64,000 bases of DNA. Origin: a virus. Every line of letters begins with the position of its first letter. Positions within the stretch are counted from its first letter, which is position 1. Both the position numbers and the translations under genes were made by a program. The notes beneath the pieces were generated by a model. That model worked only from the letters and a program-made list of their open reading frames with translations. It was not told the origin of the DNA and ran no database searches. The DNA lies in IMG/VR virus record IMGVR_UViG_3300009034_000001, positions 177,415-241,414 of that record; one strand, 5' to 3'. Below are positions 1 through 64,000 of the stretch, in pieces.

Positions 1-608
1 CTTATTTCCTCAATAACATTCCTAACTGGCCGAACTCTGCGAGTGCATCCAAAGAATTTTGTAACTGCACAAAAATCACAATTAAACGGGCAACCACGCG
101 CAGTTTCAATGGGATAACATATCTTCAATAACCGTTGTACTCGGTTGTCAAAGGAACTGAAATCTGATGGCGGAGTAATAGACAAATCACAAAACCTACT
201 ATGTCTGTACTTTTGGTTTAAATTAAAACTACTAAAGTCGTTTATTATTCGAGGTAATAGTATTTCAGCTTCGCCACATGCAACTGAGTCGACAAACTTT
301 GAGGCTTCATCAGAAAACATACTTGCATGCGGCCCACCATAGATAACAGTAGCCCCTTTTTCTTTAAAATAGCTTGAAAGTTCATATACTCGAGTACTTT
401 GGCAGGTCAAAGAAGTAAATATTACCAAGCGGTATTTTTTGTTAAAGTTGATATCTGAAAAACTTTCATCAACCGTGTCTACATTCCAGTCGTTAGGTAA
501 AAGTGCTTTCAATAAGCCAAGTGTCGTTGACAAAAGATAACTCCTTCTGGGTTTGATTATACGTTTACGATTGTCATATATGCCAGGTCGAACGCACAAA
601 ACCTTCAA
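1..608 (-). CDS. B12-binding radical SAM protein, 3' end outside window
   Basis: N-terminal ~200 residues of a cobalamin-binding/radical SAM enzyme. The first ~130 residues form a B12-binding-like Rossmann domain (KVLCVRPG start, later YGGPHA and CGEAE), followed by the radical SAM cluster motif in RGCPFNCDFC (CxxxCxxC, binds a 4Fe-4S cluster and SAM). Translation starts at a TTG behind GGAGGT (spacing 7). Such enzymes methylate or rearrange unreactive carbons; the substrate cannot be told. It continues beyond the left edge. Confidence 0.88.
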   Translation of the reverse strand, partial: MKVLCVRPGIYDNRKRIIKPRRSYLLSTTLGLLKALLPNDWNVDTVDESFSDINFNKKYRLVIFTSLTCQSTRVYELSSYFKEKGATVIYGGPHASMFSDEASKFVDSVACGEAEILLPRIINDFSSFNLNQKYRHSRFCDLSITPPSDFSSFDNRVQRLLKICYPIETARGCPFNCDFCAVTKFFGCTRRVRPVRNVIEEI

Positions 609-633
609 TACAATACCTCCAAGGTTGTAATTT

Positions 634-819
634 TTACTCTTCTTCTGTTACGACGGTAACAGTTATATTATTGCCCAATTCCGTATCTTTCGGAACTGCA
701 AGACGAGTGTGTTTACACAAATTGTTTTTCTTATCGCCATTAATACTTACAGCGACAAAATTCTTTCTCTTCTTGGTTGTTTTTGAATATTTCATTTTTA
801 TTACCGTTTGAGCTCCCAT
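634..819 (-). CDS. small basic hypothetical protein, 61 aa
   Basis: Start ATG 7 bases after GGAGGG. Lys-rich first half (KYSKTTKKRKNF) and a beta-rich acidic tail (NNITVTVVTEEE). No recognised domain. It lies between the radical SAM gene and the 280-residue gene in the same direction. Confidence 0.7.
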   Translation of the reverse strand: MGAQTVIKMKYSKTTKKRKNFVAVSINGDKKNNLCKHTRLAVPKDTELGNNITVTVVTEEE

Positions 820-845
820 GATCAAACCCTCCTTATTTGAAAAAA

Positions 846-1688
846 CTAATCTTCCTCTTCAGGTATCCATAACTTCCGCGTAAATGTAATATTCTGATTA
901 CATTTACTAATCCGGTTATTTACCAAACGGTCCATGTTGTTAATTGCCTGAGCAATTTTACTTTTAATCACCTCTACATCTTTAAGTTCCTTTGGTGAAA
1001 TTTCTACCTCAAACTTTCGAGACCTTGGCAACTCACCTACCAAGGTAATTCCTAAAATAGCATCACTGTATCTAGGCCGAGGGTAAGTTACCTCAATAGT
1101 ATAACTCTTCCAATAGTCAAAAAGTTCGGGCAACTTTTTGTCAGATTCAAATTTATAAATGACTTGTGGACACCATATTCGTGCGCCCGGCATAATGCCA
1201 TCAACAGCTTCCTCCAAATACTTCAACACAACCTGTAACTTGCTTTCACAAAACGCAGTCCTGTTCTTACTTACCTTTTCCCTTAGAGCCTCTGCGGCCT
1301 CTTGAAGTTCATATTCCTTGATGGAATTAGCCTTTGAGGCTGACAAAAGTGAGGAGAACGACTGTGTTGAAAACTCGGAAAACTCATAACAAAGAAATCG
1401 CCTTTCTATTTCCCTCCGTGCGTCATATCCCACATCAGTATACTTTGGACCAAGCGCTTCGGAAATAACTCGTTGAATACAATCTTGCCAGATTAGAAAT
1501 TTGCCATTGTTTAAACGTTCAACCAACAATCTAACCCAGCACGTCTTCGACTTAGATTGTGTATAGTAAGACAATCTACCATCAACGCGAAGATATTCAT
1601 CAACTGAACGATCGTGTCGTATCTGTAACCAGACTTCTAAATTTGGATAACCTTGAAGAACTTCTGACAGCCCTTGAATCAAGTCCAT
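846..1688 (-). CDS. hypothetical protein, 280 aa
   Basis: ATG start 6 bases after GGAGG; the in-frame GTG just upstream lies too close to the SD. One of the longest genes here. Mixed alpha/beta composition, predicted soluble, no signal peptide or Cys cluster and no motif I recognise. It is followed 11 bases upstream by the next gene, so probably one operon. Confidence 0.75.
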   Translation of the reverse strand: MDLIQGLSEVLQGYPNLEVWLQIRHDRSVDEYLRVDGRLSYYTQSKSKTCWVRLLVERLNNGKFLIWQDCIQRVISEALGPKYTDVGYDARREIERRFLCYEFSEFSTQSFSSLLSASKANSIKEYELQEAAEALREKVSKNRTAFCESKLQVVLKYLEEAVDGIMPGARIWCPQVIYKFESDKKLPELFDYWKSYTIEVTYPRPRYSDAILGITLVGELPRSRKFEVEISPKELKDVEVIKSKIAQAINNMDRLVNNRISKCNQNITFTRKLWIPEEED

Positions 1689-1699
1689 CACATTCCTCC

Positions 1700-2206
1700 T
1701 TATACTTTATAAGTAGTTTGATTGAAAACATCTTTTATTTTTTTGAAATCACCTGGCCGGTCATCTAAATAGAAACTATTGTAAACCGTAAGTTCAATTT
1801 GTTTACCCAACTTGATTGGTTCACATTTGCCAAAAATTCTAATCATCCTCCGAATTCGATTTACAAGCGGCTTATGTTTCTGCGACCATGCAACTTCGAC
1901 CATATCTCTAGTTTGCCAAGGTGCAACTTCCAACTTGCCATATCCCAACGCACGATTCAACACTAAAGCAAAGGTTGTAACTCCAAACTTAAAGGAGTCT
2001 GGCAACCCTTTCCTCTTCCTCGTGCCGTCAATAATTTCAATCTTTCCGCCTTTTAACAGATGAATTACTGAACGATAAGACAACGAGTCTATCCTGAAGT
2101 AACCTTTCTTCTTCGAGTGTCCAAATTGTGATTGAAACATAGACACATCATCATAAGGCTCGAAGTATAAACCGTTTGTGCCGTTTGCAACGAGTAACGT
2201 GTCCAC
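1700..2206 (-). CDS. hypothetical protein, 168 aa
   Basis: GTG start 8 bases after AAGGAGG; upstream in-frame sequence overlaps the neighbour and has no better SD. Basic C-terminal half with RIRRMIRIFGKCEP. No recognised fold. Its C-terminus (FKKIKDVFNQTT) is hydrophilic. Confidence 0.7.
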   Translation of the reverse strand: MDTLLVANGTNGLYFEPYDDVSMFQSQFGHSKKKGYFRIDSLSYRSVIHLLKGGKIEIIDGTRKRKGLPDSFKFGVTTFALVLNRALGYGKLEVAPWQTRDMVEVAWSQKHKPLVNRIRRMIRIFGKCEPIKLGKQIELTVYNSFYLDDRPGDFKKIKDVFNQTTYKV

Positions 2207-2225
2207 AATGTTAACCTCCTTATAC

Positions 2226-2432
2226 TTACAAAGAAGTGTCGCCCCAATCAAAACAAGTAAAGGATGGAATATAACAGTTTCTACCATAAATCAAAAAATC
2301 TTTTGCTTCCTTGAGATTATCAAAGATCATCGCAAATACATAATTCTTTGGACCAACGTTTGGATTCGTATTTCGATATACAATCCAAAAATCGCCTTCT
2401 TGGACCAATGTTGCGTATTTTATTTCGCGCAT
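2226..2432 (-). CDS. hypothetical protein, 68 aa
   Basis: ATG start 11 bases after GAGG; that SD overlaps the TGA of the HAD gene upstream, suggesting translational coupling. Aromatic-rich, with GDFWIVYRNTNP early and two Cys late. Function unknown. Confidence 0.65.
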   Translation of the reverse strand: MREIKYATLVQEGDFWIVYRNTNPNVGPKNYVFAMIFDNLKEAKDFLIYGRNCYIPSFTCFDWGDTSL

Positions 2433-2440
2433 GACAACTA

Positions 2441-2836
2441 TCACCTCATGTCATATTCCTTTGCTAAATACGACTCCATATTTTCAACAGCGCGGCACAC
2501 ATCTTCCGCGGTATGAGTCCATGCCGGATTAACAGCCCGATCATCCAGATAGATATGGCACATAATTTTTGAACTAGAAGTATCCTCCTGAGGTTGATAT
2601 GGATTACAGTTGAAATGATCAATTGGAATTTTATTCGCTTTAATCCAAAGCTTTAATTTTGGAGTAATTATCCGAGTTGTGTCTAACACAATAATCCACC
2701 CTTTGGATTTCAACATCTTCAAGGCTTTAACTACCTTTTCTATTGGTTTCCCAATCTTACCAGCACTTCGGTAACCTCGTTTGTACTCTGCCAGAGTACC
2801 ATCCAAATCAACTCAACAATACTTCACGTTATACAT
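2441..2836 (-). pseudogene. HAD-superfamily phosphatase with in-frame TGA
   Basis: An SD (GGAGGG, spacing 6) places the start at an ATG at 2836, but codon 8 (2813-2815) is TGA. Directly after it the frame encodes VDLDGTLA, the HAD motif I whose first Asp is the nucleophile; later come LDTTR (motif II region) and YLDDRA (motif IV). The arrangement matches small phage HAD proteins with the IGKP...LKMLKSKGW segment. A TTG at 2806 could restart translation but would drop the nucleophile. TGA ends this and other genes, so wholesale recoding is unlikely. A nonsense mutation is most likely; readthrough is possible. Confidence 0.75.
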
Positions 2837-2852
2837 TTTTGACCCTCCAAGG

Positions 2853-3065
2853 TTATTTCCGTTTCCACGGAAAGCCAGCATGGATAAAAGCTATCTCATA
2901 ATCTACATGACCAGAAACAAATTTACCTACAAAAAACCTTTCGGATTGATTTAAGTTTTTAACTGCCTTTTTGTATTCGTTTCTAAGAAGTTTATCTATC
3001 GGTTTTTCTAACTTCTGTGCTATATCTAATAGTTCTGCATAGGTCTTTGTTGTTTTACTCTTCAT
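2853..3065 (-). CDS. hypothetical protein, 70 aa
   Basis: ATG start preceded by GGAGGTTTGAGAA. Helical and basic (KLLRNEYKKAVKNL), ending FPWKRK. No recognised domain; it sits between the disrupted HAD gene and a 123-residue unknown. Confidence 0.7.
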   Translation of the reverse strand: MKSKTTKTYAELLDIAQKLEKPIDKLLRNEYKKAVKNLNQSERFFVGKFVSGHVDYEIAFIHAGFPWKRK

Positions 3066-3068
3066 TTC

Positions 3069-3440
3069 TCAAACCTCCAAAGCGAGTGAAATTGTTATTA
3101 TAAGCGGTTCCGGATCCGCATGAGTATAGCCCTTCTTCGGGCGTTTTACTAAATAGTCACGACGGAAGTACGTTAATCTTATTAAACCTCCCTTAATTTC
3201 AACTTCATCAGGGATATCCAAATCGAAAGAAACAAGGCGACTCCTATCAGCATACTTCGCACGATATGTCAATTCCCTATACGATTCAGTACAGTCAAAT
3301 CTAACCTTTGACCCAAGTGCCCGGATCTCTTGTAGTCGAAGTCTACGTTTTTGTCCCTTGGTTGAAAAGATTACTTCCTTCCCAACAAAGGTCTGCAACT
3401 TTTGAAATACAGCATCATCAAACTCCGTTGCCCAAGCCAT
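3069..3440 (-). CDS. hypothetical protein, 123 aa
   Basis: Start ATG after GGAGTCGAATA (spacing 7). Beta-rich with many Arg/Lys; suggests a small barrel (EVIFSTKGQKRRLRLQE). No motif recognised. A perfect dyad (3477-3493) lies about 37 bases upstream and could be an operator. Confidence 0.7.
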   Translation of the reverse strand: MAWATEFDDAVFQKLQTFVGKEVIFSTKGQKRRLRLQEIRALGSKVRFDCTESYRELTYRAKYADRSRLVSFDLDIPDEVEIKGGLIRLTYFRRDYLVKRPKKGYTHADPEPLIITISLALEV

Positions 3441-3476
3441 TATTCGACTCCTTATGTTCAAATTTTGTTGTTAAAT

Positions 3477-3493
3477 CGGTTGAATTTCAACCG
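3477..3493. promoter_or_regulatory. perfect 8+1+8 dyad, operator-like
   Basis: CGGTTGAA-T-TTCAACCG, an uninterrupted inverted repeat in the 130-base gap between two leftward genes. Size and symmetry fit a dimeric repressor site; no promoter elements are clear nearby. It could also be a short RNA hairpin, though there is essentially no loop. Confidence 0.35.
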
Positions 3494-3547
3494 CTACGGG
3501 AGTTAAATGTTAATCAAAACAAAGTTTCATCTGTCAAAGTGACAATC

Positions 3548-3572
3548 CCGGAATTTCCGGAATTTCCGGAAA
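3548..3572. repeat. short tandem repeat of CCGGAATTT
   Basis: A 9-base palindromic unit (GGAATTTCC) is repeated about two and a half times immediately after the stop codon of the 140-residue gene. Such iterons can bind proteins or be slippage products. Confidence 0.5.
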
Positions 3573-3995
3573 TTAATAAACATCTACAATTTCGGGCTTT
3601 CCATTAAATTCAGTCCATTCTTTACAAGCTTGGTACACAGCCCTTGCAAATCCGGTCCAGTATGAAAACCTAGAATGTAAAAATGTTTCTTCTCCGGGTT
3701 TGAAATCTGATGCAACTTTGTGAATAAGGCTTAAAACTAACTGTTCAAACCCAACTTCAACCGCTGGAACTCCGTCGTAAAGTTTAGCTACGTTTAACAG
3801 GATAATTCGATGAAACCTTTCAACCTCTACCATTTCATCCGGTTCAACACGACAAAATTCGGGATGTAGCCTCAAATCCAAAAGGAAACGCTGAATTAAC
3901 ATATTGTGAAACTTTATGAAGTGGATTTTACCCTTGTGGGCCAAAGTCATCTTCACACCGGCTTTGGCACTGTTGACATCCTTTTCCTGTTTCAT
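3573..3995 (-). CDS. hypothetical protein, 140 aa
   Basis: Start at MKQEKD uses GGGGG (spacing 11) and overlaps the upstream gene by 68 bases; an internal ATG at 3950 (MTLAHKGK) is an alternative. Helical, with PEFCRVEPDEMVEVERFHR. No recognised domain. Confidence 0.65.
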   Translation of the reverse strand: MKQEKDVNSAKAGVKMTLAHKGKIHFIKFHNMLIQRFLLDLRLHPEFCRVEPDEMVEVERFHRIILLNVAKLYDGVPAVEVGFEQLVLSLIHKVASDFKPGEETFLHSRFSYWTGFARAVYQACKEWTEFNGKPEIVDVY

Positions 3996-4257
3996 CGCGT
4001 TCTATACCCCCATATTTCATGTCGAGCAACTGTTTTTCAGACAAAGCCTCTTTCAATGATTGTTTATCCAGTTTCAAATTGAGATACAACTTTCCACCTT
4101 TCAAACTAGCACCCGACACATGTCCAATCTTATTAGAAAATTGCATCTCCAATGTCACCTCGGGACCATTTTTATTTAGTTTAGTCACAAGTTGATCCGC
4201 CGCCCTCTTAGAAAATCGCATCTTACTTAAATCCAAAATTACTGTGTAAACAGTCAT
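3928..4257 (-). CDS. hypothetical protein, 109 aa
   Basis: ATG start preceded by GGAGGTAAAAATTA. Beta-rich N-terminal half (MTVYTVILDLSKM). The 3' end, with two late Cys, overlaps the next gene's start. No family recognised. Confidence 0.65.
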   Translation of the reverse strand: MTVYTVILDLSKMRFSKRAADQLVTKLNKNGPEVTLEMQFSNKIGHVSGASLKGGKLYLNLKLDKQSLKEALSEKQLLDMKYGGIERDETGKGCQQCQSRCEDDFGPQG

Positions 4258-4263
4258 TAATTT

Positions 4264-4563
4264 TTACCTCCTTACTAAAGCCATTCCAACGTCTGGATGA
4301 TATTCCCACAAATGTTTAACATGGTGTTGTAAGACTGAACGTTTAACATGGTAAATGTGTTTAGAACTCGGTTGAAACTTCAAAGGTGTTCCGCCAGATG
4401 GAGTACTTAAATTTACAGCCAGTACAACAAAAGTGTCATAGTTGCCAAGAATGTCGTAACTAAAATCGTCGGGTAAAGCAGTTTCTGTTGGCCACTTGCC
4501 CCACCGCAAGTAAACACCGGGCACTTCATCTCTAAATGCAATTGTCCGACCCTGTGAAAACAT
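4264..4563 (-). CDS. hypothetical protein, 99 aa
   Basis: ATG 8 bases after GGAGG chosen over a GTG next to the SD. Composition suggests a compact beta protein; contains YHVKRSVLQHHVKHLWEYHP, a His-rich stretch that could bind metal. No recognised domain. Confidence 0.68.
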   Translation of the reverse strand: MFSQGRTIAFRDEVPGVYLRWGKWPTETALPDDFSYDILGNYDTFVVLAVNLSTPSGGTPLKFQPSSKHIYHVKRSVLQHHVKHLWEYHPDVGMALVRR

Positions 4564-4576
4564 AAACGTCACCTCC

Positions 4577-5020
4577 TTATATCAAATGTTCTGGAGTTAA
4601 TTTACCTTCAATCAACATCCAAGAGAGGAACTGTTGAACTCGAAGTTTGTCAAAACCATACCTTTTTGTAAGTGTGAAATCAATTCTGTCAATATGGACT
4701 TTCTTAAATCCACTCTGTTCATCAAATATTTCCTCAAAAGACATTCCCTCGCCCTTCAACTTTACGTCAAATTTGTCAAGAAACTTCATAGCTAAGTCAA
4801 TAATTGCACCCTTGATTATCTCCTCCGACTTCCTTCCGAGTTCCGAATACAATGTCATAATCCTATCAACTAACTCTGAATGATCGAATTCATGCAAGTA
4901 TTCCACAACTATTCTGTCAGGATCAAAATTAGGTTTCCAACCGCGATCAAGGGCTTTGTCTATTACTACATCTCCAAGTGCACGTAACCTTTTAATTAAA
5001 AACGTCTTCCTCATTTTCAT
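4577..5020 (-). CDS. hypothetical helical protein, 147 aa
   Basis: ATG after GGAGAGCGAC. Predominantly helical and charged; no Cys and no membrane segment. Ends with a short helix FLSWMLIEGKLTPEHLI. Not recognised. Confidence 0.72.
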   Translation of the reverse strand: MKMRKTFLIKRLRALGDVVIDKALDRGWKPNFDPDRIVVEYLHEFDHSELVDRIMTLYSELGRKSEEIIKGAIIDLAMKFLDKFDVKLKGEGMSFEEIFDEQSGFKKVHIDRIDFTLTKRYGFDKLRVQQFLSWMLIEGKLTPEHLI

Positions 5021-5063
5021 GTCGCTCTCCTCGACTCAATCTGATAATTGGAATCCAAAAAAT

Positions 5064-5474
5064 CTAGTCTGGAAGAACTTTCATCTCCGTAAAGACAGAA
5101 CAACGAGCAAATTCTGTGCCACCGTTAACTACAGTTGCAATGTCTTGTATACCTGTTGCAACAATATCTCTCACTTCAACCCTTCTTACAGCTAATTTTG
5201 TGAGGTCATCTGTCCAAATCTCAGCATGTAACTTTTTGTGGAAGCCATGGAAGCCGTACGGGTACGTTTCGGAAGTACCATCAGTGTGGATAACTCCTCG
5301 TTTTCGAGATTCTCGACACCTGTAGTCCATTTCCGATACCCACTTCCCAACCGGAACAATCTTGTTAGTATTTCCTTGACAATCAAGAAATAAATTACCT
5401 CGAGTGGTTAACCTAAAGACCTTCCAACAATACTTCCTTCTGGCCTTTCTTATTACTAGTTTATGTAAACACAT
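5064..5474 (-). CDS. family C protein (MCL N-terminus), 136 aa
   Basis: Member of a six-copy dispersed family in this window (also 7378, 10133, 23641, 30589, 31051). Shared landmarks in order: MCL at the extreme N-terminus, WKVF near residue 18, a W-containing WVSEMDY, GFHGFH near residue 80, an R-V-E-V/V-A-T-G block, then a final beta strand EMKVLP. Similar MCL-start proteins occur widely in phages without an assigned function. No catalytic residues are obvious. Confidence 0.8.
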   Translation of the reverse strand: MCLHKLVIRKARRKYCWKVFRLTTRGNLFLDCQGNTNKIVPVGKWVSEMDYRCRESRKRGVIHTDGTSETYPYGFHGFHKKLHAEIWTDDLTKLAVRRVEVRDIVATGIQDIATVVNGGTEFARCSVFTEMKVLPD

Positions 5475-5511
5475 AACTACCTCCTACTAGTCAAACTTAC
5501 AACTAAGGTTA

Positions 5512-5763
5512 TTAAAAATTCATTGCACGATATTCATTTAATTGTGCGCCCATACCCAACGCAAAATTATAAACTTCAACTACGCGTTGCATATTCTTGC
5601 AATGAAACTCTTCAAAAGTTTTATGCACATCTTGGTCAGAACTTACATAAACAGGGTAGTCTTCCATACTAAACTCGTCGCATACGACAATCATATGTGT
5701 AGCGCCAGACTTCTTCCCGGCTTTAAACCAGGTGATAATGTCTTCTCTCGTAGCTATATCCAT
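5512..5763 (-). CDS. phage-type hypothetical protein with ATHMIVVCD motif, 83 aa
   Basis: ATG 6 bases after GGGGG. Opens TREDIITWFKAGKKSGATH and continues MIVVCDEFSMEDYPVYV, a pattern I know from small hypothetical proteins of many phages and prophages. Role unknown; probably cytosolic alpha/beta. Confidence 0.75.
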   Translation of the reverse strand: MDIATREDIITWFKAGKKSGATHMIVVCDEFSMEDYPVYVSSDQDVHKTFEEFHCKNMQRVVEVYNFALGMGAQLNEYRAMNF

Positions 5764-5776
5764 ACTATACCCCCAT

Positions 5777-6058
5777 TTACCAATCAAGATCGAATCTTAA
5801 AGACTGGGCCCAATCTAGTCCCCGAACGTAATAGAAGGGATTACCAAAAACAGTTCCAAACACATTCTTTAATGCATCTCGTAAGAGTGACTCATCAGTT
5901 CCAGGGAAATCTCGTTTGAGCTTTTCTAAGATAGAATCCATTTTTGAAGACAATCGAACTTTATGATTCTCAATCAAATTGGTAACATCTTCAGACAAGG
6001 TATCCAAAAAGTTGCCTACTTCTTCAATCAGATCATCTTCCATATCACATAGGTTCAT
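5777..6058 (-). CDS. hypothetical acidic helical protein, 93 aa
   Basis: ATG 8 bases after GGAGG. Strongly acidic start (MNLCDMEDDLIEEV) followed by amphipathic helices. No recognised domain. Confidence 0.68.
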   Translation of the reverse strand: MNLCDMEDDLIEEVGNFLDTLSEDVTNLIENHKVRLSSKMDSILEKLKRDFPGTDESLLRDALKNVFGTVFGNPFYYVRGLDWAQSLRFDLDW

Positions 6059-6063
6059 GTTAG

Positions 6064-6519
6064 TCACCTCCTTGACGTTCTGTCTTTCAGTTTACCTTTA
6101 GTGCCAATTTCCTTAATGGAACTAACTAATATGTGATAGTTATTTTCTATTCTTGATCCAAAGACTCTAACAAAGTCAGTAGGATCAACTTCATCCACCA
6201 ATGTGCCATGTTCTTCCAAATCTCCTGGTACCAATCCAGCCTCGCCACACGGAATGCACTCAAATGTTAAAAGAGTCCGGCCACCTCGTTTCGTATTTCC
6301 CGGCCCTTGTCGGTAATAGTTAACATTAAAAGGAGTACTAACAGTATGAATAGCTTCGTTGTCAAAAATTACAAATTGATCGCCACATTTAATCAATGCA
6401 AGCTTTTCTGGATTTGGCTTTAGTGTATCATATTCGGTTCCGGATAGGTATTTCCTTCCAGTTTCATCATCAAGAGTAAATGAAGGAATTTTATATACTT
6501 TAGCTTTTATTAAAGTCAC
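6064..6519 (-). CDS. hypothetical protein, 151 aa
   Basis: GTG start after GGAGGTGGTA. Beta-rich, with GDQFVIFDNEAIHTVSTPF in the centre. Ends in a basic tail (KGKLKDRTSRR). No recognised family. Confidence 0.68.
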   Translation of the reverse strand: MTLIKAKVYKIPSFTLDDETGRKYLSGTEYDTLKPNPEKLALIKCGDQFVIFDNEAIHTVSTPFNVNYYRQGPGNTKRGGRTLLTFECIPCGEAGLVPGDLEEHGTLVDEVDPTDFVRVFGSRIENNYHILVSSIKEIGTKGKLKDRTSRR

Positions 6520-6530
6520 ACTACCACCTC

Positions 6531-6737
6531 CTAATCGTCTTCCTCGTCTTTTTCTACTTCTTCAAAGGTTACAGAAGAATGTTCGGAAACATTAATCCCG
6601 CGTTTTTCCAATTCGCGAATAGCACTTTCGAAGAATAACAAATCGCCTGATGCATAACAATCTGAGTTGTGTATCGAGTCGTTAAGTTCGACTACCATCT
6701 CCTTCAATCTTTCGGTTTCAAATTCAGAAACATGCAT
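6531..6737 (-). CDS. hypothetical acidic protein, 68 aa
   Basis: ATG 6 bases after GGAGG selected; longer in-frame extension overlaps the upstream gene. Two short helices and a very acidic tail (EEVEKDEEDD). Unknown. Confidence 0.66.
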   Translation of the reverse strand: MHVSEFETERLKEMVVELNDSIHNSDCYASGDLLFFESAIRELEKRGINVSEHSSVTFEEVEKDEEDD

Positions 6738-6748
6738 TTGCCACCTCC

Positions 6749-7015
6749 TCATATACCATTTATCCAGCATAAAAACCTTCTCCAAAGTCGAGCCCATCTG
6801 CCAGTAATAGGAATGTAATACATACAAGTCCCATGACAATTCCAAGTTCTATAATCTCTGGTTTCCCATTCACTTGTAAAAGCATTCCTCAAGGCATTGA
6901 ACCGACACCTTTCTTTTGGTTTAAACCTAGGCTCAAAATCAACACATTTAATACAAAAAGACTTTTTTTCCGGGATGTTAAAAGCTTTGTTTACATCCCA
7001 TAGGTTTAAGCCCAT
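6749..7015 (-). CDS. Cys-rich hypothetical protein, 88 aa
   Basis: ATG 7 bases after GGAGG. Six Cys, including CIKC, CRF, CHGTC pairs, suggesting one or two zinc sites. Ends with an aromatic, Trp-rich segment (RWARLWRRFLCWINGI). Not recognised. Confidence 0.66.
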   Translation of the reverse strand: MGLNLWDVNKAFNIPEKKSFCIKCVDFEPRFKPKERCRFNALRNAFTSEWETRDYRTWNCHGTCMYYIPITGRWARLWRRFLCWINGI

Positions 7016-7057
7016 CACAGAACCTCCATTTATGTCGATCTTCTTCTGGAAACAATG

Positions 7058-7249
7058 TCAATGTGTTGCTAAGAAAATGCCAAAAGCTATTCCTAGAATA
7101 AGTCCAAGAATGAATCCATTTCCTGGAACAAGCACGAAATTAGCAACCCGTGTGCAAAATGAGATCTTTTCTTCGTAGAAGCGACATTTGCCATCTCTAT
7201 TTTCCTCTGAAGGATTGATTCTTTTCCTTTCGCCTGGATAAGGATTCAT
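7058..7249 (-). CDS. small protein with C-terminal membrane segment, 63 aa
   Basis: Start ATG overlaps the stop of the preceding mini-gene in TAATG, implying coupled translation. Hydrophilic N-terminus then a hydrophobic helix (LVPGNGFILGLILGIAFGIF) at the C-terminal end. Unknown role at the membrane. Confidence 0.65.
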   Translation of the reverse strand: MNPYPGERKRINPSEENRDGKCRFYEEKISFCTRVANFVLVPGNGFILGLILGIAFGIFLATH

Positions 7250-7341
7250 TATTTTATAAAGTCTGCAGGTTTCCCAGAAGATCTCCAATGTCTACAGTTT
7301 TTACAATATACCTTATTTTCAGTTCCTTTTTTTGGCATCAT
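7249..7341 (-). CDS. mini zinc-knuckle protein, 30 aa
   Basis: Begins at one of three consecutive ATG codons behind AAGGAG. The product contains VYCKNCRHWRSSG, a CxxC knuckle in a very basic context. Stop codon shared with the next start (TAATG). Confidence 0.6.
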   Translation of the reverse strand: MMPKKGTENKVYCKNCRHWRSSGKPADFIK

Positions 7342-7377
7342 CATCCTCTCCTTAGACATAGTCATGTACTAATATTT

Positions 7378-7764
7378 TCACTCATTAGTTACCTTTGGCA
7401 AAATCCGAATCTTTTTACAAACGAACACGGACAGGTTATTTGACCTATCAACATACTGCAAACCAAAAGCAACCGCCTTACTTATCTCGACTTTACGAAC
7501 TACCAAACGTCCAAACATTCGCATTCGGTGTTTCCATTTTAAAGCATCTTTCTTGGTATAAAAACAATGCCAACCATTCTCATATGTGCCCTGTTCATAT
7601 CCCAAACTAATACGCTTAGGGCCCTTAGCATTCAGCCAAACGTCTACTGGACGAACGGTGCCACAGCCAAAGTACTCCGACTTCAACTTATCTGCCATTA
7701 CAAAGAAAACTTTATAGCCATACCTCGGTTGATATTCGCTTTTCCTAAGATAATCCAAACACAT
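7378..7764 (-). CDS. family C protein (MCL N-terminus), 128 aa
   Basis: Starts MCLDYLRK, then YGYKVFF, VRPVDVWLNAK, NGWHCFYTKKDA, and a closing block RKVEISKAVAFG...SVFVCKKIRILPK. The KKDA after the aromatic GWHCFY is shared with the copies at 23.9 and 30.6-31.5 kb. Its stop overlaps the next gene by one base. Confidence 0.8.
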   Translation of the reverse strand: MCLDYLRKSEYQPRYGYKVFFVMADKLKSEYFGCGTVRPVDVWLNAKGPKRISLGYEQGTYENGWHCFYTKKDALKWKHRMRMFGRLVVRKVEISKAVAFGLQYVDRSNNLSVFVCKKIRILPKVTNE

Positions 7765-8033
7765 TATACCACCCCCGCATCAGATTTTGAAGTAACAATG
7801 CCATCTCTAAGTAACTCTTTGAGTATCAAAGGGTCAAAGATACAGTGTATAACGCCTTCTAAGTCTGAACAAGTACGAATCCTAACATCACAAAGTTCTA
7901 ATTGATAGGAATAGACTAACTTTACAAATTCTCTGGTGTTTTTAACAAAAAACCCTTTGTCGTATGCTATATCAATCAGTTTGTGAATTACATCTTCGGG
8001 TATTACGTGTTTAATCCGCAAGCACATTTCCAT
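7764..8033 (-). CDS. hypothetical protein, 89 aa
   Basis: ATG preceded by GGAGG at a long spacing (11). Helical, with IRTCSDLEGVIHCIFDP. Stop/start overlap with the family C gene. Unknown. Confidence 0.66.
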   Translation of the reverse strand: MEMCLRIKHVIPEDVIHKLIDIAYDKGFFVKNTREFVKLVYSYQLELCDVRIRTCSDLEGVIHCIFDPLILKELLRDGIVTSKSDAGVV

Positions 8034-8038
8034 ATAAT

Positions 8039-8206
8039 TTAACTCCTCCTAACACCTTGTTTTGTTGACCCTAGTTGATAACCACCACATTCGTTTTGGT
8101 TTTTGAGTTGTTTCCACCACCAATTCTTCACCTGCCGTAACGTACCACGGAAGAAAACTGTTCCATCTACACAATCACATACAATATACCTTCTTACTCT
8201 TTTCAT
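8039..8206 (-). CDS. small basic hypothetical protein, 55 aa
   Basis: ATG start with a weak SD (AAAGGAAAT). Starts MKRVRRYIVCDCVDGTVFFR; basic throughout, three Cys, ends with an SD-like AGGAGG coding GVRRS used by the next gene. No recognised domain. Confidence 0.6.
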   Translation of the reverse strand: MKRVRRYIVCDCVDGTVFFRGTLRQVKNWWWKQLKNQNECGGYQLGSTKQGVRRS

Positions 8207-8229
8207 ATTCCAAATTTCCTTTCAAAATA

Positions 8230-8335
8230 TGAGGCTGTAGACTGCGGTCTCCCTGTCCCATTTAACTTTCGACAGGACGTTTATGAATTATTGAAGTTAC
8301 CTCTCTCGGTAGAGGCTTTCCGAGTACTTCAACAA
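8230..8335 (-). other. candidate structured RNA or regulatory hairpins
   Basis: In the 178-base gap between two genes. On the RNA, TTGAAGT (8326-8332 side) pairs with ACTTCAA (8291-8297 side), enclosing CTCGG, CCTCT, CCGAG and AGAGG in an interleaved order, so two hairpins compete or form a pseudoknot. A second hairpin (CCTGTC/GACAGG) and AGAC/GTCT follow downstream. An alternative reading is a short peptide from a TTG (VVEVLGKPLPREVTS). No known RNA class matches by eye. Confidence 0.4.
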
Positions 8336-8384
8336 CCAAGTGTGTCCTACGGGCTACGAAAGCACCTCTTCACAATAAAATCAA

Positions 8385-8861
8385 TTACAATGTTAGCGTC
8401 GTCTTACCTAAAGCTTCTTTCACATCACTCAATAACGAACGAACGCATTTCGAGAAAGTTTGCGCACGACCATAAATTTCGGGATCAATTGATTTATGAT
8501 GTGCATGGAGACAATTTGGGCCTGCAACCTTTCTAGTTGCCTCATAAGCCTGATTTATGACTTCGGTAAGGTTATTTGCCCTCTTTTCATATTCGTCGAC
8601 CGAAGGTAAATATTCTAATATGTTCCCACACTCTAGCCACAACTGGGTTAGATATGTACGTGGACACATCCTTAATGTTGCAATTGACTCTTTGTGAATC
8701 CGCTCCATTTCCTTCTGAAACCCATCTGGCTCATCGTAGACAATCATCGTACTACGTTCCGTTTTCAATATAGAATACTTCTTGTCCGGAATATGCTTAC
8801 GCGATATAACAGGTAAACCTTCAAACTCAGTAATTTGGTCAGATCGCAATGTAGAGTCCAT
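8385..8861 (-). CDS. hypothetical helical protein, 158 aa
   Basis: ATG 7 bases after GGAGG. Helical; contains HAHHKSIDPEIYGRAQTF, a His cluster, and ends SDVKEALGKTTLTL. No family recognised. Followed by the structured gap. Confidence 0.72.
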   Translation of the reverse strand: MDSTLRSDQITEFEGLPVISRKHIPDKKYSILKTERSTMIVYDEPDGFQKEMERIHKESIATLRMCPRTYLTQLWLECGNILEYLPSVDEYEKRANNLTEVINQAYEATRKVAGPNCLHAHHKSIDPEIYGRAQTFSKCVRSLLSDVKEALGKTTLTL

Positions 8862-8884
8862 AATACCACCTCCTAATGTATTTT

Positions 8885-9346
8885 TTACTTCCATGGACAA
8901 TATCTTGTACGGTAGTCTTCTAAAACTGGGCCCCCACAACCGTAGGCATAATCATGCAATAGCCACGGGGCAAAACGAAGTAAGTACTCACTCATAGGCA
9001 TCTCTTGTAAACCGTAACCATAGTAAAGTTCATTTTTCAGCTCTGATTGAAAACGAAATTCAAATTCACCTATACATTTCTCATTGTTATTAAAGTACTT
9101 TCTTATCATCCCGCCGTCATTGTGCCAATACTCTTTAAAATAAATCTTAGTTTCACTTGCATCTTCCTTAATTGAAGGAATCCAACCTTCTACAACAAGA
9201 CAATTTCCAAGATCCGTAACCTTTTCAATAATAGCAAGATTTGGATCGACGGTTAGATCACTAGCAAGCAGATTTACGGCGATAAATGTCAAAAAAATCC
9301 ATAGGATTAATATGATCCATGACATTTTTTTACGCCTATCACACAT
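8885..9346 (-). CDS. membrane-anchored exported protein, 153 aa
   Basis: ATG after GGGGGG. N-terminal hydrophobic segment (WIILILWIFLTFIAVNLLAS) after KK, so a signal anchor or signal peptide; the rest is hydrophilic with four Cys (two near the C-terminus in YGCGG and RYCPW). Probably faces the periplasm or exterior. Unknown function. Confidence 0.75.
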   Translation of the reverse strand: MCDRRKKMSWIILILWIFLTFIAVNLLASDLTVDPNLAIIEKVTDLGNCLVVEGWIPSIKEDASETKIYFKEYWHNDGGMIRKYFNNNEKCIGEFEFRFQSELKNELYYGYGLQEMPMSEYLLRFAPWLLHDYAYGCGGPVLEDYRTRYCPWK

Positions 9347-9366
9347 AGACTAACCCCCCCAGAAGA

Positions 9367-9645
9367 TTATCGCGGTTCGGTTGAGGCTTGATCAGCAAAG
9401 TTCATGATTACCTCATCCCATATCTCGGCTAACCAACAGGCCTCCGTATATGAAATTCGGCCAACTTTACCTTCCCTAAGTTCATCTTGCTTATTCCGAT
9501 AAAACCGCGGGCCAAGTTGTAATTTACGTTTACCATTGCCATACGATCGAATAGAAACTCCTAAAATCGGATCTCGGCCTTCAAACCCGGCGCCTTTCAA
9601 CGTCCAAACTTTATGAACTTTATCTTTACTAGGTTCATAAGGCAT
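9367..9645 (-). CDS. hypothetical protein, paralogue of 50313..50570, 92 aa
   Basis: Shares with the gene at 50.3 kb the pattern MxxxPxKxK near the start, P-I-L near residue 26, S-I-x-x-Y-x-N-G, LQLGPRF/FQIGPRY, and EGKVGRISY/EGKVGRLSH then E-x-x-W-L. Predicted small beta protein with a C-terminal helix. Function unknown. Confidence 0.75.
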   Translation of the reverse strand: MPYEPSKDKVHKVWTLKGAGFEGRDPILGVSIRSYGNGKRKLQLGPRFYRNKQDELREGKVGRISYTEACWLAEIWDEVIMNFADQASTEPR

Positions 9646-9659
9646 ACCTATGCCACCTC

Positions 9660-10133
9660 CTAATCATATTCTTTCTTTAATACAGCCTCAACTTCAAGCA
9701 TGAAAGTCTCATTGATGTTGTAGTACTTTGTATCAAAAAGATCCAAACCATCAAGATACGAATCGTCATAACACTCCTGATCGGTATCATAACGTTGAAA
9801 TCGACTTGCTTTTTTGTGCTCCTTAAGGATATCTTCAACCCCTTCTAATATCTGAAGTACATCATTGAAGGTTGTTGTTTTACCGTCATAATTTGTTAAA
9901 AACAACTTTATATCATCCAACGCAATACTGTAACCATTATCAAACCACTGCGCGAAACCGCCATTCTCAACCTGATAGTTTAAATTTCCCAAGATTACAG
10001 CATTGTAATGTGCTGGGCTAAACTTTTCGTGTATCTCATCAAGGAATTGACTATAAGAGCAACGACCCTTTTTAGATTTCCAAAAGTCATAGGCCTCATC
10101 CATCAGTTTTTGATGTATATCGCACTTTTCCAT
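9660..10133 (-). CDS. DMP19/DUF4375-like protein, 157 aa
   Basis: Helical acidic protein with the family hallmark NLNYQVENGGFAQWFDNGY (pattern N..NGGF.Q.F.N). DMP19-type proteins mimic DNA charge in some bacteria; in phages the family is of unknown role. Acidic composition agrees. Start ATG overlaps the stop of the family C gene upstream by one base. Confidence 0.65.
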   Translation of the reverse strand: MEKCDIHQKLMDEAYDFWKSKKGRCSYSQFLDEIHEKFSPAHYNAVILGNLNYQVENGGFAQWFDNGYSIALDDIKLFLTNYDGKTTTFNDVLQILEGVEDILKEHKKASRFQRYDTDQECYDDSYLDGLDLFDTKYYNINETFMLEVEAVLKKEYD

Positions 10134-10555
10134 TAATGGATCCTCCTTTCTTTCTTCTTTTGTTCCTCCGGAGGTAATACTCTCATCTCTTTAAACACAG
10201 AAACAGGCACACGACGACGACCGAACATTTCTTGATGTCCGGTTGCCACAATTCGTCTTACCTCCACCAGGCATACAATCTGACCATACCCTTTCCAATC
10301 TTCTGCATCTGACTTAAGGTGGAAACCGTGGAAACCTGTTTTATACAGCTTTTCAGACCGAAGTGAATATATGAAATTATGTTTTCGATTTTTATAGCCT
10401 CTACGATCTTTCTCGTTAATCCAGACACCATACGGAATGGCTCGTTTCCTCACGCCCTTACAATCTGATAACAATCTATTTCTCAATCCCAAAGTGAAAA
10501 CTTTCCAGAAGTATCGTTTCCTTACACGTTTCTTTACAACAATGTCTAAACACAT
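10133..10555 (-). CDS. family C protein (MCL N-terminus), 140 aa
   Basis: MCLDIVVKKRVRKRYFWKVF at the start, WINEKDRRG, GFHGFHLKSDAE and the RRIVATG block; closest by eye to the copy at 5064 (both have KRK/RKY-WKVF and GFHGFH). Ends in a basic extension. First gene of the unit downstream of the promoter at 10625. Confidence 0.8.
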   Translation of the reverse strand: MCLDIVVKKRVRKRYFWKVFTLGLRNRLLSDCKGVRKRAIPYGVWINEKDRRGYKNRKHNFIYSLRSEKLYKTGFHGFHLKSDAEDWKGYGQIVCLVEVRRIVATGHQEMFGRRRVPVSVFKEMRVLPPEEQKKKERRIH

Positions 10556-10624
10556 GTGGTTACACCTCTCGGCGCAATGTGATTAAATAAGTCACAAGGC
10601 CGGTAAAATAAATGAAAATTTATT

Positions 10625-10684
10625 TGATATAATATACATATGTTCCATTTTCGACCTCAAGGCGGACCAAAGAATAATTTTGTA
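10625..10684 (-). promoter_or_regulatory. repeated leftward promoter, copy 1
   Basis: On the minus strand: A/T block, GGTCCGCC, TTGAGG (-35, complement of 10655-10660), 18-base spacer, TATATT (-10, complement of 10631-10636), then AT-rich leader. Part of a six-copy set; fits a sigma-70-type promoter for genes at 10555 and leftward. Confidence 0.8.
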
Positions 10685-10700
10685 TCTTTCGGGGAGTCAA

Positions 10701-10904
10701 CTATGTGACCGTCTTTTTTAATTGTCTTCCAATTCTAGCAAGTTCTGTCGCACGATCAAGTCCCTCTTCAAATTCGTCATCAACGACCCACTCATCAGCA
10801 GAGTGTTCCAGTTCAGTATGTAGTACATCACTTATCAAATCCACAATGTAGTCAATTTTATGTGACTGACTAAGTTTATCCCAACCTTTTGGAAATATAG
10901 CCAT
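10701..10904 (-). CDS. hypothetical acidic protein, 67 aa
   Basis: ATG after GGAGGTGAATTGTA. Starts with FPKGWDKLSQ; helical, acidic centre (DEWVVDDEFEEG). Last gene before promoter copy 1. Unknown. Confidence 0.68.
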   Translation of the reverse strand: MAIFPKGWDKLSQSHKIDYIVDLISDVLHTELEHSADEWVVDDEFEEGLDRATELARIGRQLKKTVT

Positions 10905-10981
10905 TACAATTCACCTCCTCACACTATTAGGCCCAAACGAATAGTTTGGTCCGACAATCGATGAAGTACTTGGTTCTATTC

Positions 10982-11176
10982 TTAGACAATCAAGCCGGCA
11001 ACCCTTCTAAACTTATTTCTTATCGCATCGAAGGTTCTGTCCTTTAAACTATCCAACTTGCATAAATGTTTTACACATCTATGCTGAGTCCAACCATAAT
11101 ACATGTATTTAACATACACGCCTTCAACTAAGTTGGTTTCCCTTCGTGTCCAAGTGTTATTATCTTTTCTTTTCAA
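10982..11176 (-). CDS. possible SANT/Myb-like DNA-binding protein, 64 aa
   Basis: W-T-R-R-E near residue 9 and a C-terminal LKDRTFDAIRNKFRRV resemble the first and third helix of SANT/Myb-like HTH folds that recognise DNA. Basic throughout. SD GGAGGTGAGG. The family call is tentative. Confidence 0.5.
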   Translation of the reverse strand: MKRKDNNTWTRRETNLVEGVYVKYMYYGWTQHRCVKHLCKLDSLKDRTFDAIRNKFRRVAGLIV

Positions 11177-11213
11177 TTTACCTCACCTCCTTTCTAATCA
11201 AGTTTATTACGTA

Positions 11214-11597
11214 CTACTCTTCCTGTGAATATAAAAAGTGTTCAACACCTGAGGTAATAGTTTGCGTTATCATATCCTTTGTGCCTTTAGATTCGCTATA
11301 GTGATTATGGAACGCAAGTACCAAGTTAGGCTTTCCCTCAACAAGCATTCGCCTGTTACGTATTGGCCCAGCTCCTCTTCCGTACTTCTTCCAATCTGCA
11401 TCAAACTGGAGACAAAGAATACCAAGTTCATCAGCAACTTCCTTCGCAAAGAGGTCAGCACCTCTGAACACCTTACCATTTTTATCTTTCTTTCCGCAAC
11501 CGCCTTGAATGATAACAGTTGGATTATACTCGGAAACCACTTCTTTAATAGTTTTCTTGTCAGTCCAATTTCGATCGCCACATACAAGTATTCGCAT
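11214..11597 (-). CDS. SLOG-family (YspA/DUF2493) nucleotide-binding protein
   Basis: Opens MRILVCGDRNWTDKKTI, with a later GGCGKKDKNGKVFRGADLFA and GPIRNRRML: the Rossmann-like SLOG fold found in many phages (DUF2493). SLOG proteins bind nucleotides or ADP-ribose derivatives and often sense or process NAD-linked ligands. Full length for the family (127 aa). Stop/start overlap with the next gene. Confidence 0.88.
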   Translation of the reverse strand: MRILVCGDRNWTDKKTIKEVVSEYNPTVIIQGGCGKKDKNGKVFRGADLFAKEVADELGILCLQFDADWKKYGRGAGPIRNRRMLVEGKPNLVLAFHNHYSESKGTKDMITQTITSGVEHFLYSQEE

Positions 11598-11902
11598 TAT
11601 AACTCCCCAATTTGTATATTGGCTGGTAGAACGTAACCAGTATAATAACTTCGGGGACCGTATCTACCGCCTCCGTTGTGTGTAAACCAGCCTCCGTATG
11701 CAGTCCTACAAAACGTTATGTAAAAGCCATCTTCAAAGTACACCTTTCGGAACATATCCTTGCCTAGCAAATTTTTTGAATTCAAAATCTTTGTGACTTC
11801 GCCATGTTTCTTAGTATACCGCTCAATACAATCCTGAAGCGACCAAAGTTTAATCTTTCGTCCACCCGGAATAATATTTTCGTCAACATTAACTACTTTC
11901 AT
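11597..11902 (-). CDS. hypothetical protein, 101 aa
   Basis: ATG about 10 bases after GGGG. Beta-rich with a glycine-tyrosine segment (YGGWFTHNGGGRYGPRSYY). Overlaps the SLOG gene by one base, so co-translated. Unknown. Confidence 0.66.
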   Translation of the reverse strand: MKVVNVDENIIPGGRKIKLWSLQDCIERYTKKHGEVTKILNSKNLLGKDMFRKVYFEDGFYITFCRTAYGGWFTHNGGGRYGPRSYYTGYVLPANIQIGEL

Positions 11903-11937
11903 GATTTCACGCCCCTTTCCAGACACGACGCCTATTA

Positions 11938-12144
11938 TTAAAACGCTTTAAATGCAATTTTTGGAACCAAACATTTTTTAATAATCTTTTTAACAACTGT
12001 TTTCTTAACAATATGATTCTTGATCGACACGTATCCTTTTATTACCCACCAATCTTTATCAGTGCCCATTATCACGCCAACGCCCTTTTTTCCACTATAT
12101 GGACTTACATATTCTACTAAATCTCCCTTGTCTAATTTCAGCAT
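11938..12144 (-). CDS. small SH3-like basic protein, 68 aa
   Basis: ATG after GGAGGAATTAGCG. Pattern KLDKGDLVEYVSPYSGKKG then VGVIMGTDKDWWVIKG suggests a small beta-barrel; lysine-rich tail. No specific family. Confidence 0.62.
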   Translation of the reverse strand: MLKLDKGDLVEYVSPYSGKKGVGVIMGTDKDWWVIKGYVSIKNHIVKKTVVKKIIKKCLVPKIAFKAF

Positions 12145-12169
12145 CGCTAATTCCTCCGTTAAATTAATA

Positions 12170-12246
12170 TGGTGGAGCCAGCGGGATTTGAACCCACATT
12201 GCAGGCTTGAAAGGCCCGCGACCTGACCGGATTAGTCGATGGCTCC
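12170..12246 (-). tRNA. tRNA-Glu (anticodon UUC), CCA encoded
   Basis: Complete cloverleaf on the minus strand: acceptor GGAGCCA/TGGCTCC, D-stem GACT/GGTC with GG in the loop, anticodon stem CGGGC/GCCTG with loop CTTTCAA (UUC), T-stem GTGGG/CCCGC with loop TTCAAAT, discriminator A and encoded CCA at 12172-12170. Only tRNA seen in the window. Intergenic between two small genes. Confidence 0.93.
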
Positions 12247-12270
12247 AGTTTAACAACTCGGACACATATT

Positions 12271-12477
12271 TCAACAAAGTATCTCAAACCTTTTCCTAAC
12301 CGGATTGTAAAATCTAATTTCGGTTATACATCTTGAACAAGTTCCAGTACTAACTTTAAAACAACTAATTTTGTTCCCAGGATAACCATCGGTGATATGA
12401 CGACTACACTGTTTGCAATATAGTGTCTGATTAAAACTACCTTTGACAAACTTTGATTCTGCCCTTTTACTAGCCAT
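12271..12477 (-). CDS. two-CxxC zinc protein, 68 aa
   Basis: ATG at 12477 is inside the 3' end of the next gene upstream. CKQC near residue 25 and CSRC near residue 50 form a likely zinc site; FVKGSFNQTLY and a basic tail surround them. Start uncertain. Confidence 0.62.
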   Translation of the reverse strand: MASKRAESKFVKGSFNQTLYCKQCSRHITDGYPGNKISCFKVSTGTCSRCITEIRFYNPVRKRFEILC

Positions 12478-12634
12478 AAATGTTTTCCGGTGGTAGTGGC
12501 CGAATTTTAGATCCAGAAAACTGCCAGCCAAAAACTCTTATGATCTGACGCTGCGTTAGAAATTTAAACACGGAAAACTGTCCAATACCAATGCCAACCA
12601 AAAGGACAAGCACAAAGCCTAAATATATATACAT
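12470..12634 (-). CDS. single-span membrane peptide, 54 aa
   Basis: ATG 6 bases after GGGGGG. First 20 residues are a transmembrane helix (YLGFVLVLLVGIGIGQF), followed by a basic cytosolic or external tail. Unknown; one of many tiny membrane genes here. Confidence 0.65.
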   Translation of the reverse strand: MYIYLGFVLVLLVGIGIGQFSVFKFLTQRQIIRVFGWQFSGSKIRPLPPENIYG

Positions 12635-12688
12635 TGTTAACCCCCCGCACAAATTAGCAAAAGACCAAGGTGAATGTTGATATCAATA

Positions 12689-13429
12689 TTACTTTGTCAA
12701 TAAGGCATTCGTTCCAACCTTGACAATTCGGCCACCCTGTTTCTTAAACTCGTTTCGGATGTAAAGTGCGAGTTGATTCCTTACTTTCCTCTTGTCAATC
12801 TTATAACTACTTAGTTGTGAAATCAACTCCTGTGTAAAATCTCGAAGCGCTTTCGTATCTCCGGGGTCCAATGAGTTTATCAACTTTGTAACTTCATCTT
12901 TCACCCAAGAACTCACGTACTCATCCTTCTTACGCATCGAACTCTTTGTACCTTTCATGCGCTTCTTTCCCTCATGATCCCTCACAATGTTGTTAAGTTT
13001 CTGAAGTACCATTTTAGTAACCTCCCGTGTAAGAAATTCCCCTTTATTACGATCCAATTCGGGGTAACCATGAATCCTCGCAAAAGCATTCGCTGATGAC
13101 TCGGTAATAGATTTCTTATTACGTTCAAATGTAATTTTATCCGCTGACCAATCAGCAAAATGACCTAATTCATGTAGAAATACTAAACCTAAATCGTTAA
13201 ATCTAACTGGACAAGGAACGCGCAAAATTATTAATCCATTACAATCAAACATCTCTCCGTACTTAACCAAGATTTGGCTAGGGCTAAATTGGCCAGAACA
13301 TCTAATTGAACGAGCATGTTTCAAATAAACAATCAACCCTTTTTTTGACAACACAACCTTCGAAGATATGTCTCTTAGAAAAAATACAATCAACTCATTT
13401 GGAAACCTGGACTCATTAATAACTTTCAT
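12689..13429 (-). CDS. HExxH metalloprotease fused to recurrent C-terminal domain, 246 aa
   Basis: The N-terminal ~130 residues carry FLHELGHFADW (HELGH, two zinc ligands and the catalytic Glu) and, downstream, ITESSANAFARIHG, whose Glu fits the third ligand: a compact gluzincin-type protease. The last ~75 residues (LRDFTQELISQL...LALYIRNEFKKQGG...VKVGTNALLTK) match the C-terminal domain of three genes at 53.6, 57.7 and 58.3 kb. Substrate unknown; the shared domain may target it to the same complex. ATG start at 13429. Confidence 0.82.
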   Translation of the reverse strand: MKVINESRFPNELIVFFLRDISSKVVLSKKGLIVYLKHARSIRCSGQFSPSQILVKYGEMFDCNGLIILRVPCPVRFNDLGLVFLHELGHFADWSADKITFERNKKSITESSANAFARIHGYPELDRNKGEFLTREVTKMVLQKLNNIVRDHEGKKRMKGTKSSMRKKDEYVSSWVKDEVTKLINSLDPGDTKALRDFTQELISQLSSYKIDKRKVRNQLALYIRNEFKKQGGRIVKVGTNALLTK

Positions 13430-13442
13430 TATCTAGTAAGTC

Positions 13443-13637
13443 TTATGGCTTCCTCGGAAGTAAAAACGGGCCCGTCGGTTTTTCGACTTGTTTACCGGAC
13501 CATACCACCAATTCCAAAAGTGTTGTGTTTGACAACAACTTACCCGGGTGTTGTAGCATGTAATCCGCTGCCAATTCGTCAAGATGCTTGTGTAATAGCT
13601 CATGTACTCCTTTATGTGTAAATTCAACTTCATGCAT
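13443..13637 (-). CDS. hypothetical protein, 64 aa
   Basis: ATG 8 bases after GGAGG. MHEVEFTHKGVHELLHKHLD is His-rich and helical, then a beta segment. Its first ~45 bases and leader are repeated at 13886-13938. Ends six bases before the metalloprotease start, so likely co-expressed. Confidence 0.68.
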   Translation of the reverse strand: MHEVEFTHKGVHELLHKHLDELAADYMLQHPGKLLSNTTLLELVVWSGKQVEKPTGPFLLPRKP

Positions 13638-13649
13638 TGTTGCCACCTC

Positions 13650-13859
13650 CTAAACCATATTTACCTTCTTTTTCCCCTTCCGCTTTGGTTTTATCAATTC
13701 AAGGGTTAAAGATTCTTTACCTTTTTCAATAGCTTTAAGGACGTGTATAATAAACTCGTCTGCTTCGCCACAAATACTTCCGCACATATGCTTAATCTGT
13801 ATATAGTTTTTAAGTTTTATATGCACTTCGTCATCTAACCTAATGGTCAAGACCTTCAT
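13650..13859 (-). CDS. ribbon-helix-helix-like DNA-binding protein, 69 aa
   Basis: VLTIRLDDEVHIKLKNY is the beta strand plus first helix pattern of CopG/Arc RHH proteins, which dimerise and bind DNA operators. Second helix FIIHVLKAIEKG; very basic tail. Its ATG is joined to the stop of a 15-codon mini-gene as TAATG. Could regulate the protease cluster. Confidence 0.65.
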   Translation of the reverse strand: MKVLTIRLDDEVHIKLKNYIQIKHMCGSICGEADEFIIHVLKAIEKGKESLTLELIKPKRKGKKKVNMV

Positions 13860-13906
13860 TAAAGCCCTCTATTCTTCTTCCTTGATTTTTTAACAACTTC
13901 ATGCAT
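13859..13906 (-). CDS. 15-residue mini-ORF in duplicated leader
   Basis: MHEVVKKSRKKKNRGL, reading from an ATG in a copy of the leader and first codons of the 64-residue gene at 13637 (GGCGGTGGCAACA before both). Ends in TAATG with the RHH gene. Either a coupling leader or a truncated duplicate. Confidence 0.45.
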   Translation of the reverse strand: MHEVVKKSRKKNRGL

Positions 13907-13929
13907 TGTTGCCACCGCCTAAACAATAC

Positions 13930-14367
13930 TTACCTTCTTGTTAAAAGTAAAGCCAGTTTATAACGCACATCATCTACATATAAAAACGTTTGGCCAGCAC
14001 TTGGATGTGAAAATTCACGCCGCACGTAATGAACAACTTCCTTGTTCGGACCTAAACCAGTAAAACAAAGCGTCTTCGCTATCCGCACCTTCACTTTCCC
14101 GGTTGATGTTGTATGGAACGGACAGCCACAAGCACGAGCGAAAGAACACCTTTGTAGTACAAAGAATGCCTTTCCGATGTTGCCAAATCGATACCCACGT
14201 TGTTCAAGTGATTCAATATTTAAACGTGTAGCTTGTGTAACATCAGAAAGAGTAATAATTTTACCTGGCCCATTAAGTATCGTCCTCCCAAATGTAGTCT
14301 TCAGTATGACAAAGTCCACTTTCCTACTCTTCAACTCAGCTAATAACTCACCATTTGAACTACGCAT
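13930..14367 (-). CDS. hypothetical protein, 145 aa
   Basis: ATG after GGAGAAATTAGTT. Central CSFARACGCPFH and later RIAKTLCF give four Cys; otherwise basic. May hold a metal. Unknown. Confidence 0.68.
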   Translation of the reverse strand: MRSSNGELLAELKSRKVDFVILKTTFGRTILNGPGKIITLSDVTQATRLNIESLEQRGYRFGNIGKAFFVLQRCSFARACGCPFHTTSTGKVKVRIAKTLCFTGLGPNKEVVHYVRREFSHPSAGQTFLYVDDVRYKLALLLTRR

Positions 14368-14382
14368 AACTAATTTCTCCTG

Positions 14383-14880
14383 TTAAAAGATTTCGATATT
14401 AAATTCACAATCCATTACACCGTTAACCTTATCAATAAGCTTTCCAATTCCTTGGCCTCTCGTAAACAGATAGCATGTATTGCCATCTTTATCCAATCGG
14501 CTAGTAACATCAAGTGTAATATCCCATCGATCAAGAAACTTGGTACATGCAGTAGCCAAGCCTGCAGGACCTTCACCGCCATAACCACAAGCAAAACCAG
14601 TCGCGGTCCATCTAAAGCCATCCTGAAAAGTGATTTCTGTATATGGGTCGTCAGGATTAGGATATGGACTGTGGTAAATGAGTTTTACAATACCGTGTGC
14701 ACTAATCAATTTGGCAATATTCCTGAGACTTATAGCAGTAACTCCACACTCAGGCTCTAGTAATAATTCCTCGAATTTACTCTGTGTCTTCATACAAAAT
14801 GGACAGTAAGCTTCATCTGGCTTCAAAGCGGCCACACCAATCATATCACTCGATTTAAAACAAAAGATACATGTCTTCAC
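14383..14880 (-). CDS. zinc-ribbon-containing hypothetical protein, 165 aa
   Basis: N-terminal CIFC and CPFC pairs (residues ~4-7 and ~27-30) form a zinc ribbon, then a mixed alpha/beta body with YGGEGPAGLATACTKFLD. SD GGAGGTAACCGTG. Function unknown. Confidence 0.7.
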   Translation of the reverse strand: MKTCIFCFKSSDMIGVAALKPDEAYCPFCMKTQSKFEELLLEPECGVTAISLRNIAKLISAHGIVKLIYHSPYPNPDDPYTEITFQDGFRWTATGFACGYGGEGPAGLATACTKFLDRWDITLDVTSRLDKDGNTCYLFTRGQGIGKLIDKVNGVMDCEFNIEIF

Positions 14881-14906
14881 GGTTACCTCCTTAAGTACAA
14901 ATATCT

Positions 14907-15167
14907 TTAACTAAACTTATGGTCACAAATGGCTTCGTATACTTTTTCTGGCTCCAGTCCGGTAATTCTCATTAGCCGGTCGGGACAGCCAACAACTTCT
15001 GCCTCTGAAATAACAGTTCCCAAAGTTGTCATCTCATCATGAGTTAAAATAACAATTTCACAATCGTCCCTTCTCATCTTGTCAAAAGCATCCGCCTTAT
15101 CAGTAGCTTCGACGGTCTCAATCCACACGGCGCCAACTATTCCCATAAGAATTCCCCAGTAACGCAT
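14907..15167 (-). CDS. hypothetical protein, 86 aa
   Basis: Short hydrophobic N-terminus (YWGILMGIVGAVWIETV) then a charged domain with DAFDKMRRDDCEIVILTHDE. A membrane or export signal is possible but weak. Ends 1 base after the previous start region. Confidence 0.65.
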   Translation of the reverse strand: MRYWGILMGIVGAVWIETVEATDKADAFDKMRRDDCEIVILTHDEMTTLGTVISEAEVVGCPDRLMRITGLEPEKVYEAICDHKFS

Positions 15168-15168
15168 T

Positions 15169-15438
15169 TCAATACCTCCTGTCGTGTATTATAACTTCCA
15201 ACTTTCCGTCAATTACATTTAAATGATACTCATAGCTCGGGTAATCAATGGAACCATTACCTATAAATCCACACTCCGGATCACAAGCCACTTCCAACAA
15301 TGAATGAAGTACTTCCCTTTGATTACCTTGTGCTTCCTTGATTAATTGTTCAAGGTAACTACGCACATTAGACGGGTAGCCGTCGGAAAATATTGTAAAA
15401 GAGTATTTTCCAAGGTAAATATTTGCACGAGTACTCAT
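15169..15438 (-). CDS. MSTRANI-type phage protein, 89 aa
   Basis: MSTRANIYLGKYSFTIFSDG followed by YPSNV is the hallmark of a common phage/bacterial hypothetical family beginning MSTRANI with a DGYP motif. No function is assigned to it as far as I know. SD GGGGG. Confidence 0.78.
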   Translation of the reverse strand: MSTRANIYLGKYSFTIFSDGYPSNVRSYLEQLIKEAQGNQREVLHSLLEVACDPECGFIGNGSIDYPSYEYHLNVIDGKLEVIIHDRRY

Positions 15439-15475
15439 TTTCTAACCCCCTTTACTGACGTTAATCATCAAAGAT

Positions 15476-15688
15476 TCATTTCACTTCAGACCGCCAACAC
15501 ATAGCAGATGACCCGACGATGACGGTAAACCACTGATTATCGATAAGTAAATCCAATCCTTCCCGGTAACTTCCACAGGGCGAATCACAAACAGGTAACC
15601 TTTCAACCTTTACAACTTCAGGATCGTCTTTACACGTTACCTCAAGTCGAGAGATAATTCTTTTAATAGCTTCTTTTTGCTTAGTCAT
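15476..15688 (-). CDS. hypothetical protein, 70 aa
   Basis: ATG after GGAGACGAAT. MTKQKEAIKRIISRLEVTC then two Cys in VCDSPCGSY. Unknown. Confidence 0.66.
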   Translation of the reverse strand: MTKQKEAIKRIISRLEVTCKDDPEVVKVERLPVCDSPCGSYREGLDLLIDNQWFTVIVGSSAMCWRSEVK

Positions 15689-15698
15689 ATTCGTCTCC

Positions 15699-15980
15699 TT
15701 ACCACATTTCATTAAAAGTACGTTGTATCACACCGCATTTAAAATGGATTACACTATCCAAAGAAACCATTCTAAACTGCTTTTTAACTCTATCCCATAC
15801 AACCATTAGATCACGGTCCAATGGATTATAACTAAGGCCAACACCTTTGATACCTTTCTTAACGCCAATTCGAGCAAGCATTCTCCTCTGGGCCCCGTTA
15901 GTACGTTTAATAAATGAAATTGAAAAGAACTTCCCTTTCGTGTTGTCAATTAACGCTCTTACTTCATCAACCTTATACAT
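15699..15980 (-). CDS. SH3 beta-barrel fold protein (DUF2693-like), 93 aa
   Basis: The segment AQRRMLARIGVKKGIKGVG followed by LSYNPLDRDLMVVWDR and FRMVSLDSV matches the DUF2693 pattern of phage and plasmid small beta-barrel proteins. Role unknown. ATG start. Confidence 0.78.
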   Translation of the reverse strand: MYKVDEVRALIDNTKGKFFSISFIKRTNGAQRRMLARIGVKKGIKGVGLSYNPLDRDLMVVWDRVKKQFRMVSLDSVIHFKCGVIQRTFNEMW

Positions 15981-15996
15981 ATAACCCCCTTACAGA

Positions 15997-16329
15997 CTAA
16001 TCAGGAACATCTCTTCCTCCTAGAAAACCGTACTCATAATCGCATTTAGGACACTTCCAATAATTAAATGTATCGTTGTAATCTCCAGTGTGAATCCCGT
16101 CAACAAAATGTTTCTTTGGTATCTCTGCGCCACAATGAGGACAGAAATAAGAATGATACCAACCTTTCCAGAAAAGACGCTTTTCAGGTTCGATTAACCT
16201 ATGTCTTATGAAGTCTAATTGTTTTACTCTTTCTTTAATCAGAGTTCTGTATTCTTTTTTCAAGGCACGTATTTCTGCTCGTCGCGCGTGTTCCTCACGA
16301 ATAAGTTTATCAATAACTTCATCTTTCAT
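15997..16329 (-). CDS. zinc-ribbon protein, 110 aa
   Basis: Long basic helix at the N-terminus (RRAEIRALKKEYRTLIKERV), then CPHCGAE and CPKCDYE separated by ~35 residues: a zinc ribbon. Overlaps the upstream gene by 4 bases (ATGA). Nucleic-acid binding is plausible. Confidence 0.72.
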   Translation of the reverse strand: MKDEVIDKLIREEHARRAEIRALKKEYRTLIKERVKQLDFIRHRLIEPEKRLFWKGWYHSYFCPHCGAEIPKKHFVDGIHTGDYNDTFNYWKCPKCDYEYGFLGGRDVPD

Positions 16330-16670
16330 GACCTTTTCTCCATAGCTTTATCGGATTTTCTTATACATCTTAAGAAAGCCAAAAAACGTTCCAAGAATGC
16401 CCTATCGTGTGCATCAAACTGCGGATTTATACCAACATATTTTACAAGACCTCTCTTGACATAATCACTAACGGTGTCAAGTTCAACCAAATCAGTCCTA
16501 ACCTCTTCAGTAAATGTGTGACAATCAAAGCTAATCTTTACCCAGTCTTTCAAAACTGCGTGTATTAACTTCTCCCTATTCACAATTTCATAGTCAAGTT
16601 TTCCAAATAAATCAACTATAGATTGAACAACACTATCAGGAACATCCCACTCAATCTTTACACGTAACAT
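16326..16670 (-). CDS. hypothetical protein, 114 aa
   Basis: Starts MLRVKIEWDVPDSVVQSIVD; alpha/beta, ends in basic helix. Stop/start coupled with the zinc-ribbon gene. No recognised domain. Confidence 0.68.
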   Translation of the reverse strand: MLRVKIEWDVPDSVVQSIVDLFGKLDYEIVNREKLIHAVLKDWVKISFDCHTFTEEVRTDLVELDTVSDYVKRGLVKYVGINPQFDAHDRAFLERFLAFLRCIRKSDKAMEKRS

Positions 16671-16683
16671 ATCAACATGCCTC

Positions 16684-17169
16684 CTAAATTACAAACTCTT
16701 CTGGCCTTACCATAATTGATTCGCCACAAGCCTTACAGGTTGTTATATAAGCTTTATCATCAACGACCGGGAAGCTGGAGTCACAATATGGACAGTAGAA
16801 ATAGTACGTGTCATCAATATTCCTCCCATACTTCATGACCTCACGTTTGAAACCTTTTAGTACTTTCGTGTCATAAACGTCACGTCCTATTTCGTAATAA
16901 TCCATAACATCATCGCCTGCATCAAAAGTGGTTATCCAAAAAAGATCTCTAACACCTAGAGATCCACGGACCAGAATTGCAACCGTTTCGCCCGTTTCCG
17001 GATCATCAACAGATATCCACCAGCCATTCTCACCGCGCTCAAGAAATTCAACAGCCTTAGACATTTTGCCAAAAAGAAAATAATCTGGGATATCACCAAA
17101 AGGTTGTAGTGACGTTCCAATAGTTAACTCAAATTCCTTGTCCTGACTATAATGAGGTTTCAAATTCAT
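16684..17169 (-). CDS. hypothetical protein with C-terminal zinc ribbon, 161 aa
   Basis: N-terminal ~110 residues beta-rich (WISVDDPETGETVAILVRG); C-terminal CPYCDSSFP and CKACGES form a zinc ribbon. ATG after GGAGGGCAGTTA. Unknown. Confidence 0.72.
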   Translation of the reverse strand: MNLKPHYSQDKEFELTIGTSLQPFGDIPDYFLFGKMSKAVEFLERGENGWWISVDDPETGETVAILVRGSLGVRDLFWITTFDAGDDVMDYYEIGRDVYDTKVLKGFKREVMKYGRNIDDTYYFYCPYCDSSFPVVDDKAYITTCKACGESIMVRPEEFVI

Positions 17170-17238
17170 TAACTGCCCTCCTCAACGATTTTATAATAAT
17201 ATCCAATGCAACGTCGGTAGCTTGGACTTTTGCTGTTG

Positions 17239-17634
17239 TTATGGCCTAAGTTCTTCTGGAAATATCTCAAGTATGTCTTCGTAAGACGCCTTGTGAAGTG
17301 GATCGTTCCAAATTTCATTCTTTATCTGATCAACAGTATCGAAAACATGGAAAAAAGCGTGACTCACGCCATAATCAGCTAAATGAACCCAGAAGACGTA
17401 ATACTTCTTTCCATCAACAATAGCATTGCCAAACATGGAATAAAGTTCTTGTCGAAAGTCAGACCCGATAGGATCCATCATTTGTCCAATACGTTTTACA
17501 TCAAATTGAATGCCCTGGACGGTAAGAGTCAGGTCTTCATCAAACTCATCCCACAGCCAATCCGTACCCCGTGGAGCACCAACGCCTGCAGCTTCAAAAA
17601 TTGCGCTCACAATCTTTTCTTTAATGTCTTCCAT
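17239..17634 (-). CDS. hypothetical protein, 131 aa
   Basis: ATG 7 bases after GGAGG. Starts MEDIKEKIVSAIFEAAGVG; contains DVKRIGQMMDPIGSDFR and a C-terminal helix. Acidic, soluble. Unknown. Confidence 0.7.
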   Translation of the reverse strand: MEDIKEKIVSAIFEAAGVGAPRGTDWLWDEFDEDLTLTVQGIQFDVKRIGQMMDPIGSDFRQELYSMFGNAIVDGKKYYVFWVHLADYGVSHAFFHVFDTVDQIKNEIWNDPLHKASYEDILEIFPEELRP

Positions 17635-17658
17635 AATTCTGCCTCCGTTAATCAAAAA

Positions 17659-17856
17659 TTATGTTTCTATGATTCTAAGTTTTCCATATACAAACAACTG
17701 ACCGACCAACAAATTACTTTTATGTCTAAAAATCCACATCGTTCCCTCATCAGGATAATACTTTCCGATAGGAAAGGCCAAATCAAAAACTGTAATAGTT
17801 CCATCTACTGTAATTATAAATAACCACTTCGTTCTCCAGTTGTACACCAATTCCAT
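17659..17856 (-). CDS. hypothetical beta protein, 65 aa
   Basis: ATG 8 bases after GGAGG chosen; the upstream extension overlaps the previous gene. Beta strands MELVYNWRTKWLFIITVDGT. Unknown. Confidence 0.65.
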   Translation of the reverse strand: MELVYNWRTKWLFIITVDGTITVFDLAFPIGKYYPDEGTMWIFRHKSNLLVGQLFVYGKLRIIET

Positions 17857-17857
17857 C

Positions 17858-18058
17858 TTAACGCCCTCCTTCCGAAGTATAAGTTTTAGCACAATCTGGA
17901 CAAACGCCAATTTCAACCACGATTTCCCAACCTTCGGAGTTCCGTATTCCCTTGGTCTTCGTTTCGAAACGATACTTCTTTGGCCTAGTTTTTGTCACAA
18001 CTTTATGCTGTCTTACACCTGGTCCAATACTTTTGCCGCATTTTTGACAATTATACAT
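17858..18058 (-). CDS. zinc-ribbon protein, 66 aa
   Basis: CQKCGKS at residues ~4-7 and CPDCAKTY near the C-terminus flank a basic beta-rich middle: a zinc ribbon. Stop lies next to the following start. Confidence 0.7.
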   Translation of the reverse strand: MYNCQKCGKSIGPGVRQHKVVTKTRPKKYRFETKTKGIRNSEGWEIVVEIGVCPDCAKTYTSEGGR

Positions 18059-18137
18059 AGATATCTACCTCATACAATTTTGTGTAATGGACTGTTAAAA
18101 ATGTTTTTTTAATAATGGAGTATCTTTATCTACCTAA

Positions 18138-18407
18138 TCATCCACACCATGTAGACTCTAACCACTCGTCTAAGAGAGTGCCAGTTTTCACACCACATAA
18201 TACTTTTCTGATCCATTCTTCGTTTGCGGAACAAGCAGTTATGAAATCCCAATCTGTTTGTTGGTTCTTCCATAAGAAGAACCATGGACTTATTCCACTG
18301 TTTGGATGGTCATAATTTACCATGACAAACTCGTATCCAGAAGCAGAAGACATTTGGTAGATTTCAATTGTTGTCTCTTTGTCCAAACTTACTACAACTT
18401 TTCTCAT
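18138..18407 (-). CDS. hypothetical protein, 89 aa
   Basis: First gene after promoter copy 2. MRKVVVSLDKETTIEIYQM is a beta strand start; aromatic middle (ISPWFFLWKNQQ). No known domain. Confidence 0.68.
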   Translation of the reverse strand: MRKVVVSLDKETTIEIYQMSSASGYEFVMVNYDHPNSGISPWFFLWKNQQTDWDFITACSANEEWIRKVLCGVKTGTLLDEWLESTWCG

Positions 18408-18442
18408 CTTTGCTCCTTCACGCTAAATTTATTTAATTATTT

Positions 18443-18501
18443 TTTAATAATATAAACATGTTCGGTCATAGACCTCAAGGCAGACCAAAAAATATTTTTA
18501 A
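18443..18501 (-). promoter_or_regulatory. repeated leftward promoter, copy 2
   Basis: Minus strand: AAAAATATTTTTT, GGTCTGCC, TTGAGG (complement of 18473-18478), 18-base spacer, TATATT (complement of 18449-18454). Same layout as five other copies; lies 36 bases or more upstream of the gene at 18407. Confidence 0.8.
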
Positions 18502-18530
18502 AACGAGGTCAACATTAATGAGACTTATTT

Positions 18531-18788
18531 CTACTTATAGCTACAATCCCAATATAACTCCGAATAGTCAATTTCATCATCACCAAAGTCTTTGAAGAAA
18601 GTACAATTGTAAAAGCCCGGCGTATCAACCGCATAGTAGCTACCTTTATACTGTATACCTCTAAGATGTTGACATAAGTAAGACCTACAACCCCAATTCA
18701 CAACGCAACCGTCTTCAGAGTTGTCGGGCCAAAAGCAACCATTGGGACCTGAGGCTTCAGCTGAAAACTTTTCATCCGGTATGTACAT
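18531..18788 (-). CDS. Cys-rich hypothetical protein, 85 aa
   Basis: ATG after GGAGGAAAGAAA. Six Cys (NGCFW, DGCVVNWGC, YLCQH, YNCTF, YWDCS) without CxxC spacing, more like a disulfide or iron-sulfur pattern than a zinc ribbon. No signal peptide. Unknown. Confidence 0.66.
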   Translation of the reverse strand: MYIPDEKFSAEASGPNGCFWPDNSEDGCVVNWGCRSYLCQHLRGIQYKGSYYAVDTPGFYNCTFFKDFGDDEIDYSELYWDCSYK

Positions 18789-18957
18789 TTTCTTTCCTCC
18801 TTCTCATTTTCTCAACAATCCAATTAGGACAAAGGTATGATATCTTACGGGAGTAGGCGCAGCTCTTGCCAGCAGTAAAGCCACATTTGAAATTAGGTTT
18901 CAGAAACTCACAAGGCTTCCGATCTATTCTAATTTGTCCTTTCTTTATCCTTTTCAT
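18772..18957 (-). CDS. Cys-containing basic protein, 61 aa
   Basis: Overlaps both neighbours. Four Cys at PCEF, KCGF, SCAY, LCPN with basic flanks; similar in style to the 85-residue neighbour. Unknown. Confidence 0.62.
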   Translation of the reverse strand: MKRIKKGQIRIDRKPCEFLKPNFKCGFTAGKSCAYSRKISYLCPNWIVEKMRRRKENVHTG

Positions 18958-19228
18958 AATAATACGCTGACGTCACTACCAACAGTTTGTTCTTTAAAAT
19001 ATTTTTTGCCTGTCTTACTTTTTCAATCGTATCAGGATCATCCAAATCCCACCTCTCCAAAATGGTATTCAGCTCTGCATCGGGCAAATGATACTGTCCT
19101 CGTACTAAACCATGTTTATCCAATATTTCATAGACCGGTTCAACCCCAAGCCAGTCGACACAATTAGCTAGCCACTTGCCCAATTTGTGCTTCTGAGTCT
19201 TTGAGACCTCTGACTGATAACCTTTCAT
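18929..19228 (-). CDS. hypothetical helical protein, 99 aa
   Basis: ATG after GGAGGTAAGTC. Helical and charged; HKLGKWLANCVDWLG early. Its end overlaps the next gene by 29 bases. Unknown. Confidence 0.68.
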   Translation of the reverse strand: MKGYQSEVSKTQKHKLGKWLANCVDWLGVEPVYEILDKHGLVRGQYHLPDAELNTILERWDLDDPDTIEKVRQAKNILKNKLLVVTSAYYYEKDKERTN

Positions 19229-19249
19229 GACTTACCTCCTTGTGTTTGG

Positions 19250-19582
19250 CTATCCAAAACAGACCTTCCTCATTAATGCTTTAAGTGCACATTTATTACC
19301 GCGTAACCTATAGTTCCAACCGGATAAAAACTTTCCTTTATGTACAATATTTAAACAACCATAACTATCAGAATCTGGTTGAGGCACAAGCTTCCAAAGT
19401 GGACAATTATTACAATACGGCCTAGTTCGCGGCGGCCACACACTAAAGTCTTTGTAAAATCCAGCATCGATACAAAGTTGGCAGGAATGGATGCCTCCAA
19501 AAATTACACTCTTTCTTTCTATGGTTGAACAAACAAGGTCAAATACTCTTTTTTGAGTCCAACGCTTCCTTTGGTTGAACAT
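19250..19582 (-). CDS. family A Cys-pair protein, copy 1 (110 aa)
   Basis: First (leftmost) of 21 paralogues. ATG 9 bases after GGAGG is chosen because family members begin just before the RWTQKRVFDLV helix. CQLC and CNNCPLW pairs, a lone Cys, VHKG, then GNKCALKALMRKVCFG. Start lies inside the upstream gene's 3' end. See 35068 for the family description. Confidence 0.82.
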   Translation of the reverse strand: MFNQRKRWTQKRVFDLVCSTIERKSVIFGGIHSCQLCIDAGFYKDFSVWPPRTRPYCNNCPLWKLVPQPDSDSYGCLNIVHKGKFLSGWNYRLRGNKCALKALMRKVCFG

Positions 19583-20048
19583 ACCTACGATACCTCCTTC
19601 TTTCTTTTCGAAGTGGCACAATCTTTTTAGAGAAAACGTAACAACGATACATATGTCCAAGTACTCTGTGAGGAACGCGTTTAACACGCATCACAATACA
19701 AACGAGTTTGAGTAAATCGATGTCTTCATAATCGTAAACATCGATACTTGGATTCACTTGTTGGTGTCCGCTACATGAAAATAAAGTGCCACAGCCCTGT
19801 TCACGGGCTCGCATTACAACGTCCCTGATTCCCGGGTCAATTTTGTCGTCAATAGCTGACGTCCAATAACTACGATAGTGTTTACGCTCGTTGTCAGAAT
19901 ACCTTTGGCATATATGATAACAAAAAGTTAATGATTTCAGCCTGTCATTGTGCACAATTGTTATAATTCTACATCGTTTGACGTCAACTGGACGATAACA
20001 AATGAAACACTGGGGCTCAACATTAATTATAATTTGTTCGTCGTGCAC
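19539..20048 (-). CDS. hypothetical protein with SCSGH motif, 169 aa
   Basis: GTG start after GGAAG. N-terminal CFICYRPVD resembles a zinc knuckle; middle GCGTLFSCSGHQQVNPSID matches the T-x-x-S-C-x-G-H pattern also seen at 56445 (TFASCWGH). The motif is common in small phage/bacterial unknowns. Very basic tail overlapping family A copy 1. Confidence 0.68.
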   Translation of the reverse strand: MHDEQIIINVEPQCFICYRPVDVKRCRIITIVHNDRLKSLTFCYHICQRYSDNERKHYRSYWTSAIDDKIDPGIRDVVMRAREQGCGTLFSCSGHQQVNPSIDVYDYEDIDLLKLVCIVMRVKRVPHRVLGHMYRCYVFSKKIVPLRKERRRYRRYVQPKEALDSKKSI

Positions 20049-20353
20049 ACTTTCACTTCCTTGACTGATATCATATCTTCTGCTAACATCTCAATACAAT
20101 TCCAAAAGGTACTCAATGAACCACTACCTGTGGTCACTTTGTAATTGACTTTAGGTTCCGTGCAACAAACCTCAAACTCCCAGCATTGTGCTGGATAGCC
20201 AGTAATCCATATCTTTACTCGAGCCCCGGGAAAGACAACTTCGCCAAGAAAGTGCTTTTCGTGACATTTAATATCAAAAGGTTTTAGTCCAAGTTTTTTC
20301 AAAAGACCTAAATCCCACGAAAAAGGTGTTACCCTATCTAAGCAGTCCAACAT
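20027..20353 (-). CDS. hypothetical protein, 108 aa
   Basis: ATG 8 bases after GGAGG. Cys-containing beta protein (ITGYPAQCWEFEVCCTEP). Ends inside the next gene's start. Unknown. Confidence 0.68.
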   Translation of the reverse strand: MLDCLDRVTPFSWDLGLLKKLGLKPFDIKCHEKHFLGEVVFPGARVKIWITGYPAQCWEFEVCCTEPKVNYKVTTGSGSLSTFWNCIEMLAEDMISVKEVKVCTTNKL

Positions 20354-20375
20354 ATAATATCCCTCCTCCTTTGTA

Positions 20376-21110
20376 CTAACAATTACTTGGAATCAAATCC
20401 GGAAACTCCAGCTCCAAGAACGCTTTAACTCTAATCTTTAATCTAAGTTCCAGTTGCCTTATCCTTTCCCTTGAAAGTCCAAATTTATCTCCAATTGCTT
20501 GCAGTGTTTTTGGCTTTTCAGACATTAAACGATTTTCTAAGATATACCGGTCTCTACTTTTCAATGTTCTACGAAATGTAGCAAACTGTTTATTGAAAAA
20601 CTTTCTCTCATCGCGTTCAACAATCTTCAGGTCAGTAGACTTTTCTTCATCTATTACAAGGCCGATTTGAGCTTGCCGATCCGAAACCTCGAGCGAGTCA
20701 AGAGATACATCCCACTTTACATCTTCATTAATATCCGGCTTGGAAGGCCTAACTATACTCCGATTGTTTGCAATGAACCTCAACATCTTAGACTTAATCC
20801 AGAAGGAAGCGTAGTAAGAAAATTTCACTCCTCTAAATGGGTCAAACTTCTCCACAGCACGAATTAAACCCAAATTACCTTCTTGAATCAAATCTAAAAC
20901 GTTGATGCCAAACCTGTTATAGTATCCCAAAGCAATTTTTACCACTAGCCTCAAATTTGAAATCACTAATTTGTCCCTTGCACTAAGGTCATTACTTTTT
21001 GCATACCTCTTTGCAAGTTCCAGAACCTTTTCTGACGGTAATACTGGATTATGTTTTATCTCTGATAAATACAGCTGAAATGTCCTATTATGTATAGTTT
21101 CTGTAAACAT
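20376..21110 (-). CDS. sigma-70-family RNA polymerase sigma factor, 244 aa
   Basis: Residues ~12-16 give the region 1.2 LYLSEI; ~60-130 region 2 with DLIQEGNLGLIRAVEKFDP and FSYYASFWIKSKMLRF (core binding and -10 recognition); C-terminal region 4 with QAIGDKFGLSRERIRQLELR (HTH for the -35). Region 1.1 and most of region 3 are short, as in RpoH-like or phage sigma factors. Likely redirects host RNA polymerase to phage promoters, plausibly the six-copy TTGARG/TATATT set. Start shared with the upstream stop as TAATG. Confidence 0.93.
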   Translation of the reverse strand: MFTETIHNRTFQLYLSEIKHNPVLPSEKVLELAKRYAKSNDLSARDKLVISNLRLVVKIALGYYNRFGINVLDLIQEGNLGLIRAVEKFDPFRGVKFSYYASFWIKSKMLRFIANNRSIVRPSKPDINEDVKWDVSLDSLEVSDRQAQIGLVIDEEKSTDLKIVERDERKFFNKQFATFRRTLKSRDRYILENRLMSEKPKTLQAIGDKFGLSRERIRQLELRLKIRVKAFLELEFPDLIPSNC

Positions 21111-21349
21111 TACTTATTAGCCATACCGGAGAGTTCCGGAAAAGACGTTCTATAATCTATGCGCATAGCTTGATGTAAAAACCGCTCCAATAACCGAATA
21201 GCAGCCTTTGGATTTTCTTGAATAAGCAAACTAAGTCGGTGTGTTATTTCCCAACAGTTGTTGCAAAGTCTAGTAGCGTGCAGAGCTTTTGGAGAGCCGC
21301 ATTCCTTACAGTAAAACGCCATCCCCCTTGGTATTGTTATTGGTGCCAT
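21110..21349 (-). CDS. zinc-ribbon protein coupled to sigma factor, 79 aa
   Basis: ATG after GGGGG. CKECGSP and CNNCWE pairs, then helices (LIQENPKAAIRLLERFLHQA). Its stop overlaps the sigma factor ATG, so the two are translated together; could modulate RNA polymerase, but that is guesswork. Confidence 0.72.
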   Translation of the reverse strand: MAPITIPRGMAFYCKECGSPKALHATRLCNNCWEITHRLSLLIQENPKAAIRLLERFLHQAMRIDYRTSFPELSGMANK

Positions 21350-21352
21350 ACA

Positions 21353-21562
21353 CTAACCCCCATTATAAAAGTTAACGGCATTACTTTCTTCGCCGCTCTG
21401 ATAGAACACAAGGGCTTGTCTTCTTGGTCTAAACATTTCAACTCTCACCAAAAGCTCAGGTCTGTCTTTACTTGCCCTATAAGCCTCATCAAGACACTGA
21501 TGCAAACTGGTATAATAGTGCCCTTGGCCTATCTCTACATATTCCCATCGCCACTCCACCAT
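21353..21562 (-). CDS. hypothetical protein, 69 aa
   Basis: ATG 7 bases after GGAGG. MVEWRWEYVEIGQGHYYTSL then a helix (LDEAYRASKDRPELLVRVEM). Unknown. Confidence 0.66.
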   Translation of the reverse strand: MVEWRWEYVEIGQGHYYTSLHQCLDEAYRASKDRPELLVRVEMFRPRRQALVFYQSGEESNAVNFYNGG

Positions 21563-21575
21563 TACTTTTCCTCCT

Positions 21576-21806
21576 CTATCCTTCAAAAATTGTTTCAAAC
21601 ACTTCCTCCCACGGAGTCATAATATCGATAGACTTTGGTGGCCAACCTTCATTTGAATATACATTCAACGTTACGGACTCTCGACCACAATGTAAGCCGA
21701 AAGTAACATCACCATAACGCTCTTTTAGCGCTCTCTTAAGTTCTTCAAGTTTTTCTCGAAGGAACCAATCCCACTTGTTCAAATTTGGTTTATCTCTCCA
21801 ACTCAT
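21576..21806 (-). CDS. hypothetical protein, 76 aa
   Basis: ATG after GGAGGAAAGA. MSWRDKPNLNKWDWFLREKL, helical, then beta (VTFGLHCGRESVTLNVY). Overlaps the membrane peptide upstream. Confidence 0.66.
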   Translation of the reverse strand: MSWRDKPNLNKWDWFLREKLEELKRALKERYGDVTFGLHCGRESVTLNVYSNEGWPPKSIDIMTPWEEVFETIFEG

Positions 21807-21954
21807 TCTTTCCTCCTTCATTACATTCCTCTTCCTTGTGTCTCTTAAGTATCCTTCTGGATAAAACAAATATGCCTAAACTCACCACAATAGCTATATA
21901 ACATATATATGTTACCAAGTTACCTAAAAATGCAAATTCCGTATGTTGAGTCAT
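21790..21954 (-). CDS. single-span membrane peptide, 54 aa
   Basis: ATG 9 bases after GGAGG. Hydrophobic LVTYICYIAIVVSLGIFVL in the middle with a basic RRILKRHK following (inside-positive), then an acidic tail that overlaps the next start. Confidence 0.66.
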   Translation of the reverse strand: MTQHTEFAFLGNLVTYICYIAIVVSLGIFVLSRRILKRHKEEECNEGGKNELER

Positions 21955-21967
21955 ATCTCAGTACCTC

Positions 21968-22171
21968 CTAAACAATATCCTCATCAAAGTATTCAAAGTT
22001 TTCAGGATCGGAGCCGTACAATGTTCTCTTTAACTTCGCCTTAGCACTACAACCTTTTTCATCACAACTAACATTGTACATAATCTCAAGATATACACGA
22101 TTGACTTTGACCCAAGCCCTTGCGGATATAAGACCATTTGTAGTCCAGCAATGATTACACTGTTTTTTCAT
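21968..22171 (-). CDS. zinc-finger protein (Ogr/Delta-like pattern), 67 aa
   Basis: MKKQCNHC at the N-terminus and VSCDEKGCSAKAKLK later: C-x2-C...C-x4-C, reminiscent of the Ogr/Delta transcription activators of P2-like phages, but the resemblance is only the Cys layout. SD GGGAGAG. Confidence 0.55.
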   Translation of the reverse strand: MKKQCNHCWTTNGLISARAWVKVNRVYLEIMYNVSCDEKGCSAKAKLKRTLYGSDPENFEYFDEDIV

Positions 22172-22183
22172 GAGACTCTCCCT

Positions 22184-22381
22184 TTACTGGATTTCTTCAA
22201 TTCCTGGAAACTTATTCAACATACCCAAATTATAAGTCACAGGCTCCGATTTAATAAGAACATGCATCTTGTAGAGGCCGTGTGGAACATCTTCAAATAT
22301 AAATTCTAACAGCCCAATCAGAACAAGGCCATTCTTCAACCTAACACTTATGGTTTTATCTGTTGTAAATCTCTTTAACAT
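22184..22381 (-). CDS. hypothetical beta protein, 65 aa
   Basis: First gene downstream of promoter copy 3. SD GGAGGCTTTTT. Resembles a small Sm/SH3-like barrel (KTISVRLKNGLVLIGLLEF). Unknown. Confidence 0.66.
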   Translation of the reverse strand: MLKRFTTDKTISVRLKNGLVLIGLLEFIFEDVPHGLYKMHVLIKSEPVTYNLGMLNKFPGIEEIQ

Positions 22382-22423
22382 AAAAAGCCTCCTCGTTCCG
22401 AATGAGTAAATGAAAATTTATTT

Positions 22424-22488
22424 TTAATAATATAATATACATATGTACCTTAACGAACTTCAAGGGGGTCCTTAAAATTTTTTTGTGC
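22424..22488 (-). promoter_or_regulatory. repeated leftward promoter, copy 3
   Basis: Minus strand: CACAAAAAAATTTTAA, GGACCCCC, TTGAAG (complement of 22458-22463), 18-base spacer ending ACATATG, TATATT (complement of 22434-22439). The spacer end ACATATG and leader TAAATTTTCAT are shared with copy 1. Confidence 0.82.
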
Positions 22489-22497
22489 CTGTTCCTT

Positions 22498-22845
22498 CTA
22501 TTTACCTAAACAGACTTTTCTAGCTAATGCCTTTAAAGCACCCTTATTCTTATATAACTTCTTTTCCCAATCGGCCAACGTCACACCTTTATAAACAGCG
22601 GAAGTACATAAGCTACCAGTAAGCGATTTAAACCGAGACTCTGGATAAATATTCCAAAGAGGGCACCAAAAACACTTACTAGGCTTCCATTCGACCATGC
22701 AAGTGAATAACGTATTTGAGTCCTTACAGAGTTTACAAGCCTCTCCAAAGGGATGGCTAAAAAACATTCCATTGTATGTAATATTTTTCAGTACAAGCTC
22801 GTAAACACGTTGCTTTGTCCATCTTTTTGACTTTTTGATATCCAA
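22498..22845 (-). CDS. family A Cys-pair protein, copy 2 (115 aa)
   Basis: TTG start behind GGAGGGGGTGG, two codons after the upstream stop. RWTKQRVYELVLKNI helix, CKLC, CFWCPLW, AVYKG, then NKGALKALARKVCLGK. Last gene before promoter copy 3. Confidence 0.82.
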   Translation of the reverse strand: MDIKKSKRWTKQRVYELVLKNITYNGMFFSHPFGEACKLCKDSNTLFTCMVEWKPSKCFWCPLWNIYPESRFKSLTGSLCTSAVYKGVTLADWEKKLYKNKGALKALARKVCLGK

Positions 22846-22847
22846 AT

Positions 22848-23057
22848 TTACCACCCCCTCCAAGGAGACTTCCGTTCAAAATAAGCTATTTCAGCCTCCG
22901 TTGCTATAAGATGCCAAGTATATGGCATCAATCTTTCTATTTCACCCCAAGGGGAATCAATTTCATAAGCCTTATCTTCTGGCATACCGCATTTTTGAAT
23001 TAGCCAGTTGGTAGCCCATTCACCAAACCACTCCGGACTGTCACTCCAAACGCTCAT
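22848..23057 (-). CDS. hypothetical protein, 69 aa
   Basis: ATG after GGAGGTGTATT. Trp-rich N-terminus (MSVWSDSPEWFGEWATNWLI), ends ERKSPWRGW. Unknown; sits between family A copies 2 and 3. Confidence 0.66.
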   Translation of the reverse strand: MSVWSDSPEWFGEWATNWLIQKCGMPEDKAYEIDSPWGEIERLMPYTWHLIATEAEIAYFERKSPWRGW

Positions 23058-23067
23058 AATACACCTC

Positions 23068-23385
23068 CTATCCTAGACAAACCTTTCTTGCTAACGCCCT
23101 TAATGCTCCACGATTTCCTTTAAGTCGATTCGTTATTTCACCTAGCCGTCTACCTTTATGTACATACAAACAACAAGCACTTTCAGAATCAGTATGAGGC
23201 AAATCAACAATATCCCTAAGTCGACAGTAGCCACAAAACTTCATAAACCTAAACGATTGAAAATCAGCTCGTTGTTTCGCGTCTATACAGAGCGGGCAGT
23301 CATTGGGAGCACTAAAGAATATACCGTACTTTTCAATATTGTTCAAAACAATCTTTAAGATATCCTCACGCGTATAACTACTCAT
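23068..23385 (-). CDS. family A Cys-pair protein, copy 3 (105 aa)
   Basis: YTREDILKIVLNNIEKYG helix, CPLC, then CGYCRLRD in place of the usual CxxCPLW (the Trp is lost), YVHKG and GNRGALRALARKVCLG. Overlaps the upstream gene by 4 bases. Confidence 0.82.
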   Translation of the reverse strand: MSSYTREDILKIVLNNIEKYGIFFSAPNDCPLCIDAKQRADFQSFRFMKFCGYCRLRDIVDLPHTDSESACCLYVHKGRRLGEITNRLKGNRGALRALARKVCLG

Positions 23386-23609
23386 AATAAGCCCCCATTT
23401 TTAAGATTGTCGTAATACTCTTTCATACAACCCTTGTCACTTGGACACAACCCCCAAGTATCAGCCCATTTTCCATACGACTCATAAGCAGGCAGTGTAA
23501 ATGACTCTTTCCAGAATCTTCCACATAGACCACACCAATAGTGGTCGTACTTAACAGAAGGACAACCTGTAAGGAGCCAAGATAACCTATCAAATATCCT
23601 CCTTAACAT
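23382..23609 (-). CDS. Cys-rich hypothetical protein, 75 aa
   Basis: ATG 6 bases after GGAGG. Cys in TGCP, CGLCGRFW and CPSDKGC suggest a zinc site. Basic N-terminus. Coupled (ATGA) to family A copy 3. Confidence 0.66.
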   Translation of the reverse strand: MLRRIFDRLSWLLTGCPSVKYDHYWCGLCGRFWKESFTLPAYESYGKWADTWGLCPSDKGCMKEYYDNLKNGGLL

Positions 23610-23640
23610 CTGACACCTCCATTTCACAATAATTTTCTAA

Positions 23641-24011
23641 CTATCTTGGAATAAAGATTTCATTACATACAAATACACGCAATTTTCGTTGCCAGCCCTT
23701 TGCAATCACCTTTCGTATCTTTACTTTCTTTATTACGGGACTTCGCGGATACGGGAAATGGGAGTAGCCCAACTACGTGCGTCGCGTAAAGTATAAAAAC
23801 AATGCCAGCCATTTTTATACTCCTTTCCGAGCCAATCATGTAAAAATTGTTTGGGTTGTCCCACTGAAAAATCCTTAGCACGCAACCACTTACCTAAAGG
23901 TCGTGTCTTGCAACCGTAGAATTCGCCATACAAGCCATTAGCCGAGTCCACAAAGACTTTATAACCATACTTTGGTCGATACAAAGACGTGTCAAGTTGT
24001 CGAAGACACAT
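23641..24011 (-). pseudogene. family C protein with frameshift
   Basis: Begins MCLRQLDTSLYRPKYGYKVF like other family C copies, through NGWHCFYTLRDARSW, but the frame hits TAA after IREVP (stop at 23733). A -1 change at GTCCCG restores VIKKVKIRKVIAKGWQRK and RVFVCNEIFIPR, the expected family end, stopping at 23641. So the gene is intact except for one missing or extra base. Mutation, sequencing error and programmed frameshifting are all possible; no strong slippery site is evident. Confidence 0.8.
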
Positions 24012-24022
24012 TTAACCACCCC

Positions 24023-24331
24023 CTAACCTAAAAAGACCTTCCTTGCTAATGCTCTAAGTGCTCCCTTTTTTCCTCTTAATTGTGAAGAGATATTGCGTAA
24101 TGACTTGTTTTTATGTTGTATCAAACAACAATCGGCATTCTCCGGCATTGGATACAGATCCCACAGCGGACAATAGTAACAGGCCCCCGACGGATAATTT
24201 AAAACTTCACCTCGACGTGAGTCTGCTTCATGACAAGCTTCGCATGTAGAAGAATCACCATATATGTCTCCAAAATTCTCGATGTTCTTTAAAGCAAGTT
24301 GAAAAACTCTTTTCTTTGTCCACTTTTTCAC
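24023..24331 (-). CDS. family A Cys-pair protein, copy 4 (102 aa)
   Basis: KKWTKKRVFQLALKNIENFG, CEAC, CYYCPLW, a Cys pair CC, QHKNKS in place of YKG, then GKKGALRALARKVFLG. Overlaps the transglutaminase-like gene by 4 bases (ATGA). Confidence 0.82.
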   Translation of the reverse strand: MKKWTKKRVFQLALKNIENFGDIYGDSSTCEACHEADSRRGEVLNYPSGACYYCPLWDLYPMPENADCCLIQHKNKSLRNISSQLRGKKGALRALARKVFLG

Positions 24332-25011
24332 TTCCTTTCACCTCCTTCTAGAATTTTTTCTTGCACAAAACAATCATATTCAATTGTACTGCCAAATCCC
24401 TTGTCGTTTACCCAAAATATGAACATATAATCATTTTCCATGTACAATTCCCGAAACGATTTATAGTGTAACAACCTATGCTCAAGTGGTAGTGTAAGGT
24501 CAATAACTATCTCACTGCCAACACTAGTTACCATAACAGCCACCAGGTGACCCTCACCCGTACTTTCGGGATCGCCGCGTAAGATAGCTTTTAGTAGCGG
24601 TCTTTCCAATAGTAACAATATTCCTACTTGATGTTCCGGGAAAATATATTTTAATGAAGCACCTACGAACATAGCTGCATCTTCACAATCACCAACTAGT
24701 CCATCTTTAACCGTTTGACTAGGTGACTTCCACCCATCGTTTTTGGCCAACGCTAGGTCAGTGTCAACAACGTAAGTAAAAGCCTTCAACATTTCAGTAA
24801 GTTCTTGCCCTGTTTGTGGCCTCACTTTCTCAAATGTCACACGGTCATCTTCAATGATACTATGAACAAATACTTCAAAATCCGTTTGTAGTTTATCTAT
24901 TGGACTACGCACTGTTTCGGGTTCATAGCAGGATGCACCGGCGTCTAACATTATCCAACAAAGTGTAAATAAAATGAGGCATCTAATGGCTTTCATGTTC
25001 CTATTCTTCAA
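24328..25011 (-). CDS. exported transglutaminase-like cysteine protease homologue, 227 aa
   Basis: Signal sequence (IRCLILFTLCWIMLDAGAS, then Cys). The domain carries a Cys-His-Asp triad: VGDCEDAAMF (Cys), GEGHLVAVMV (His) and IVIDLTLP (Asp), the order found in bacterial transglutaminase-like cysteine peptidases. Such enzymes cleave or crosslink peptides in the envelope. Coupled to family A copy 4. Confidence 0.8.
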   Translation of the reverse strand: MKNRNMKAIRCLILFTLCWIMLDAGASCYEPETVRSPIDKLQTDFEVFVHSIIEDDRVTFEKVRPQTGQELTEMLKAFTYVVDTDLALAKNDGWKSPSQTVKDGLVGDCEDAAMFVGASLKYIFPEHQVGILLLLERPLLKAILRGDPESTGEGHLVAVMVTSVGSEIVIDLTLPLEHRLLHYKSFRELYMENDYMFIFWVNDKGFGSTIEYDCFVQEKILEGGERK

Positions 25012-25061
25012 TTTAATTTTGTTACAGTTACATTGTTATGTTTCCAAACACGTTTCCATAA

Positions 25062-25388
25062 CTAACCTAGACAGACTTTCCTTGCTAAAGCTCTAAGCGC
25101 CCCCTTGTTTTTGTTAAGGAACATTGACCACATTCCAAGACTTTTACCCTTGTACTTATAATTAGCACAGTAAAACTTACCACGTTGACTAACACTGGGA
25201 GGTCTAACAAGTTGCCAAATTGGACAATGGTCACATAGTGTAGTGCTTCCATACGTTCCGCTATTGTACCACAGATCTCTTGCATCATGACACAACTGAC
25301 AAGTGCGAACTAATCCAAAGAGTCCGCCTGTATCTTCAATATTTTGTAAAACTTGTTTATAAACTGCTTCACGCGGCCATTTCTCCAT
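25062..25388 (-). CDS. family A Cys-pair protein, copy 5 (108 aa)
   Basis: ATG 6-7 bases after AAGGAGG. KWPREAVYKQVLQNIEDTG, CQLC, CDHCPIW, YKYKG, then NKNKGALRALARKVCLG. Confidence 0.82.
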   Translation of the reverse strand: MEKWPREAVYKQVLQNIEDTGGLFGLVRTCQLCHDARDLWYNSGTYGSTTLCDHCPIWQLVRPPSVSQRGKFYCANYKYKGKSLGMWSMFLNKNKGALRALARKVCLG

Positions 25389-25404
25389 TATTAGCACCTC
25401 CTTT

Positions 25405-25950
25405 TCAATCAATTAATGTTGCCCACGTCATACAATTTATTTTCATTGCCTTGCGCTTGCTTGAAACACAAATATCAATACGTTCCGTAAATCTCCTATT
25501 CATCAAATCAGCGATCCAAAACTTTCCAAAACCCTCAATGTAAACACATTTTGGCGGTTGCCACCCTTTTCTAAATAAATCCCAAGATACAGCCACAGTT
25601 CCACCAGGTCGAGGTTTTAACATAAAAGCCGTATGAAATGGGTCACTGTCTGTTTCAGCTTTATCAAGAGTATAAGCAGTAATAGTTACATACTTAACTT
25701 TGTACGTTTCCAACTCGGAAATTCGAGCTTCATGGTCAGCTAAACGTATTCCCATTGCGGCCAATTTCGACTCCATATTACTTAATCGTTCTTGAGGACT
25801 TACAAACCCACGTTGGCTTTCAAGTTTACCTTTAAGTTTATATGTGTTATCAACTGCAAGAGCAAAAAAGACGAATAAGCCAACCATAAAGGCGAGTCCG
25901 CCAACAGCACATACAATGAAAACAACAAATCTTCCAATATGCTTACACAT
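25405..25950 (-). CDS. membrane-anchored 3D-domain protein, 181 aa
   Basis: N-terminal transmembrane segment (FIVCAVGGLAFMVGLFVFFA), a coiled coil with heptads around LSNMESKLAAMGIRLADHEA, then VTITAYTL...VYIEGFGKFWIADLM...RIDICV, the beta-barrel 3D (Asp-x-Asp/RlpA-MltA type) domain that acts on or binds peptidoglycan. Likely periplasmic and cell-wall directed. ATG start after GGGAGG. Confidence 0.78.
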   Translation of the reverse strand: MCKHIGRFVVFIVCAVGGLAFMVGLFVFFALAVDNTYKLKGKLESQRGFVSPQERLSNMESKLAAMGIRLADHEARISELETYKVKYVTITAYTLDKAETDSDPFHTAFMLKPRPGGTVAVSWDLFRKGWQPPKCVYIEGFGKFWIADLMNRRFTERIDICVSSKRKAMKINCMTWATLID

Positions 25951-25974
25951 TTTTTTTACCTCCCAACTCTCTTC

Positions 25975-26130
25975 TTATTTACTTGGTTTTTTCTTACGTA
26001 AGCGCCTTATCAGTTCCCACGCAACTTCACATTCAATTGTACGACCGCCTCTAATTTCTTCGCACCGCTTTAAACTATCTTCTAATCCCTTGATCGACTT
26101 TTTTTCAAATTTCCGTAAATCACTTCCCAT
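25975..26130 (-). CDS. small basic helical protein, 51 aa
   Basis: ATG after GGAGGGTGAAG. MGSDLRKFEKKSIKGLEDSL, two Cys, ends RRLRKKKPSK. Unknown. Confidence 0.6.
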   Translation of the reverse strand: MGSDLRKFEKKSIKGLEDSLKRCEEIRGGRTIECEVAWELIRRLRKKKPSK

Positions 26131-26151
26131 TCTTCACCCTCCAATCTTGAA

Positions 26152-26322
26152 TTACTTCTTATCTAAGCCCGTAAACATCTTCCACAGTTTGGGCTTCTTC
26201 AATCCTTTCAGTGCTTCCGGAGAGTAGCCTTCAACTATGAGAGCTTCACGTAACTGCTTAGACTTAAGCAAAAAATATAGTTCAGGTTTTGAACGTAAAA
26301 CGTTTTTAACCAATACAAACAT
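26152..26322 (-). CDS. hypothetical protein, 56 aa
   Basis: ATG (second of two) 5 bases after GGAGG. MFVLVKNVLRSKPELYFLLK; helical, basic. Unknown. Confidence 0.6.
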   Translation of the reverse strand: MFVLVKNVLRSKPELYFLLKSKQLREALIVEGYSPEALKGLKKPKLWKMFTGLDKK

Positions 26323-26350
26323 CATCTCCTCCGTACATTGATATATCTAC

Positions 26351-26542
26351 TCAACCAACGTCTACATATTCCGTACAAAGTTGCAAAACTTCATCATAAG
26401 AGTGAGCTCCCAAAGCTTTCTTTGAAAATTCATCCGCCCGCTGTTTCAACCCGGCCCTTTTCAAAGTTTTAGCAACTATTCCAATTATGTTAAAAACGTT
26501 TCCGTCCTGACCAATCAGTTTACATTTAGGTTTATTACTCAT
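26351..26542 (-). CDS. widely spread small phage/plasmid protein, 63 aa
   Basis: Recognisable pattern CKLIGQDGNVFNIIGIVAK then KRAGL, ALGAHSYDEVLQLC, EYV: a small protein recurrent in phages and clostridial-type elements whose function is not known to me. ATG after GGAGGTTTCTTTG. Confidence 0.76.
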   Translation of the reverse strand: MSNKPKCKLIGQDGNVFNIIGIVAKTLKRAGLKQRADEFSKKALGAHSYDEVLQLCTEYVDVG

Positions 26543-26577
26543 CACAAAGAAACCTCCTTTATAGTTATTTCATCCTC

Positions 26578-26784
26578 TCACGCTTTTTGAATGTTATCAT
26601 CTTCGTCCACGAAGATTATTTCATCACATTCATCACCCAGATAGTGCATTCCACATTCTTCGTCATCACAAAGATGTATTCCGCTTGTTGGCGTGCTTCT
26701 CGTTGCAGGTTCCTCACAATAGGAGCACTTCGGAATTTCGCCTACTTCCCAGAGATACCCAGAACTTTCATAATGTCCAGCCAT
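26578..26784 (-). CDS. zinc-binding small protein, 68 aa
   Basis: CSYCEEPATRSTPTSG, then LCDDEECGMHYLGDECDE: four to six Cys in a treble-clef-like spacing, acidic C-terminus. SD GGAGGTGTCAA. Confidence 0.7.
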   Translation of the reverse strand: MAGHYESSGYLWEVGEIPKCSYCEEPATRSTPTSGIHLCDDEECGMHYLGDECDEIIFVDEDDNIQKA

Positions 26785-26801
26785 TTGACACCTCCTTCTT
26801 T

Positions 26802-27074
26802 CTACAGATGTTTTGCGAGTTCGTTATAAAACGTCACACTCGCTACTCCCCGACTGTCACCTATATAACGTTGACTGTAAGGTCTCATTGACTCGCCAAC
26901 GCCAACTTCAAACGTGCCGTCAGTAAACTCAATCAAACAAATAACCTCCTCCGCAAAGCCAAACTCGACCGTTAGTATATTTTCAACTTTTCGGTCTTCA
27001 ATAATACCTTTCCAACCATCGCCAATATTTTCCAATTCTTTGCCATATATCAGATATATTTCAAACTCCCTCAT
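26802..27074 (-). CDS. hypothetical protein, 90 aa
   Basis: ATG 7 bases after GGAG. MREFEIYLIYGKELENIGDG; beta-rich. Unknown. Confidence 0.66.
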   Translation of the reverse strand: MREFEIYLIYGKELENIGDGWKGIIEDRKVENILTVEFGFAEEVICLIEFTDGTFEVGVGESMRPYSQRYIGDSRGVASVTFYNELAKHL

Positions 27075-27114
27075 CTCACATCTCCTTATATGTTGCATTT
27101 AAACGTTAAAATTA

Positions 27115-27243
27115 TTAGAAGATCCACCAAACAAATTTGACGCCTAATGCAACACATGCCCCCTTATAAGCCCACGCAAATGAATCTATCAAAAATCCTA
27201 ACACGTCACCTATTACTTCGCCAACATCAATGTTGTTGTTCAT
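27115..27243 (-). CDS. membrane-associated peptide, 42 aa
   Basis: ATG after GGAGGATGACATT. Short hydrophilic start (NNNIDVGEVIGDV) then hydrophobic helix and Trp-rich end (VKFVWWIF). Unknown. Confidence 0.6.
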   Translation of the reverse strand: MNNNIDVGEVIGDVLGFLIDSFAWAYKGACVALGVKFVWWIF

Positions 27244-27247
27244 AATG

Positions 27248-27331
27248 TCATCCTCCCTTTAAGAATTCAATTGCCAAAATTGTTACTATTAACGCCCACA
27301 TGAGCCATGTCCATCTAATTCCAAATATCAT
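27248..27331 (-). CDS. single-span membrane peptide, 27 aa
   Basis: ATG 6 bases after GGAGG. MIFGIRWTWLMWALIVTILA; its own last codons (GGA GGA TGA) supply the SD of the next gene. Confidence 0.55.
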   Translation of the reverse strand: MIFGIRWTWLMWALIVTILAIEFLKGG

Positions 27332-27353
27332 AGATGCCTCCTCCACAAGTTAT

Positions 27354-27560
27354 TTATTTCCCGTTTTTACCTGAACAGAAGTCATCTGCAAGCGTTGCAG
27401 CAATTTCAAACGAATAACCACTAATCTCTTCTACTTCATACTCTCCACGAACCTCCACTTGGTCCCCAGGTTCGGGTTTGTCGGATGAAAAGAAGAAGTA
27501 AGTTCTATCCTCGCAGACGTTTCCATTACTTTCTAACAAAGCGCATAAGTATATACGCAT
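27354..27560 (-). CDS. hypothetical protein, distant paralogue of 39680..39940
   Basis: MRIYLCALLESNG, YFFSSDKPEPGD, EVRGEYEVEEISG align with MRIFLV..., CWFTNRYPTADD, EVIGIYEVTDIRG of the gene at 39.7 kb. Beta-rich, unknown. Confidence 0.66.
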   Translation of the reverse strand: MRIYLCALLESNGNVCEDRTYFFFSSDKPEPGDQVEVRGEYEVEEISGYSFEIAATLADDFCSGKNGK

Positions 27561-27580
27561 TGTGCTAATCCTCCTTCTAT

Positions 27581-27887
27581 TTATTTCCTTTTTATAGCCA
27601 CGCCCATAGCCTTTGCTTCTCTTTCAAGAACCTCCGGATGAAACTGTGAAAAGTGTTCAATTACGGCACACCTTTCGCGTCTCTTAAGCGTTTTTCCGTT
27701 GGGACTTTTCATATCAAGTCGAATTCGGTAAGAAACATCTATCTTGACACCACATAAATTACAAGTGCCTTCCTTCCTGATAATCTCCGACCACTTGCTA
27801 TTAAGAGATCCACACCTCGGACATGCTGGTTCAGTTGAATCCTGCTCAAAATGTTGCTCCACACTTATGACAATACCATCTGGTCAT
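27581..27887 (-). pseudogene. zinc-ribbon protein interrupted by frameshift
   Basis: A well-placed ATG (27887, 4 bases from GGAGG) reads MTRWYCHKCGATF then TGA. One base fewer in a TTTT run (27848-27851 on the plus strand as AAAA) continues EQDSTEPACPRCGSLNSKW, giving the textbook spacing CHKCG...CPRCGS, then CNLCG. Without the shift only a GTG at 27862, with no SD, would start the longer frame. Looks like a homopolymer indel, real or technical. Confidence 0.72.
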
Positions 27888-27912
27888 TTCTCCTCCCTAG
27901 ATAGTTCAAAAA

Positions 27913-28158
27913 TTACCTAATTCGGCCTTTTTCAACAGCTGACTTAATTCTGGCCTTCTCGTAAAGTGTTCTCACTGCAGCTTCCAATCTAGTCATCGCA
28001 ATATGGTCAAAGAAACGCTCGTCGCATTTTGTGCACTCAATCCATTCAAGTCCACATATTCTTTCATTAACTTCAGGTAGTCTAAGTGGATAATTGCCCT
28101 CGCGGGCTACCATTTCCCCACCACAAAGCGGACAGACGGTGTTGACCAGTTTCTTCAC
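27913..28158 (-). CDS. YgiT/MqsA-type zinc finger protein, 81 aa
   Basis: CPLCGGEMVAREG, a hydrophobic ICGLEWIECTKCDERF, then a helix with R/E repeats: the two CxxC pairs and layout resemble YgiT-type zinc fingers, the antitoxin-like N-terminus of MqsA. No toxin partner is adjacent. SD GGAGGTGACTAATTAG. Confidence 0.62.
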   Translation of the reverse strand: MKKLVNTVCPLCGGEMVAREGNYPLRLPEVNERICGLEWIECTKCDERFFDHIAMTRLEAAVRTLYEKARIKSAVEKGRIR

Positions 28159-28174
28159 TAATTAGTCACCTCCT

Positions 28175-28393
28175 TTATTTTCCACGATGACTGCGTTTAC
28201 TTGCCTTCAGAGGATTTATCATCTTACCAGTCTTTTTATCTTTAATAAGTGTCGGAGCCATTGGGCACCGTTCGCCTAAAGGATGTCCAGGCTCACGCCA
28301 TTTTCTCTCAGGATATAAATACACCTTACACTTCCCACCCTCAATATGAAGACAATCGTCATCAATACACCTCTGGATTATCTCACCGCCCAT
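28175..28393 (-). CDS. Cys-containing basic protein, 72 aa
   Basis: CIDDDCLHIEGGKCKVYLY and a distal RCPMAPTL: C-x4-C-x7-C...C. Basic tail. Small Cys modules of this kind may bind zinc or iron-sulfur. ATG after GGAGGGAAGCTT. Confidence 0.66.
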   Translation of the reverse strand: MGGEIIQRCIDDDCLHIEGGKCKVYLYPERKWREPGHPLGERCPMAPTLIKDKKTGKMINPLKASKRSHRGK

Positions 28394-28421
28394 AAGCTTC
28401 CCTCCTCACACAATGACTTTT

Positions 28422-28619
28422 TTAGAAATTATCTATAAGTTTTCTGATTGATGGATTCCGAATTTCAACCTCGTCAAGATTTTGGGGAAACAACAACACA
28501 GCAAATTGGTCTTCAAGGCTCATACCATCATAGCACACACGAATAAAACGTGCTCTCTCGTCACGACTTAATTTTCCAAACCAAGTAAAGAAACCCATGT
28601 TTTGTAGTTCACGTTCCAT
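28422..28619 (-). CDS. hypothetical protein, 65 aa
   Basis: ATG after GGAGGGTGGTAGT. MERELQNMGFFTWFGKLSRD, helical. Unknown. Confidence 0.66.
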   Translation of the reverse strand: MERELQNMGFFTWFGKLSRDERARFIRVCYDGMSLEDQFAVLLFPQNLDEVEIRNPSIRKLIDNF

Positions 28620-28655
28620 ACTACCACCCTCCTATGACAGTTAAATAAGGAAAAA

Positions 28656-28997
28656 CTATTTCAATATTTTGACAGCTAACGCTCTAAGTGCGCCTTTATT
28701 GCCGTGTAACTTACTATCCAATTCAGTCAGACGTTTACCTTTATGTAAATAATTGACACATTGGTTAGAACTACCCTTCAACTCCAAAGGTTGTTTGAAA
28801 ATATTCCACAGAGGACACAAATCACAAACATCCTCGTCAATATCCAAGGTTAAATAACGTGTCCACCTTTCATCCTCCGCCTCGTGGCACATTTTACACG
28901 GAACACTATACATAGAGCCATAACTCTCGATGTTGCCAAATACCAATCTTAATACTCTACTTTTTGTAAACTTCGGCCTTCTCCTTCTGGGAAACAT
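28656..28997 (-). CDS. family A Cys-pair protein, copy 6 (113 aa)
   Basis: ATG 8 bases after GGAGG preferred over two closer starts. Very basic start (PRRRRPKFTKSR), CKMC, CDLCPLW, YLHKG, GNKGALRALAVKILK. Confidence 0.82.
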   Translation of the reverse strand: MFPRRRRPKFTKSRVLRLVFGNIESYGSMYSVPCKMCHEAEDERWTRYLTLDIDEDVCDLCPLWNIFKQPLELKGSSNQCVNYLHKGKRLTELDSKLHGNKGALRALAVKILK

Positions 28998-29016
28998 AAA
29001 CATCACCTCCTAAGTA

Positions 29017-29136
29017 CTAATCATCAGGCGTAAAACCTTTACAGCCTTTACAGCCTTTACTGCTTGTACTGCTATCGCAAATCAAAAATGCTATAAACAT
29101 CACCAAACCAAAGAAAATTGAGAGTACAATTTCCAT
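29017..29136 (-). CDS. membrane peptide with CKGCKG tail, 39 aa
   Basis: ATG 7 bases after GGGGG. Transmembrane helix (IVLSIFFGLVMFIAFLIC), then SSKGCKGCKGFTPDD with a repeated KGC. Unknown. Confidence 0.6.
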   Translation of the reverse strand: MEIVLSIFFGLVMFIAFLICDSSTSSKGCKGCKGFTPDD

Positions 29137-29150
29137 AACGTCGCCCCCAC

Positions 29151-29498
29151 TTAGCCCGACAATATTTTAGTAGCAACCGCTTTTAGTGCCCCTTTGTTAG
29201 GAAACAAAAGCTCATCCCAGGTGGATAACGATCTGCCTTTATATCGATATTCATAACATTGACCCTCAGTGCCTTTCAAATCCCTAGGTTGTGATAGTAC
29301 ATCCCATAACGGACAGTAATCACAATGACAAGAGTCTATTCCAAGAAGAGAGCCGGGTGGGTTATATATGTCGATATTGGGATAGCGCTTCGTTGATGCA
29401 CGGCACAATGCACAACCGCAGCCAAAAAAGGATTTATGTTGATCGATATTACGATACACTAACTGAAGTATTTTGTCCTTAGTCCACTTCCTTGGCAT
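29151..29498 (-). CDS. family A Cys-pair protein, copy 7 (115 aa)
   Basis: PRKWTKDKILQLVYRNIDQH, GCGCALC, CHCDYCPLW, YRYKG, NKGALKAVATKILSG. Extra Cys before both canonical pairs. Confidence 0.82.
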   Translation of the reverse strand: MPRKWTKDKILQLVYRNIDQHKSFFGCGCALCRASTKRYPNIDIYNPPGSLLGIDSCHCDYCPLWDVLSQPRDLKGTEGQCYEYRYKGRSLSTWDELLFPNKGALKAVATKILSG

Positions 29499-29514
29499 TT
29501 AAACTTTCACCTCC

Positions 29515-29832
29515 TTAACTATCCTTCTTTGTTAAGTTGTTAACTAACGCAAGCAATAATGCTCGTAGTGCAGGTTTATTGTTACGTAATTTAGAATCCA
29601 AACTATGCAAGATTTTGCCTTTATATTTAATATTTGCGCAATCCGACATATATGGAATCGACTGTTTTAAATACCTCCAAAGTGGACAGACGTCACACTG
29701 GGAGTGGTCAAAACCAGCATGTTCCTCGGCTTCAACACAAAGTAGGCAAGTAAACGGATCTCCATATAAAGAGCCATCGCGTTCAATGTTACGCTCGACG
29801 CACCTTATAATAGATTTCTTCGATAGCTTCAT
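29515..29832 (-). CDS. family A Cys-pair protein, copy 8 (105 aa)
   Basis: KLSKKSIIRCVERNIERDGS, CLLC, CDVCPLW, IKYKG, NNKPALRALLLALVNN. First copy with the KPALRALL ending used in the larger arrays. Confidence 0.82.
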   Translation of the reverse strand: MKLSKKSIIRCVERNIERDGSLYGDPFTCLLCVEAEEHAGFDHSQCDVCPLWRYLKQSIPYMSDCANIKYKGKILHSLDSKLRNNKPALRALLLALVNNLTKKDS

Positions 29833-29847
29833 TTTTTTTAGCCTCCT

Positions 29848-30171
29848 TTAGCTAAAGTGATTAATAAGTCCCCTTAACAACGCCAGTAACGCCGGCTTAT
29901 TTCCCCTTAGCTTTTTATTATGAACCCAAAGCGGGTTACCTTTATATCGTATAATAGAACAGCCGCTTTCAGCATCCGTACGACAGCCCAATTCCGGCAT
30001 TGTCACATAATCCCACAACGGACAGAAATTACACTTATAAGCAGAAAGATGTCCACGCCTGTTAAAAGCAATACTACAAAGTAAACAGTTAAAACGACTA
30101 AACAAAGAACCATGCATTTTAATGTTTCGCTCGACGAAATTTATAAGGTTTTCCTTTGAAATCTTATGCAT
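29848..30171 (-). CDS. family A Cys-pair protein, copy 9 (107 aa)
   Basis: MHKISKENLINFVERNIKMHGS, CLLC, CNFCPLW, IRYKG, GNKPALLALLRGLINHF. End of the second small array. Confidence 0.82.
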   Translation of the reverse strand: MHKISKENLINFVERNIKMHGSLFSRFNCLLCSIAFNRRGHLSAYKCNFCPLWDYVTMPELGCRTDAESGCSIIRYKGNPLWVHNKKLRGNKPALLALLRGLINHFS

Positions 30172-30240
30172 CTTCTAACTCCTTCCCAAATATAGCATTC
30201 CAAACTATTCAAGTCCTTTGAACCATCTTTCGTCAAATTG

Positions 30241-30285
30241 CACGGGGCGGCCCGTCCCTAGACTTAAACGCTCTAAATTTAAGTC
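30241..30285 (-). other. inverted repeat with GC-rich flank
   Basis: GACTTAAA (30261-30268) pairs with TTTAAGTC (30278-30285) across a 9-base loop, next to GGGGCGGCCCGTCCC, unusual in this AT-rich region. Overlaps the end of the 109-residue gene. No U-tract on the transcribed side, so not a standard terminator. Confidence 0.45.
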
Positions 30286-30608
30286 GGCGAACCTTGACTC
30301 CTTTGCCCAAGTATTAGAACACCGATAACTTCGCGAACAAACCGGAGATGATCCGCTCGTGTCAGGTACCAATAAGTAGGAAAGGAACCTAGTTCAAAGA
30401 GAGTCTCACCGTCACCCCGTAAATCCACAATACTACAATGTTCCGGAGAGGCGTTGACCAAATGTGTTACTGAGTTCCATGTGTGATGTGGCCACCCGGA
30501 TGACCTATTAAAGCCTCTCTGATAAGACTCAAGTATAATATCAAGAGCACATACCATCTCTGAATATAACATCTTCTGTAACTGTACCTTATTTAACTGT
30601 ATCTGCAA
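30279..30608 (-). CDS. hypothetical protein, 109 aa
   Basis: Start at MQIQLNKVQLQKM overlaps family C by 20 bases. Helical start, middle HTWNSVTHLVNASPEHC. A second frame remains open past the stop (FADLNLERLSLGTGRP), hinting at a possible 3' frameshift, not proven. Confidence 0.62.
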   Translation of the reverse strand: MQIQLNKVQLQKMLYSEMVCALDIILESYQRGFNRSSGWPHHTWNSVTHLVNASPEHCSIVDLRGDGETLFELGSFPTYWYLTRADHLRFVREVIGVLILGQRSQGSPT

Positions 30609-31017
30609 CCTGTTTCTCTATAAAAATCTGTTTACATACAGTAACACTATGACTTTCCATGCCACTAAATGTGCTGAAACATTGATTCCCAACACAAACT
30701 GGTTCTTTTACCCTTACCCTCCAAATCTCGTGATTATGGTCGTATCCAAAACGTCCTTTCTGTTTTAGTCGAGCCTTTACATCCTTCAAACTATGGTAAA
30801 CATGAAAACCTCGAAGATAACACGTACGACCTTCATCTCTTAAGGATATTGTTTCCTTACGAAAATTACCAATGTAATCTTTTTCATGTAACCATTGGTG
30901 TCTAGGCCTAACTTTACTTCTGTTTATAAATTCGCCATAAAGTTTACCGTTTATCCGAGCAAAAACCTTATAACCTTGCTTCACTGGCCGTTTATTTGTC
31001 ACTACAGATAAACACAT
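30589..31017 (-). CDS. family C protein (MCL N-terminus), 142 aa
   Basis: MCLSVVTNKRPVKQGYKVFA, NGKLYGEF, VRPRHQWLHEKDY, GFHVYHSLKDVKARL, VRVKEPVCVGNQ, VTVCKQIFI. Next to its closest relative at 31051. Confidence 0.82.
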   Translation of the reverse strand: MCLSVVTNKRPVKQGYKVFARINGKLYGEFINRSKVRPRHQWLHEKDYIGNFRKETISLRDEGRTCYLRGFHVYHSLKDVKARLKQKGRFGYDHNHEIWRVRVKEPVCVGNQCFSTFSGMESHSVTVCKQIFIEKQVADTVK

Positions 31018-31050
31018 TTAATGCCCTCCTTTAACTGTGCCTATTACAAG

Positions 31051-31494
31051 CTACTTCTTATATACAGGAATTCGTTCTTCTATAAAAATCTGCTTACAAA
31101 CCGTAACATTTTGCCTCACCATTTCACCACCCATATGAAGGCGATAGTTTTGAACCCCATTACAAGTAGGCTCTTTTATCTTAACCTTCCATATTTCGTA
31201 ACTACCTCTACGCGCTTCGTAGGGGTAAGTCATTTTCCGACGAAGTCGAGCCTTGGCATCCTTCAAACTATGGTATACATGAAAACCCATAAGGTACTTA
31301 TGAAAACCTCTATCTCTTAAGAACATTATATCCTCCCAATAGCTATCTCTGTAGTCTTTTTCATGTAACCACCGGCGTTTTGGTCTAACCTGTTCGTTAC
31401 TTACATATTCTCCATACAGTTTGCCATGAAGCTGAAAGAAGATCTTGTAACCTTGTTTCACCGATCTTCTATTTATTACGGTTGATAAACACAT
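31051..31494 (-). CDS. family C protein (MCL N-terminus), 147 aa
   Basis: MCLSTVINRRSVKQGYKIFF, HGKLYGEYV, VRPKRRWLHEKDY, GFHVYHSLKDAKARLRR, VKIKEPTCNGVQ, NVTVCKQIFIEER. A tandem duplicate of the 30589 gene with diverged central part. Confidence 0.82.
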   Translation of the reverse strand: MCLSTVINRRSVKQGYKIFFQLHGKLYGEYVSNEQVRPKRRWLHEKDYRDSYWEDIMFLRDRGFHKYLMGFHVYHSLKDAKARLRRKMTYPYEARRGSYEIWKVKIKEPTCNGVQNYRLHMGGEMVRQNVTVCKQIFIEERIPVYKK

Positions 31495-31540
31495 TTAATG
31501 CCCTCCTTTGCTTTTCAGGAAATCAACTGCGACCTTACCT

Positions 31541-31879
31541 CTACCTTTTAGTGCTCGCAATTGATGTACTTGTCAATAGACCTCTTTTTCTGATTTCTCT
31601 CAGTACCTCTATCTTTTTCGCTTGCAATTTTTTGATTTCCAAACGTGTATCCGTACCATCTAGTTTGCCATATCCCCAACCAGCCGCAAAATCTGCAAGC
31701 TTAAAGTCAATCTGATTAATTAACCTTTCATAATAATCGACTAGTTCCTCATCAGAAAGATCTGTGTGTTTTACATTAAGAAATCCTGCTGTTTCAGGCG
31801 TAATGCAACCAAACACAACAAAAACCGTCCAGAAAAGGAAATAGACTACTAAAGCAGCCTTTATTATTTTTAGCGCCAT
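31541..31879 (-). CDS. exported lipoprotein-like protein, 112 aa
   Basis: Signal-like start (IIKAALVVYFLFWTVFVVFG) followed by Cys (position 25, a V-F-G-C pseudo-lipobox). The rest is helical and charged, suggesting a coiled coil. Likely envelope-located. SD GGAGGAAAGTC. Confidence 0.68.
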   Translation of the reverse strand: MALKIIKAALVVYFLFWTVFVVFGCITPETAGFLNVKHTDLSDEELVDYYERLINQIDFKLADFAAGWGYGKLDGTDTRLEIKKLQAKKIEVLREIRKRGLLTSTSIASTKR

Positions 31880-31926
31880 GACTTTCCTCCCATTATGTTA
31901 AATGAATATAAAAAGATTTACTTTAA

Positions 31927-32181
31927 TTAGTTAACCTGCTCTAATTTAACACTCATTTTTAATAAAGCTTGAATTAAAGTAGCTGCAGTAGTACCCTCTA
32001 AACAGCCGCCTTTTACCTCCTCAACATGTAAACTTCCTGCTGCAACACGGAATTTCCTGCCCTGTAACCAACTAAAACGAATGGCATCTACTTCAGACAT
32101 AGTATCCAATTTTGTAATTCGCTCATGGTAAGGTAAAGTCCTAAAAACTATCTCAACCACCTCATCCTTTGTCATTAACAT
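31927..32181 (-). CDS. hypothetical protein, 84 aa
   Basis: MLMTKDEVVEIVFRTLPYHE then a beta segment (RFSWLQGRKFRVAAG). No recognised domain. Confidence 0.68.
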   Translation of the reverse strand: MLMTKDEVVEIVFRTLPYHERITKLDTMSEVDAIRFSWLQGRKFRVAAGSLHVEEVKGGCLEGTTAATLIQALLKMSVKLEQVN

Positions 32182-32259
32182 TCCTATTCACCCCCTTTAA
32201 GTGTGAGTATCACAAATTAACATGAAAAGATATAAACGTGTCTATACTTCTTTTTATGC

Positions 32260-32787
32260 TTAAAATGTTCCTTGCGTCTTTGGAAGCCTATCATATAGCT
32301 TTGCTTTCAGTTCTACTACTTGTTGTTTCAGGTTTTTGATAGTTCTCTCATTGCCGCCTTCTTCACAAATTAATTCATGCTGAAGACGATAACATTTAGC
32401 CTTCAAAGAAGATATTTCCTTCCGCAAGCACTCAACATTAGTAGCATCACAAACCAATGCACGTCTAAGCTGATTTCGACTTTTGATCTCTTTCAACAGT
32501 CTGAACCTGAGCTTTATGATTGTGTTTCTTTGGTATTCTACAGTATATTCCTGGTCGTTCCTTTCTACGCAGGTAGATTTACGCCGAAGTCTATAACATT
32601 CATCCTTCAAAGAAGATATTTCCTTCTTCAAACGTCCAACATTAGCAACATCACCGACTTGTTTTAAAGTGACAATAACGCGTTGAATACTACTAATGTC
32701 CCAATCTCGAACAACGCCACCGTACTCAAGTTTTCTTGCTAACCTTTTTAGTATTTCAATCTGGTCACATATAGTTGCTGCATACAT
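32260..32787 (-). CDS. coiled-coil protein with internal duplication, 175 aa
   Basis: Two repeats of ~80 residues, each opening with a L-x-KEISSLK-x-x-CYRL pattern (LKKEISSLKDECYRLRRKS and LRKEISSLKAKCYRLQHEL). Long heptad helices; may act as a scaffold or anti-dimer. SD GGAGG. Confidence 0.75.
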   Translation of the reverse strand: MYAATICDQIEILKRLARKLEYGGVVRDWDISSIQRVIVTLKQVGDVANVGRLKKEISSLKDECYRLRRKSTCVERNDQEYTVEYQRNTIIKLRFRLLKEIKSRNQLRRALVCDATNVECLRKEISSLKAKCYRLQHELICEEGGNERTIKNLKQQVVELKAKLYDRLPKTQGTF

Positions 32788-32837
32788 AATAAGCTACCTC
32801 CTTCTAATATTCTTATGATTTCTCTGTTTTGTTACCT

Positions 32838-33086
32838 TTAATGTCTATCCTCGTCTTCAAAAGCTTCCTTATAATTCCGGTCTGCTTCGTCAATCACCTC
32901 ATGTGCCATGGTATTCGGTTTTGAGATTCTCCCTCCCGTAATATGCATATATACTTTGCTTACTTCTCCCATTACCATGCTGTAATCGTGAAGCTCTCGT
33001 TTAACCAAGTCAACATCAAGATTGCCATCCTTTTTGCAAACGAGGTCTCGCCAGAAATTTTCAAACGTTTTTTCATATTCTTCCAT
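32838..33086 (-). CDS. hypothetical helical protein, 82 aa
   Basis: ATG after GGGGGTATAATT. MEEYEKTFENFWRDLVCKKD; helical, acidic end. Unknown. Confidence 0.68.
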   Translation of the reverse strand: MEEYEKTFENFWRDLVCKKDGNLDVDLVKRELHDYSMVMGEVSKVYMHITGGRISKPNTMAHEVIDEADRNYKEAFEDEDRH

Positions 33087-33130
33087 AATTATACCCCCAG
33101 AATTATTTTTACAATTCCAAGATTTGTAGC

Positions 33131-33310
33131 CTATTTCGCAAAGGCTTCCAACTGGCACATAAACTCGCCTATCTTGACTTCCACATCTTTTAAATGGGCT
33201 GCAAAGACTCGTAGCTTTTCAACATCGGAAGCAGGTTCAATGCCTCTAATCGCAAGTTTGTCTGCTACTCGTTCTAACAGATCAATTCGTTCTCTTAGAT
33301 TTGCTAACAT
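33131..33310 (-). CDS. hypothetical helical protein, 59 aa
   Basis: ATG just after the upstream stop (GTGAC-ATG); SD GGAGG. Helical leucine-rich sequence (LRERIDLLERVADKLAIRG). Confidence 0.62.
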   Translation of the reverse strand: MLANLRERIDLLERVADKLAIRGIEPASDVEKLRVFAAHLKDVEVKIGEFMCQLEAFAK

Positions 33311-33311
33311 G

Positions 33312-33539
33312 TCACGTTACCTCCCTAATACAATTAATACATGGGCCATCAGGAATCAAAGTAAACTCCTCCCGATATTCGCAATCATCTTTATCCCATT
33401 GGCACATGTATATGGTCTTCTTACGATGTTCCTTTACATTTAAAGTTTCATGAACATCTATTCCAGCAACTGCAACCATATACTTGCAGGTTTCAACTAA
33501 AGACCTTCTACATCTTGCCACTTTTGTTACTTTTTCCAT
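33312..33539 (-). CDS. Cys-containing small protein, 75 aa
   Basis: MEKVTKVARCRRSLVETCKY, with Cys pairs at residues ~10 and 18 and late CQWDKDDCEY, CINC. May bind zinc. Unknown. Confidence 0.65.
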   Translation of the reverse strand: MEKVTKVARCRRSLVETCKYMVAVAGIDVHETLNVKEHRKKTIYMCQWDKDDCEYREEFTLIPDGPCINCIREVT

Positions 33540-33557
33540 TAAATTACACCTTTCTCT

Positions 33558-33737
33558 TTATAAGCTCTCATCTATAACTTCCCCTGTTTCATCATCTGTA
33601 ATCCTACCATTCCAATCTCTTACAAACTTTGCTCTAAGTTTTTCACGAAGAGATAACTCTTCTATTGCCTCTTGTTTGGTAGGAGCCTTTACCCGAAGAA
33701 ACTCTACAATAGTTCTTGTGAAGTTAAAAGTTGGCAT
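33558..33737 (-). CDS. hypothetical protein, 59 aa
   Basis: ATG after GGAGGGAATAAA. MPTFNFTRTIVEFLRVKAPT then acidic DDETGEVIDES; reminds me of a small family of phage proteins opening MPTYNFTRTIVE. Function unknown. Confidence 0.62.
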   Translation of the reverse strand: MPTFNFTRTIVEFLRVKAPTKQEAIEELSLREKLRAKFVRDWNGRITDDETGEVIDESL

Positions 33738-33755
33738 TTTATTCCCTCCCCTTGT

Positions 33756-34040
33756 TTAATGTGAATGCTCTCTGTACTTAGAAAACTCGACAAAAAACGC
33801 TCTAAAATTATCATCGGAAAGGCCATCGAGCAGCTTAATAATTACCTTAAGCATATCTCTTATGTTAATGGAGATTAATCCGGGGGGAACCTTTTTAACC
33901 AACACATTATAGCAATACTGATGGACCTCTTCCATTATTTCTTGAATGGTAGCATCGGCCTCAAACGTTGAGCCATAATCTTCATTTTCCAACAAAGCAA
34001 GTATTCTTCCTCTTACCTTCATTGGTAGAACGTAGCACAT
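33756..34040 (-). CDS. hypothetical protein, 94 aa
   Basis: ATG after GGGGGTGGGAGAG. MCYVLPMKVRGRILALLEN, helical. Unknown. Confidence 0.66.
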   Translation of the reverse strand: MCYVLPMKVRGRILALLENEDYGSTFEADATIQEIMEEVHQYCYNVLVKKVPPGLISINIRDMLKVIIKLLDGLSDDNFRAFFVEFSKYREHSH

Positions 34041-34053
34041 CTCTCCCACCCCC

Positions 34054-34215
34054 TTAAGAAGCTGTTGGCATCAGCAAGCCGGTCAACTCCATGTAGCATT
34101 TATCACACAAAAGAATTTCCCAGACTCCTTCGTAAAAGACGATTACTACCGTTGCCTTATTTACATTACAAGCAACACAGTTATATCGCCCGTTTGATTT
34201 AACTATCTTTATCAC
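34054..34215 (-). CDS. zinc-ribbon mini protein, 53 aa
   Basis: GTG start after GGGAGCGCGCAA. CVACNVNK and CDKCYME with a beta hairpin between: zinc ribbon of minimal size. Confidence 0.62.
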   Translation of the reverse strand: MIKIVKSNGRYNCVACNVNKATVVIVFYEGVWEILLCDKCYMELTGLLMPTAS

Positions 34216-34232
34216 TTGCGCGCTCCCTTAAC

Positions 34233-34409
34233 TTATTCTTTATCGATTATATCGAAAGAAGCGGGTTCTGTCATAACAGCAAGCGGCACAGTATCCCAAT
34301 CTTTGACTTTTGGTGATGCAACACGATGAAAATCGAGAAGAAACTGTTGTGCTTCGTGATTCAAATCATGAAAGTAAATCTCCACATCATTTGATAAAGT
34401 TATCTTCAT
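34233..34409 (-). CDS. small protein with DLNxEAQQ motif, 58 aa
   Basis: DLNHEAQQFLLDFHRV and WDTVPLAVM reproduce a pattern seen in small phage proteins (DLNxEAQxxLLx...WDxxPLAVI). Function unknown. ATG 34409; SD weak. Confidence 0.65.
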   Translation of the reverse strand: MKITLSNDVEIYFHDLNHEAQQFLLDFHRVASPKVKDWDTVPLAVMTEPASFDIIDKE

Positions 34410-34410
34410 G

Positions 34411-34734
34411 TTATTTCTTGGCCCCCTTCGAATAGAAATTTATTAAACCTCTTAAAAACGCTCGTAGCGCAGGTTTATTTCCTTCCAACCTACTTTCAAT
34501 AGTAAACACAGCTTCTCCCTTGTATTTCAGGTGGCTACAAGCGGCTTCCAAACCGCAAAACTTTGGTTTTGGTAAATAATCCCATAATGGACAGTACTTA
34601 CATGTAAAATATTCCGTGGGAGACGTTCTCTTGTCAGCCTCAATACAAAGTTTACAGCTATGTAAACCTCCACTGAATGAGCCATATTTCTCGATGTTAT
34701 TTTTTATAAACTGAATAATTGTTGACTTCTTCAT
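34411..34734 (-). CDS. family A Cys-pair protein, copy 10 (107 aa)
   Basis: Start of the seven-gene array. KKSTIIQFIKNNIEKYGS, CKLC, CKYCPLW, LKYKG, GNKPALRAFLRGLINF. Overlaps copy 11 by 4 bases (ATGA). Confidence 0.85.
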   Translation of the reverse strand: MKKSTIIQFIKNNIEKYGSFSGGLHSCKLCIEADKRTSPTEYFTCKYCPLWDYLPKPKFCGLEAACSHLKYKGEAVFTIESRLEGNKPALRAFLRGLINFYSKGAKK

Positions 34735-35063
34735 TTATGTCTTCCTCCTTTATTTTTATACTCGTTGATGAGTCCATTTAACATTGCACGTAGTGCAGGT
34801 TTATTTCCTGTCAACCTGGAATCCAACACAACCAACTTTTCTCCTTTATATTTAAGATTAAAACATTCGGCCCCATAATGTTCAAACTCTGGTTTTGGCG
34901 CGTAATCCCATAGTGGACAAACTTGACATACATCACGGACATCACGAAACAGCAACTTCGCTTCAGCTTCTCTACAAAATATGCAACCACGACGACCGCC
35001 CCAAAGGGAACCACTTTTCTCTATATTACCTCTTAAAAACCGAATAATGGTTGACTTCCTCAT
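34731..35063 (-). CDS. family A Cys-pair protein, copy 11 (110 aa)
   Basis: RKSTIIRFLRGNIEKSGS, CIFC, CQVCPLW, LKYKG, GNKPALRAMLNGLINEYKN. Confidence 0.85.
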   Translation of the reverse strand: MRKSTIIRFLRGNIEKSGSLWGGRRGCIFCREAEAKLLFRDVRDVCQVCPLWDYAPKPEFEHYGAECFNLKYKGEKLVVLDSRLTGNKPALRAMLNGLINEYKNKGGRHK

Positions 35064-35067
35064 TTAT

Positions 35068-35382
35068 TTAATCCTCCTTGTCAAAATGTTTAATTAGTCC
35101 ATTTAATAAAGCTCGAAGTGCCGGTTTGTTTCCTTCCAACCTCATTTCAATCTCAAACAACGCTTTTCCATTATACTTAAGATTTGCACAGCTAGCTTGA
35201 TAACTACGACACTTTGGTTTTGGTATATAATCCCATAGTGGACAGACCTTGCATGCAAGCCAATCCGGTGGGGACATCCTCTTTTGAGCCTCGGCACAAA
35301 GTTTACAGTTAGATAAATTACAAAATGAGCCATATTTCTCAATATTATTTTTTACAAACCGAATAATGGTTGACTTTCTCAT
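35068..35382 (-). CDS. family A Cys-pair protein, copy 12 (reference, 104 aa)
   Basis: Family plan: N-terminal amphipathic helix (RKSTIIRFVKNNIEKYGS), CxLCxEAxKR pair near residue 27 (CKLCAEAQ), variable centre, CxxCPLW pair near residue 49 (CKVCPLWDYIPKP), a lone Cys, LKYNG, then a conserved C-terminal helix EGNKPALRALLNGLIKHF. The four paired Cys suit a small zinc fold; the fifth Cys is nearly invariant. No known family matches by eye; the helices look nucleic-acid or protein binding. Confidence 0.87.
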   Translation of the reverse strand: MRKSTIIRFVKNNIEKYGSFCNLSNCKLCAEAQKRMSPPDWLACKVCPLWDYIPKPKCRSYQASCANLKYNGKALFEIEMRLEGNKPALRALLNGLIKHFDKED

Positions 35383-35386
35383 TTAT

Positions 35387-35719
35387 TTAATCCTCCTTGT
35401 CAAAATGCTTAATTAGTCCATTTAATAAAGCTCGAAGTGCCGGTTTGTTTCCACGCAACTTGAAATCAATCGTATTCAATGTTTCCCCTTTATAACTAAT
35501 CCACCCACAGCTATATTCATTAGTTGGTATGTAATCCCACAGAGGACAAGCAACACACCTACACCTGCCATAATGGTAGGTATTATTAGGATCAAACCTT
35601 TTATCAGCCTCCCAACAAAGCATGCATCCACAGCTCAATTCAAATGCTTTCCTGCAGAATAACGAGCCATACCTCTCAATATTATTCTTAACAAATCGAA
35701 TAATGGTTGACTTCCTCAT
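35387..35719 (-). CDS. family A Cys-pair protein, copy 13 (110 aa)
   Basis: First and last ~20 residues and flanking DNA nearly match copy 12, but the centre (YGRCRCVACPLWDYIPT and SCGWISYKG) matches copy 20 at 41095: a mosaic. Extra Cys in CGCMLC and CRC. Confidence 0.87.
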   Translation of the reverse strand: MRKSTIIRFVKNNIERYGSLFCRKAFELSCGCMLCWEADKRFDPNNTYHYGRCRCVACPLWDYIPTNEYSCGWISYKGETLNTIDFKLRGNKPALRALLNGLIKHFDKED

Positions 35720-35723
35720 TTAT

Positions 35724-36035
35724 TTAATCCTCCTTGCCAAAGTGATTAACTAACCCATTTAACAATGCTCGAAGTGCTGGTTTGTTTCCAGCCAACTTGT
35801 TTTCCCAAACTAGTAACGGTTCTCCTTTATAACTAATCCACCCGCAGGCAGGCGTAATATCACACTTTGGTTTTGATATGAAATCCCATAGTGAACAAAC
35901 TTCACAGATATTACAAAACGCGGGCTTCCTCAATTTAGCTTCTGCGCAAAGTATACAATCACTCAATCCACCAAAGAGGGAACCACGACTTTCGATGTTT
36001 CCTTTTACATACCGAATAATTGTTGCCTCCTTCAT
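35724..36035 (-). CDS. family A Cys-pair protein, copy 14 (103 aa)
   Basis: CILC, CEVCSLW (Pro to Ser), ISYKG, GNKPALRALLNGLVNHF. Start/stop with copy 15 shares a single base (TAATG). Confidence 0.85.
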   Translation of the reverse strand: MKEATIIRYVKGNIESRGSLFGGLSDCILCAEAKLRKPAFCNICEVCSLWDFISKPKCDITPACGWISYKGEPLLVWENKLAGNKPALRALLNGLVNHFGKED

Positions 36036-36352
36036 TATTTTCTCCCTTTACTAGCCAAATTGACCAATCCATTCAACACCGCGCGTAATGCTGGTTTGTT
36101 TCCTTCCAATCTCATATCCAACACGCACAATCTTTCGCCTTTGTATTTAATCTTGCCACATGGGGATTCAAAACCTTCATACTTTGGTTTTGGAAAATAA
36201 TCCCATAATGAACATGCATCACAGGAATTCCAAAATAAAGCTTTCCGCTTTTTTGCTTCGTTACAAAGTACGCAACCAACTGTGCCACCGAAGAGAGAGC
36301 CATAACTCTCGATGTTTTCTTTCACACATAGAATAATTGTTGATTTTTTCAT
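36035..36352 (-). CDS. family A Cys-pair protein, copy 15 (105 aa)
   Basis: KKSTIILCVKENIESYGS, CVLC, CDACSLW, IKYKG, GNKPALRAVLNGLVNLA. Shares the CSLW variant with copy 14. Confidence 0.85.
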   Translation of the reverse strand: MKKSTIILCVKENIESYGSLFGGTVGCVLCNEAKKRKALFWNSCDACSLWDYFPKPKYEGFESPCGKIKYKGERLCVLDMRLEGNKPALRAVLNGLVNLASKGRK

Positions 36353-36684
36353 CTACTAAGTCCTCCTTTATTAAACGAGTTGACAACCCCATTTAACAAC
36401 GCACGCAGTGCGGGTTTGTTTCCTTTGAGAGTGTCACTCCAATAAGCTAGCCTCATCCCTTTATACAATATATCCTCGCAGTAAGGACTTATATTACCTA
36501 TCAAAACAGGGTCACTTATATAATCCCACAGGGGACAGAAACTGCACTTTGGTGTCAGTCCCGAGGTTTTTGCACGGCGCGCTGAAGCTACCAAACAAAT
36601 TTTACAAATAGACGCGAGCCCGTATAAAGAGCCATGTGTATTGATGTTTTTCTCAACACACCTTATAATTGATTTCAGGTTCAT
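36349..36684 (-). CDS. family A Cys-pair protein, copy 16 (111 aa)
   Basis: NLKSIIRCVEKNINTHGS, CKIC, CSFCPLW, ILYKG, GNKPALRALLNGVVNSF. Overlaps copy 15 by 4 bases. Rightmost of the seven-gene array. Confidence 0.85.
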   Translation of the reverse strand: MNLKSIIRCVEKNINTHGSLYGLASICKICLVASARRAKTSGLTPKCSFCPLWDYISDPVLIGNISPYCEDILYKGMRLAYWSDTLKGNKPALRALLNGVVNSFNKGGLSR

Positions 36685-36708
36685 TTACTTCCACCTCCTC
36701 TTTAAATA

Positions 36709-36855
36709 CTACATGTGTTTCCACAGCTCCACAGCATCCTTCATAATTGTAGGTTTCCTCGAAAGAAGCATCAGTGGAATATTTATTATAGCTGCAATCA
36801 CAACAAGTATCGGGAAGAAGATAGGAGTGATTGTCCACTTAATACTCTGTTTCAC
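36709..36855 (-). CDS. single-span membrane protein, 48 aa
   Basis: GTG start about 10 bases after GGGGG. Hydrophobic helix IFFPILVVIAAIINIPLMLL between short charged ends. Preferred to an overlapping Cys-rich frame that lacks an SD. Confidence 0.62.
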   Translation of the reverse strand: MKQSIKWTITPIFFPILVVIAAIINIPLMLLSRKPTIMKDAVELWKHM

Positions 36856-36898
36856 AATTATTTCGCCCCCTTCTTAATTTACCATCTTTTTAAACACA

Positions 36899-37129
36899 TC
36901 AATGCCCTATACGAAAAGTCTTTCTTAAAATAATTGAGACTCTCACCAATAAACTTAGATGTCTAGCCTTCCATTCAGCACTTAGTTTCCTCCAACTACA
37001 ATGGAGACAAAAGTCTTCTGGATAACCTACCCGAATAGTGCCAGAACAGACTGGACAAGCTCTAAATAACTTATATATCTCGACCTTGCCTTCTTTAGCT
37101 ACCAACGTGGACCCTCTACGTTTGGCCAA
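36899..37129 (-). CDS. zinc-ribbon protein, paralogue of 48601..48807, 76 aa
   Basis: YKLFRACPVCSGTIRVGYPE-D-FCLHCSW matches FKLHDVCPLCSGKVVLGYPD at 48.6 kb: CPxCSG...YP[ED]D.C..CSW. C-terminus is a hydrophobic basic helix. Overlaps the upstream gene. Confidence 0.7.
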   Translation of the reverse strand: MAKRRGSTLVAKEGKVEIYKLFRACPVCSGTIRVGYPEDFCLHCSWRKLSAEWKARHLSLLVRVSIILRKTFRIGH

Positions 37130-37298
37130 AGTAATGCCACACCTGAGCAGTTAGTTCATCAATTGCACGCTGCCGTTCTTCAGCTCTCCGTTTCCAGAAA
37201 GATACCTGCTTTTCATGGTGGCAATTCAACCATTCCAAATCCTGTTCTAAATCAATAACCTCATCGATCCACTTATCTATTACTTTCTTGACTGACAT
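37116..37298 (-). CDS. hypothetical coiled-coil protein, 60 aa
   Basis: ATG after GGAGGATTA. MSVKKVIDKWIDEVIDLEQD, helical charged throughout. Unknown. Confidence 0.66.
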   Translation of the reverse strand: MSVKKVIDKWIDEVIDLEQDLEWLNCHHEKQVSFWKRRAEERQRAIDELTAQVWHYFGQT

Positions 37299-37310
37299 TA
37301 ATCCTCCTCC

Positions 37311-37442
37311 TTAAGCTCCAGGCACCCCTAGTAGTTTACAAAGAAAGACAACTACAAGAATACCTGCAGACAGACCTACCCAAAAGCTAAATGGATCCAC
37401 TTTATGGCTTAACGGCTTCTCACAATGCTCACAAAATCTCAT
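37311..37442 (-). CDS. zinc-knuckle membrane peptide, 43 aa
   Basis: ATG after GGAGGTTTGAG. MRFCEHCEKPLSHKV (CxxC) then a hydrophobic span (FSFWVGLSAGILVVVFL). Confidence 0.6.
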   Translation of the reverse strand: MRFCEHCEKPLSHKVDPFSFWVGLSAGILVVVFLCKLLGVPGA

Positions 37443-37452
37443 CTCAAACCTC

Positions 37453-37656
37453 CTAAAGATCCGGCGTCCAATCTTCAACCGTTGTTTTAAGTTTCCAACA
37501 CAGTTTAAAAACTATCAACCGGCATTTTGGCAAACTTAACTTTGGATAACGCTCATGAATCCTCTTCGATAGCTCTTCTACAATTTGCTCATCTGAATAA
37601 CCAGCTTCTTTCAAGCTATCAATATCACGTTCAATATACACATTTCCATAGCTCAT
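37453..37656 (-). CDS. hypothetical protein, 67 aa
   Basis: ATG after GGAGGTTTGAG, the same leader as the neighbouring 43-residue gene. MSYGNVYIERDIDSLKEAGY then helices. Unknown. Confidence 0.66.
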   Translation of the reverse strand: MSYGNVYIERDIDSLKEAGYSDEQIVEELSKRIHERYPKLSLPKCRLIVFKLCWKLKTTVEDWTPDL

Positions 37657-37657
37657 C

Positions 37658-37840
37658 TCAAACCTCCCGTTTTTTAGCCTTTAGAACCATCATGGGCGGC
37701 CCTAAAGGAAACATATACATCTGTTTGAACTTTTCAAGTTCGCAATTTAACCAGTCGATTTCCCTCCAAAGTTTCTCAACTTCCAGCCGCTTCTCATTCT
37801 CTATTCTCAAATTGCTAGGCGGACAAAAGATACACGCCAT
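37658..37840 (-). CDS. hypothetical protein, 60 aa
   Basis: MACIFCPPSNLRIENEKRLE: two N-terminal Cys, helical. SD GGAGGTATCTT. Confidence 0.65.
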   Translation of the reverse strand: MACIFCPPSNLRIENEKRLEVEKLWREIDWLNCELEKFKQMYMFPLGPPMMVLKAKKREV

Positions 37841-37852
37841 AAGATACCTCCT

Positions 37853-38071
37853 TTATTTCTTCCCATCGCCCCAACGTATTCCATTCTTGCATCTTTCTAG
37901 TAAATCATTAATACTCTGTAGCTCAGAATCAATTTCTTGAATCTGACTAATAATTGCCTTAGCAACAACTATATCGAATTGTAACACAATGGTAGCTAGG
38001 TGTTTCTCTTTTAGTTCTTTAGCACTTAATATTATACCATCTATCAATTCAGCTAGCGCTTTTTCTTTCAT
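37853..38071 (-). CDS. hypothetical helical protein, 72 aa
   Basis: MKEKALAELIDGIILSAKEL; leucine-rich coiled coil. Abuts the upstream stop at 38072. Confidence 0.66.
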   Translation of the reverse strand: MKEKALAELIDGIILSAKELKEKHLATIVLQFDIVVAKAIISQIQEIDSELQSINDLLERCKNGIRWGDGKK

Positions 38072-38275
38072 TTAATAGCCTCCACGCTCTAAAGCATCAG
38101 CACATTCATTGCACTGATAACCTTTGGCTACATCCAATGGAGTAAGTCGATTTGGTTTTCCACAATTAGGACACGGATGTTTCCTTGGATTCTTCTTTGT
38201 AGCTGCACGAAGAGCACTTCCTCCGCCCGGATCCGCAAAGCCAACCCCGTCAATGAGCATCTCTTCATCATGCAT
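38072..38275 (-). CDS. zinc-ribbon protein, 67 aa
   Basis: CPNCGKPNRLTPLDVAKGYQ and CNECADAL: a C2-C2 zinc ribbon with basic linker. SD GGAGGTATCAAAG. Confidence 0.7.
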   Translation of the reverse strand: MHDEEMLIDGVGFADPGGGSALRAATKKNPRKHPCPNCGKPNRLTPLDVAKGYQCNECADALERGGY

Positions 38276-38304
38276 CTCTTTGATACCTCCTTAAAAGAAT
38301 TTAA

Positions 38305-38664
38305 TTAAGAACCAATAAGTGCCCATCCCAGAACCAAGAAAAATGTTGCCACCAATACACAAATAATACATATACATATTTTCTCACGTCTATTGTATAG
38401 AGGCTCCCTACTAACTCCCGGGAACCTTACATCACCAGCCTCTTCATGCTTCCTTAACTTATGTAGAACGACATTTATCTTTTCAGTAGCTTCCTCATCT
38501 ATTTGCATAAATCTACAATACGCAGACTCAATCCGCTTTGCACCTTGTACCACACGGTTAATAAGTTCAATCTGTTCACAATTAAGTTCTCCCTTCTTAG
38601 CTAACCTGGCGACTGTAACTGCGGCAAACTTATTAGCTAACTTAGTTAATCTCGGATTATGCAT
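38305..38664 (-). CDS. hypothetical protein with C-terminal membrane span, 119 aa
   Basis: Helical soluble part then ICICIICVLVATFFLVLGWA near the end, a tail-anchor-like span. Unknown. Confidence 0.68.
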   Translation of the reverse strand: MHNPRLTKLANKFAAVTVARLAKKGELNCEQIELINRVVQGAKRIESAYCRFMQIDEEATEKINVVLHKLRKHEEAGDVRFPGVSREPLYNRREKICICIICVLVATFFLVLGWALIGS

Positions 38665-38670
38665 ATCTTA

Positions 38671-38874
38671 TCACTCTCCTCGAATTGCGTTTCGGATTTT
38701 TCTGATATACAATTGTTTAAGGTCTTTGTAAAGCTGCCTTTTATTTTTTCCGGAAAGCAAGACCTTCCCGCTTCCAACTCCAAAACACTCCATCCGTGCT
38801 TCTCGCTCAGAGTTGACTTTCGAACTTACTCTGATAAGTGAACCATATTCAACAACATAGTACTTCTTTGCCAT
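38671..38874 (-). CDS. small basic protein, 67 aa
   Basis: MAKKYYVVEYGSLIRVSSKV, beta then basic helices. SD GGGAGG. Confidence 0.66.
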   Translation of the reverse strand: MAKKYYVVEYGSLIRVSSKVNSEREARMECFGVGSGKVLLSGKNKRQLYKDLKQLYIRKIRNAIRGE

Positions 38875-38892
38875 CTTAAATCACCTCCCAAA

Positions 38893-39183
38893 CTAAATAT
38901 CTTTAATAGTATGTACCTTTTTCGGAAAGATTCTTCCCAGTCCACTATCGTACGTTTTGTATAAAGCGTATCCAAAAATGCCTCCAATGATTATGCACAC
39001 CACGCTATACAGTATGGCCGCCAAGAAAGCAATCCACTGAACCAACAGCTGGTCAGGGTATTTCAACAACAAATTTTTATACACCTGGGAAACAACCCAA
39101 ATGCCATATAAAGAGCCTGTCCAACAAAGTATGCAAGTTATCAAACCTAGCACCTTACAAGATACTTTTTGGAGTAAATTCAT
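38893..39183 (-). CDS. two-span membrane protein, 96 aa
   Basis: Two hydrophobic helices (residues ~5-25 and ~45-70), short loops, basic end. Unknown membrane role. SD GGAGGG. Confidence 0.7.
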   Translation of the reverse strand: MNLLQKVSCKVLGLITCILCWTGSLYGIWVVSQVYKNLLLKYPDQLLVQWIAFLAAILYSVVCIIIGGIFGYALYKTYDSGLGRIFPKKVHTIKDI

Positions 39184-39211
39184 CCTTTTATCCCTCCTTT
39201 ATCTTTAGCAA

Positions 39212-39424
39212 TTACTCATTAAACTTATTAAGCTGACGCGCAATATTCTCAAGTTGAGTAGCAATAGCAGCTAATCCAGTTAGAAGCGCTCGCGCAGTTG
39301 TTAGCAGAACCAACTTGTCATTGGTCGGCCCTGTTAGCTTTAGTTTCGACATATCTTCAAAAGACAAAGATTTTTCGATAATATCGTCGAGAGTCTTAAT
39401 CTGTGTTTCAACCTTCTTGTCCAT
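39212..39424 (-). CDS. hypothetical helical protein, 70 aa
   Basis: ATG after GGAGAAACCA; upstream in-frame codons overlap a non-coding stretch. MDKKVETQIKTLDDIIEKSL, four-helix-like with many Leu/Ala. Confidence 0.66.
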   Translation of the reverse strand: MDKKVETQIKTLDDIIEKSLSFEDMSKLKLTGPTNDKLVLLTTARALLTGLAAIATQLENIARQLNKFNE

Positions 39425-39488
39425 TGGTTTCTCCTTGTTACAAAAAATTAGGTACAGTATAAACACACCATATAAACATTCCTACTAA

Positions 39489-39551
39489 CTACTTGTGCTT
39501 CCGTCTGCGAAAAAACTTTCTGCGCTTGCCTTTTGTTTTCCAAACAGGCAT
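39489..39551 (-). CDS. 20-residue very basic peptide
   Basis: Starts in ATG-TAATG overlap with the membrane peptide; MPVWKTKGKRRKFFRRRKHK. If made, a polycationic micro-protein; nucleic-acid binding is possible. Confidence 0.42.
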   Translation of the reverse strand: MPVWKTKGKRRKFFRRRKHK

Positions 39552-39667
39552 TACATATTCCTCCACCAACCAATTTCTTCAGAGCATTTCTTTAGTCCAA
39601 TGTACATCCAGAAATGTGATACGAGCAACTTAAAAATAATGAAAAGTATTAGAAATAGTTCAATCAT
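39551..39667 (-). CDS. single-span membrane peptide, 38 aa
   Basis: ATG after GGAGGAATTGAT. MIELFLILFIIFKLLVSHFW then a short tail with Cys. Coupled to the basic mini-ORF that follows. Confidence 0.58.
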   Translation of the reverse strand: MIELFLILFIIFKLLVSHFWMYIGLKKCSEEIGWWRNM

Positions 39668-39679
39668 ATCAATTCCTCC

Positions 39680-39940
39680 TTATCGTTTCTTTGGAAATCT
39701 CATACCGACGTCATCAAGCCTACAAGCACATACATCACCAGACAATCCTAACTCACACATAGCACCGTCAACAGCATTATAAAATGGCACGCCTCTAATG
39801 TCTGTAACCTCATAAATGCCAATTACTTCAAAAGGGTCATCCGCTGTCGGATACCTATTAGTAAACCAACAGCACTTATTAACTTTAATCGAGTCAGGGT
39901 TAGGATCAGCTTCCCTATCTTCTACTAAAAATATTCTCAT
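39680..39940 (-). CDS. hypothetical protein, paralogue of 27354..27560, 86 aa
   Basis: MRIFLVEDREADPNPDSIKV, then CCWFTNRYPTADDPFEVIGI, YEV; shared elements with 27.4 kb. Additional Cys later. Unknown. Confidence 0.68.
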   Translation of the reverse strand: MRIFLVEDREADPNPDSIKVNKCCWFTNRYPTADDPFEVIGIYEVTDIRGVPFYNAVDGAMCELGLSGDVCACRLDDVGMRFPKKR

Positions 39941-39965
39941 AACTTTCTACCTCCTTCATGTTGAA

Positions 39966-40127
39966 TTAAACATAATCTTTCGGCCCGTAAATAATCGAGT
40001 AATCACTAAAGCTGTGTACGAATTGTGAAACCATGTAACCCAATAATGCACAAATGGCTACCACCAAAATAAGTCTAAATACTAACCCGGATTTCCCTTT
40101 TAGTTTAAGCCAAAATAAACGCATCAT
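39966..40127 (-). CDS. single-span membrane peptide, 53 aa
   Basis: ATG after GAGGTGTGAA. Basic start (MMRLFWLKLKGK) then LVFRLILVVAICALLGYMVS. Unknown. Confidence 0.62.
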   Translation of the reverse strand: MMRLFWLKLKGKSGLVFRLILVVAICALLGYMVSQFVHSFSDYSIIYGPKDYV

Positions 40128-40146
40128 TTCACACCTCACACTCTTT

Positions 40147-40455
40147 CTAACCAAAGTAATTATCTAATCCCTTTAGTAGTGCTCGTAGTGCTGGTCTATT
40201 TCCAGCTAGCCTAGAGTTCAAGACATGAAGATTCTTACCTTTGTATTTAATCTGATCACATCCACAAATATACGTTGGCCACTCTGGTCGAGGCATGTGG
40301 TCCCACAGGGGACACCACGCACAACTTGAGCCACAACTTGTGCCTTTCCTAGCCATGGCAACATCACACAATGCACAATCGAGCGGATGCCCATACAAAG
40401 AGCCATGGTTCGAGATGTTATTCCTTAAAAAACGAATAATCGCTGTCTTATTCAT
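40147..40455 (-). CDS. family A Cys-pair protein, copy 17 (102 aa)
   Basis: NKTAIIRFLRNNISNHGS, CALC, CAWCPLWDHMPRPE, IKYKG, GNRPALRALLKGLDNYFG. First of the five-gene array; overlaps copy 18 by 4 bases. Confidence 0.87.
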   Translation of the reverse strand: MNKTAIIRFLRNNISNHGSLYGHPLDCALCDVAMARKGTSCGSSCAWCPLWDHMPRPEWPTYICGCDQIKYKGKNLHVLNSRLAGNRPALRALLKGLDNYFG

Positions 40456-40781
40456 TTCTTTATTTCCTCCTTACCAAAACGCGTAATTAATCCATTCAAG
40501 AGTGCACGTAGTGCTGGTCTATTTCCAACTAGAATACAATCAATCGCCAACAAAGACCTTCCCTTATATACAATCCCAGAGCAGCTATAATTACTAGTAG
40601 GTATGTAATCCCACAACGGACAATCCATACAAGTTCCCTCATAGACATCAGGGTCAAAGTCGGGGTTAAACCGCTTATCGGCCTCTTTACAAATCACACA
40701 ACCCGCCATTTCCTTACTGAACAACGAGCCATACTCTTCAATATTCCTCTTGACACATCTTATAATGGTTGTCTTCTTCAT
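40452..40781 (-). CDS. family A Cys-pair protein, copy 18 (109 aa)
   Basis: KKTTIIRCVKRNIEEYGS, CVIC, CMDCPLWDYIPTS, IVYKG, GNRPALRALLNGLITRF. ATGA overlap with copy 19. Confidence 0.87.
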   Translation of the reverse strand: MKKTTIIRCVKRNIEEYGSLFSKEMAGCVICKEADKRFNPDFDPDVYEGTCMDCPLWDYIPTSNYSCSGIVYKGRSLLAIDCILVGNRPALRALLNGLITRFGKEEIKK

Positions 40782-41098
40782 CTTTTTATTTCCTCCTTGC
40801 CAAAGTAATTAACTAATCCATTTAGCAGCGCTCGTAGTGCTGGTTTGTTTCCACGCAATCTATGCTCAAATTTGTACAGAGTTGTTCCTTTATGCCAAAT
40901 ATCTGCACAATCGGCTCTGTGACCCGGTGGTTTTGGCATGATATCCCATAATTGACAGTTATTACATTCAGATGTACCCAGTGAAGTTTTCCGCTTTTCT
41001 GCTTCCTTACACAAAACACAATTAAACGGGTCGCCATATAAAGAGCCATACGTCTCAATATTACGTTTTACAAGGCTAATAATAACTGACTTCTTCAT
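40778..41098 (-). CDS. family A Cys-pair protein, copy 19 (106 aa)
   Basis: KKSVIISLVKRNIETYGS, CVLC, CNNCQLW (Pro to Gln), IWHKG, GNKPALRALLNGLVNYF. ATGA overlap with copy 20. Confidence 0.87.
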   Translation of the reverse strand: MKKSVIISLVKRNIETYGSLYGDPFNCVLCKEAEKRKTSLGTSECNNCQLWDIMPKPPGHRADCADIWHKGTTLYKFEHRLRGNKPALRALLNGLVNYFGKEEIKR

Positions 41099-41424
41099 TT
41101 ATTAAGTCCTCCTTTTTCAAACAAGTTGATAACCCCATTTAACAATGCTCGTAGTGCTGGTTTGTTTCCTTCCAGCTCGGAATCAATCGAAATCAACGGT
41201 TTCCCTTTATACCTAATCCACCCACAGCTATTATCACTAGTAGATATGTAATCCCACAGAGGACAAGCAACACACCTACACCTGCCATAATGGTGGGAAT
41301 TATTAGGGTTAAATCTTTTACCTGCCACATCACAAAGTGCACAGGTTGTAAGTTTATCACTAAATAACGAGCCATACTTCTCGATATTCCTCTTGACACA
41401 TCTTATAATGACTGACTTCTTCAT
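41095..41424 (-). CDS. family A Cys-pair protein, copy 20 (109 aa)
   Basis: KKSVIIRCVKRNIEKYGS, CALC, a centre YGRCRCVACPLWDYIST and SCGWIRYKG almost identical to copy 13, and GNKPALRALLNGVINLF. ATGA overlap with copy 21. Confidence 0.87.
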   Translation of the reverse strand: MKKSVIIRCVKRNIEKYGSLFSDKLTTCALCDVAGKRFNPNNSHHYGRCRCVACPLWDYISTSDNSCGWIRYKGKPLISIDSELEGNKPALRALLNGVINLFEKGGLNK

Positions 41425-41759
41425 TTGTTTAATTCTCCTTTATTAAAAGCGTTGATAAGTCCATTTAATAACGCTCGAAGAGCTGGTTTATTGCCATTCA
41501 AGAAGTAATCAGAAGCAAAAAGTTTTGCTCCTTTGTAGAGAATGTCAGAACATTCTGAATACCTACCAGATGGTCTTGTTATGTGATTCCACAATGGACA
41601 GAGGTCACATTCAAGTACCATTTCGAAAACCTTCCAATCCGTTTGAGAAGCACGCTTTTGTGCTCCCTTACAAAGAATGCAATCATCTGGAATTCCGTAT
41701 AACGACCCATACTTCTCAATATTCCTTTTGATGCATCTTATAATAGCTGAAACCTTCAT
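41421..41759 (-). CDS. family A Cys-pair protein, copy 21 (112 aa)
   Basis: KVSAIIRCIKRNIEKYGS, CILC, CDLCPLWNHITRPS, ILYKG, GNKPALRALLNGLINAF. First translated gene of the array; its ATG overlaps the upstream stop by 4 bases. Confidence 0.87.
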   Translation of the reverse strand: MKVSAIIRCIKRNIEKYGSLYGIPDDCILCKGAQKRASQTDWKVFEMVLECDLCPLWNHITRPSGRYSECSDILYKGAKLFASDYFLNGNKPALRALLNGLINAFNKGELNK

Positions 41760-41986
41760 ATCGGCATCCCCCTATCATATCTTGTATTGCGCACTACTGT
41801 GTCCTTATCAACAGTATATCTCACTTTACACAATGTGCATTTAAAAGCCAAATCACCACAAGCATATGAAGCACAACCTCTAGAATGTAATACTAAATTT
41901 GTGCCACAATCAGGACAAATTCCATGTTCTACGCATTCCTTTCTAAACTTTCTACGCTTTAGTATAACAACTGGATCATTCATCAT
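41756..41986 (-). CDS. zinc-ribbon protein, 76 aa
   Basis: ATG 5-8 bases after GGAGG. CVEHGICPDCGTNLVLHSRG with C-rich YACGDLAFKCTLCKVRY: up to two zinc sites. Leader gene for the 40-42 kb array; coupled by ATGA. Confidence 0.68.
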   Translation of the reverse strand: MMNDPVVILKRRKFRKECVEHGICPDCGTNLVLHSRGCASYACGDLAFKCTLCKVRYTVDKDTVVRNTRYDRGMPI

Positions 41987-41997
41987 CCTTACCTCCA

Positions 41998-42198
41998 CTA
42001 TATTTTAACGTCTATATCTAAATATTCTAGAAGCAAACGAGCACACGCAACCACAGCTGCCCAACATCTTCTTGCGTCTACAAGTGAATCGAATTTATAC
42101 TCTTCATCCTCCGGATGAAGAAATTTGTGACGCAGACATGTGCCACTTTCATCCCATTCTTCCTCAACGATAGATATGCGTACTTTATATCTCCACAT
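41998..42198 (-). CDS. hypothetical protein, 66 aa
   Basis: MWRYKVRISIVEEEWDESGT; beta then helix. First gene after promoter copy 4; SD GGAGGAAAA. Confidence 0.68.
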   Translation of the reverse strand: MWRYKVRISIVEEEWDESGTCLRHKFLHPEDEEYKFDSLVDARRCWAAVVACARLLLEYLDIDVKI

Positions 42199-42279
42199 TT
42201 TTCCTCCAATCCATTTGTGATTTTCTTTACTGTGGTAGGTTCATAATAATTGTAGGTTAATTTTTTTTAGTTAAATTGA

Positions 42280-42341
42280 TTTTATATAATATACCAATTT
42301 TTAGGTTTAACTTCAAGGGGGACCCTAAAATATTTTTGTAC
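42280..42341 (-). promoter_or_regulatory. repeated leftward promoter, copy 4
   Basis: Minus strand: GTACAAAAATATTTTA, GGGTCCCCC, TTGAAG (complement of 42311-42316), 17-base spacer, TATATT (complement of 42288-42293), then AATTTAACTAAAAAAAATT shared with copy 6. Likely drives the family A arrays. Confidence 0.85.
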
Positions 42342-42363
42342 TGTGTTGATATGTCATCCCTTG

Positions 42364-42441
42364 TTAACCTTTTGGCCAAGTTGCTATCAGTAAAGTGACC
42401 ATTGCAGCCCAAAACAACAATCTCCATCCCCACTTGCCCAT
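42364..42441 (-). CDS. single-span membrane peptide, 25 aa
   Basis: ATG 5 bases after GGAGG (second of two ATG). MGKWGWRLLFWAAMVTLLIA; lies between promoter copy 4 and family B. Confidence 0.52.
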   Translation of the reverse strand: MGKWGWRLLFWAAMVTLLIATWPKG

Positions 42442-42484
42442 CATAACCTCCTATTGAGTAATATACTCTTTCAAATCAACAAAT

Positions 42485-42805
42485 TTACCGGGGGTCACCC
42501 GATACCGAAACTTTCATCCAAACTTCGCCGTTGAAGAGGTCAGAAACAAAATGTCTACCATTGCATTTATTATCAAGATAACATTCAGTAGTCTTCCCGT
42601 CAGAACCCGAAGCCAGAAAGATGTCACTACACATGGTAAATTCTTCCTTGAAGACTTTGTTGCCTCTCCCCCCAGGAACAATATAACGTCTAACCGCAAA
42701 ATCCTTTTTTAGCTTGTGCCTCTCATCATAGAGAACTCTAATCCAACGATTGAATTTAAAATGTTCTCTTTCGTACCTTTCCTTTAATGTAGATTGATCA
42801 CACAT
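42485..42805 (-). CDS. family B protein, copy 1 (106 aa)
   Basis: Seven-member tandem family. Shared plan: MCDQSTLKERYEREH start, W-I-R-V-x-Y-D-E-R-H-K-L-K, an RRYIVPGGRGNKV block, EFTMCSDIFLA, TTECYL, then FVSDLFNGEVWM. Beta-rich, no Cys pairs conserved beyond the N-terminal one. Function unknown. Confidence 0.85.
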   Translation of the reverse strand: MCDQSTLKERYEREHFKFNRWIRVLYDERHKLKKDFAVRRYIVPGGRGNKVFKEEFTMCSDIFLASGSDGKTTECYLDNKCNGRHFVSDLFNGEVWMKVSVSGDPR

Positions 42806-42849
42806 CTTTTGTGTCCTCCTTCTAAATAAGTTTAATCAAACCAAATTAT

Positions 42850-43176
42850 TTAACAATCTGCATCCTCACAAATCCAAACTTCGCCATTAAAGAGAAGACT
42901 AACAAAACCGGTCCGACATGTCATAACGGCATCATGATACAAATAATGCTCGGTTGTCTTCCCGGCGCTCTCAGTCAGAAAAATATCCGAATCCATCCAA
43001 AATTGGTACAAACTGACTTTGTCATTCCCCACGGGAGGGATAACATAACGCCTAACAAACACGCCAGTTTTTAGTTTGTGCCTCTCATCGTAAGGGACTC
43101 TAATCCAACGAGGAACGCATTTATCTTTAATCTGTTCCCTTTCATACCTTTCCTTTAATGTAGATTGATCGCACAT
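42850..43176 (-). CDS. family B protein, copy 2 (108 aa)
   Basis: MCDQSTLKERYEREQIKDK, WIRVPYDERHKLK, QFWMDSDIFLTES, TTEHYLY, FVSLLFNGEVWI. SD GGAGGATACAAAAG. Confidence 0.85.
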   Translation of the reverse strand: MCDQSTLKERYEREQIKDKCVPRWIRVPYDERHKLKTGVFVRRYVIPPVGNDKVSLYQFWMDSDIFLTESAGKTTEHYLYHDAVMTCRTGFVSLLFNGEVWICEDADC

Positions 43177-43206
43177 CTTTTGTATCCTCCCTCTAAATAA
43201 GTTTAA

Positions 43207-43548
43207 TCAAACCTGAGACCAAATACGCATCCAAACTTCGCCACGGAAGAGGTCTCCAACATAACCCCTTTTTCCAATCGATGCTTGTCCAGGCAAAATT
43301 TCATCATGGTACATATAAGCAGTTGTTGTCCTCCCGTTGTAACCCTTTGTAAGAAAAATGTCAGAATCCATCCAAAAGTCATGTACTTCAACATGGTCAC
43401 TCCCAGTAGGGACAAAATAGCGCCTAACCCTAGTACCCGATTTTAGCTTGTGTCGCTCATCAAAGGGAACCAGAACCCAACTAGGAACGCATTTATCTTT
43501 ATTCTGTTCCCTTTCATGTCTTTCCTTTAATGAAAGTTTAATACACAT
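43207..43548 (-). CDS. family B protein, copy 3 (113 aa)
   Basis: MCIKLSLKERHEREQNKDK, WVLVPFDERHKLK, DFWMDSDIFLTKGYNGRTTT, then an inserted GQASIGKRGYVGDLFRG. SD GGAGGTATAAACG. Confidence 0.85.
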   Translation of the reverse strand: MCIKLSLKERHEREQNKDKCVPSWVLVPFDERHKLKSGTRVRRYFVPTGSDHVEVHDFWMDSDIFLTKGYNGRTTTAYMYHDEILPGQASIGKRGYVGDLFRGEVWMRIWSQV

Positions 43549-43592
43549 CGTTTATACCTCCTTTCGGTGGTTAATAAAACCAAGTTATTTAT

Positions 43593-43997
43593 TCAGCAAC
43601 CCGTGAGCACCAAAATCCAAACTTCATCCATAAACAGATCCTGAACAAAACCACTCCGTCCCCCTATATTTTTCGAGTCCTTAACAAAACCCTTCCGTTC
43701 CCCCATCTTACTCGAGGGTACTGGCCCAGGCGGAGGATGATACAAATAACACTCCGTAGTCTTCCCGTTGTAACCCTCCGTCAGAAAAATGTCCGAATCA
43801 AGCCAAAATTCTTGCATGGAGACTTTGCCACTATTTCCCACCTTAACGTAGCGCCTAACAAACATACCAGCTTTTAGCTGGTGTCTCCGTTCAAAGGGAA
43901 CCATAATCCAACGAGGAACGCACGTTTTCTGTTGCTTTTCATATCTTTCCTTTAATGTAACTTTAAAAAAATCAGTAGCTGCTGGAAAATCGAACAT
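43593..43997 (-). CDS. family B protein, copy 4, enlarged (134 aa)
   Basis: MFDFPAATDFFKVTLKERYE: extra N-terminus; WIMVPFERRHQLK, EFWLDSDIFLTEGYNGKTTE; the end contains a short direct repeat (KGFVKDSKNIGG / SGFVQDLF), suggesting slippage. Confidence 0.83.
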   Translation of the reverse strand: MFDFPAATDFFKVTLKERYEKQQKTCVPRWIMVPFERRHQLKAGMFVRRYVKVGNSGKVSMQEFWLDSDIFLTEGYNGKTTECYLYHPPPGPVPSSKMGERKGFVKDSKNIGGRSGFVQDLFMDEVWILVLTGC

Positions 43998-44021
43998 TAC
44001 TTATTCCCCCCTTTCATTACT

Positions 44022-44228
44022 TTAAAAAAGACTGGATATGGCTCTTCTAATATGATAAAGAAAACCTTTATCATTTGGTAGTGTATAAAGCATAAGCCCA
44101 TTTGCAATCTTGCGAACAAAGTACTCTTCGCCTTTATAGTGAAAACAATAACACGTGTTGAGTGCCATATCATCGGTGTTGACTTCTACTACGCCCTGTC
44201 GTATTCCAATCGGCCATTGCGTTTCCAT
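44022..44228 (-). CDS. hypothetical protein, 68 aa
   Basis: METQWPIGIRQGVVEVNTDD, then CYCFHYKGEEYFVRK and a hydrophobic end. SD GGGGGCGGATATAG. Unknown. Confidence 0.66.
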   Translation of the reverse strand: METQWPIGIRQGVVEVNTDDMALNTCYCFHYKGEEYFVRKIANGLMLYTLPNDKGFLYHIRRAISSLF

Positions 44229-44241
44229 CTATATCCGCCCC

Positions 44242-44343
44242 CTATTTAATATGATTTATTACACATTCTACTGTCATAACAGCAGCAAATGCCGTTATGA
44301 CTGAAATAACCACATAATAAAGTATACCCATTAGTTTCTTCAT
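44242..44343 (-). CDS. single-span membrane peptide, 33 aa
   Basis: ATG after GGAGTTTGAA. MKKLMGILYYVVISVITAFA then AVMTVECVI. Unknown. Confidence 0.55.
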   Translation of the reverse strand: MKKLMGILYYVVISVITAFAAVMTVECVINHIK

Positions 44344-44368
44344 TTCAAACTCCGTTGTTTATTCTGAT

Positions 44369-44692
44369 TTACTCAAAAGGGAATACATCTGCCAACAGTG
44401 AACTTACATTCACCACTAAAGACTCTTCCGAGTCAGAACCCTTGTTATATCCCAGCCAGTCACCGCCCCTATCGCTATCCATCCACCACTGACCATCACC
44501 AAGTTCGTTCTCGACTTGTTTTTTCCAACTTTTTAACAATTCTCTTAATTTCTTTTCCATCTTTACCCTCTCTTCATCTTTTTTGGCTTTATCCAAAACA
44601 TCTTTTTGCTTATCATATAATTCCTTGCAACGCTTCTTAAAAGACCTTTTGCCATCTTCCCTCAAAAGGTCTATCAAAGTGATTTCTCCCAT
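44369..44692 (-). CDS. coiled-coil hypothetical protein, 107 aa
   Basis: Heptad-rich acidic/basic centre (KQKDVLDKAKKDEERVKMEK), then GDGQWWMDSDRGGDW, like the WMDSD segment of family B but otherwise different. SD GGAGATGAAATC. Confidence 0.66.
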   Translation of the reverse strand: MGEITLIDLLREDGKRSFKKRCKELYDKQKDVLDKAKKDEERVKMEKKLRELLKSWKKQVENELGDGQWWMDSDRGGDWLGYNKGSDSEESLVVNVSSLLADVFPFE

Positions 44693-44711
44693 GATTTCAT
44701 CTCCTTCTATC

Positions 44712-44945
44712 TTACGTTACAATAAGTCCAAATACGACCGCAATGCTCGCTCCGAACCATGTGCACCACAAATCGTCCCACTCAGGCGTTCCATAACCTA
44801 ACATATCTAACAATTCCTTTGCCACGCCAAATGCGAATCCGGCAAAATAAAGTGGCGACCATGCCATTCCTAACAAAGATAGCATACAACCCACTATAAG
44901 ATGCGCTATTTTATCTCTTCTCAATGTAATATCCCAATGACCCAT
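44712..44945 (-). CDS. DUF2279/YfiM-like membrane protein, 77 aa
   Basis: DKIAHLIVGCMLSLLG, then FGVAKELLDMLGYG and WDDLWCTWFGASIAV: the D-K-x-x-H...G-x-x-K-E-x-x-D pattern of YfiM-like small integral membrane proteins. Two spans. SD GGGGG. Confidence 0.66.
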   Translation of the reverse strand: MGHWDITLRRDKIAHLIVGCMLSLLGMAWSPLYFAGFAFGVAKELLDMLGYGTPEWDDLWCTWFGASIAVVFGLIVT

Positions 44946-45028
44946 ATAAAATCCCCCATATTTTTTTTGCCCGTCCCAAATTAAATAATACAGTTAAAGA
45001 TATGTCGTTTACCTCCTTTTCGTACTCC

Positions 45029-45173
45029 GAGGGAATCAAACCCTCATCCGCTATTGTCATACTAGGGCTCACGGCTACTAGAAACATCATGAGTCATTAC
45101 ACGACACAGCACAATGTTACCGTGAGCCCGGCACCCCCTCGATCTCCGCCTTTCCGCAGATGCCGCAAGGCGG
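45029..45173 (-). other. GC-rich candidate structured RNA
   Basis: Within a 299-base gap without a firm gene. On the minus strand: a 7-bp stem CCGCCTT/AAGGCGG, a 10-bp perfect stem GGGCTCACGG/CCGTGAGCCC (45120-45129 with 45065-45074), and a T-arm-like GAGGG-TTTGATT-CCCTC. No complementary acceptor strand is found, so it is not a tRNA. Markedly more GC-rich than its flanks. Confidence 0.5.
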
Positions 45174-45215
45174 AAGCCTACTCAAACACAGATATAGCTG
45201 ACACGGCCAGTCCAA
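45117..45215 (-). CDS. possible small CGICG-type zinc protein or remnant, 32 aa
   Basis: TTG start 9 bases after GGAGG. Reads LPPCGICGKAEIEGVPGSR then TAA; past the stop the frame continues HCAVSCND, recalling the second Cys pair of Lar-like restriction-alleviation zinc proteins. Overlaps the structured RNA candidate. Either a broken gene or a chance frame. Confidence 0.3.
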   Translation of the reverse strand: MDWPCQLYLCLSRLPPCGICGKAEIEGVPGSR

Positions 45216-45244
45216 ATTCAAACACCTCCATATAAACCGCACTG

Positions 45245-45562
45245 CTACTCGTACACGTACATCATCCATACTTCGCAGTTAAAGAGGTCACTAACATAAT
45301 ACTTGGTGACATCACCTTTTCGGTTATAACATTCTTCAGTTACCGAGTTATAGTTTGGAGCCAAATAGATGTCAGTACCCATAGTAAATTCTTTCATATA
45401 GACACAAGTACTTCCTGCTGTAAGGATAAAAGCTCTGACTACCTTATCCTTCTTCAATACATGTCTTTGGTCATAAGGCACATGACACCAACGGTCATAG
45501 TGTGGTACCTGCTCTCTGAGCCATCGATCTCTTAAACATGGTTTATCATCCATTTCTTTCAC
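45245..45562 (-). CDS. family B protein, copy 5 (105 aa)
   Basis: MKEMDDKPCLRDRWLREQ, then WCHVPYDQRHVLKKDKVV and YMKEFTMGTDIYLAPNY, VSDLFNCEVWMM. Confidence 0.85.
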   Translation of the reverse strand: MKEMDDKPCLRDRWLREQVPHYDRWCHVPYDQRHVLKKDKVVRAFILTAGSTCVYMKEFTMGTDIYLAPNYNSVTEECYNRKGDVTKYYVSDLFNCEVWMMYVYE

Positions 45563-45586
45563 CTCTTTTAAATATACTCCGTACTG

Positions 45587-45892
45587 TTACGCGTACATCC
45601 GCCATACCTCTCCGTTAAAAAGGTCACTAACAAAATATTCGATATCACAACCTCTTTTCTTATAACATTCCGTAGTTAACTTGGAAAAGCCTCCTGACGA
45701 TAAATAGATGTCAGTACCCATAGTAAATTCTTCCATGTGAACACAATCTCTTCCAAATGGAACGGCATAACATCTAATCCTAATGCCCTTCTTTAATAAA
45801 TGTCTCTGGTCGTGACGCACTTGAGTCCAATAACAATCGACAGGTGACTGTTCCTTCATGTATCTATCTCTTAAAGTAGGTTCGCCGCACAA
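45587..45892 (-). CDS. family B protein, copy 6 (101 aa)
   Basis: MCGEPTLRDRYMKEQ, HDQRHLLKKGIRIR, EEFTMGTDIYLSSGG, TTECYKKRG, FVSDLFNGEVWRM. Closest to copies 5 and 7. Confidence 0.85.
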   Translation of the reverse strand: MCGEPTLRDRYMKEQSPVDCYWTQVRHDQRHLLKKGIRIRCYAVPFGRDCVHMEEFTMGTDIYLSSGGFSKLTTECYKKRGCDIEYFVSDLFNGEVWRMYA

Positions 45893-45916
45893 TTTCTTTC
45901 ACCTCCTTTATTCTCA

Positions 45917-46222
45917 CTAAATATCTTTACTTTTTATCCACACCTCTCCGTTAAACAGATCACTAACAAAGCGTACGTCACTGTAGCCGTATTCCCTATA
46001 GTATTGAATGGTTTTTAAGTTAGTGCCCTTTCCCAAATAGATATCTGTGGCCATAGTGAATTCTTCCACGATGACTTCTTGAGTTCCAATTGGTATAATG
46101 TAACGCCTTACCCTAGTGCCACTCTTTAATAAATGTCTTTTGTTATAGGGTACACATTTCCAGTTGTCATTATCGTATGTCTCCCTGAGATGCCGATCCC
46201 TTAAACAAGGTTTGTCACACAT
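45917..46222 (-). CDS. family B protein, copy 7 (101 aa)
   Basis: MCDKPCLRDRHLRETYDNDN, WKCVPYNKRHLLKSG, EEFTMATDIYLGKG, FVSDLFNGEVWIKS. SD GGGGTGAAAAGAT. Confidence 0.85.
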   Translation of the reverse strand: MCDKPCLRDRHLRETYDNDNWKCVPYNKRHLLKSGTRVRRYIIPIGTQEVIVEEFTMATDIYLGKGTNLKTIQYYREYGYSDVRFVSDLFNGEVWIKSKDI

Positions 46223-46273
46223 ATCTTTTCACCCCCTTTTAGGTCTGATTGTCGAACCAATCACTATTAATCA

Positions 46274-46343
46274 ATACCGGAACACCCGCCACCGTATCGG
46301 CGCGCCACGGCATTTAACCGCCGAATAACAAGTGTTCCGGTAT
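46274..46343 (-). other. 12-bp inverted repeat enclosing interleaved pairs
   Basis: ATACCGGAACAC (46332-46343 side) and GTGTTCCGGTAT (46274-46285) pair perfectly. Inside, TCGGCG/CGCCGA and CCGT/ACGG alternate, allowing a pseudoknot or a choice of two hairpins. It lies just 3' of a membrane-protein gene whose C-terminal codons are duplicated into the repeat. Confidence 0.5.
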
Positions 46344-46351
46344 ATCTTTCT

Positions 46352-46516
46352 TTAACCAAATAATGGATGTTCCGATATATCTTTCTTTTCGCCGTCCCCA
46401 ATGGTTCCTACGGATCCCCAAAATATCTTACCCGCAAGGTGAAAACCCAACCCAAATGCAAACCCAAGTACCACGGTAAGTCCAAACAAAACCGCCAATT
46501 CATGTACATCAAACAT
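46352..46516 (-). CDS. single-span membrane protein, 54 aa
   Basis: ATG after GGAGGGTAAAG. Hydrophobic AVLFGLTVVLGFAFGLGFHL; ends KKDISEHPLFG. A copy of that coding end (KKDIPEHLLFGG) follows after the stop, a recent tandem duplication. Confidence 0.65.
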   Translation of the reverse strand: MFDVHELAVLFGLTVVLGFAFGLGFHLAGKIFWGSVGTIGDGEKKDISEHPLFG

Positions 46517-46727
46517 CTTTACCCTCCTTTTTTGGCTCTACGTTAATCAGTACCGTGCCGGAAGCATAAACGACTTTTCCATCTTTATAATGTACTTCCC
46601 AAAAAGGGTTGTTTGGCTCTGGTGTACATATATGAGTAATGCCGCCAGTCACCAAGAGTCTGTCCCCAACCCTAAAGGTCATTACTACTTTATTTTCCTT
46701 TTCTATTTCAATAAATTCTCGACTCAT
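46509..46727 (-). CDS. small SH3-like protein, 72 aa
   Basis: ATG 9 bases after GGAGG. VVMTFRVGDRLLVTGGITH and FWEVHYKDGKVVY suggest a small beta barrel. Unknown. Confidence 0.65.
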   Translation of the reverse strand: MSREFIEIEKENKVVMTFRVGDRLLVTGGITHICTPEPNNPFWEVHYKDGKVVYASGTVLINVEPKKEGKDV

Positions 46728-46764
46728 AATTCTATGCCTCCTGCCAAAGTTTTTTTTACTCATA

Positions 46765-46959
46765 CTAAATAGCTTGAAGCCTTAACCCGAGTTCTTCTTT
46801 TGTAAGATGAAGTTCATCTATTCTCTTTTTTGACTTATACACTATCCCAAATCCCGTCCCGTCTACAAACAGTAGTCTGAAGTCCTCGAATTCGTTTGAA
46901 TGTTTATTTAGGCTTGCTAACATCTGTTTTTCATCTAGCGCCTTTGATAACCGCCACAT
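46765..46959 (-). CDS. hypothetical protein, 64 aa
   Basis: MWRLSKALDEKQMLASLNKH; alpha/beta, ends KEELGLRLQAI. SD GGAGGGTAGAGT. Confidence 0.66.
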   Translation of the reverse strand: MWRLSKALDEKQMLASLNKHSNEFEDFRLLFVDGTGFGIVYKSKKRIDELHLTKEELGLRLQAI

Positions 46960-46962
46960 ACT

Positions 46963-47175
46963 CTACCCTCCTAAAATGGCTTTTAGACATCTTCCCCTTC
47001 GCCTGCATCTAACACGGCCAGTTTCTATATTTTGCAAATAACACTCCGCATTATAAGTTCGCGGTTTAGTAAATCCCGGTCCCCCGTTCTTATAAGCAAC
47101 GTCCGACAATTGCATGTAGCTCGGGACAGATATCATAGTAAAGAATCTTCTTACCCGTTGCCATAACCCCTCCAC
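46963..47175 (-). CDS. hypothetical protein, 70 aa, start uncertain
   Basis: GTG start is poorly spaced from the SD. Ends in an Arg-Cys rich RVRCRRRGRCLKAI. An overlapping frame beginning at an ATG after GGAGGGG (MATGKKILYYDICPELHAIV, 24 aa) competes, so a frameshift near the start is possible. Confidence 0.45.
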   Translation of the reverse strand: MEGLWQRVRRFFTMISVPSYMQLSDVAYKNGGPGFTKPRTYNAECYLQNIETGRVRCRRRGRCLKAILGG

Positions 47176-47179
47176 GCCT

Positions 47180-47365
47180 CTAGAATCTTTTCATAACCAC
47201 CGGACAATCACCTTCATAACAAACACACTTACCCGCATCGACGCACGTAAAGTTTGTTACCTCCGTTACCGCGTTATCAAGATCCTCTTCAAGCATCTCG
47301 CTTAGGTTGTAACGAATGTCTTCTACCTCAATGTCATCCGTGGCTCTAATGATAAAAGTTCTCAT
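47180..47365 (-). CDS. hypothetical protein, 61 aa
   Basis: ATG after GGAGGTTGGTGATT. MRTFIIRATDDIEVEDIRYN then CVDAGKCVCYEGDCP: four Cys clustered at the C-terminus. Confidence 0.66.
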   Translation of the reverse strand: MRTFIIRATDDIEVEDIRYNLSEMLEEDLDNAVTEVTNFTCVDAGKCVCYEGDCPVVMKRF

Positions 47366-47387
47366 AATCACCAACCTCCTCGGTACC

Positions 47388-47603
47388 CTACCTCCTCATC
47401 TCCTTACCACCCCCCTGCATTTTTTTTGCAAAAAGCTCCATACCACCACGGCCCGATATGAAAACGTCCCCGGCTTGATGGGGCTTCCTACGCAGTATCC
47501 GAATAAGTGGCACTAAAACACCGGAAATCAAGGGGGCCTCTGACGCTCTAGGGCACCTCTGAACTAAAGAACTGTAACTCTGTAGAACTAATGATCTGAT
47601 CAC
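47388..47603 (-). CDS. hypothetical protein, 71 aa
   Basis: GTG start 6 bases after AGGAG. Basic with hydrophobic VLVPLIRILRRKP; glycine/lysine-rich end whose codons contain GGTAAGGAGATGAGGAGG. Composition is GC-richer than neighbours. Modest support. Confidence 0.5.
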   Translation of the reverse strand: MIRSLVLQSYSSLVQRCPRASEAPLISGVLVPLIRILRRKPHQAGDVFISGRGGMELFAKKMQGGGKEMRR

Positions 47604-47617
47604 CTGTCTCTCCTATT

Positions 47618-47905
47618 CTACTTCTGTATCTGAGCAAGAGGGTGCTTGAACTCTAACATGGCAAAATCTGCCACATCTACCAAATACTTTTTATTTCCTG
47701 TTGATAAATACTTCCCCAAGCGAGCTATCAAGCAGTTTATATGATTGTATTCGGGATGTGTTTTTATATACTCTTCATTCGCGCCGTACTTCCTAAGACC
47801 GTGCCTTGAAGTATAGTATATCATTTCTCCGATAAACTCTGCTGAGATTTCTCTGCTCTCCTTTTGGGTCATCTGACCGAGCATTTCTATTAATCGAGTA
47901 ATCAT
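47618..47905 (-). CDS. hypothetical helical protein, 95 aa
   Basis: MITRLIEMLGQMTQKESREI; helical, contains PEYNHINCLIARLGKYLS, a pattern recalling small phage proteins with a dATP/dGTP-type helical bundle. Call left open. Confidence 0.68.
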   Translation of the reverse strand: MITRLIEMLGQMTQKESREISAEFIGEMIYYTSRHGLRKYGANEEYIKTHPEYNHINCLIARLGKYLSTGNKKYLVDVADFAMLEFKHPLAQIQK

Positions 47906-47906
47906 A

Positions 47907-48095
47907 TTAGCTTACCTCCTCTCGCTTCTTATCAAAAGAAGCCTTATCTCTGTAGTTCTTTATCTTCTTATTGCATGTATAGCAATACTTCGCACCTTCT
48001 TTTATATAGAACTGATAGATTCTTCCTTTGTGCTCACAATTCACTTGCTTATTCCTTTTTAGTCTCTGATTGTCAGAAAAAACCATCCTCACCAT
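47907..48095 (-). CDS. zinc-knuckle basic protein, 62 aa
   Basis: CEHKGRIYQFYIKEGAKYCY-TCNKK: C...C-x2-C with one more ligand (His); basic throughout. Ends next to the following start. Confidence 0.66.
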   Translation of the reverse strand: MVRMVFSDNQRLKRNKQVNCEHKGRIYQFYIKEGAKYCYTCNKKIKNYRDKASFDKKREEVS

Positions 48096-48225
48096 CTAGC
48101 CTCGACAGAATGTCCTCAGCGATGTTGTCAAGAGCCTCACTGTAAAAATCATAACCATAAGCCAGATCGTCTACATACTCACACAAAACCTGCTTAATAA
48201 TTCTTATCTTCTCATTCTTTGTCAT
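48073..48225 (-). CDS. hypothetical acidic protein, 50 aa
   Basis: ATG overlaps the TGA of a 16-codon mini-ORF (ATGA). MTKNEKIRIIKQVLCEYVDD; helical, acidic end DGEDGFF. Confidence 0.6.
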   Translation of the reverse strand: MTKNEKIRIIKQVLCEYVDDLAYGYDFYSEALDNIAEDILSRLDGEDGFF

Positions 48226-48272
48226 GGCTGGATCCTTCCCGTATATCTTCTTTTTGTTACTCTTTCTTTCAT
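48222..48272 (-). CDS. 16-residue mini-ORF
   Basis: ATG 6 bases after GGAGG, codes MKERVTKRRYTGRIQP, ends in ATGA overlap with the next gene. Likely a coupling leader or a real tiny basic peptide. Confidence 0.45.
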   Translation of the reverse strand: MKERVTKRRYTGRIQP

Positions 48273-48586
48273 GGTATACCTCCTTCTTTCTTTTCGACAT
48301 ACCATATTTCCACTGACCTTAACCAACCGTGGTCATTGTATATAGTGTGCACCCTTATAATCTTAATGTCTTTCCGTTCCAGGAATCCCTTGACCTTTTC
48401 ACGGAACTCATGCTTACCCCTGAAAGTTAATTCGATTTCTAGGAAGTAGACTTTTACATCCTCTTCTTCGATTTCCGTCATACAGGTGGTACACCTTAAA
48501 TTCATCCTGGCCAGAGCATCATTGAATCCTATTGAAAGTCCAACCAGTGCTACAATCAGAACAAAAATTAGTATCAATTTTTTCAT
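48269..48586 (-). CDS. exported or membrane-anchored protein, 105 aa
   Basis: ATG after GGAGGTGTATA. MKKLILIFVLIVALVGLSIG is a signal peptide or anchor; then CTTC (CxxC) and a basic/acidic domain (VHTIYNDHGWLRSVEIWYV). CxxC outside the membrane could be redox-active. Confidence 0.7.
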   Translation of the reverse strand: MKKLILIFVLIVALVGLSIGFNDALARMNLRCTTCMTEIEEEDVKVYFLEIELTFRGKHEFREKVKGFLERKDIKIIRVHTIYNDHGWLRSVEIWYVEKKEGGIP

Positions 48587-48600
48587 TATACACCTCCTCT

Positions 48601-48807
48601 CTAAAATTGATATAATATGTAAACCAAGCCTAAGAGAATAATCAGAACGAACCAAAGTAAACCTGCTTCTATTCTGCTTTGGCTATTTGTATCCTTACCC
48701 TCTTCAGTCCAGCAATACTTCCAGCTACAGTTGCTACAGTGATCATCTGGGTAGCCTAAGACAACTTTGCCAGAACAGAGAGGACAGACATCATGTAACT
48801 TAAACAT
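48601..48807 (-). CDS. zinc-ribbon membrane protein, paralogue of 36899..37129, 68 aa
   Basis: FKLHDVCPLCSGKVVLGYPD, CSNCSW, then a hydrophobic tail (AGLLWFVLIILLGLVYIL). The zinc part is shared with 37.0 kb; here the C-terminus is clearly a membrane span. Confidence 0.7.
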   Translation of the reverse strand: MFKLHDVCPLCSGKVVLGYPDDHCSNCSWKYCWTEEGKDTNSQSRIEAGLLWFVLIILLGLVYILYQF

Positions 48808-48809
48808 CT

Positions 48810-48986
48810 CTATACCTCCTGTCTGTAGATATTCTTCTTTGTATCTCTACACATCATGATACTCTTGCCGCCTTTCATAATAAAGCCTGCCCTCTTCAGC
48901 TCATTCAAAACAAATATAGCTGGATGCTCGGCGGTTCGAATCTCATCGATAGTGAGTATACACTCTCTATAACTTTTCTGTTCCAT
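48810..48986 (-). CDS. hypothetical protein, 58 aa
   Basis: ATG close behind GGGGAGGT. MEQKSYRECILTIDEIRTAE, then KRAGFIMKGGKSIMMC. Its last codons (CAG GAG GTA TAG) supply the SD of the next gene. Confidence 0.6.
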   Translation of the reverse strand: MEQKSYRECILTIDEIRTAEHPAIFVLNELKRAGFIMKGGKSIMMCRDTKKNIYRQEV

Positions 48987-48995
48987 ACCTCCCCT

Positions 48996-49181
48996 CTACA
49001 TCTTGTTTGTTATTTTTGTTGCACCTGTTATCTCATCATATTCCTCGGCGTACCCTATTCGTTCTATCGTAACGATTACATCAACATCTGATAACTTGAG
49101 ACCTTCTATCTCAGCTACCACTTGCTGCATGGTGCCAATCAGAACTGTCCTCTCACCCTCTACATCAAATCTTTTTGCCAT
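48996..49181 (-). CDS. hypothetical protein, 61 aa
   Basis: ATG 7 bases after GGAGG. MAKRFDVEGERTVLIGTMQQ; beta-rich. Unknown. Confidence 0.66.
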   Translation of the reverse strand: MAKRFDVEGERTVLIGTMQQVVAEIEGLKLSDVDVIVTIERIGYAEEYDEITGATKITNKM

Positions 49182-49206
49182 GTTCATGCCTCCTTACAAG
49201 TTCAAA

Positions 49207-49311
49207 TCACTTCTCCTTCTTTAACTCACGTAGGATATCATCTAACAGGTCAGTAGCATCATCTAACTTGAAGAAAATGAGTAATCCTATAATGCACATT
49301 ACTAGTTCCAT
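49207..49311 (-). CDS. single-span membrane peptide, 34 aa
   Basis: GGGGG lies 11 bases before the ATG. MELVMCIIGLLIFFKLDDAT, then an acidic helix. Unknown. Confidence 0.5.
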   Translation of the reverse strand: MELVMCIIGLLIFFKLDDATDLLDDILRELKKEK

Positions 49312-49314
49312 GTC

Positions 49315-49581
49315 TTATCTAGCCCCCTTTAGCTTTTTAGAAGGTTTTGTTCTGTTCCATTTATTTTTTCTCTGTACCATAACTTTAATCATTCGATAAT
49401 CCCCATGAGGAAAAAGATTGCTCATTTCTTTCACACACTGTTCAGCCAATACTTTGGATGGAAAAATTGCATAACTGTTCTCATAAAGAATTATGTGGTT
49501 CCAAAGAATAACCGCATAAGCCCATTCCTTTGCAGGATTAATCATATAGCCACAAAACTTTATTGGTTTATCACCTTTCAT
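49315..49581 (-). CDS. hypothetical protein, 88 aa
   Basis: ATG overlaps the upstream stop by 4 bases. FCGYMINPAKEWAYAVILWN then basic end. No known domain. Confidence 0.68.
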   Translation of the reverse strand: MKGDKPIKFCGYMINPAKEWAYAVILWNHIILYENSYAIFPSKVLAEQCVKEMSNLFPHGDYRMIKVMVQRKNKWNRTKPSKKLKGAR

Positions 49582-49775
49582 CTTTCTAACCTGTCTTCAA
49601 TTAACTTATGTACATATCCCAGTTCTATTATCTCACCCTCTATAACCCTAATGTACGATCTTACTGAAAACTCTCCGATAGCTGGATAACGATCTGTAAT
49701 GATTTCTACTATTCTATCTTTAGAATATGCAGCTTCCCATAGCTCCAATATATCTTCTCGAATCTGTTTATCCAT
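49578..49775 (-). CDS. hypothetical protein, 65 aa
   Basis: MDKQIREDILELWEAAYSKD; helical, IRVIEGEIIELGYVHKLI. Coupled (ATGA) to the next gene. Confidence 0.68.
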   Translation of the reverse strand: MDKQIREDILELWEAAYSKDRIVEIITDRYPAIGEFSVRSYIRVIEGEIIELGYVHKLIEDRLER

Positions 49776-49792
49776 AGATATTTACCTCACCT

Positions 49793-49936
49793 TCACTTCT
49801 TTTTATCCCAAAGTTTCTTAGCTTTAGCAGTTTCTGTAGGATGAACCCCTTCTAAATGTTTTCTAATATCTTTAAGCGATTTAAAGTGACTTAACCCACA
49901 TAGTTTGCATGTGTAAGTATTGAACGTCAGAATCAT
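49793..49936 (-). CDS. C2H2 zinc-finger mini protein, 47 aa
   Basis: ATG after GGAGGTAACTAAG. TYTCKLCGLSHFKSLKDIRK followed by HLEGVHP gives C-x2-C-x13-H-x4-H, a classic C2H2 finger with a basic C-terminal helix. Such fingers are rare in bacterial viruses. Confidence 0.68.
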   Translation of the reverse strand: MILTFNTYTCKLCGLSHFKSLKDIRKHLEGVHPTETAKAKKLWDKKK

Positions 49937-49941
49937 CTTAG

Positions 49942-50187
49942 TTACCTCCTTAAACCTGCTTGTTTCAGTCTGAGGAGTAGTTCTCTATGAAAAATTTTGT
50001 GCTCCTCGGCGCTACCCCAATCAACACCAGTACTATTAAGATAATCGTTGCCAAGATTTGTATATAGATGGTCTAATACAAATTTACCTATCGCGTGCCA
50101 ATTATAGCTCTTCCGAGGAGGTGTTTTGTTAGGATATCTCTTCAAAACCAGTGGATCCATAAAGTTATCTTTCCTTTCATCTTCCAT
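49942..50187 (-). CDS. hypothetical protein, 81 aa
   Basis: MEDERKDNFMDPLVLKRYPN, Trp-rich and helical. SD GGAGGTGAAACTTT. Unknown. Confidence 0.68.
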   Translation of the reverse strand: MEDERKDNFMDPLVLKRYPNKTPPRKSYNWHAIGKFVLDHLYTNLGNDYLNSTGVDWGSAEEHKIFHRELLLRLKQAGLRR

Positions 50188-50212
50188 AAAGTTTCACCTC
50201 CCAAATAAGCAA

Positions 50213-50290
50213 GGTAGGTGGCTAAATAGGCGATCCTTTCATATACCCTCATCCAACCACCCAAAGCTTCCGTTTCCTATGCCACCTACC
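50213..50290. other. 15-bp bulged inverted repeat
   Basis: GGTAGGTGGC-TAA-ATAGG (50213-50230) pairs with CCTAT-GCCACCTACC (50276-50290) across a 45-base pyrimidine-rich loop, in a 125-base gap between genes. No U-tract; could be a regulatory RNA element or a protein-binding site. Confidence 0.5.
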
Positions 50291-50312
50291 CGTGTAAAAC
50301 ATCTTGCCGATG

Positions 50313-50570
50313 TTAACTCGAAGCAAGTTCTGCGAACTTTGCTTCAATTACAACGTTTAGCCCTAGTAGCCATGTTATCTCTTCGTGGGACAGTCGTCCA
50401 ACCTTACCTTCTTTCATCTTGCCTTCCTTATCCGCCCAATACCTAGGTCCTATCTGGAACCTTAAAGGCCCGTTGTTGTAAGTACAGATAGATGCACTAA
50501 GAATAGGTATCCCATCTTTCTCGAGGGTTTCCATCCAATAAGTTTTATTCTTCTGTGGATCGAACGCCAT
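50313..50570 (-). CDS. hypothetical protein, paralogue of 9367..9645, 85 aa
   Basis: MAFDPQKNKTYWMETLEKDG, PILSASICTYNNGPLRFQIG, EGKVGRLSHEEITWLL; same blocks as the 92-residue protein 41 kb away. SD GGAGGTAAAATACT. Confidence 0.74.
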   Translation of the reverse strand: MAFDPQKNKTYWMETLEKDGIPILSASICTYNNGPLRFQIGPRYWADKEGKMKEGKVGRLSHEEITWLLGLNVVIEAKFAELASS

Positions 50571-50585
50571 AGTATTTTACCTCCT

Positions 50586-50897
50586 TTATGATTTATAATT
50601 CAATACTTCCTTTACAAACTGATCTCCAAGTTTATCTTCGGTCTCAGAACTAAGTAGTCTGCCAAAAACAGGCGGAGCCCACACGTACACCTTTATCTTT
50701 TCTGATGCACGTAAACTCTCACCCCAGCTGTTATGTACCAACGTAACAACGCCGTTCCAGAAACAAATTACATTGTCATCATCAATCCAAAGGAACGATC
50801 CTGATGGGTGGTTTGGATGCCTTAAAGCATTATCTAACAGTTCAAGTACGTCTGTGTCCTTGTCAAACCAATACTTTAAAATATAACCTGCTTGCAC
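50586..50897 (-). CDS. hypothetical protein, 103 aa
   Basis: MQAGYILKYWFDKDTDVLEL; alpha/beta with GSFLWIDDDNVICFWNGVVT. Start TTG/ATG choice near 50897; SD GGAGGTGAGGTAA. Confidence 0.66.
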   Translation of the reverse strand: MQAGYILKYWFDKDTDVLELLDNALRHPNHPSGSFLWIDDDNVICFWNGVVTLVHNSWGESLRASEKIKVYVWAPPVFGRLLSSETEDKLGDQFVKEVLNYKS

Positions 50898-50903
50898 ATT
50901 ACC

Positions 50904-51134
50904 TCACCTCCTTCCAATAGGATCTTTTAGTTTATCTAGTGGCGCTAGTTCATAGGTTAATCTTATTTCATTCACTTTATCTAGCGTCAGTTGTTCTTCT
51001 GCGGTATAATAAGACAAGCCACATTCTATACACTTCCCACTCTCAGATGGATGTGGTTCCACATCTGAATAGGTCATTAAAGTATAAACGCCCCCACACC
51101 TTAAGCAGTTTGTAGAATCACTGTATCCAGACAT
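50904..51134 (-). CDS. zinc-ribbon protein, 76 aa
   Basis: CLRCGGVYTLMTYSDVEP and CIECGLSYYT, acidic helix after. ATG preceded by GGGGGTGATAACAAC. Confidence 0.7.
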   Translation of the reverse strand: MSGYSDSTNCLRCGGVYTLMTYSDVEPHPSESGKCIECGLSYYTAEEQLTLDKVNEIRLTYELAPLDKLKDPIGRR

Positions 51135-51149
51135 GTTGTTATCACCCCC

Positions 51150-51455
51150 TTATGTTAGCTTCCCCAAAACTTCTTCAGCTGACTTACCAGTAATTTCTTC
51201 AGCCCATGCAATAGCATCATTCCACCAATACATAACTAAGTCGAAGATTCCTTCTAGCCTGGGGTCTAAGTTCTGTTCCTTTAGAGCTTCAGTAATAGAT
51301 TCAGACAAGGTTTTAGAATATTCTCCTGGAAAGTATATTGCTAAAGGATCTTTTTCTTCTGCTGGTTCCTTGTAACTTGCCTCACGAATCTGGGCTGACC
51401 TAAAGATTACATTAGCTATTTCCAACAGTGTGATTGTTTCTGACAAATTACTCAC
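51150..51455 (-). CDS. hypothetical helical protein, 101 aa
   Basis: MSNLSETITLLEIANVIFRS, helical acidic. Ends SAEEVLGKLT. SD GGAGGTGAGTA. Confidence 0.68.
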   Translation of the reverse strand: MSNLSETITLLEIANVIFRSAQIREASYKEPAEEKDPLAIYFPGEYSKTLSESITEALKEQNLDPRLEGIFDLVMYWWNDAIAWAEEITGKSAEEVLGKLT

Positions 51456-51463
51456 CTCCTTTC

Positions 51464-51769
51464 CTAAGCTACTTTTACTAAAACTAACTCCAACTTCCCA
51501 TGGCTAAACCTCGCAAGAGTTATACCCTTGCTTTCCGACAAAATTTGAAGCTTATTAACTGAGATAAACCCCACTAACTCGGCTGATGCCTTAAAAGATG
51601 CTCTCCGATCATAGTACATGTCAATATACCTAATTTTTACTTTGTATCTATCCGAAATAGTATCGTATAATACTTCCTCTACGATACAATCAGCATATCC
51701 ATCAGCACGTAATCTCACAAGGACTTCATTATTCTTTTTTAAATTACTTGCCTTTAAAACATGCGACAT
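51464..51769 (-). CDS. hypothetical beta protein, 101 aa
   Basis: MSHVLKASNLKKNNEVLVRL; strands VEEVLYDTISDRYKVKIRYI. Resembles a small beta-barrel. Unknown. Confidence 0.68.
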   Translation of the reverse strand: MSHVLKASNLKKNNEVLVRLRADGYADCIVEEVLYDTISDRYKVKIRYIDMYYDRRASFKASAELVGFISVNKLQILSESKGITLARFSHGKLELVLVKVA

Positions 51770-51792
51770 TCCCTTCCACCTCCTTTTCTTAA

Positions 51793-52179
51793 CTAACCGC
51801 CATTTACTATATCCTCCAGTGACACAACACCCACACCCTGTTGTGTTCTTTCTAGGATACTATGTTTATTCGAAGGATTGTCAAGATCCTTAACGTCCGC
51901 CGTCAAAACTTCACAACCCGCAGCTGTCAGTTGGTCCACAAGGTCGACAATTCCACTTTCCCAAACAGCTTCAACACCAGAAATACGGAACCAATAGAAA
52001 GTGCACTTACCACTTGAACGCGGCACAGGTACTAGCCGAACTTCTCCCGAGTATTCAATATGTAATCCCCAACTAGGAGCAGAGAACAATGCCATCCAAT
52101 GATGTAACTTATGGCTCCCTTTAGTTACTACATCGAAAGGCATCCAACCTTCTATTTGCACACGATGACAATTTGCCAT
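51793..52179 (-). CDS. hypothetical protein, 128 aa
   Basis: MANCHRVQIEGWMPFDVVTK; beta-rich with HKLHHWMALFSAPSWG (His cluster). SD GGGGGTGACATAAGT. Confidence 0.68.
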   Translation of the reverse strand: MANCHRVQIEGWMPFDVVTKGSHKLHHWMALFSAPSWGLHIEYSGEVRLVPVPRSSGKCTFYWFRISGVEAVWESGIVDLVDQLTAAGCEVLTADVKDLDNPSNKHSILERTQQGVGVVSLEDIVNGG

Positions 52180-52196
52180 ACTTATGTCACCCCCTT

Positions 52197-52319
52197 CTAT
52201 ATTCTACCTGTAAATAAAAGATAAAACACAACAGCAGCAAAACAACTATATAGTACCATAAACACTTTATTAGGCCACGTCCATATCTTATCTTCTTTTC
52301 TAGTCCAATTTCTTTTCAC
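52197..52319 (-). CDS. single-span membrane peptide, 40 aa
   Basis: GTG start 7 bases after GGAGG. MKRNWTRKEDKIWTWP then KVFMVLYSCFAAVVFYLLF. Unknown. Confidence 0.56.
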   Translation of the reverse strand: MKRNWTRKEDKIWTWPNKVFMVLYSCFAAVVFYLLFTGRI

Positions 52320-52336
52320 GCTTTACCTCCTCGCCT

Positions 52337-52657
52337 TTAATGAAACTTAAATGCGGAATTATAAGGAACAGCTCTCTTTGCCGCATCTTCTGCGGCAATC
52401 ATGCTATTTACTTCCTTAGCGGAGAAGTGGAATAAACGATGTTGATTAGTATCGCCTTGCTTAACAGCTATTTGATAACACTCTTCACAAATCCGTTTCT
52501 GTAAGTCTTCAGTTAAGCCTACGTTGTCCATTATTTGTACGCCTTCGGGTCCGACAAGTACCGATACAGTATTAGGTAGTTGTAGAAGCTCCTCAATTGA
52601 CAACTTCTCCAACTCACTGTCACAACTGTTACACTTTTTTACTTCTTTGTTTTCCAC
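52337..52657 (-). CDS. zinc-binding hypothetical protein, 106 aa
   Basis: CNSCDSELEKLSIEELLQLP near the start and CEECYQIA later: zinc ribbon-like pair with an acidic helix between. SD GGAGGTGTTACGTG overlaps the next gene. Confidence 0.7.
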   Translation of the reverse strand: MENKEVKKCNSCDSELEKLSIEELLQLPNTVSVLVGPEGVQIMDNVGLTEDLQKRICEECYQIAVKQGDTNQHRLFHFSAKEVNSMIAAEDAAKRAVPYNSAFKFH

Positions 52658-52907
52658 GTAACACCTCCTTTAATGACGACGGACCAACAATGCCTCTTCC
52701 AGAAAGAAAGAATGGAAATTCTGAATCTTTATAAATACTCAGTGGCCATAATACGGCTTTGCCTACAATAAGTGTGTAATCCATTGCATCAATCAGTTCC
52801 GGTGAATGTAAAGTCAGATTATAATAAGATGTCACTTTAGAAGCTGGGAAGAACCTTAGGCCAATGTTATTACCCAGCCTTTTCAATTCCGGCATGCGAT
52901 ATGCCAT
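52629..52907 (-). CDS. hypothetical protein, 92 aa
   Basis: MAYRMPELKRLGNNIGLRFF; basic ends, FPFFLSGRGIVGPSSLKEVL. Overlaps the zinc gene by 29 bases. SD GGAGGTGGTAAAGA. Confidence 0.68.
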   Translation of the reverse strand: MAYRMPELKRLGNNIGLRFFPASKVTSYYNLTLHSPELIDAMDYTLIVGKAVLWPLSIYKDSEFPFFLSGRGIVGPSSLKEVLRGKQRSKKV

Positions 52908-52910
52908 TCT

Positions 52911-53015
52911 TTACCACCTCCTCTTCCTTCTATATAGTAACCGGAAGACCAAGTAGTATATACAGAACGAAAATAAAAAGGAAATTCCAACACTTTCAAT
53001 AAAGATCTTCCACAT
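52911..53015 (-). CDS. single-span membrane peptide, 34 aa
   Basis: ATG after GGAGGTGAATAAACA. FIESVGISFLFSFCIYYLVF then RRKRRW, positive-inside. Its codons AGG AGG TGG supply the next SD. Confidence 0.58.
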   Translation of the reverse strand: MWKIFIESVGISFLFSFCIYYLVFRLLYRRKRRW

Positions 53016-53038
53016 TGTTTATTCACCTCCCGTCAAAC

Positions 53039-53302
53039 TTAATCTTTAAACATTAAAGGAAACGCACGTCTATCGAAACCATATCTCTCAATTTGGTTAA
53101 ACCTTACCTCTGAAAGCCAGAAACCTTTCTTTGGTTTCTTAAACCCAAGTTTATAATCCAAATAATCCTTCAACGCTAGAGCTGTCTCATCTTCAATCTC
53201 TTTTTTAATTTGCTGGGCTCGTCCTTGATGTTTATGAACTTTCTTTGTAGCTTTATTAAGTTCGTGTTCCCTTATTACGTCTAACAACCTTTTAAATGTC
53301 AT
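53039..53302 (-). CDS. hypothetical protein, 87 aa
   Basis: MTFKRLLDVIREHELNKATK, basic helix then LGFKKPKKGFWLSEVRF. SD GGGAGGTAGTTT. Confidence 0.68.
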   Translation of the reverse strand: MTFKRLLDVIREHELNKATKKVHKHQGRAQQIKKEIEDETALALKDYLDYKLGFKKPKKGFWLSEVRFNQIERYGFDRRAFPLMFKD

Positions 53303-53305
53303 AAA

Positions 53306-53500
53306 CTACCTCCCGCACCTGGAGTTCTTTTTAAAGACTTTGTTCAGTGAGTCACAAATGTCTGTACACATTCTGTCATTCACCTTGCCATCAACAAAGG
53401 GACCCCTGCCAGTAGTTTTAACACTTAGGTAGTCAATTAGCCAAACAATGTGTTCCCCTGCCAAAGGAACCATATACACTTGTTTTTGATTAAGGCCCAT
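53306..53500 (-). CDS. hypothetical protein, 64 aa
   Basis: MGLNQKQVYMVPLAGEHIVW; helical, two late Cys. SD GGGGAGGTGTAACA. Confidence 0.66.
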   Translation of the reverse strand: MGLNQKQVYMVPLAGEHIVWLIDYLSVKTTGRGPFVDGKVNDRMCTDICDSLNKVFKKNSRCGR

Positions 53501-53534
53501 TGTTACACCTCCCCATCGTTTTCCTTTTTGGAAT

Positions 53535-53562
53535 GTAGGGAGCTCTTTAAAGAGCCCCCTAC
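53535..53562. other. 28-base near-perfect hairpin
   Basis: GTAGGG/CCCTAC with inner GCTCTTT/AAAGAGC, immediately 3' of the 53589 gene; a similar hairpin follows the 57.7 and 58.3 kb paralogues, each preceded by a GACCTGACT/ACTTGACC box. No U-tract on the minus side; an RNA-stabilising or processing element is likely. Confidence 0.6.
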
Positions 53563-53588
53563 TCAGTCAGGTCACCCCGGTGAGGGTT

Positions 53589-53930
53589 TTACTTCGTCAA
53601 GTAAGCACGGTTACCCACGCGGATTATCTGGCCGCCGTCGATCTTCTTGTACTCATTCCGGATGTACAGCACGATTTGGTTTGTGAACTTCTTCAGGTCA
53701 CCTACCTCGGCTGTGTCCAATGTTGCTACCACCTCATCGGCAAAGTCTCTCAGCTGCACGGCATCGCCATCTTCCATCCGATTCCACAGAGCCTTTACTT
53801 CGGCCCTGACCTTTGTGGAAGTACAATTCTCGAAGTTTCTCTTGGAACCGTTTTTGGATTCGCGGGCCTCAACCTGCTCTTCGTGATCCTTGACAACCTC
53901 GTCCAATTTTTTGAATCCGTTCTCTGCCAT
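53589..53930 (-). CDS. YIRNE-domain protein, copy 1 (113 aa)
   Basis: ATG after GGAGGTGATACAAG. Start MAENGFKKLDEVVKDHEEQV (shared motif KLDxVxxxHE), then the domain with AVQLRDFADEVVATL and LYIRNEYKKIDGG...IIRVGNRAYLTK also found at 12689, 57678 and 58274. Basic/helical; function unknown, high expression suggested by strong SD and hairpin. Confidence 0.8.
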   Translation of the reverse strand: MAENGFKKLDEVVKDHEEQVEARESKNGSKRNFENCTSTKVRAEVKALWNRMEDGDAVQLRDFADEVVATLDTAEVGDLKKFTNQIVLYIRNEYKKIDGGQIIRVGNRAYLTK

Positions 53931-53989
53931 CTTGTATCACCTCCTTTATACTCAGTACCCTGAGTTTATTTATTAACCGAAACTTCATA

Positions 53990-54190
53990 TTATGCCTTAT
54001 CCTTATCCTTATCCTCATCCGTTGCCAAAAGGTCTTCCTCAGCCTTTACAGCCAAGTTCAAATACTTTTCAGCCTTCTTATCATCTCCCTCCGCCTCGGA
54101 CTTGAGAGCCACTGCAAAGGCAAGTTTCACTTTTAACGGAAGATCCCTAACGCCAATTTCCTCTTTAATTGCCAAAATTTCCAATGCCAT
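53990..54190 (-). CDS. hypothetical helical protein, 66 aa
   Basis: First gene after promoter copy 5. MALEILAIKEEIGVRDLPLK; helical hairpin with a charged DEDKDKDKA tail. May be a small tetratricopeptide-like unit. SD GGGGGGTGATTAAAG. Confidence 0.72.
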   Translation of the reverse strand: MALEILAIKEEIGVRDLPLKVKLAFAVALKSEAEGDDKKAEKYLNLAVKAEEDLLATDEDKDKDKA

Positions 54191-54223
54191 CTTTAATCAC
54201 CCCCCACAAGTTAATGTTTTATT

Positions 54224-54289
54224 TTTATATAATAAATATAATTATCACCACGGCCGAACCTCAAGCGGGACCAAAATATATTTTTGTAC
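54224..54289 (-). promoter_or_regulatory. repeated leftward promoter, copy 5
   Basis: Minus strand: GTACAAAAATATATTTT, GGTCCCGC, TTGAGG (complement of 54259-54264), 18-base spacer, TATATT (complement of 54235-54240). Drives the 53-54 kb genes. Confidence 0.85.
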
Positions 54290-54403
54290 GTAGGTATAAT
54301 AAATGTCCTTTATAATTTCATACAACCAACCTCGATTTCTTGCACAAGATTCAATAACTCATTACCTCACTATTTTAATTTGAACCTTTTGGGCCCGAGT
54401 AAC

Positions 54404-54742
54404 CTAACACCAAGGTTTAAAACCCATCTGGCAAATAAACTTAATAGTAGGACAACCGTTGTGCCAAATTAGTTTTCCGGATGGATAAATGCCAAGCCCA
54501 GCTTCAGCAGAGAACAGTACATACTTATCAACATCTGGACAATAACCAACGATACAATAGTTTTCCTTATGTCCAGAAGCTATTTCACAATCGAAGTCAA
54601 CGCCAATTGAAATAGCTAATACATTGCCAGTTCTATCCTCAGCCCGGAATATCTCAGGTTTGGACCTTGGGAACTGCTTAGTCAAGTCTTCAGCCAATCG
54701 TCCTATTGCTTGTTCTGCACTCTTTAACGACACTATTCTCAC
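54404..54742 (-). CDS. hypothetical protein, 112 aa
   Basis: MRIVSLKSAEQAIGRLAEDL; beta-rich later, ISIGVDFDCEIASGHKENYC. SD GGAGGTGAGA. About 115 bases separate it from promoter copy 5. Confidence 0.68.
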   Translation of the reverse strand: MRIVSLKSAEQAIGRLAEDLTKQFPRSKPEIFRAEDRTGNVLAISIGVDFDCEIASGHKENYCIVGYCPDVDKYVLFSAEAGLGIYPSGKLIWHNGCPTIKFICQMGFKPWC

Positions 54743-54748
54743 CTCCTC

Positions 54749-54967
54749 TTAACCGTACTTCCATACATTGGCTAACTCATTAAGTTGTTTAGCCAGAACC
54801 TGCATAGCATCCCAAACAATCCTTGGTTCGTGAGTATTGTGTTTCTGAAACCACACAACCCAATCCGTCAGCTGTTCGGCAACCAGGACACCCTTGTCCT
54901 CACGTAAAGAATCGCTTAACTTTGGATGCTTCATTAGTTTAGAGAACTTGTTTATGCCGGGTATCAT
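54749..54967 (-). CDS. hypothetical protein, 72 aa
   Basis: MIPGINKFSKLMKHPKLSDS then EQLTDWVVWFQKHNTH and a helix. SD GGAGGTGTAGTT. Unknown. Confidence 0.68.
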   Translation of the reverse strand: MIPGINKFSKLMKHPKLSDSLREDKGVLVAEQLTDWVVWFQKHNTHEPRIVWDAMQVLAKQLNELANVWKYG

Positions 54968-54969
54968 AA

Positions 54970-55131
54970 CTACACCTCCTCTTCATCATTTTCTTCTCCC
55001 GGAGTTAATACACCTTCATGTTCCAATTGAGCTTTCAGGTTTGACAATGATTCATCAAGTTCCTGTAAAACTACTGACTTACCCTTTTTAATCATATCAT
55101 CAATATCGGGTAACTTAATCTCTTCTGACAT
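54970..55131 (-). CDS. small acidic helical protein, 53 aa
   Basis: ATG after GGAGGTGCACATC. MSEEIKLPDIDDMIKKGKSV, then an acidic tail ending EENDEEEV. Overlaps the upstream zinc protein. Confidence 0.62.
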   Translation of the reverse strand: MSEEIKLPDIDDMIKKGKSVVLQELDESLSNLKAQLEHEGVLTPGEENDEEEV

Positions 55132-55291
55132 GATGTGCACCTCCTTGCTTATCTGTCTTTATCTTATGGCACTTGTAACACCTAATCCAATCCGGGTGTT
55201 CTTCTTCATGACGTTTCTTCAAGAACCCGCCACAATCAATACACGTCTTTGTTTTACTCAGTTCATTATATGGGTAGCTCTTCTTTGGCAT
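55115..55291 (-). CDS. zinc-ribbon mini protein, 58 aa
   Basis: ATG after GGAGGTGAGAAAGT. CIDCGGFLKKRHEEEHPDW and CYKCHKIKTDK: a C2-C2 ribbon; codons AAG GAG GTG give the next SD. Confidence 0.66.
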   Translation of the reverse strand: MPKKSYPYNELSKTKTCIDCGGFLKKRHEEEHPDWIRCYKCHKIKTDKQGGAHHVRRD

Positions 55292-55297
55292 ACTTTC

Positions 55298-55633
55298 TCA
55301 CCTCCTTTTTTCGTTAACCTCCCATACATGTAATCTCTGACCACCAAGGCCTGTATAAGCCGAAAGTATCACTATTGTTTTCAAGCCGATACATTTCGGT
55401 CTGCCAACATATATAACCCAACCAGCTCTCTTTGCCCTTGAATCTCCCTCCCCATAGTATTTATCCACATGGTAAGTTGCATTTCCAATTTTAGTCAACA
55501 ACCCAACTTCTTTCCAACTGTCTCTCAACTGACGAGCAAGTTTTAGATTCCGTGTGGTGAGCGTGTATAACTCATTACACACAGCAATTAAAAAATGTAC
55601 ATCCTGTTGAAAATTCTCTCTTCCTGTCCTCAT
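55298..55633 (-). CDS. hypothetical protein, 111 aa
   Basis: First gene after promoter copy 6. MRTGRENFQQDVHFLIAVCN; helical then a beta half with LKTIVILSAYTGLGGQRLHV. SD GGAGGTTTAAAGCT. Confidence 0.7.
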   Translation of the reverse strand: MRTGRENFQQDVHFLIAVCNELYTLTTRNLKLARQLRDSWKEVGLLTKIGNATYHVDKYYGEGDSRAKRAGWVIYVGRPKCIGLKTIVILSAYTGLGGQRLHVWEVNEKRR

Positions 55634-55689
55634 AGCTTTAAACCTCCTTTTTTATATCCCCCTCAATTAATTTTTTTAGTTAAATTGTT

Positions 55690-55749
55690 TAATATAATAT
55701 ACTACTTTTTAAAATTAACCTCAAGAGGGACCTAAAAATATTTTTGTAC
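55690..55749 (-). promoter_or_regulatory. repeated leftward promoter, copy 6
   Basis: Minus strand: GTACAAAAATATTTTTA, GGTCCCTC, TTGAGG (complement of 55719-55724), 17-base spacer, TATATT (complement of 55696-55701); leader AATTTAACTAAAAAAATTAATT is shared with copy 4. Confidence 0.85.
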
Positions 55750-55881
55750 TAACGTTATTTGGTGCATCCTCTTTGCATCCTTTTTACCCTCCTTTTATTT
55801 TGTAGTCTTGTTACATCCAGAACCTTATCAAAGTTCCTTTACTTTAAGTTTGAACCTTTTTTGCTGATGATATCACCTCCT

Positions 55882-56190
55882 TTAAAATTTCTTGTCTTTA
55901 AACTTTGGAGTTTGATATAACATGTCAAGTACATCCTTGACAAGTAAATCAACCAAGCAATCTTTACAGACTACCATTGAACCATCCTCATCGAAACAGC
56001 GTGGATCCGAACCGCCCAAGTCAGTTATTGCTAAGTTAGTTTCATCAAACTCCGGTGGGTAAAGTTGTTCGACAATATGTGCCGTCCACTTATCCACCCA
56101 AGCATGATCCTCTTTACTAACATCTTCTAAACAAGTGAAACACTTGTAGTAGTTTACCAGTACAGCTGGCTTTAACTTTTCTTGTTTCAC
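55882..56190 (-). CDS. zinc-knuckle hypothetical protein, 102 aa
   Basis: GTG start 10 bases after GGAGG. CFTCLEDVSKEDHAWVDKW with a later CKDC pair: four Cys suited to zinc. Acidic. Follows a 130-base gap upstream of promoter copy 6 with no gene. Confidence 0.68.
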   Translation of the reverse strand: MKQEKLKPAVLVNYYKCFTCLEDVSKEDHAWVDKWTAHIVEQLYPPEFDETNLAITDLGGSDPRCFDEDGSMVVCKDCLVDLLVKDVLDMLYQTPKFKDKKF

Positions 56191-56206
56191 CGTTTTTTCA
56201 CCTCCT

Positions 56207-56440
56207 TTAAATTTCAAGTACTTTAGTAACCAAAAGTTGGCCAATGTTGTTTTCACCTCGGATATAGTCGCAGGCACTATTCCAATCATTTAGCTCCGCT
56301 AACTCTTCAGGAATCCAATGCGTAGCCTGCCTCATATAAGCAAGCATCTGTTCCTTTGCGCGCTCTTCCGTTGATTCAATAATAGCCGCCCGGATCTCGG
56401 TAGCATCATCGTTTAACATTATAGCCACATATACTGCCAT
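56207..56440 (-). CDS. hypothetical protein, 77 aa
   Basis: ATG after GGAGGTGATTAAGATT. MAVYVAIMLNDDATEIRAAI; mixed helix/strand. Unknown. Confidence 0.68.
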   Translation of the reverse strand: MAVYVAIMLNDDATEIRAAIIESTEERAKEQMLAYMRQATHWIPEELAELNDWNSACDYIRGENNIGQLLVTKVLEI

Positions 56441-56444
56441 AATC

Positions 56445-56828
56445 TTAATCACCTCCTTTATTACTTATTATTGTTTCTATCACTCGTGATACTTCCAAAA
56501 TGCATCGCTTCCATAACTCGGGATCCTTATACCCATGGAGATAGTTAATTTCAACGCTCCCATGTACGCCCTTTTTCCTTCCGGTCAATTCGCTCGGGAA
56601 GATTGACAACTGAACCGAAGCAACGCTCAGTAAACAGTAACGGCTTTGATTAAACGGAAATTGTTTACATACAGTCAAAAACCTAGTTAGCCTATTCAGA
56701 TCCACAGTAAAATTCACCCATGTTGGCCCTCGGTCCTCGCAATCAGGATGCCCCCAACAGCTAGCAAATGTTCTACAGCCAGGTAACTTGTTCATTGTTT
56801 GAACCAACTGCAGTATTTCTGGATCCAT
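56445..56828 (-). CDS. hypothetical protein with TFASCWGH motif, 127 aa
   Basis: ATG after AGGGGTGTATCA. LPGCRTFASCWGHPDCEDRG: the T-x-x-S-C-x-G-H motif shared with 19539. C-terminal helix. Function unknown; the Cys/His pair could be a metal or catalytic site. Confidence 0.7.
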   Translation of the reverse strand: MDPEILQLVQTMNKLPGCRTFASCWGHPDCEDRGPTWVNFTVDLNRLTRFLTVCKQFPFNQSRYCLLSVASVQLSIFPSELTGRKKGVHGSVEINYLHGYKDPELWKRCILEVSRVIETIISNKGGD

Positions 56829-56874
56829 TGATACACCCCTAGTGTATAATCCCAATTTCTTCACCTCCCTTTCT

Positions 56875-57201
56875 TTAATTGATTTTTGTGTCTGGAAGCA
56901 AGTCAGCCATACTTTTAATCTCAATAACTTTTCCTTCAACTCTCAGGTCTCTAAGCGCCTTCACATATAGCACTTCCTTCTGGTACGGAACCATGCCCTT
57001 CTTGGTCTTCCGCTGTCGGGTCACTGTATACCTAATCCCATGAATATCTTTACAATCGTCGCACTGGAGAAAATCAATGTAACCTTGTTTGTACGGATTG
57101 TAAGTCCTGCCCTTTGATGGCTTCCTCAACTCATAAGGCTGGAAGACCACTTGAGTAACTCTTTTCTCCTGTTTACAGAAATTACATCTTGCATGTAGCA
57201 C
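56875..57201 (-). CDS. zinc-ribbon hypothetical protein, 108 aa
   Basis: GTG start after GGAGGTGGTAAC. CNFCKQEKRVTQVVFQPYEL and CDDCKDIHG: two CxxC pairs and basic beta strands. The start overlaps the gene at 57216 region only by its SD. Confidence 0.7.
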   Translation of the reverse strand: MLHARCNFCKQEKRVTQVVFQPYELRKPSKGRTYNPYKQGYIDFLQCDDCKDIHGIRYTVTRQRKTKKGMVPYQKEVLYVKALRDLRVEGKVIEIKSMADLLPDTKIN

Positions 57202-57215
57202 GTTACCACCTCCCT

Positions 57216-57533
57216 TTATTTGCAGCCACACCCGATTGTTGACTCACACCCTGGTTTGAATTCAAAGGTATGGTCACAACAGTATTGTTTAATGTAAGCA
57301 TCATCCATGGACGTAAGGGTATTCCTTAACTTTTTCAACCCTTCCACTAAATCCTCGTCCGAGGATAGAAACCAGCTCACTTCAAGCCAGCGTTGCCCGT
57401 TTGTTTCTTTGATCCCTCTTTTAAGGATCCAACTTAGTGCTGCTTCCCTCTGGTCATTCATGAAAACTGACCTGCAGTATGGACACTTACTTGATGCCTC
57501 TGCGCCACATTTTTTACAATGACAGTTAGCCAT
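57216..57533 (-). CDS. zinc-ribbon hypothetical protein, 105 aa
   Basis: MANCHCKKCGAEASSKCPYC: dense Cys pairs at the start (CHCKKC, CPYC), a helical centre, then CDHTFEFKPGCESTIGCGCK. Several metals possible. SD GGAGGTGATATC. Confidence 0.72.
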   Translation of the reverse strand: MANCHCKKCGAEASSKCPYCRSVFMNDQREAALSWILKRGIKETNGQRWLEVSWFLSSDEDLVEGLKKLRNTLTSMDDAYIKQYCCDHTFEFKPGCESTIGCGCK

Positions 57534-57639
57534 GATATCACCTCCCCTCTTTACTTACTTTTTTGTTTGTAGTCTTTGTTGCCTGGAACCTCATTACTTC
57601 GTTCCTCACTTTAAAGTTTGAACCTTTTTTCGTTGTTTT

Positions 57640-57664
57640 GGGTGCCCCCTCTCCGGAGGCACCC
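57640..57664. other. hairpin 3' of YIRNE gene copy 2
   Basis: GGGTGCC/GGCACCC with an 11-base loop (CCCTCTCCGGA), just after the stop at 57678 and preceded by GACCTGACT. Same placement as hairpins at 53535 and 58233. Confidence 0.55.
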
Positions 57665-57677
57665 GCACGAGTCAGGT

Positions 57678-58148
57678 CTAGACCGATAAGTACGCACGTG
57701 CACCAACACGCGTGATTGTTCCGCTCAAGCGATTCCACTCATTGCGAACGTACAGGGTCAGACGATCCTTAGTCTTCTTCTCATCCAAGCCACTTGTTCC
57801 CAGTTGGTCATAGAGCGTTCCAACAAACTCGCGCAACTGGATTGTGTCACCAGCACCCATCTCAGACATCAGATTTCTAACTTCAGTCCGTATCCATGTT
57901 GAAACCGCGAACTCATTAGCCTGACCGTTCGAACTAGTTTCGGCATGAGCCTTTTTCTCCTCGTGCTCAACGATTACGTCTTCTAGTTTCCTAAACATTG
58001 ATATCACCTCCTTTTTCCCCCACACCTTGGTGGGTATATTTTTTTCCTCATAACACTGTCCAATCTTTTTGTAAGGACAGTTGGGACACCCACACCGATC
58101 CACTCGCCCGTACCTCTCAAAAATCTCTTCCTCGTACCTACAACCCAT
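57678..58148 (-). CDS. YIRNE-domain protein, copy 2, with N-terminal Cys region (156 aa; 106 aa from internal start)
   Basis: Two plausible starts: 58148 (after GGGGAAGGA) adds a Cys-rich RCGCPNCPYKKIGQCYEE; 57998 (after GGAGGTGATATCA) yields MFRKLEDVIVEHEEKK, the standard start. Both are in frame, so a long and a short form may be made. C-terminal TIQLREFVGTLYDQLG and LYVRNEWNRLSG...RVGARAYLS. Confidence 0.78.
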   Translation of the reverse strand: MGCRYEEEIFERYGRVDRCGCPNCPYKKIGQCYEEKNIPTKVWGKKEVISMFRKLEDVIVEHEEKKAHAETSSNGQANEFAVSTWIRTEVRNLMSEMGAGDTIQLREFVGTLYDQLGTSGLDEKKTKDRLTLYVRNEWNRLSGTITRVGARAYLSV

Positions 58149-58232
58149 TCTTTATTTTTCCTTCCCCTGGGTCCGGCACCGCATCCGGATCCTCCTTTAC
58201 CGGTTTTTTGTTGCATTCCTTCGCCGTGTGTA

Positions 58233-58256
58233 GGGGGAACCTTTTACAGTCCCCCC
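58233..58256. other. hairpin 3' of YIRNE gene copy 3
   Basis: GGGGG paired with CCCCC across a 13-base loop, after the stop at 58274 and preceded by the ACTTGACC box. Third of the trio of hairpins following this family. Confidence 0.5.
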
Positions 58257-58273
58257 ACCGGGTCAAGTCCTAC

Positions 58274-58726
58274 TTAAATTGTCAAAAAGGCTCTGGAACC
58301 TACCCTGACAATCCTTCCACCCATGTCCTTCCAACAATTCCTTATATAGAGGACCATCCTGTCGTCCAATTTCTTTCTTGGAATTGTTGTTGAACCTTCC
58401 ACCTGGTCCGTGAGTCCTGAGCTAAAATCCCTCAATTTAATACACTCACCTTCCACCAGGTTTCCTAAAAGTACCTTACACTCATTCCGGACCCAAGTAC
58501 TAACATATTCACTTTGGTCCTTGGTCGTGCCATTTCCCTGGACAACCTTTTTGTCCTCATACTCCCGGACAACGTCGTCCAATTTTTTAAATGTGTTTTC
58601 CATAGTCCCGTCCTCCTTTTTATTTGGATTTTGGTGTCCCTGCAATAAGTTTTCCATGTCCCCTCCTTTTTCGGGCCCGTTTATATTTTTTTGTCCGGAC
58701 CCAATTTTTTTATTCCACCTTAACAT
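58274..58726 (-). CDS. YIRNE-domain protein, copy 3, nested starts (150 aa)
   Basis: Three in-frame starts each have an SD: 58726 (AAGGAAGG), 58657 (GGAGGGGAC, MENLLQGHQ) and 58603 (GGAGGACGGGACT, MENTFKKLDD). The repeat MEN plus SD looks like a tandem duplication of a start region. Domain: IKLRDFSSGLTDQV and LYIRNCWKDMGG...RVGSRAFLT. Confidence 0.78.
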   Translation of the reverse strand: MLRWNKKIGSGQKNINGPEKGGDMENLLQGHQNPNKKEDGTMENTFKKLDDVVREYEDKKVVQGNGTTKDQSEYVSTWVRNECKVLLGNLVEGECIKLRDFSSGLTDQVEGSTTIPRKKLDDRMVLYIRNCWKDMGGRIVRVGSRAFLTI

Positions 58727-58734
58727 TTAATACC

Positions 58735-59111
58735 TTCCTTTTATTTTATTATAATATATTTCCCCTATGAACGTCCGGAGAGTTATCCGACAACGGATAT
58801 AGAACCTTACCTCTGTACCTCTAACTGTAGAATTAGATCTATATCTCTAGACGTATAGTCAAGATGGATTCTATAGGCATTTAATATATAATAGACTGCT
58901 ATATAGTCTAAAACTATAGTTAACTCTAAGACTCTAGAGATCATTGTATCTATAACTCTTTTACTAAGGATTTCTTATTACTTATGTAGAATTGATATAG
59001 CGGATATCTATATAGATATGGAGTAGAATAAGGATCTACTATACTAGACTCTTTATATAGCATCTCTCTGGGAACTAAGCTTTCCCTTAAGCTTTCTTTC
59101 GGCCCATTTAC
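58735..59111. other. gene-free AT-rich dyad-dense region
   Basis: About 375 bases without a convincing ORF on either strand. Contains many short, overlapping palindromic steps (CTATA/TATAG, TCTAGA, GATATC-like GATATCTATATAGATAT, AGATCTATAT). Upstream of the 58726 gene the minus strand reads TATATTATAATAAAATAAAA, like the -10/leader of the repeated promoters but lacking GGTCCCNC-TTGARG. Candidate for replication origin, packaging site or a divergent control region. Confidence 0.5.
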
Positions 59112-59288
59112 TTAACAATCATCGAAACTCTCATTCTCTGTTTCTTTTTTGGCAGCCCAATTGTAGTTTACTGGTTCATAGTCGAGGCAGGTATGTGTTT
59201 CCTTATTATACCGAGGTGCTTTAAGAATACACTCTCGTAAAAGAGCTGTTGTGTAACGGTATTGAATACAAAATTTGCAATCACTCAT
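59112..59288 (-). CDS. Cys-containing small protein, 58 aa
   Basis: ATG after GGAGGTATAAAGG. MSDCKFCIQYRYTTALLREC, later TCLDYEPVNY, end FDDC: possible zinc site (CxxC...C...C). Unknown. Confidence 0.66.
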   Translation of the reverse strand: MSDCKFCIQYRYTTALLRECILKAPRYNKETHTCLDYEPVNYNWAAKKETENESFDDC

Positions 59289-59348
59289 CCTTTATACCTC
59301 CTTTAAACTTCCAATGAGGCCAAGAACGAATATGACATATAGTTTCCT

Positions 59349-59726
59349 TTAGTCTTCATCTAGCATATAAATATACTGTCGTGCGATTTCACATAGAGCA
59401 ACAAATACAGCATCTTTATCACGTTCAAGCTGTCCTAACTCGATATACGGAACGAGGTCGGGGTGTGTCTTTTTTTCACGGCTGTATTCCACTCCGTACA
59501 CCCACCCCATTGTAAAATATGCCTGCATCCAGCTTCCGTGTAGCTCTTCTGGCGAGCGAGAACGCTGCTCTCCACACTGTCGCTCTATCACTTCACGGAA
59601 CTGTGCCTTGAATGACTCTTCACGTTCGTCCCATAGCACTGGTATTACTGGAGCATTTGCAGATTGTGCTGCTAGCCTTGCAGCATCGTACACAAACCTT
59701 GCTCGTCGCTCAATTAGTTCTTTCAT
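59349..59726 (-). CDS. RyR-domain protein, 125 aa
   Basis: SPEELHGSWMQAYFTMGWVY then KTHPDLVPYIELGQLERDKD reproduces the ryanodine receptor RyR domain (PF02026), preceded by ERRARFVYDAARLAAQ and VLWDEREESFKAQF. Found in phages and bacteria; its ligand there is uncertain. ATG start after GGAGGAAATAGAG. Confidence 0.88.
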   Translation of the reverse strand: MKELIERRARFVYDAARLAAQSANAPVIPVLWDEREESFKAQFREVIERQCGEQRSRSPEELHGSWMQAYFTMGWVYGVEYSREKKTHPDLVPYIELGQLERDKDAVFVALCEIARQYIYMLDED

Positions 59727-59790
59727 CTCTATTTCCTCCTCTTATAAATTCACACATCTCTGAATCACTGAATGGTTCCTGTTCTTTCAT
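59710..59790 (-). CDS. 26-residue mini-ORF
   Basis: ATG formed with the upstream stop (TAATG); reads MKEQEPFSDSEMCEFIRGGN and ends inside the RyR gene start; its codons AGA GGA GGA supply that SD. Support is the coupling only. Confidence 0.4.
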   Translation of the reverse strand: MKEQEPFSDSEMCEFIRGGNRDERTN

Positions 59791-59963
59791 TATCTTAACT
59801 CACAAGGGTAAAGTTCAATTTCCCACTTACACCAAGCTGGTCGTACTAAAATGTATTGACCATCTATATCAGTTATAAATCCATAAACCTTTCCTTTAGA
59901 CAATCTGTGTCTCAAGTGGAAAATGTCTTGCCTTATAATCTCAACTCTTTGACCTACTTTCAT
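59790..59963 (-). CDS. hypothetical beta protein, 57 aa
   Basis: ATG after GGAGGATGAAGG. MKVGQRVEIIRQDIFHLRHR, then VYGFITDIDGQYILVRPAW: small barrel. Unknown. Confidence 0.65.
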   Translation of the reverse strand: MKVGQRVEIIRQDIFHLRHRLSKGKVYGFITDIDGQYILVRPAWCKWEIELYPCELR

Positions 59964-59985
59964 CCTTCATCCTCCTTTGTTGCGT

Positions 59986-60222
59986 TCAGTCTGGTGAATC
60001 ATATTCAGGAGTGTATCTGGTCATATTATAAATACGGAATGCCTTATCCGCGGGAAGTTTAATCAAATACTTTGTGTTCACTGGCGCATCATGACCTCTG
60101 GTGGCAATAATGGCAACACCGTCGCTTTTCATTTCCAAAACTTCTGTAATAAGGTTCGTCATCCAAGCCTCATGCTCGTTATTATAAAAAACAATGTCTC
60201 CCTTTTTAATTTTACTCATCAT
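59986..60222 (-). CDS. small SH3-like protein, 78 aa
   Basis: MSKIKKGDIVFYNNEHEAWM then a beta-rich centre; start at one of two adjacent ATG codons after GGAGGTGC. A broken relative lies at 61271..61345. Confidence 0.68.
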   Translation of the reverse strand: MMSKIKKGDIVFYNNEHEAWMTNLITEVLEMKSDGVAIIATRGHDAPVNTKYLIKLPADKAFRIYNMTRYTPEYDSPD

Positions 60223-60231
60223 GCACCTCCT

Positions 60232-60357
60232 TTACCAACCCTTATCGTATCCGTGAATAATACAGCCCCATCTAATCCATGCTGTGTATAACCACCAAAG
60301 AATTAATCGGACTAGGCCAATTGGCCATGTAATGAAATAGAACAAGTACTTGTTCAT
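60232..60357 (-). CDS. membrane peptide, 41 aa
   Basis: ATG after GGAGGGGTT. Hydrophobic Trp-rich FYFITWPIGLVRLILWWLY. Part of the duplicated module. Confidence 0.6.
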   Translation of the reverse strand: MNKYLFYFITWPIGLVRLILWWLYTAWIRWGCIIHGYDKGW

Positions 60358-60370
60358 AACCCCTCCTTTA

Positions 60371-60553
60371 CTATCTCTCAAGTGGACTCTTTATTATCAT
60401 CCACCTCTTTACTTTACTAACTCTTATTCCATTCTTATACACACTTTCGAAAGAGTTCTTTAATGCCTCTCTGATGTCATTTATGCTTATCTTCTCACCG
60501 TAGTGTTCTCTTGACTCTTCCTGATCTATTGCTACTATGTAATTTTGGATCAT
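60371..60553 (-). CDS. MIQxY paralogue 1, 60 aa
   Basis: ATG 5 bases after GGAGG. MIQNYIVAIDQEESREHYGE, KISINDIREALKNSF, KNGIRVSKVKRWMIIKS; near-duplicate of 60591. Confidence 0.75.
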   Translation of the reverse strand: MIQNYIVAIDQEESREHYGEKISINDIREALKNSFESVYKNGIRVSKVKRWMIIKSPLER

Positions 60554-60590
60554 CTTAACCTCCTTTCTAAGCTGAGTCAACTTAACAGCT

Positions 60591-60821
60591 CTATGAATCC
60601 AGCTTCTTTTTTATTTCTCCCAAATTTATTATTGACTCTATTTTCATCCATGACTTTACTTTCTTAACCCTTATTCCTTTCTTATAAAACCCCGCATAAA
60701 AATACATTCGCAAGGCAGTTCTGATATCATTTATAGTTACTTTTCCATCATAATACCTCTTCACCTCATTCCACTTTTTTGCTTCATCCTGATCTATTGA
60801 TACTAAATAACTTTGGATCAT
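60591..60821 (-). CDS. MIQxY paralogue 2, 76 aa
   Basis: ATG after AGAGGTGATTAAG. MIQSYLVSIDQDEAKKWNEV, KVTINDIRTALRMYF, KKGIRVKKVKSWMKIES. Small beta/helix protein, possibly nucleic-acid binding (basic). Confidence 0.75.
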   Translation of the reverse strand: MIQSYLVSIDQDEAKKWNEVKRYYDGKVTINDIRTALRMYFYAGFYKKGIRVKKVKSWMKIESIINLGEIKKKLDS

Positions 60822-60822
60822 C

Positions 60823-60999
60823 TTAATCACCTCTCTTGTAATTCTCCTGAACCGATGTTTTACAACTGCCACAGCGCCATGTAACATAAATATTTGAGCC
60901 ATCTTTATCAGTGTCAATGTCCTCAATCCACAAAAAACTCTCGCAGACAGGGCAAGTCATATCATCTCTTAAATGCATAAGTCTGTCTTCACAACTCAT
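60823..60999 (-). CDS. zinc-ribbon mini protein, 58 aa
   Basis: ATG after GGAGGTAAAG. CPVCESFLWIEDID and CGSCKTS: zinc ribbon. Its stop lies two bases from the next start. Confidence 0.68.
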   Translation of the reverse strand: MSCEDRLMHLRDDMTCPVCESFLWIEDIDTDKDGSNIYVTWRCGSCKTSVQENYKRGD

Positions 61000-61015
61000 C
61001 TTTACCTCCTTTATC

Positions 61016-61123
61016 TTACCAATGTCTTGTTATAAAGCCTAGTACAAATAATCCGCAAGCACCTATAGCTAATATATAGAATACTGCAAGTACACTAAAA
61101 ATTATTTTTGCTGTTGATCTCAT
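61016..61123 (-). CDS. single-span membrane peptide, 35 aa
   Basis: ATG after GGAGGTATTAGAG. MRSTAKIIFSVLAVFYILAI then LFVLGFITRHW. Confidence 0.6.
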   Translation of the reverse strand: MRSTAKIIFSVLAVFYILAIGACGLFVLGFITRHW

Positions 61124-61139
61124 CTCTAATACCTCCTAT

Positions 61140-61274
61140 TTAGGGACATGGTGTGCTTAGATGATGAAATGCAAGAATAGCTAAACAGCCTGCAGCTATC
61201 AATATGCAGTAGCCAAGTATGCAGCCTACTGTCTTGAATGTCACCCCTGCTATTACCTTTACCTTTACCTTCAT
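61140..61274 (-). CDS. single-span membrane peptide, 44 aa
   Basis: ATG after GGGGAGGAATGGAT (start at MKVKVK preferred). TVGCILGYCILIAAGCLAIL; Cys-rich membrane span. Confidence 0.6.
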   Translation of the reverse strand: MKVKVKVIAGVTFKTVGCILGYCILIAAGCLAILAFHHLSTPCP

Positions 61275-61345
61275 ATCCATTCCTCCCCACGTTCTTCAAA
61301 TTCCTTATAAAAAAAACAATGTATCCCTTTTTTAATTTCACTCAT
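61271..61345 (-). pseudogene. broken relative of 59986..60222
   Basis: MSEIKKG at the start then, with one frame change, YIVFF, and with a second, FYKEFEERGEEW before a stop. Compare MSKIKKGDIVFYNNEHEAW. Remnant of a second copy of the module. Confidence 0.6.
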
Positions 61346-61965
61346 CTCCTTTTTCGCCTATAGCCTCCTTTGTTGTGTTTAGGTTTTTCATAAATACTTA
61401 CAATCTCAGCTCCTAGAATTTTCTCCATCCTTTTCAAGGCAAATTCATGTGCCTGTTCATCAAAGTCTGCCACACCCTCCTTTAATACGTACACCTTATA
61501 ATCACGATCTCTTAGGTCACTAGTAGTTTCCATTACACATATGGAGGTACATACGCCTACTATATATACTTCATCAATTCTCTCATGATCTAAAATCCCT
61601 TCCAAATGAGTATTATAAAAGGCAGAAAAGCGCCTCTTCCTAACAAGATAGTCATTTGGTACTACCTTTAGAGAATCGACAATCTCCGCACCTTTTGTGC
61701 CTTCAATGCAGTGTTTAGGAAATCGTTCAAATTCCAAATCGTTCTCTTGATGAGAATCTGTCACAAATATAATAACTGCGCCTGCTTTCCTCATATGATC
61801 TAGAGTTTTTTCTATAAAGGAGATAATCCCTCTTGCACTTTCACCGCAGTAAAGGGATCCGTTCTCCTCAATGAAGTCCTTTAACATATCTACAATAATG
61901 AATGCCTTCCGAGGTACTTTTTCCGCACAATATCGAAGTTCTTCACTTGACCATTGTTTTGACAT
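61342..61965 (-). CDS. isochorismatase-family (nicotinamidase-like) hydrolase, 207 aa
   Basis: ATG after GGGAGGAGCGAGG. Catalytic Asp in AFIIVDMLKDF, Lys in VRKRRFSAFYNT, Cys in GVCTSICVMETTSDL: the Asp-Lys-Cys set of isochorismatase-like cysteine hydrolases. Nicotinamidases of this fold deamidate nicotinamide in NAD salvage; substrate not proven. Next to ligA (NAD-using) in a unit. Basic C-terminal tail HNKGGYRRKRR. Confidence 0.85.
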   Translation of the reverse strand: MSKQWSSEELRYCAEKVPRKAFIIVDMLKDFIEENGSLYCGESARGIISFIEKTLDHMRKAGAVIIFVTDSHQENDLEFERFPKHCIEGTKGAEIVDSLKVVPNDYLVRKRRFSAFYNTHLEGILDHERIDEVYIVGVCTSICVMETTSDLRDRDYKVYVLKEGVADFDEQAHEFALKRMEKILGAEIVSIYEKPKHNKGGYRRKRR

Positions 61966-62188
61966 CCTCGCTCCTCCCTTCATGAAATTCCTCTGCCTTT
62001 TGATAGTTCTCTGCTACACTACCACCATGAGATACAGCCGTAATGATCGATATCCAACTGTCACTATCTATTATTAACTTAATAACACCTCTATGTCCGT
62101 GTACTGGTAAATATCCATTTTCAATACATACATCTCCATTTGGTAGCCTGCTGAAATACCAGCCATTTTCATAATGAAATCTATCCAT
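61943..62188 (-). CDS. hypothetical protein, 81 aa
   Basis: MDRFHYENGWYFSRLPNGDV, beta-rich start, then helix; overlaps the hydrolase by 23 bases. SD GGAGGCTTAATAAG. Reminiscent of small phage proteins with GWYFxRxPxG motif. Confidence 0.68.
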   Translation of the reverse strand: MDRFHYENGWYFSRLPNGDVCIENGYLPVHGHRGVIKLIIDSDSWISIITAVSHGGSVAENYQKAEEFHEGRSEDVKTMVK

Positions 62189-62213
62189 CTTATTAAGCCT
62201 CCTGTTGAATAAT

Positions 62214-62438
62214 TTATTTCCACACTGCTGCTTCTACACAGGATTCAAAGTACTCTTTGTTCTTAGCTATTAAACATTCTTCACTACATATATAAGCACA
62301 AAAATCTATTTCTAGCCAAGTAGTAAGTTCTTTACAATTCCAACATGGACGAGGATCCTTTCCTTTCAACATTCCATTATACTGATGTAAGTATTTAGCC
62401 TTTGGGTACTTTTTATCAAATTTCACTTCATCCTCCAA
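62214..62438 (-). CDS. zinc-binding CWNCKELTTW protein, copy 1, 74 aa
   Basis: KFDKKYPKAKYLHQ, PCWNCKELTTWLEIDFCAYI and CSEECLI: the last Cys group plus CxxC make a zinc site. Paralogue of 62993. Confidence 0.76.
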   Translation of the reverse strand: MEDEVKFDKKYPKAKYLHQYNGMLKGKDPRPCWNCKELTTWLEIDFCAYICSEECLIAKNKEYFESCVEAAVWK

Positions 62439-62480
62439 TGCTTTAATCTGAACTACAATTTAAGCTTACTTTTACTTCAA

Positions 62481-62963
62481 TCACTTAACTTCCCTTATGT
62501 AACCTCTCTTCACCATCTCGGGATACTCACCAAAACCACCATCGCTATAACCACGTAGAGGTATAAGCCGCTTACCGCCTGTTCCTCTAACACGATACAG
62601 AGTGGCGCCACTTTTAGCAACAATTCCATAGTATCTTACAATTCCCTTGGGCAGTCTATGAGCAAAGTGAGCAATATCCCTTCTATCACCAACTGAAAGC
62701 ACATGAGAAGGAAGCGAGCCGAATGAGGTACTACCTCCTGGGTGAGTATGAAAGTTAACTAGGTGCTTCTTCCAATCAAAACGTATCCTCATTGTAACAC
62801 CAGTATCATCTCCTTTACTAACAGAAGCTCTATCAAACTTGCCAGACTTGAGAATATAAATGCCAGCCTCGCGTATGGTTACACCTTTAGTCCTTAGTTG
62901 AGTAAACATTGTTCTAAGTTGAGCTCTCGTCATAAGTCTTCCACATCTTCTTTTTCTAGCCAT
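62481..62963 (-). CDS. JAB/MPN-type metalloprotease-like protein, 160 aa
   Basis: VNFHTHPGGS...SLPSHVLSVGDRRDIAHFA: H-x-H-P and S-x-x-D of the JAMM motif, with zinc-binding His and Asp. Such proteins cleave isopeptide or peptide bonds, and in phages may process structural proteins. Start ATG; no clear SD. Confidence 0.78.
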   Translation of the reverse strand: MARKRRCGRLMTRAQLRTMFTQLRTKGVTIREAGIYILKSGKFDRASVSKGDDTGVTMRIRFDWKKHLVNFHTHPGGSTSFGSLPSHVLSVGDRRDIAHFAHRLPKGIVRYYGIVAKSGATLYRVRGTGGKRLIPLRGYSDGGFGEYPEMVKRGYIREVK

Positions 62964-62992
62964 TATATTATCCTAACTTACAAAATGCAGAT

Positions 62993-63208
62993 TTACCTTT
63001 CATCTTGCCTGCCAAATGCTTCACAATATTCTTTATTCTTAATGGCTAAACATTCTTCGCTGCACAGGTAAGCTTGAAAATCCATATCTACCCAAGTAGT
63101 AAGTTCCTTACAATTCCAACATGGCTGAGGATTGTCCTCTTTGCCCTTCAACATACTACCGCACTGCTTTAAATATTCAGCGTTTGGATATTTCTTATCA
63201 AATTTCAT
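62993..63208 (-). CDS. zinc-binding CWNCKELTTW protein, copy 2, 71 aa
   Basis: FDKKYPNAEYLKQCGSMLKG, QPCWNCKELTTWVDMDFQAY, CSEECLA; nearly the same as copy 1. Two copies flank the JAB gene. Confidence 0.76.
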   Translation of the reverse strand: MKFDKKYPNAEYLKQCGSMLKGKEDNPQPCWNCKELTTWVDMDFQAYLCSEECLAIKNKEYCEAFGRQDER

Positions 63209-63212
63209 CTCC

Positions 63213-63410
63213 TTATCTCCTTAACCACACAAATTTCTTTAATCTATACCAATAGGTAGGCTTGAAGTATGGACAATTCCCTTTGCTGTTATATAAACTC
63301 CTTTGTTCATAGTTTATAACGCCCGTGTATTTATTACTAGGAACGTGACTACACATAGTTGAAGTGCTTCTGTTTAAACAATCTTTACAGTATACTTTCA
63401 GGCTAACCAT
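63213..63410 (-). CDS. Cys-containing small protein, 65 aa
   Basis: MVSLKVYCKDCLNRSTSTMC: CxxC near the start with a later Cys; basic C-terminus. SD GGAGGACAAAAA. Confidence 0.68.
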   Translation of the reverse strand: MVSLKVYCKDCLNRSTSTMCSHVPSNKYTGVINYEQRSLYNSKGNCPYFKPTYWYRLKKFVWLRR

Positions 63411-63436
63411 TTTTTGTCCTCCTTATCAAAACTGAC

Positions 63437-64000
63437 TTAAGTGGCTATCAGTTTTTTGAACCCCTCTTCGTTTAATATCTTGACACCCAGTGTCTTTGCC
63501 TTCTCAAGCTTGGATCCAGCTTCTTTACCTACCACTACGAAATCGGTCTTACGACTAACCGAAGAACCAACCAAACCTCCCAACCCCTGAACTATACGTC
63601 TGGCCTCGTCTCTGGTAAAAGACTCTTGTTTACCGGTAAACACAAAAGTTTTGCCCAAAAGTGCAGATTTAATAGCCACTACTTTCTTTTCCTTAACAAT
63701 CTCCACGCCTGCTTTAAGTATCCTTTCTATGATATTTAAGTTGTTCTTATCTTTAAAAAATCCCACTACACTCTTGGCAACCTCTGGTCCTATCTCTTCA
63801 ATGGTCATAAGTTCCTCTTCTCCTGCCCTAAGTGCCTTTATACCCGCGAAATTATCTGCCAATACTTGGGCCACATGCCCGCCCACATGGCGGATTCCCA
63901 GAGCATATAAAAACCTGCCTAAGGTGGTCTTTTTGCTCCTTTCGATGGCCTCCATGATGTTTTGGGCAGACTTCTCAGCCATGCGCTCTAGATTGGCCAG
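63437..64000 (-). CDS. ligA: NAD-dependent DNA ligase, C-terminal part
   Basis: Only the last ~187 residues lie inside the window. EKSAQNIMEAIERSKKTTLG and the adjacent helix-hairpin-helix units (ALGIRHVGGHVA, TIEEIGPEVAKSV), then a BRCT domain GKTFVFTGKQESFTRDEARR. Together these are the HhH and BRCT C-terminal domains of bacterial LigA, which seals nicks using NAD. Adenylation and OB domains are outside. Confidence 0.92.
   Translation of the reverse strand: MANLERMAEKSAQNIMEAIERSKKTTLGRFLYALGIRHVGGHVAQVLADNFAGIKALRAGEEELMTIEEIGPEVAKSVVGFFKDKNNLNIIERILKAGVEIVKEKKVVAIKSALLGKTFVFTGKQESFTRDEARRIVQGLGGLVGSSVSRKTDFVVVGKEAGSKLEKAKTLGVKILNEEGFKKLIAT

Follow-up and report, generated by a model that had tools for sequence, protein, structure and literature searches.

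An array of seven old paralogues encoding small, predicted SH3-like proteins in the genome of a large tailed phage

Introduction

What seven small, related genes in tandem do for the phage that carries them, and how such an array came about, are the questions raised by one locus in the virus record IMGVR_UViG_3300009034_000001. The record is 241,415 bases long, and the locus lies in the 64-kb stretch that was analysed here (bases 177415-241414), which is referred to as the window. Expanded families of small orphan proteins are a main source of unexplained genes in large-phage genomes, and seven paralogues whose constant core and variable surfaces can be mapped offer a direct test of whether one scaffold is diversified by phages against many host targets.

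Results and Discussion

The phage and its relatives

The record encodes a fusion of DNA polymerase A with a uracil-DNA-glycosylase domain, a terminase-like protein with many phage matches, each of them weak, a 2150-aa protein of tape-measure size and a sigma-70-type factor, and the virus is therefore a large tailed phage. Its relatives were sought with the proteins of two other expanded families described below (family A and the MCL family), the sigma factor, the terminase-like protein and a 376-aa protein (L013:5221-6351) that looks RecA-like by eye. The sole other record found with these queries was IMGVR_UViG_3300009034_000002, which is 99.99-100% identical and is the same virus, but is truncated and stops before the region of interest; no near kin of the phage was found in the collections searched beyond this record.

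An NAD-dependent DNA ligase-like gene is split by the record ends (L008:1-1498 and window 63437-64000). A gene cut in this way points to a genome that is probably circular or circularly permuted; as its two parts are out of frame when joined directly, a few bases are probably lost or duplicated at the ends of the record. Outside the window the phage also carries an MttB-like methyltransferase gene adjoining a glutamine amidotransferase gene (L008:6583-8515), a LonB-like protease (L014:7914-10343), a transketolase split over two neighbouring genes (L014:13041-14823) and a homologue of ornithine cyclodeaminase (L016:10219-11208).

Seven complete genes form one family

A preliminary description of this DNA, made from the sequence alone, placed seven open reading frames here in blocks of four and three with unrelated genes between them. 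All seven are present at the low ends given in Table 1, the two blocks and the unrelated genes are as described, and all seven frames lie on the minus strand, which had been left unsaid. They are complete genes of 101-134 codons spanning 42485-46222 (family B), and the neighbouring frames that look like genes share their strand in a region where short genes predominate on a single strand. Each of the seven is preceded by a good Shine-Dalgarno sequence. For copy 5 the ATG at 45553, which follows AGAGGTGAAAGAA, is a better start than the GTG at 45562, which is less likely, and for copy 6 the better start is the TTG at 45892.

Table 1. Positions in the window of the family B genes, the genes between the blocks, promoter-like elements and members of other expanded families (SD, Shine-Dalgarno sequence)
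Feature	Position	Strand	Remarks
Family B copy 1	42485..42805	minus	106 aa; SD AGAAGGAGGACACAAAAG-ATG; last in transcription order
Family B copy 2	42850..43176	minus	108 aa; SD AGAGGGAGGATACAAAAG-ATG; AlphaFold2 mean pLDDT 84.9
Family B copy 3	43207..43548	minus	113 aa; SD AAAGGAGGTATAAACG-ATG
Family B copy 4	43593..43997	minus	134 aa; extended by 8 aa at the N-terminus; contains the tandem repeat listed next
Tandem 39-nt (13-codon) repeat in copy 4	43639-43677 and 43678-43716	minus	units 79% identical
Unrelated gene between blocks	44022-44228	minus	68 aa
Unrelated gene between blocks	44369-44692	minus	107 aa; charged, probably helical
Unrelated gene between blocks	44712-44945	minus	77 aa; weak VanZ-like match, below cut-off
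Family B copy 5	45245..45553	minus	102 aa; ATG start
Family B copy 6	45587..45892	minus	101 aa; TTG start after AAAGGAGGTGAAAGAAA
Family B copy 7	45917..46222	minus	101 aa; first in transcription order; AlphaFold2 mean pLDDT 82.7
Promoter-like element	42273..42341	minus	directly downstream of array; -35 CTTGAAG, -10 TATATTAT, A/T-rich upstream element
Promoter-like element	54206..54289	minus	nearest copy upstream of array
MCL family	5064-5474, 7378-7764, 10133-10555, 23733-24011, 30589-31017, 31051-31494		
Proteins with ~80-aa module	12689-13429, 53589-53930, 57678-58148, 58274-58657; outside window, L016:14966-15508		

That the seven genes are homologous can be seen from a BLAST search of the genome with copy 2, which matched the other six with E values from 1.5e-36 to 1.9e-13. 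A family HMM run against the 5,228 stop-to-stop frames of the whole record recovered exactly seven members, and the next frame scored an E value of 0.44. Pairwise protein identity is 37-59%, and 23 alignment positions are invariant.

The shared motifs proposed earlier are real, although some are looser than they were written. The pattern [KR][ED]RxxxE is present in six copies and missing from copy 4, which reads KERYEKQ; [WT]M[DGA][ST]DI[FY]L does not fit copy 1 (TMCSDIFL) or copy 4 (WLDSDIFL); and VSDLFNGEVW is exact only in copies 1, 6 and 7. The lengthening of copy 4 by an internal repeat was borne out, as its two units lie head to tail, and they fall in the variable last hairpin, which is thereby enlarged.

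A search for RNA families near the array found none. The gene that lies upstream of copy 7 ends within a 33-nt direct repeat (82% identity, spacing 35; 46321-46388), which spans its stop codon and duplicates its end beyond the stop.

Predicted fold and possible binding of nucleic acid

Copies 2 and 7 were modelled with AlphaFold2 from the seven sequences only (mean pLDDT in Table 1). The order of elements is identical in both models: a helix, a short strand, a helix, strands and then a strand-short helix-strand unit. An SH3-like barrel is expected to have five to six short strands and a short helix ahead of the final one, and both models follow this order. This last unit is VSDLFNGEVW, and its arrangement in both models is SH3-barrel-like, in keeping with the beta-rich character first assigned to the family. 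In structure comparisons with VIA-align, SH3-like, Tudor, chromo-barrel, bL19 and CarD barrels dominate the rows, together with the TraI translocation-signal domain. Copy 2 superposes over approximately 57-77 residues at roughly 2.4-3.3 Å and copy 7 somewhat worse; the best Z is 6.9 for copy 2 (77 residues at 3.0 Å) and 5.0 for copy 7, and values of 5-7 are background that is usual for unrelated small barrels. As such values are usual without true kinship, the claim is limited to the fold class, and the assignment to the small SH3-like beta-barrels is moderately supported by the models. Foldseek, run with copy 2 against viral models and with copies 2 and 7 against the PDB, returned nothing at E <= 0.001 (E above 0.01). 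No family of solved structure is assigned, and the lack of a strong match among the VIA-align rows excludes none.

The SH3-like barrels (Tudor/chromo-barrel, bL19, CarD/KOW) and the TraI domain are like family B in predicted strand order and size, and in the short helix predicted to precede the last strand. They differ from it in that identity is at most ~18%, there is no sequence-profile match and Z is below 8, and at best the two would belong to the same fold class.

One reading of such a fold is that the family B proteins bind DNA or RNA. The barrel prediction itself and the bL19, CarD and Tudor rows of the structure comparison speak for it, as do the conserved basic residues R10, R32, H33, K36 and R42. 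There is also a precedent in MotB of phage T4, an early protein for which an SH3-like KOW domain is predicted; it binds DNA and changes the binding of H-NS (PMC7827196). MotB resembles family B in being a small accessory phage protein with a predicted SH3-like barrel, encoded in a non-essential region (PMC7827196). Unlike family B, for which a single domain is predicted, MotB contains an OB domain as well and is active in DNA binding. Net charge is not consistently positive among the copies (-2.3 for copy 2, -1.3 for copy 5), and none of the seven matches any Pfam family, KOW included, at E <= 1. On balance a MotB-like role is rather unlikely, although it fares better than the other alternatives considered here.

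Age of the copies and constraint upon them

The split between copies 1-4 and copies 5-7 was recovered in 100 of 100 bootstraps (FastTree). Synonymous differences amount to 0.45-0.56 per site in the closer pairs within blocks and to 0.73-0.94 between blocks, which is near saturation; for copy 7, saturation extends to its comparisons with copies 5 and 6. dN/dS is 0.38-0.71 in the unsaturated pairs within blocks, and no unsaturated pair has a dN as high as its dS. Because each block is a clade of its own and the two are nearly saturated at synonymous sites, the copies are old, selectively kept paralogues and not a recent amplification. The same near-saturation and the 100/100 split therefore argue for two old lineages, each of which was duplicated further in place. 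Tandem duplication thus first gave two lineages, represented by the blocks of three and four, and then the copies within each block. Repeated duplication in situ, as originally suggested, is supported by the two clades and by copies 1 and 2, which are alike beyond the coding sequence, in a leader and ribosome-binding site of 88 nt at 92%.

Gene conversion among the copies was considered and is not claimed; a synonymous gradient was seen in one of seven pairs (copies 3 and 4, p 0.001), and the rest were not significant.

Constraint is unevenly distributed along the protein. In the N-terminal helix, the VPYDERHKLK helix, the core and VSDLFNGEVW, pN/pS is 0.39-0.59, and it reaches 0.97 in the loop at 47-58, 0.85 in the hairpin at 79-90 and 1.01 in the C-terminal tail. 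The regional value is never above approximately 1, in a set of seven sequences that is too small for a selection test, and relaxed constraint accounts for the pattern as well as diversification does.

The age of the copies bears directly on a second alternative, that all of them share one job and the array serves to raise the amount of protein. The head-to-tail tandem layout with a separate ribosome-binding site for each copy fits this, and T4 can evolve resistance to a defence system when the segment that carries an inhibitor gene is amplified (PMC9391042). That gene, tifA, encodes the inhibitor of ToxN and is amplified to overcome it, and like family B it is a small accessory phage gene found in tandem copies (PMC9391042). 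The tifA copies, however, arose recently, by segmental amplification during selection in the laboratory, whereas those of family B are old and diverged. Near-identical copies are expected in a pure dosage array, and the observed 37-59% identity, the near-saturated synonymous sites between blocks and the pI range of 5.9-9.2 fit this poorly. Dosage is accordingly an improbable explanation.

Transcription and position in the genome

A promoter-like element of 65-85 nt, with an A/T-rich upstream part, CTTGA[GA]GT and TATATTAT or a close variant, occurs in six copies on the minus strand of the window (10684, 18500, 22488, 42341, 54289 and 55749) and only in this region; a weak seventh copy is found just outside the window, at record position 176267. 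The nearest element upstream lies ~8 kb before the first family B gene and therefore none directly fronts the array. Judging from the uniform strand, which suggests an operon, the element at 54289 is the probable start of a transcript that would reach the array. As the element resembles a sigma-70 promoter, early transcription by the host polymerase is plausible.

Small beta-barrels are common in virions, and the internal proteins that some phages package form paralogous families. Family B could by this precedent encode accessory proteins of the virion or its assembly, either as decoration or as injected internal proteins. The array, however, stands in an accessory region of short genes among promoter elements restricted to that region, with ~116 kb of the record between it and the terminase-like gene and ~170 kb between it and the gene for the 2150-aa protein of tape-measure size (both less if the genome is circular), and a virion role is very improbable. 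The region is also distant from the DNA polymerase gene. Least credible of all is that the genes are functionless by-products of duplication under relaxed constraint and awaiting loss, for although loops and tails change at close to the neutral rate and duplicated small genes abound in the region, all seven frames are open and have a ribosome-binding site, dN is below dS, and 23 positions are invariant despite near-saturated divergence.

Search for relatives of the family

A database match that would identify the family was sought in several collections and was not found. Family B had no match beyond chance in NCBIfam or in 50,697 phage records, and no match among the PADLOC defence-system profiles, PDB sequences or plasmid genomes. 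Scans of IMG/VR and GTDB contigs gave no relative; these were motif-based, and distant relatives can be missed by them. In PHROGs no profile was common to several members, and there were isolated weak matches only (best E 0.0035). That best match, to PHROG 23823, involved one copy and is at chance level after seven queries. Matches to Salmonella jumbo phages (E 0.1-0.4) spanned two different ORFs over 48 residues and were also set aside as chance.

The orphan status of family B thus holds for the collections searched, among which no relative of any of the seven appeared. The family may be absent from other lineages, although no phage related to this one was among those collections. Family B is new to these collections, but large phages are already known to carry expanded families of small orphan proteins. 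In the library of papers that was searched, nothing directly relevant was found on similar phage arrays.

Proposed role

The reading that we favour, with a probability of roughly 0.4, is that the family B proteins are lineage-specific small barrels that bind different partners in host takeover or counter-defence. They would be small soluble proteins of a large tailed phage, encoded in an accessory region that is probably transcribed early, and each is predicted to begin with a short helix and to continue as a small SH3-like beta-barrel. What stays constant would be the core of the barrel together with the VPYDERHKLK helix; the loop between beta1 and beta2, the final hairpin and the C-terminal tail would vary. 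Through this common scaffold each copy may bind a different partner, which could be a host protein, a nucleic acid or a defence component, and such binding would serve takeover of the host or evasion of its defences. The stricter form of this proposal, in which one barrel presents seven variable surfaces, each for a different host or defence target, is doubtful. If it were true, family B, the 21 copies of family A and the smaller sets would together give the phage a repertoire that could be compared with the multigene families of viruses.

Other expanded families in the region

Family B is probably one of several expanded accessory families used against the host. The same region holds others with 21, 6 and 5 members. 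The largest, family A, comprises 21 paralogues of ~105 aa on the minus strand at 19250-41759, with five invariant cysteines and a C-terminal NKPALRAL block; no member has a PHROG match, and the one member tested has no Pfam match. It is like family B in its tandem expansion, in forming an adjacent array and in its strand, but kinship between the two was rejected (hhalign probability 0.1%).

The MCL family consists of six proteins that start with MCL and contain G[FW]H.[FY], and its genes are scattered singly apart from one pair; two members tested had no Pfam match. Kinship to family B, considered for the common 'MC' start, was likewise rejected at a profile-comparison probability of 0.1%.

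A C-terminal module of ~80 aa, LRDF...LYIRNEWKK.GG.IVRVG.RAYLT, is shared by five proteins, and in the one encoded at 12689 it is joined to a HELGH metalloprotease-like part.
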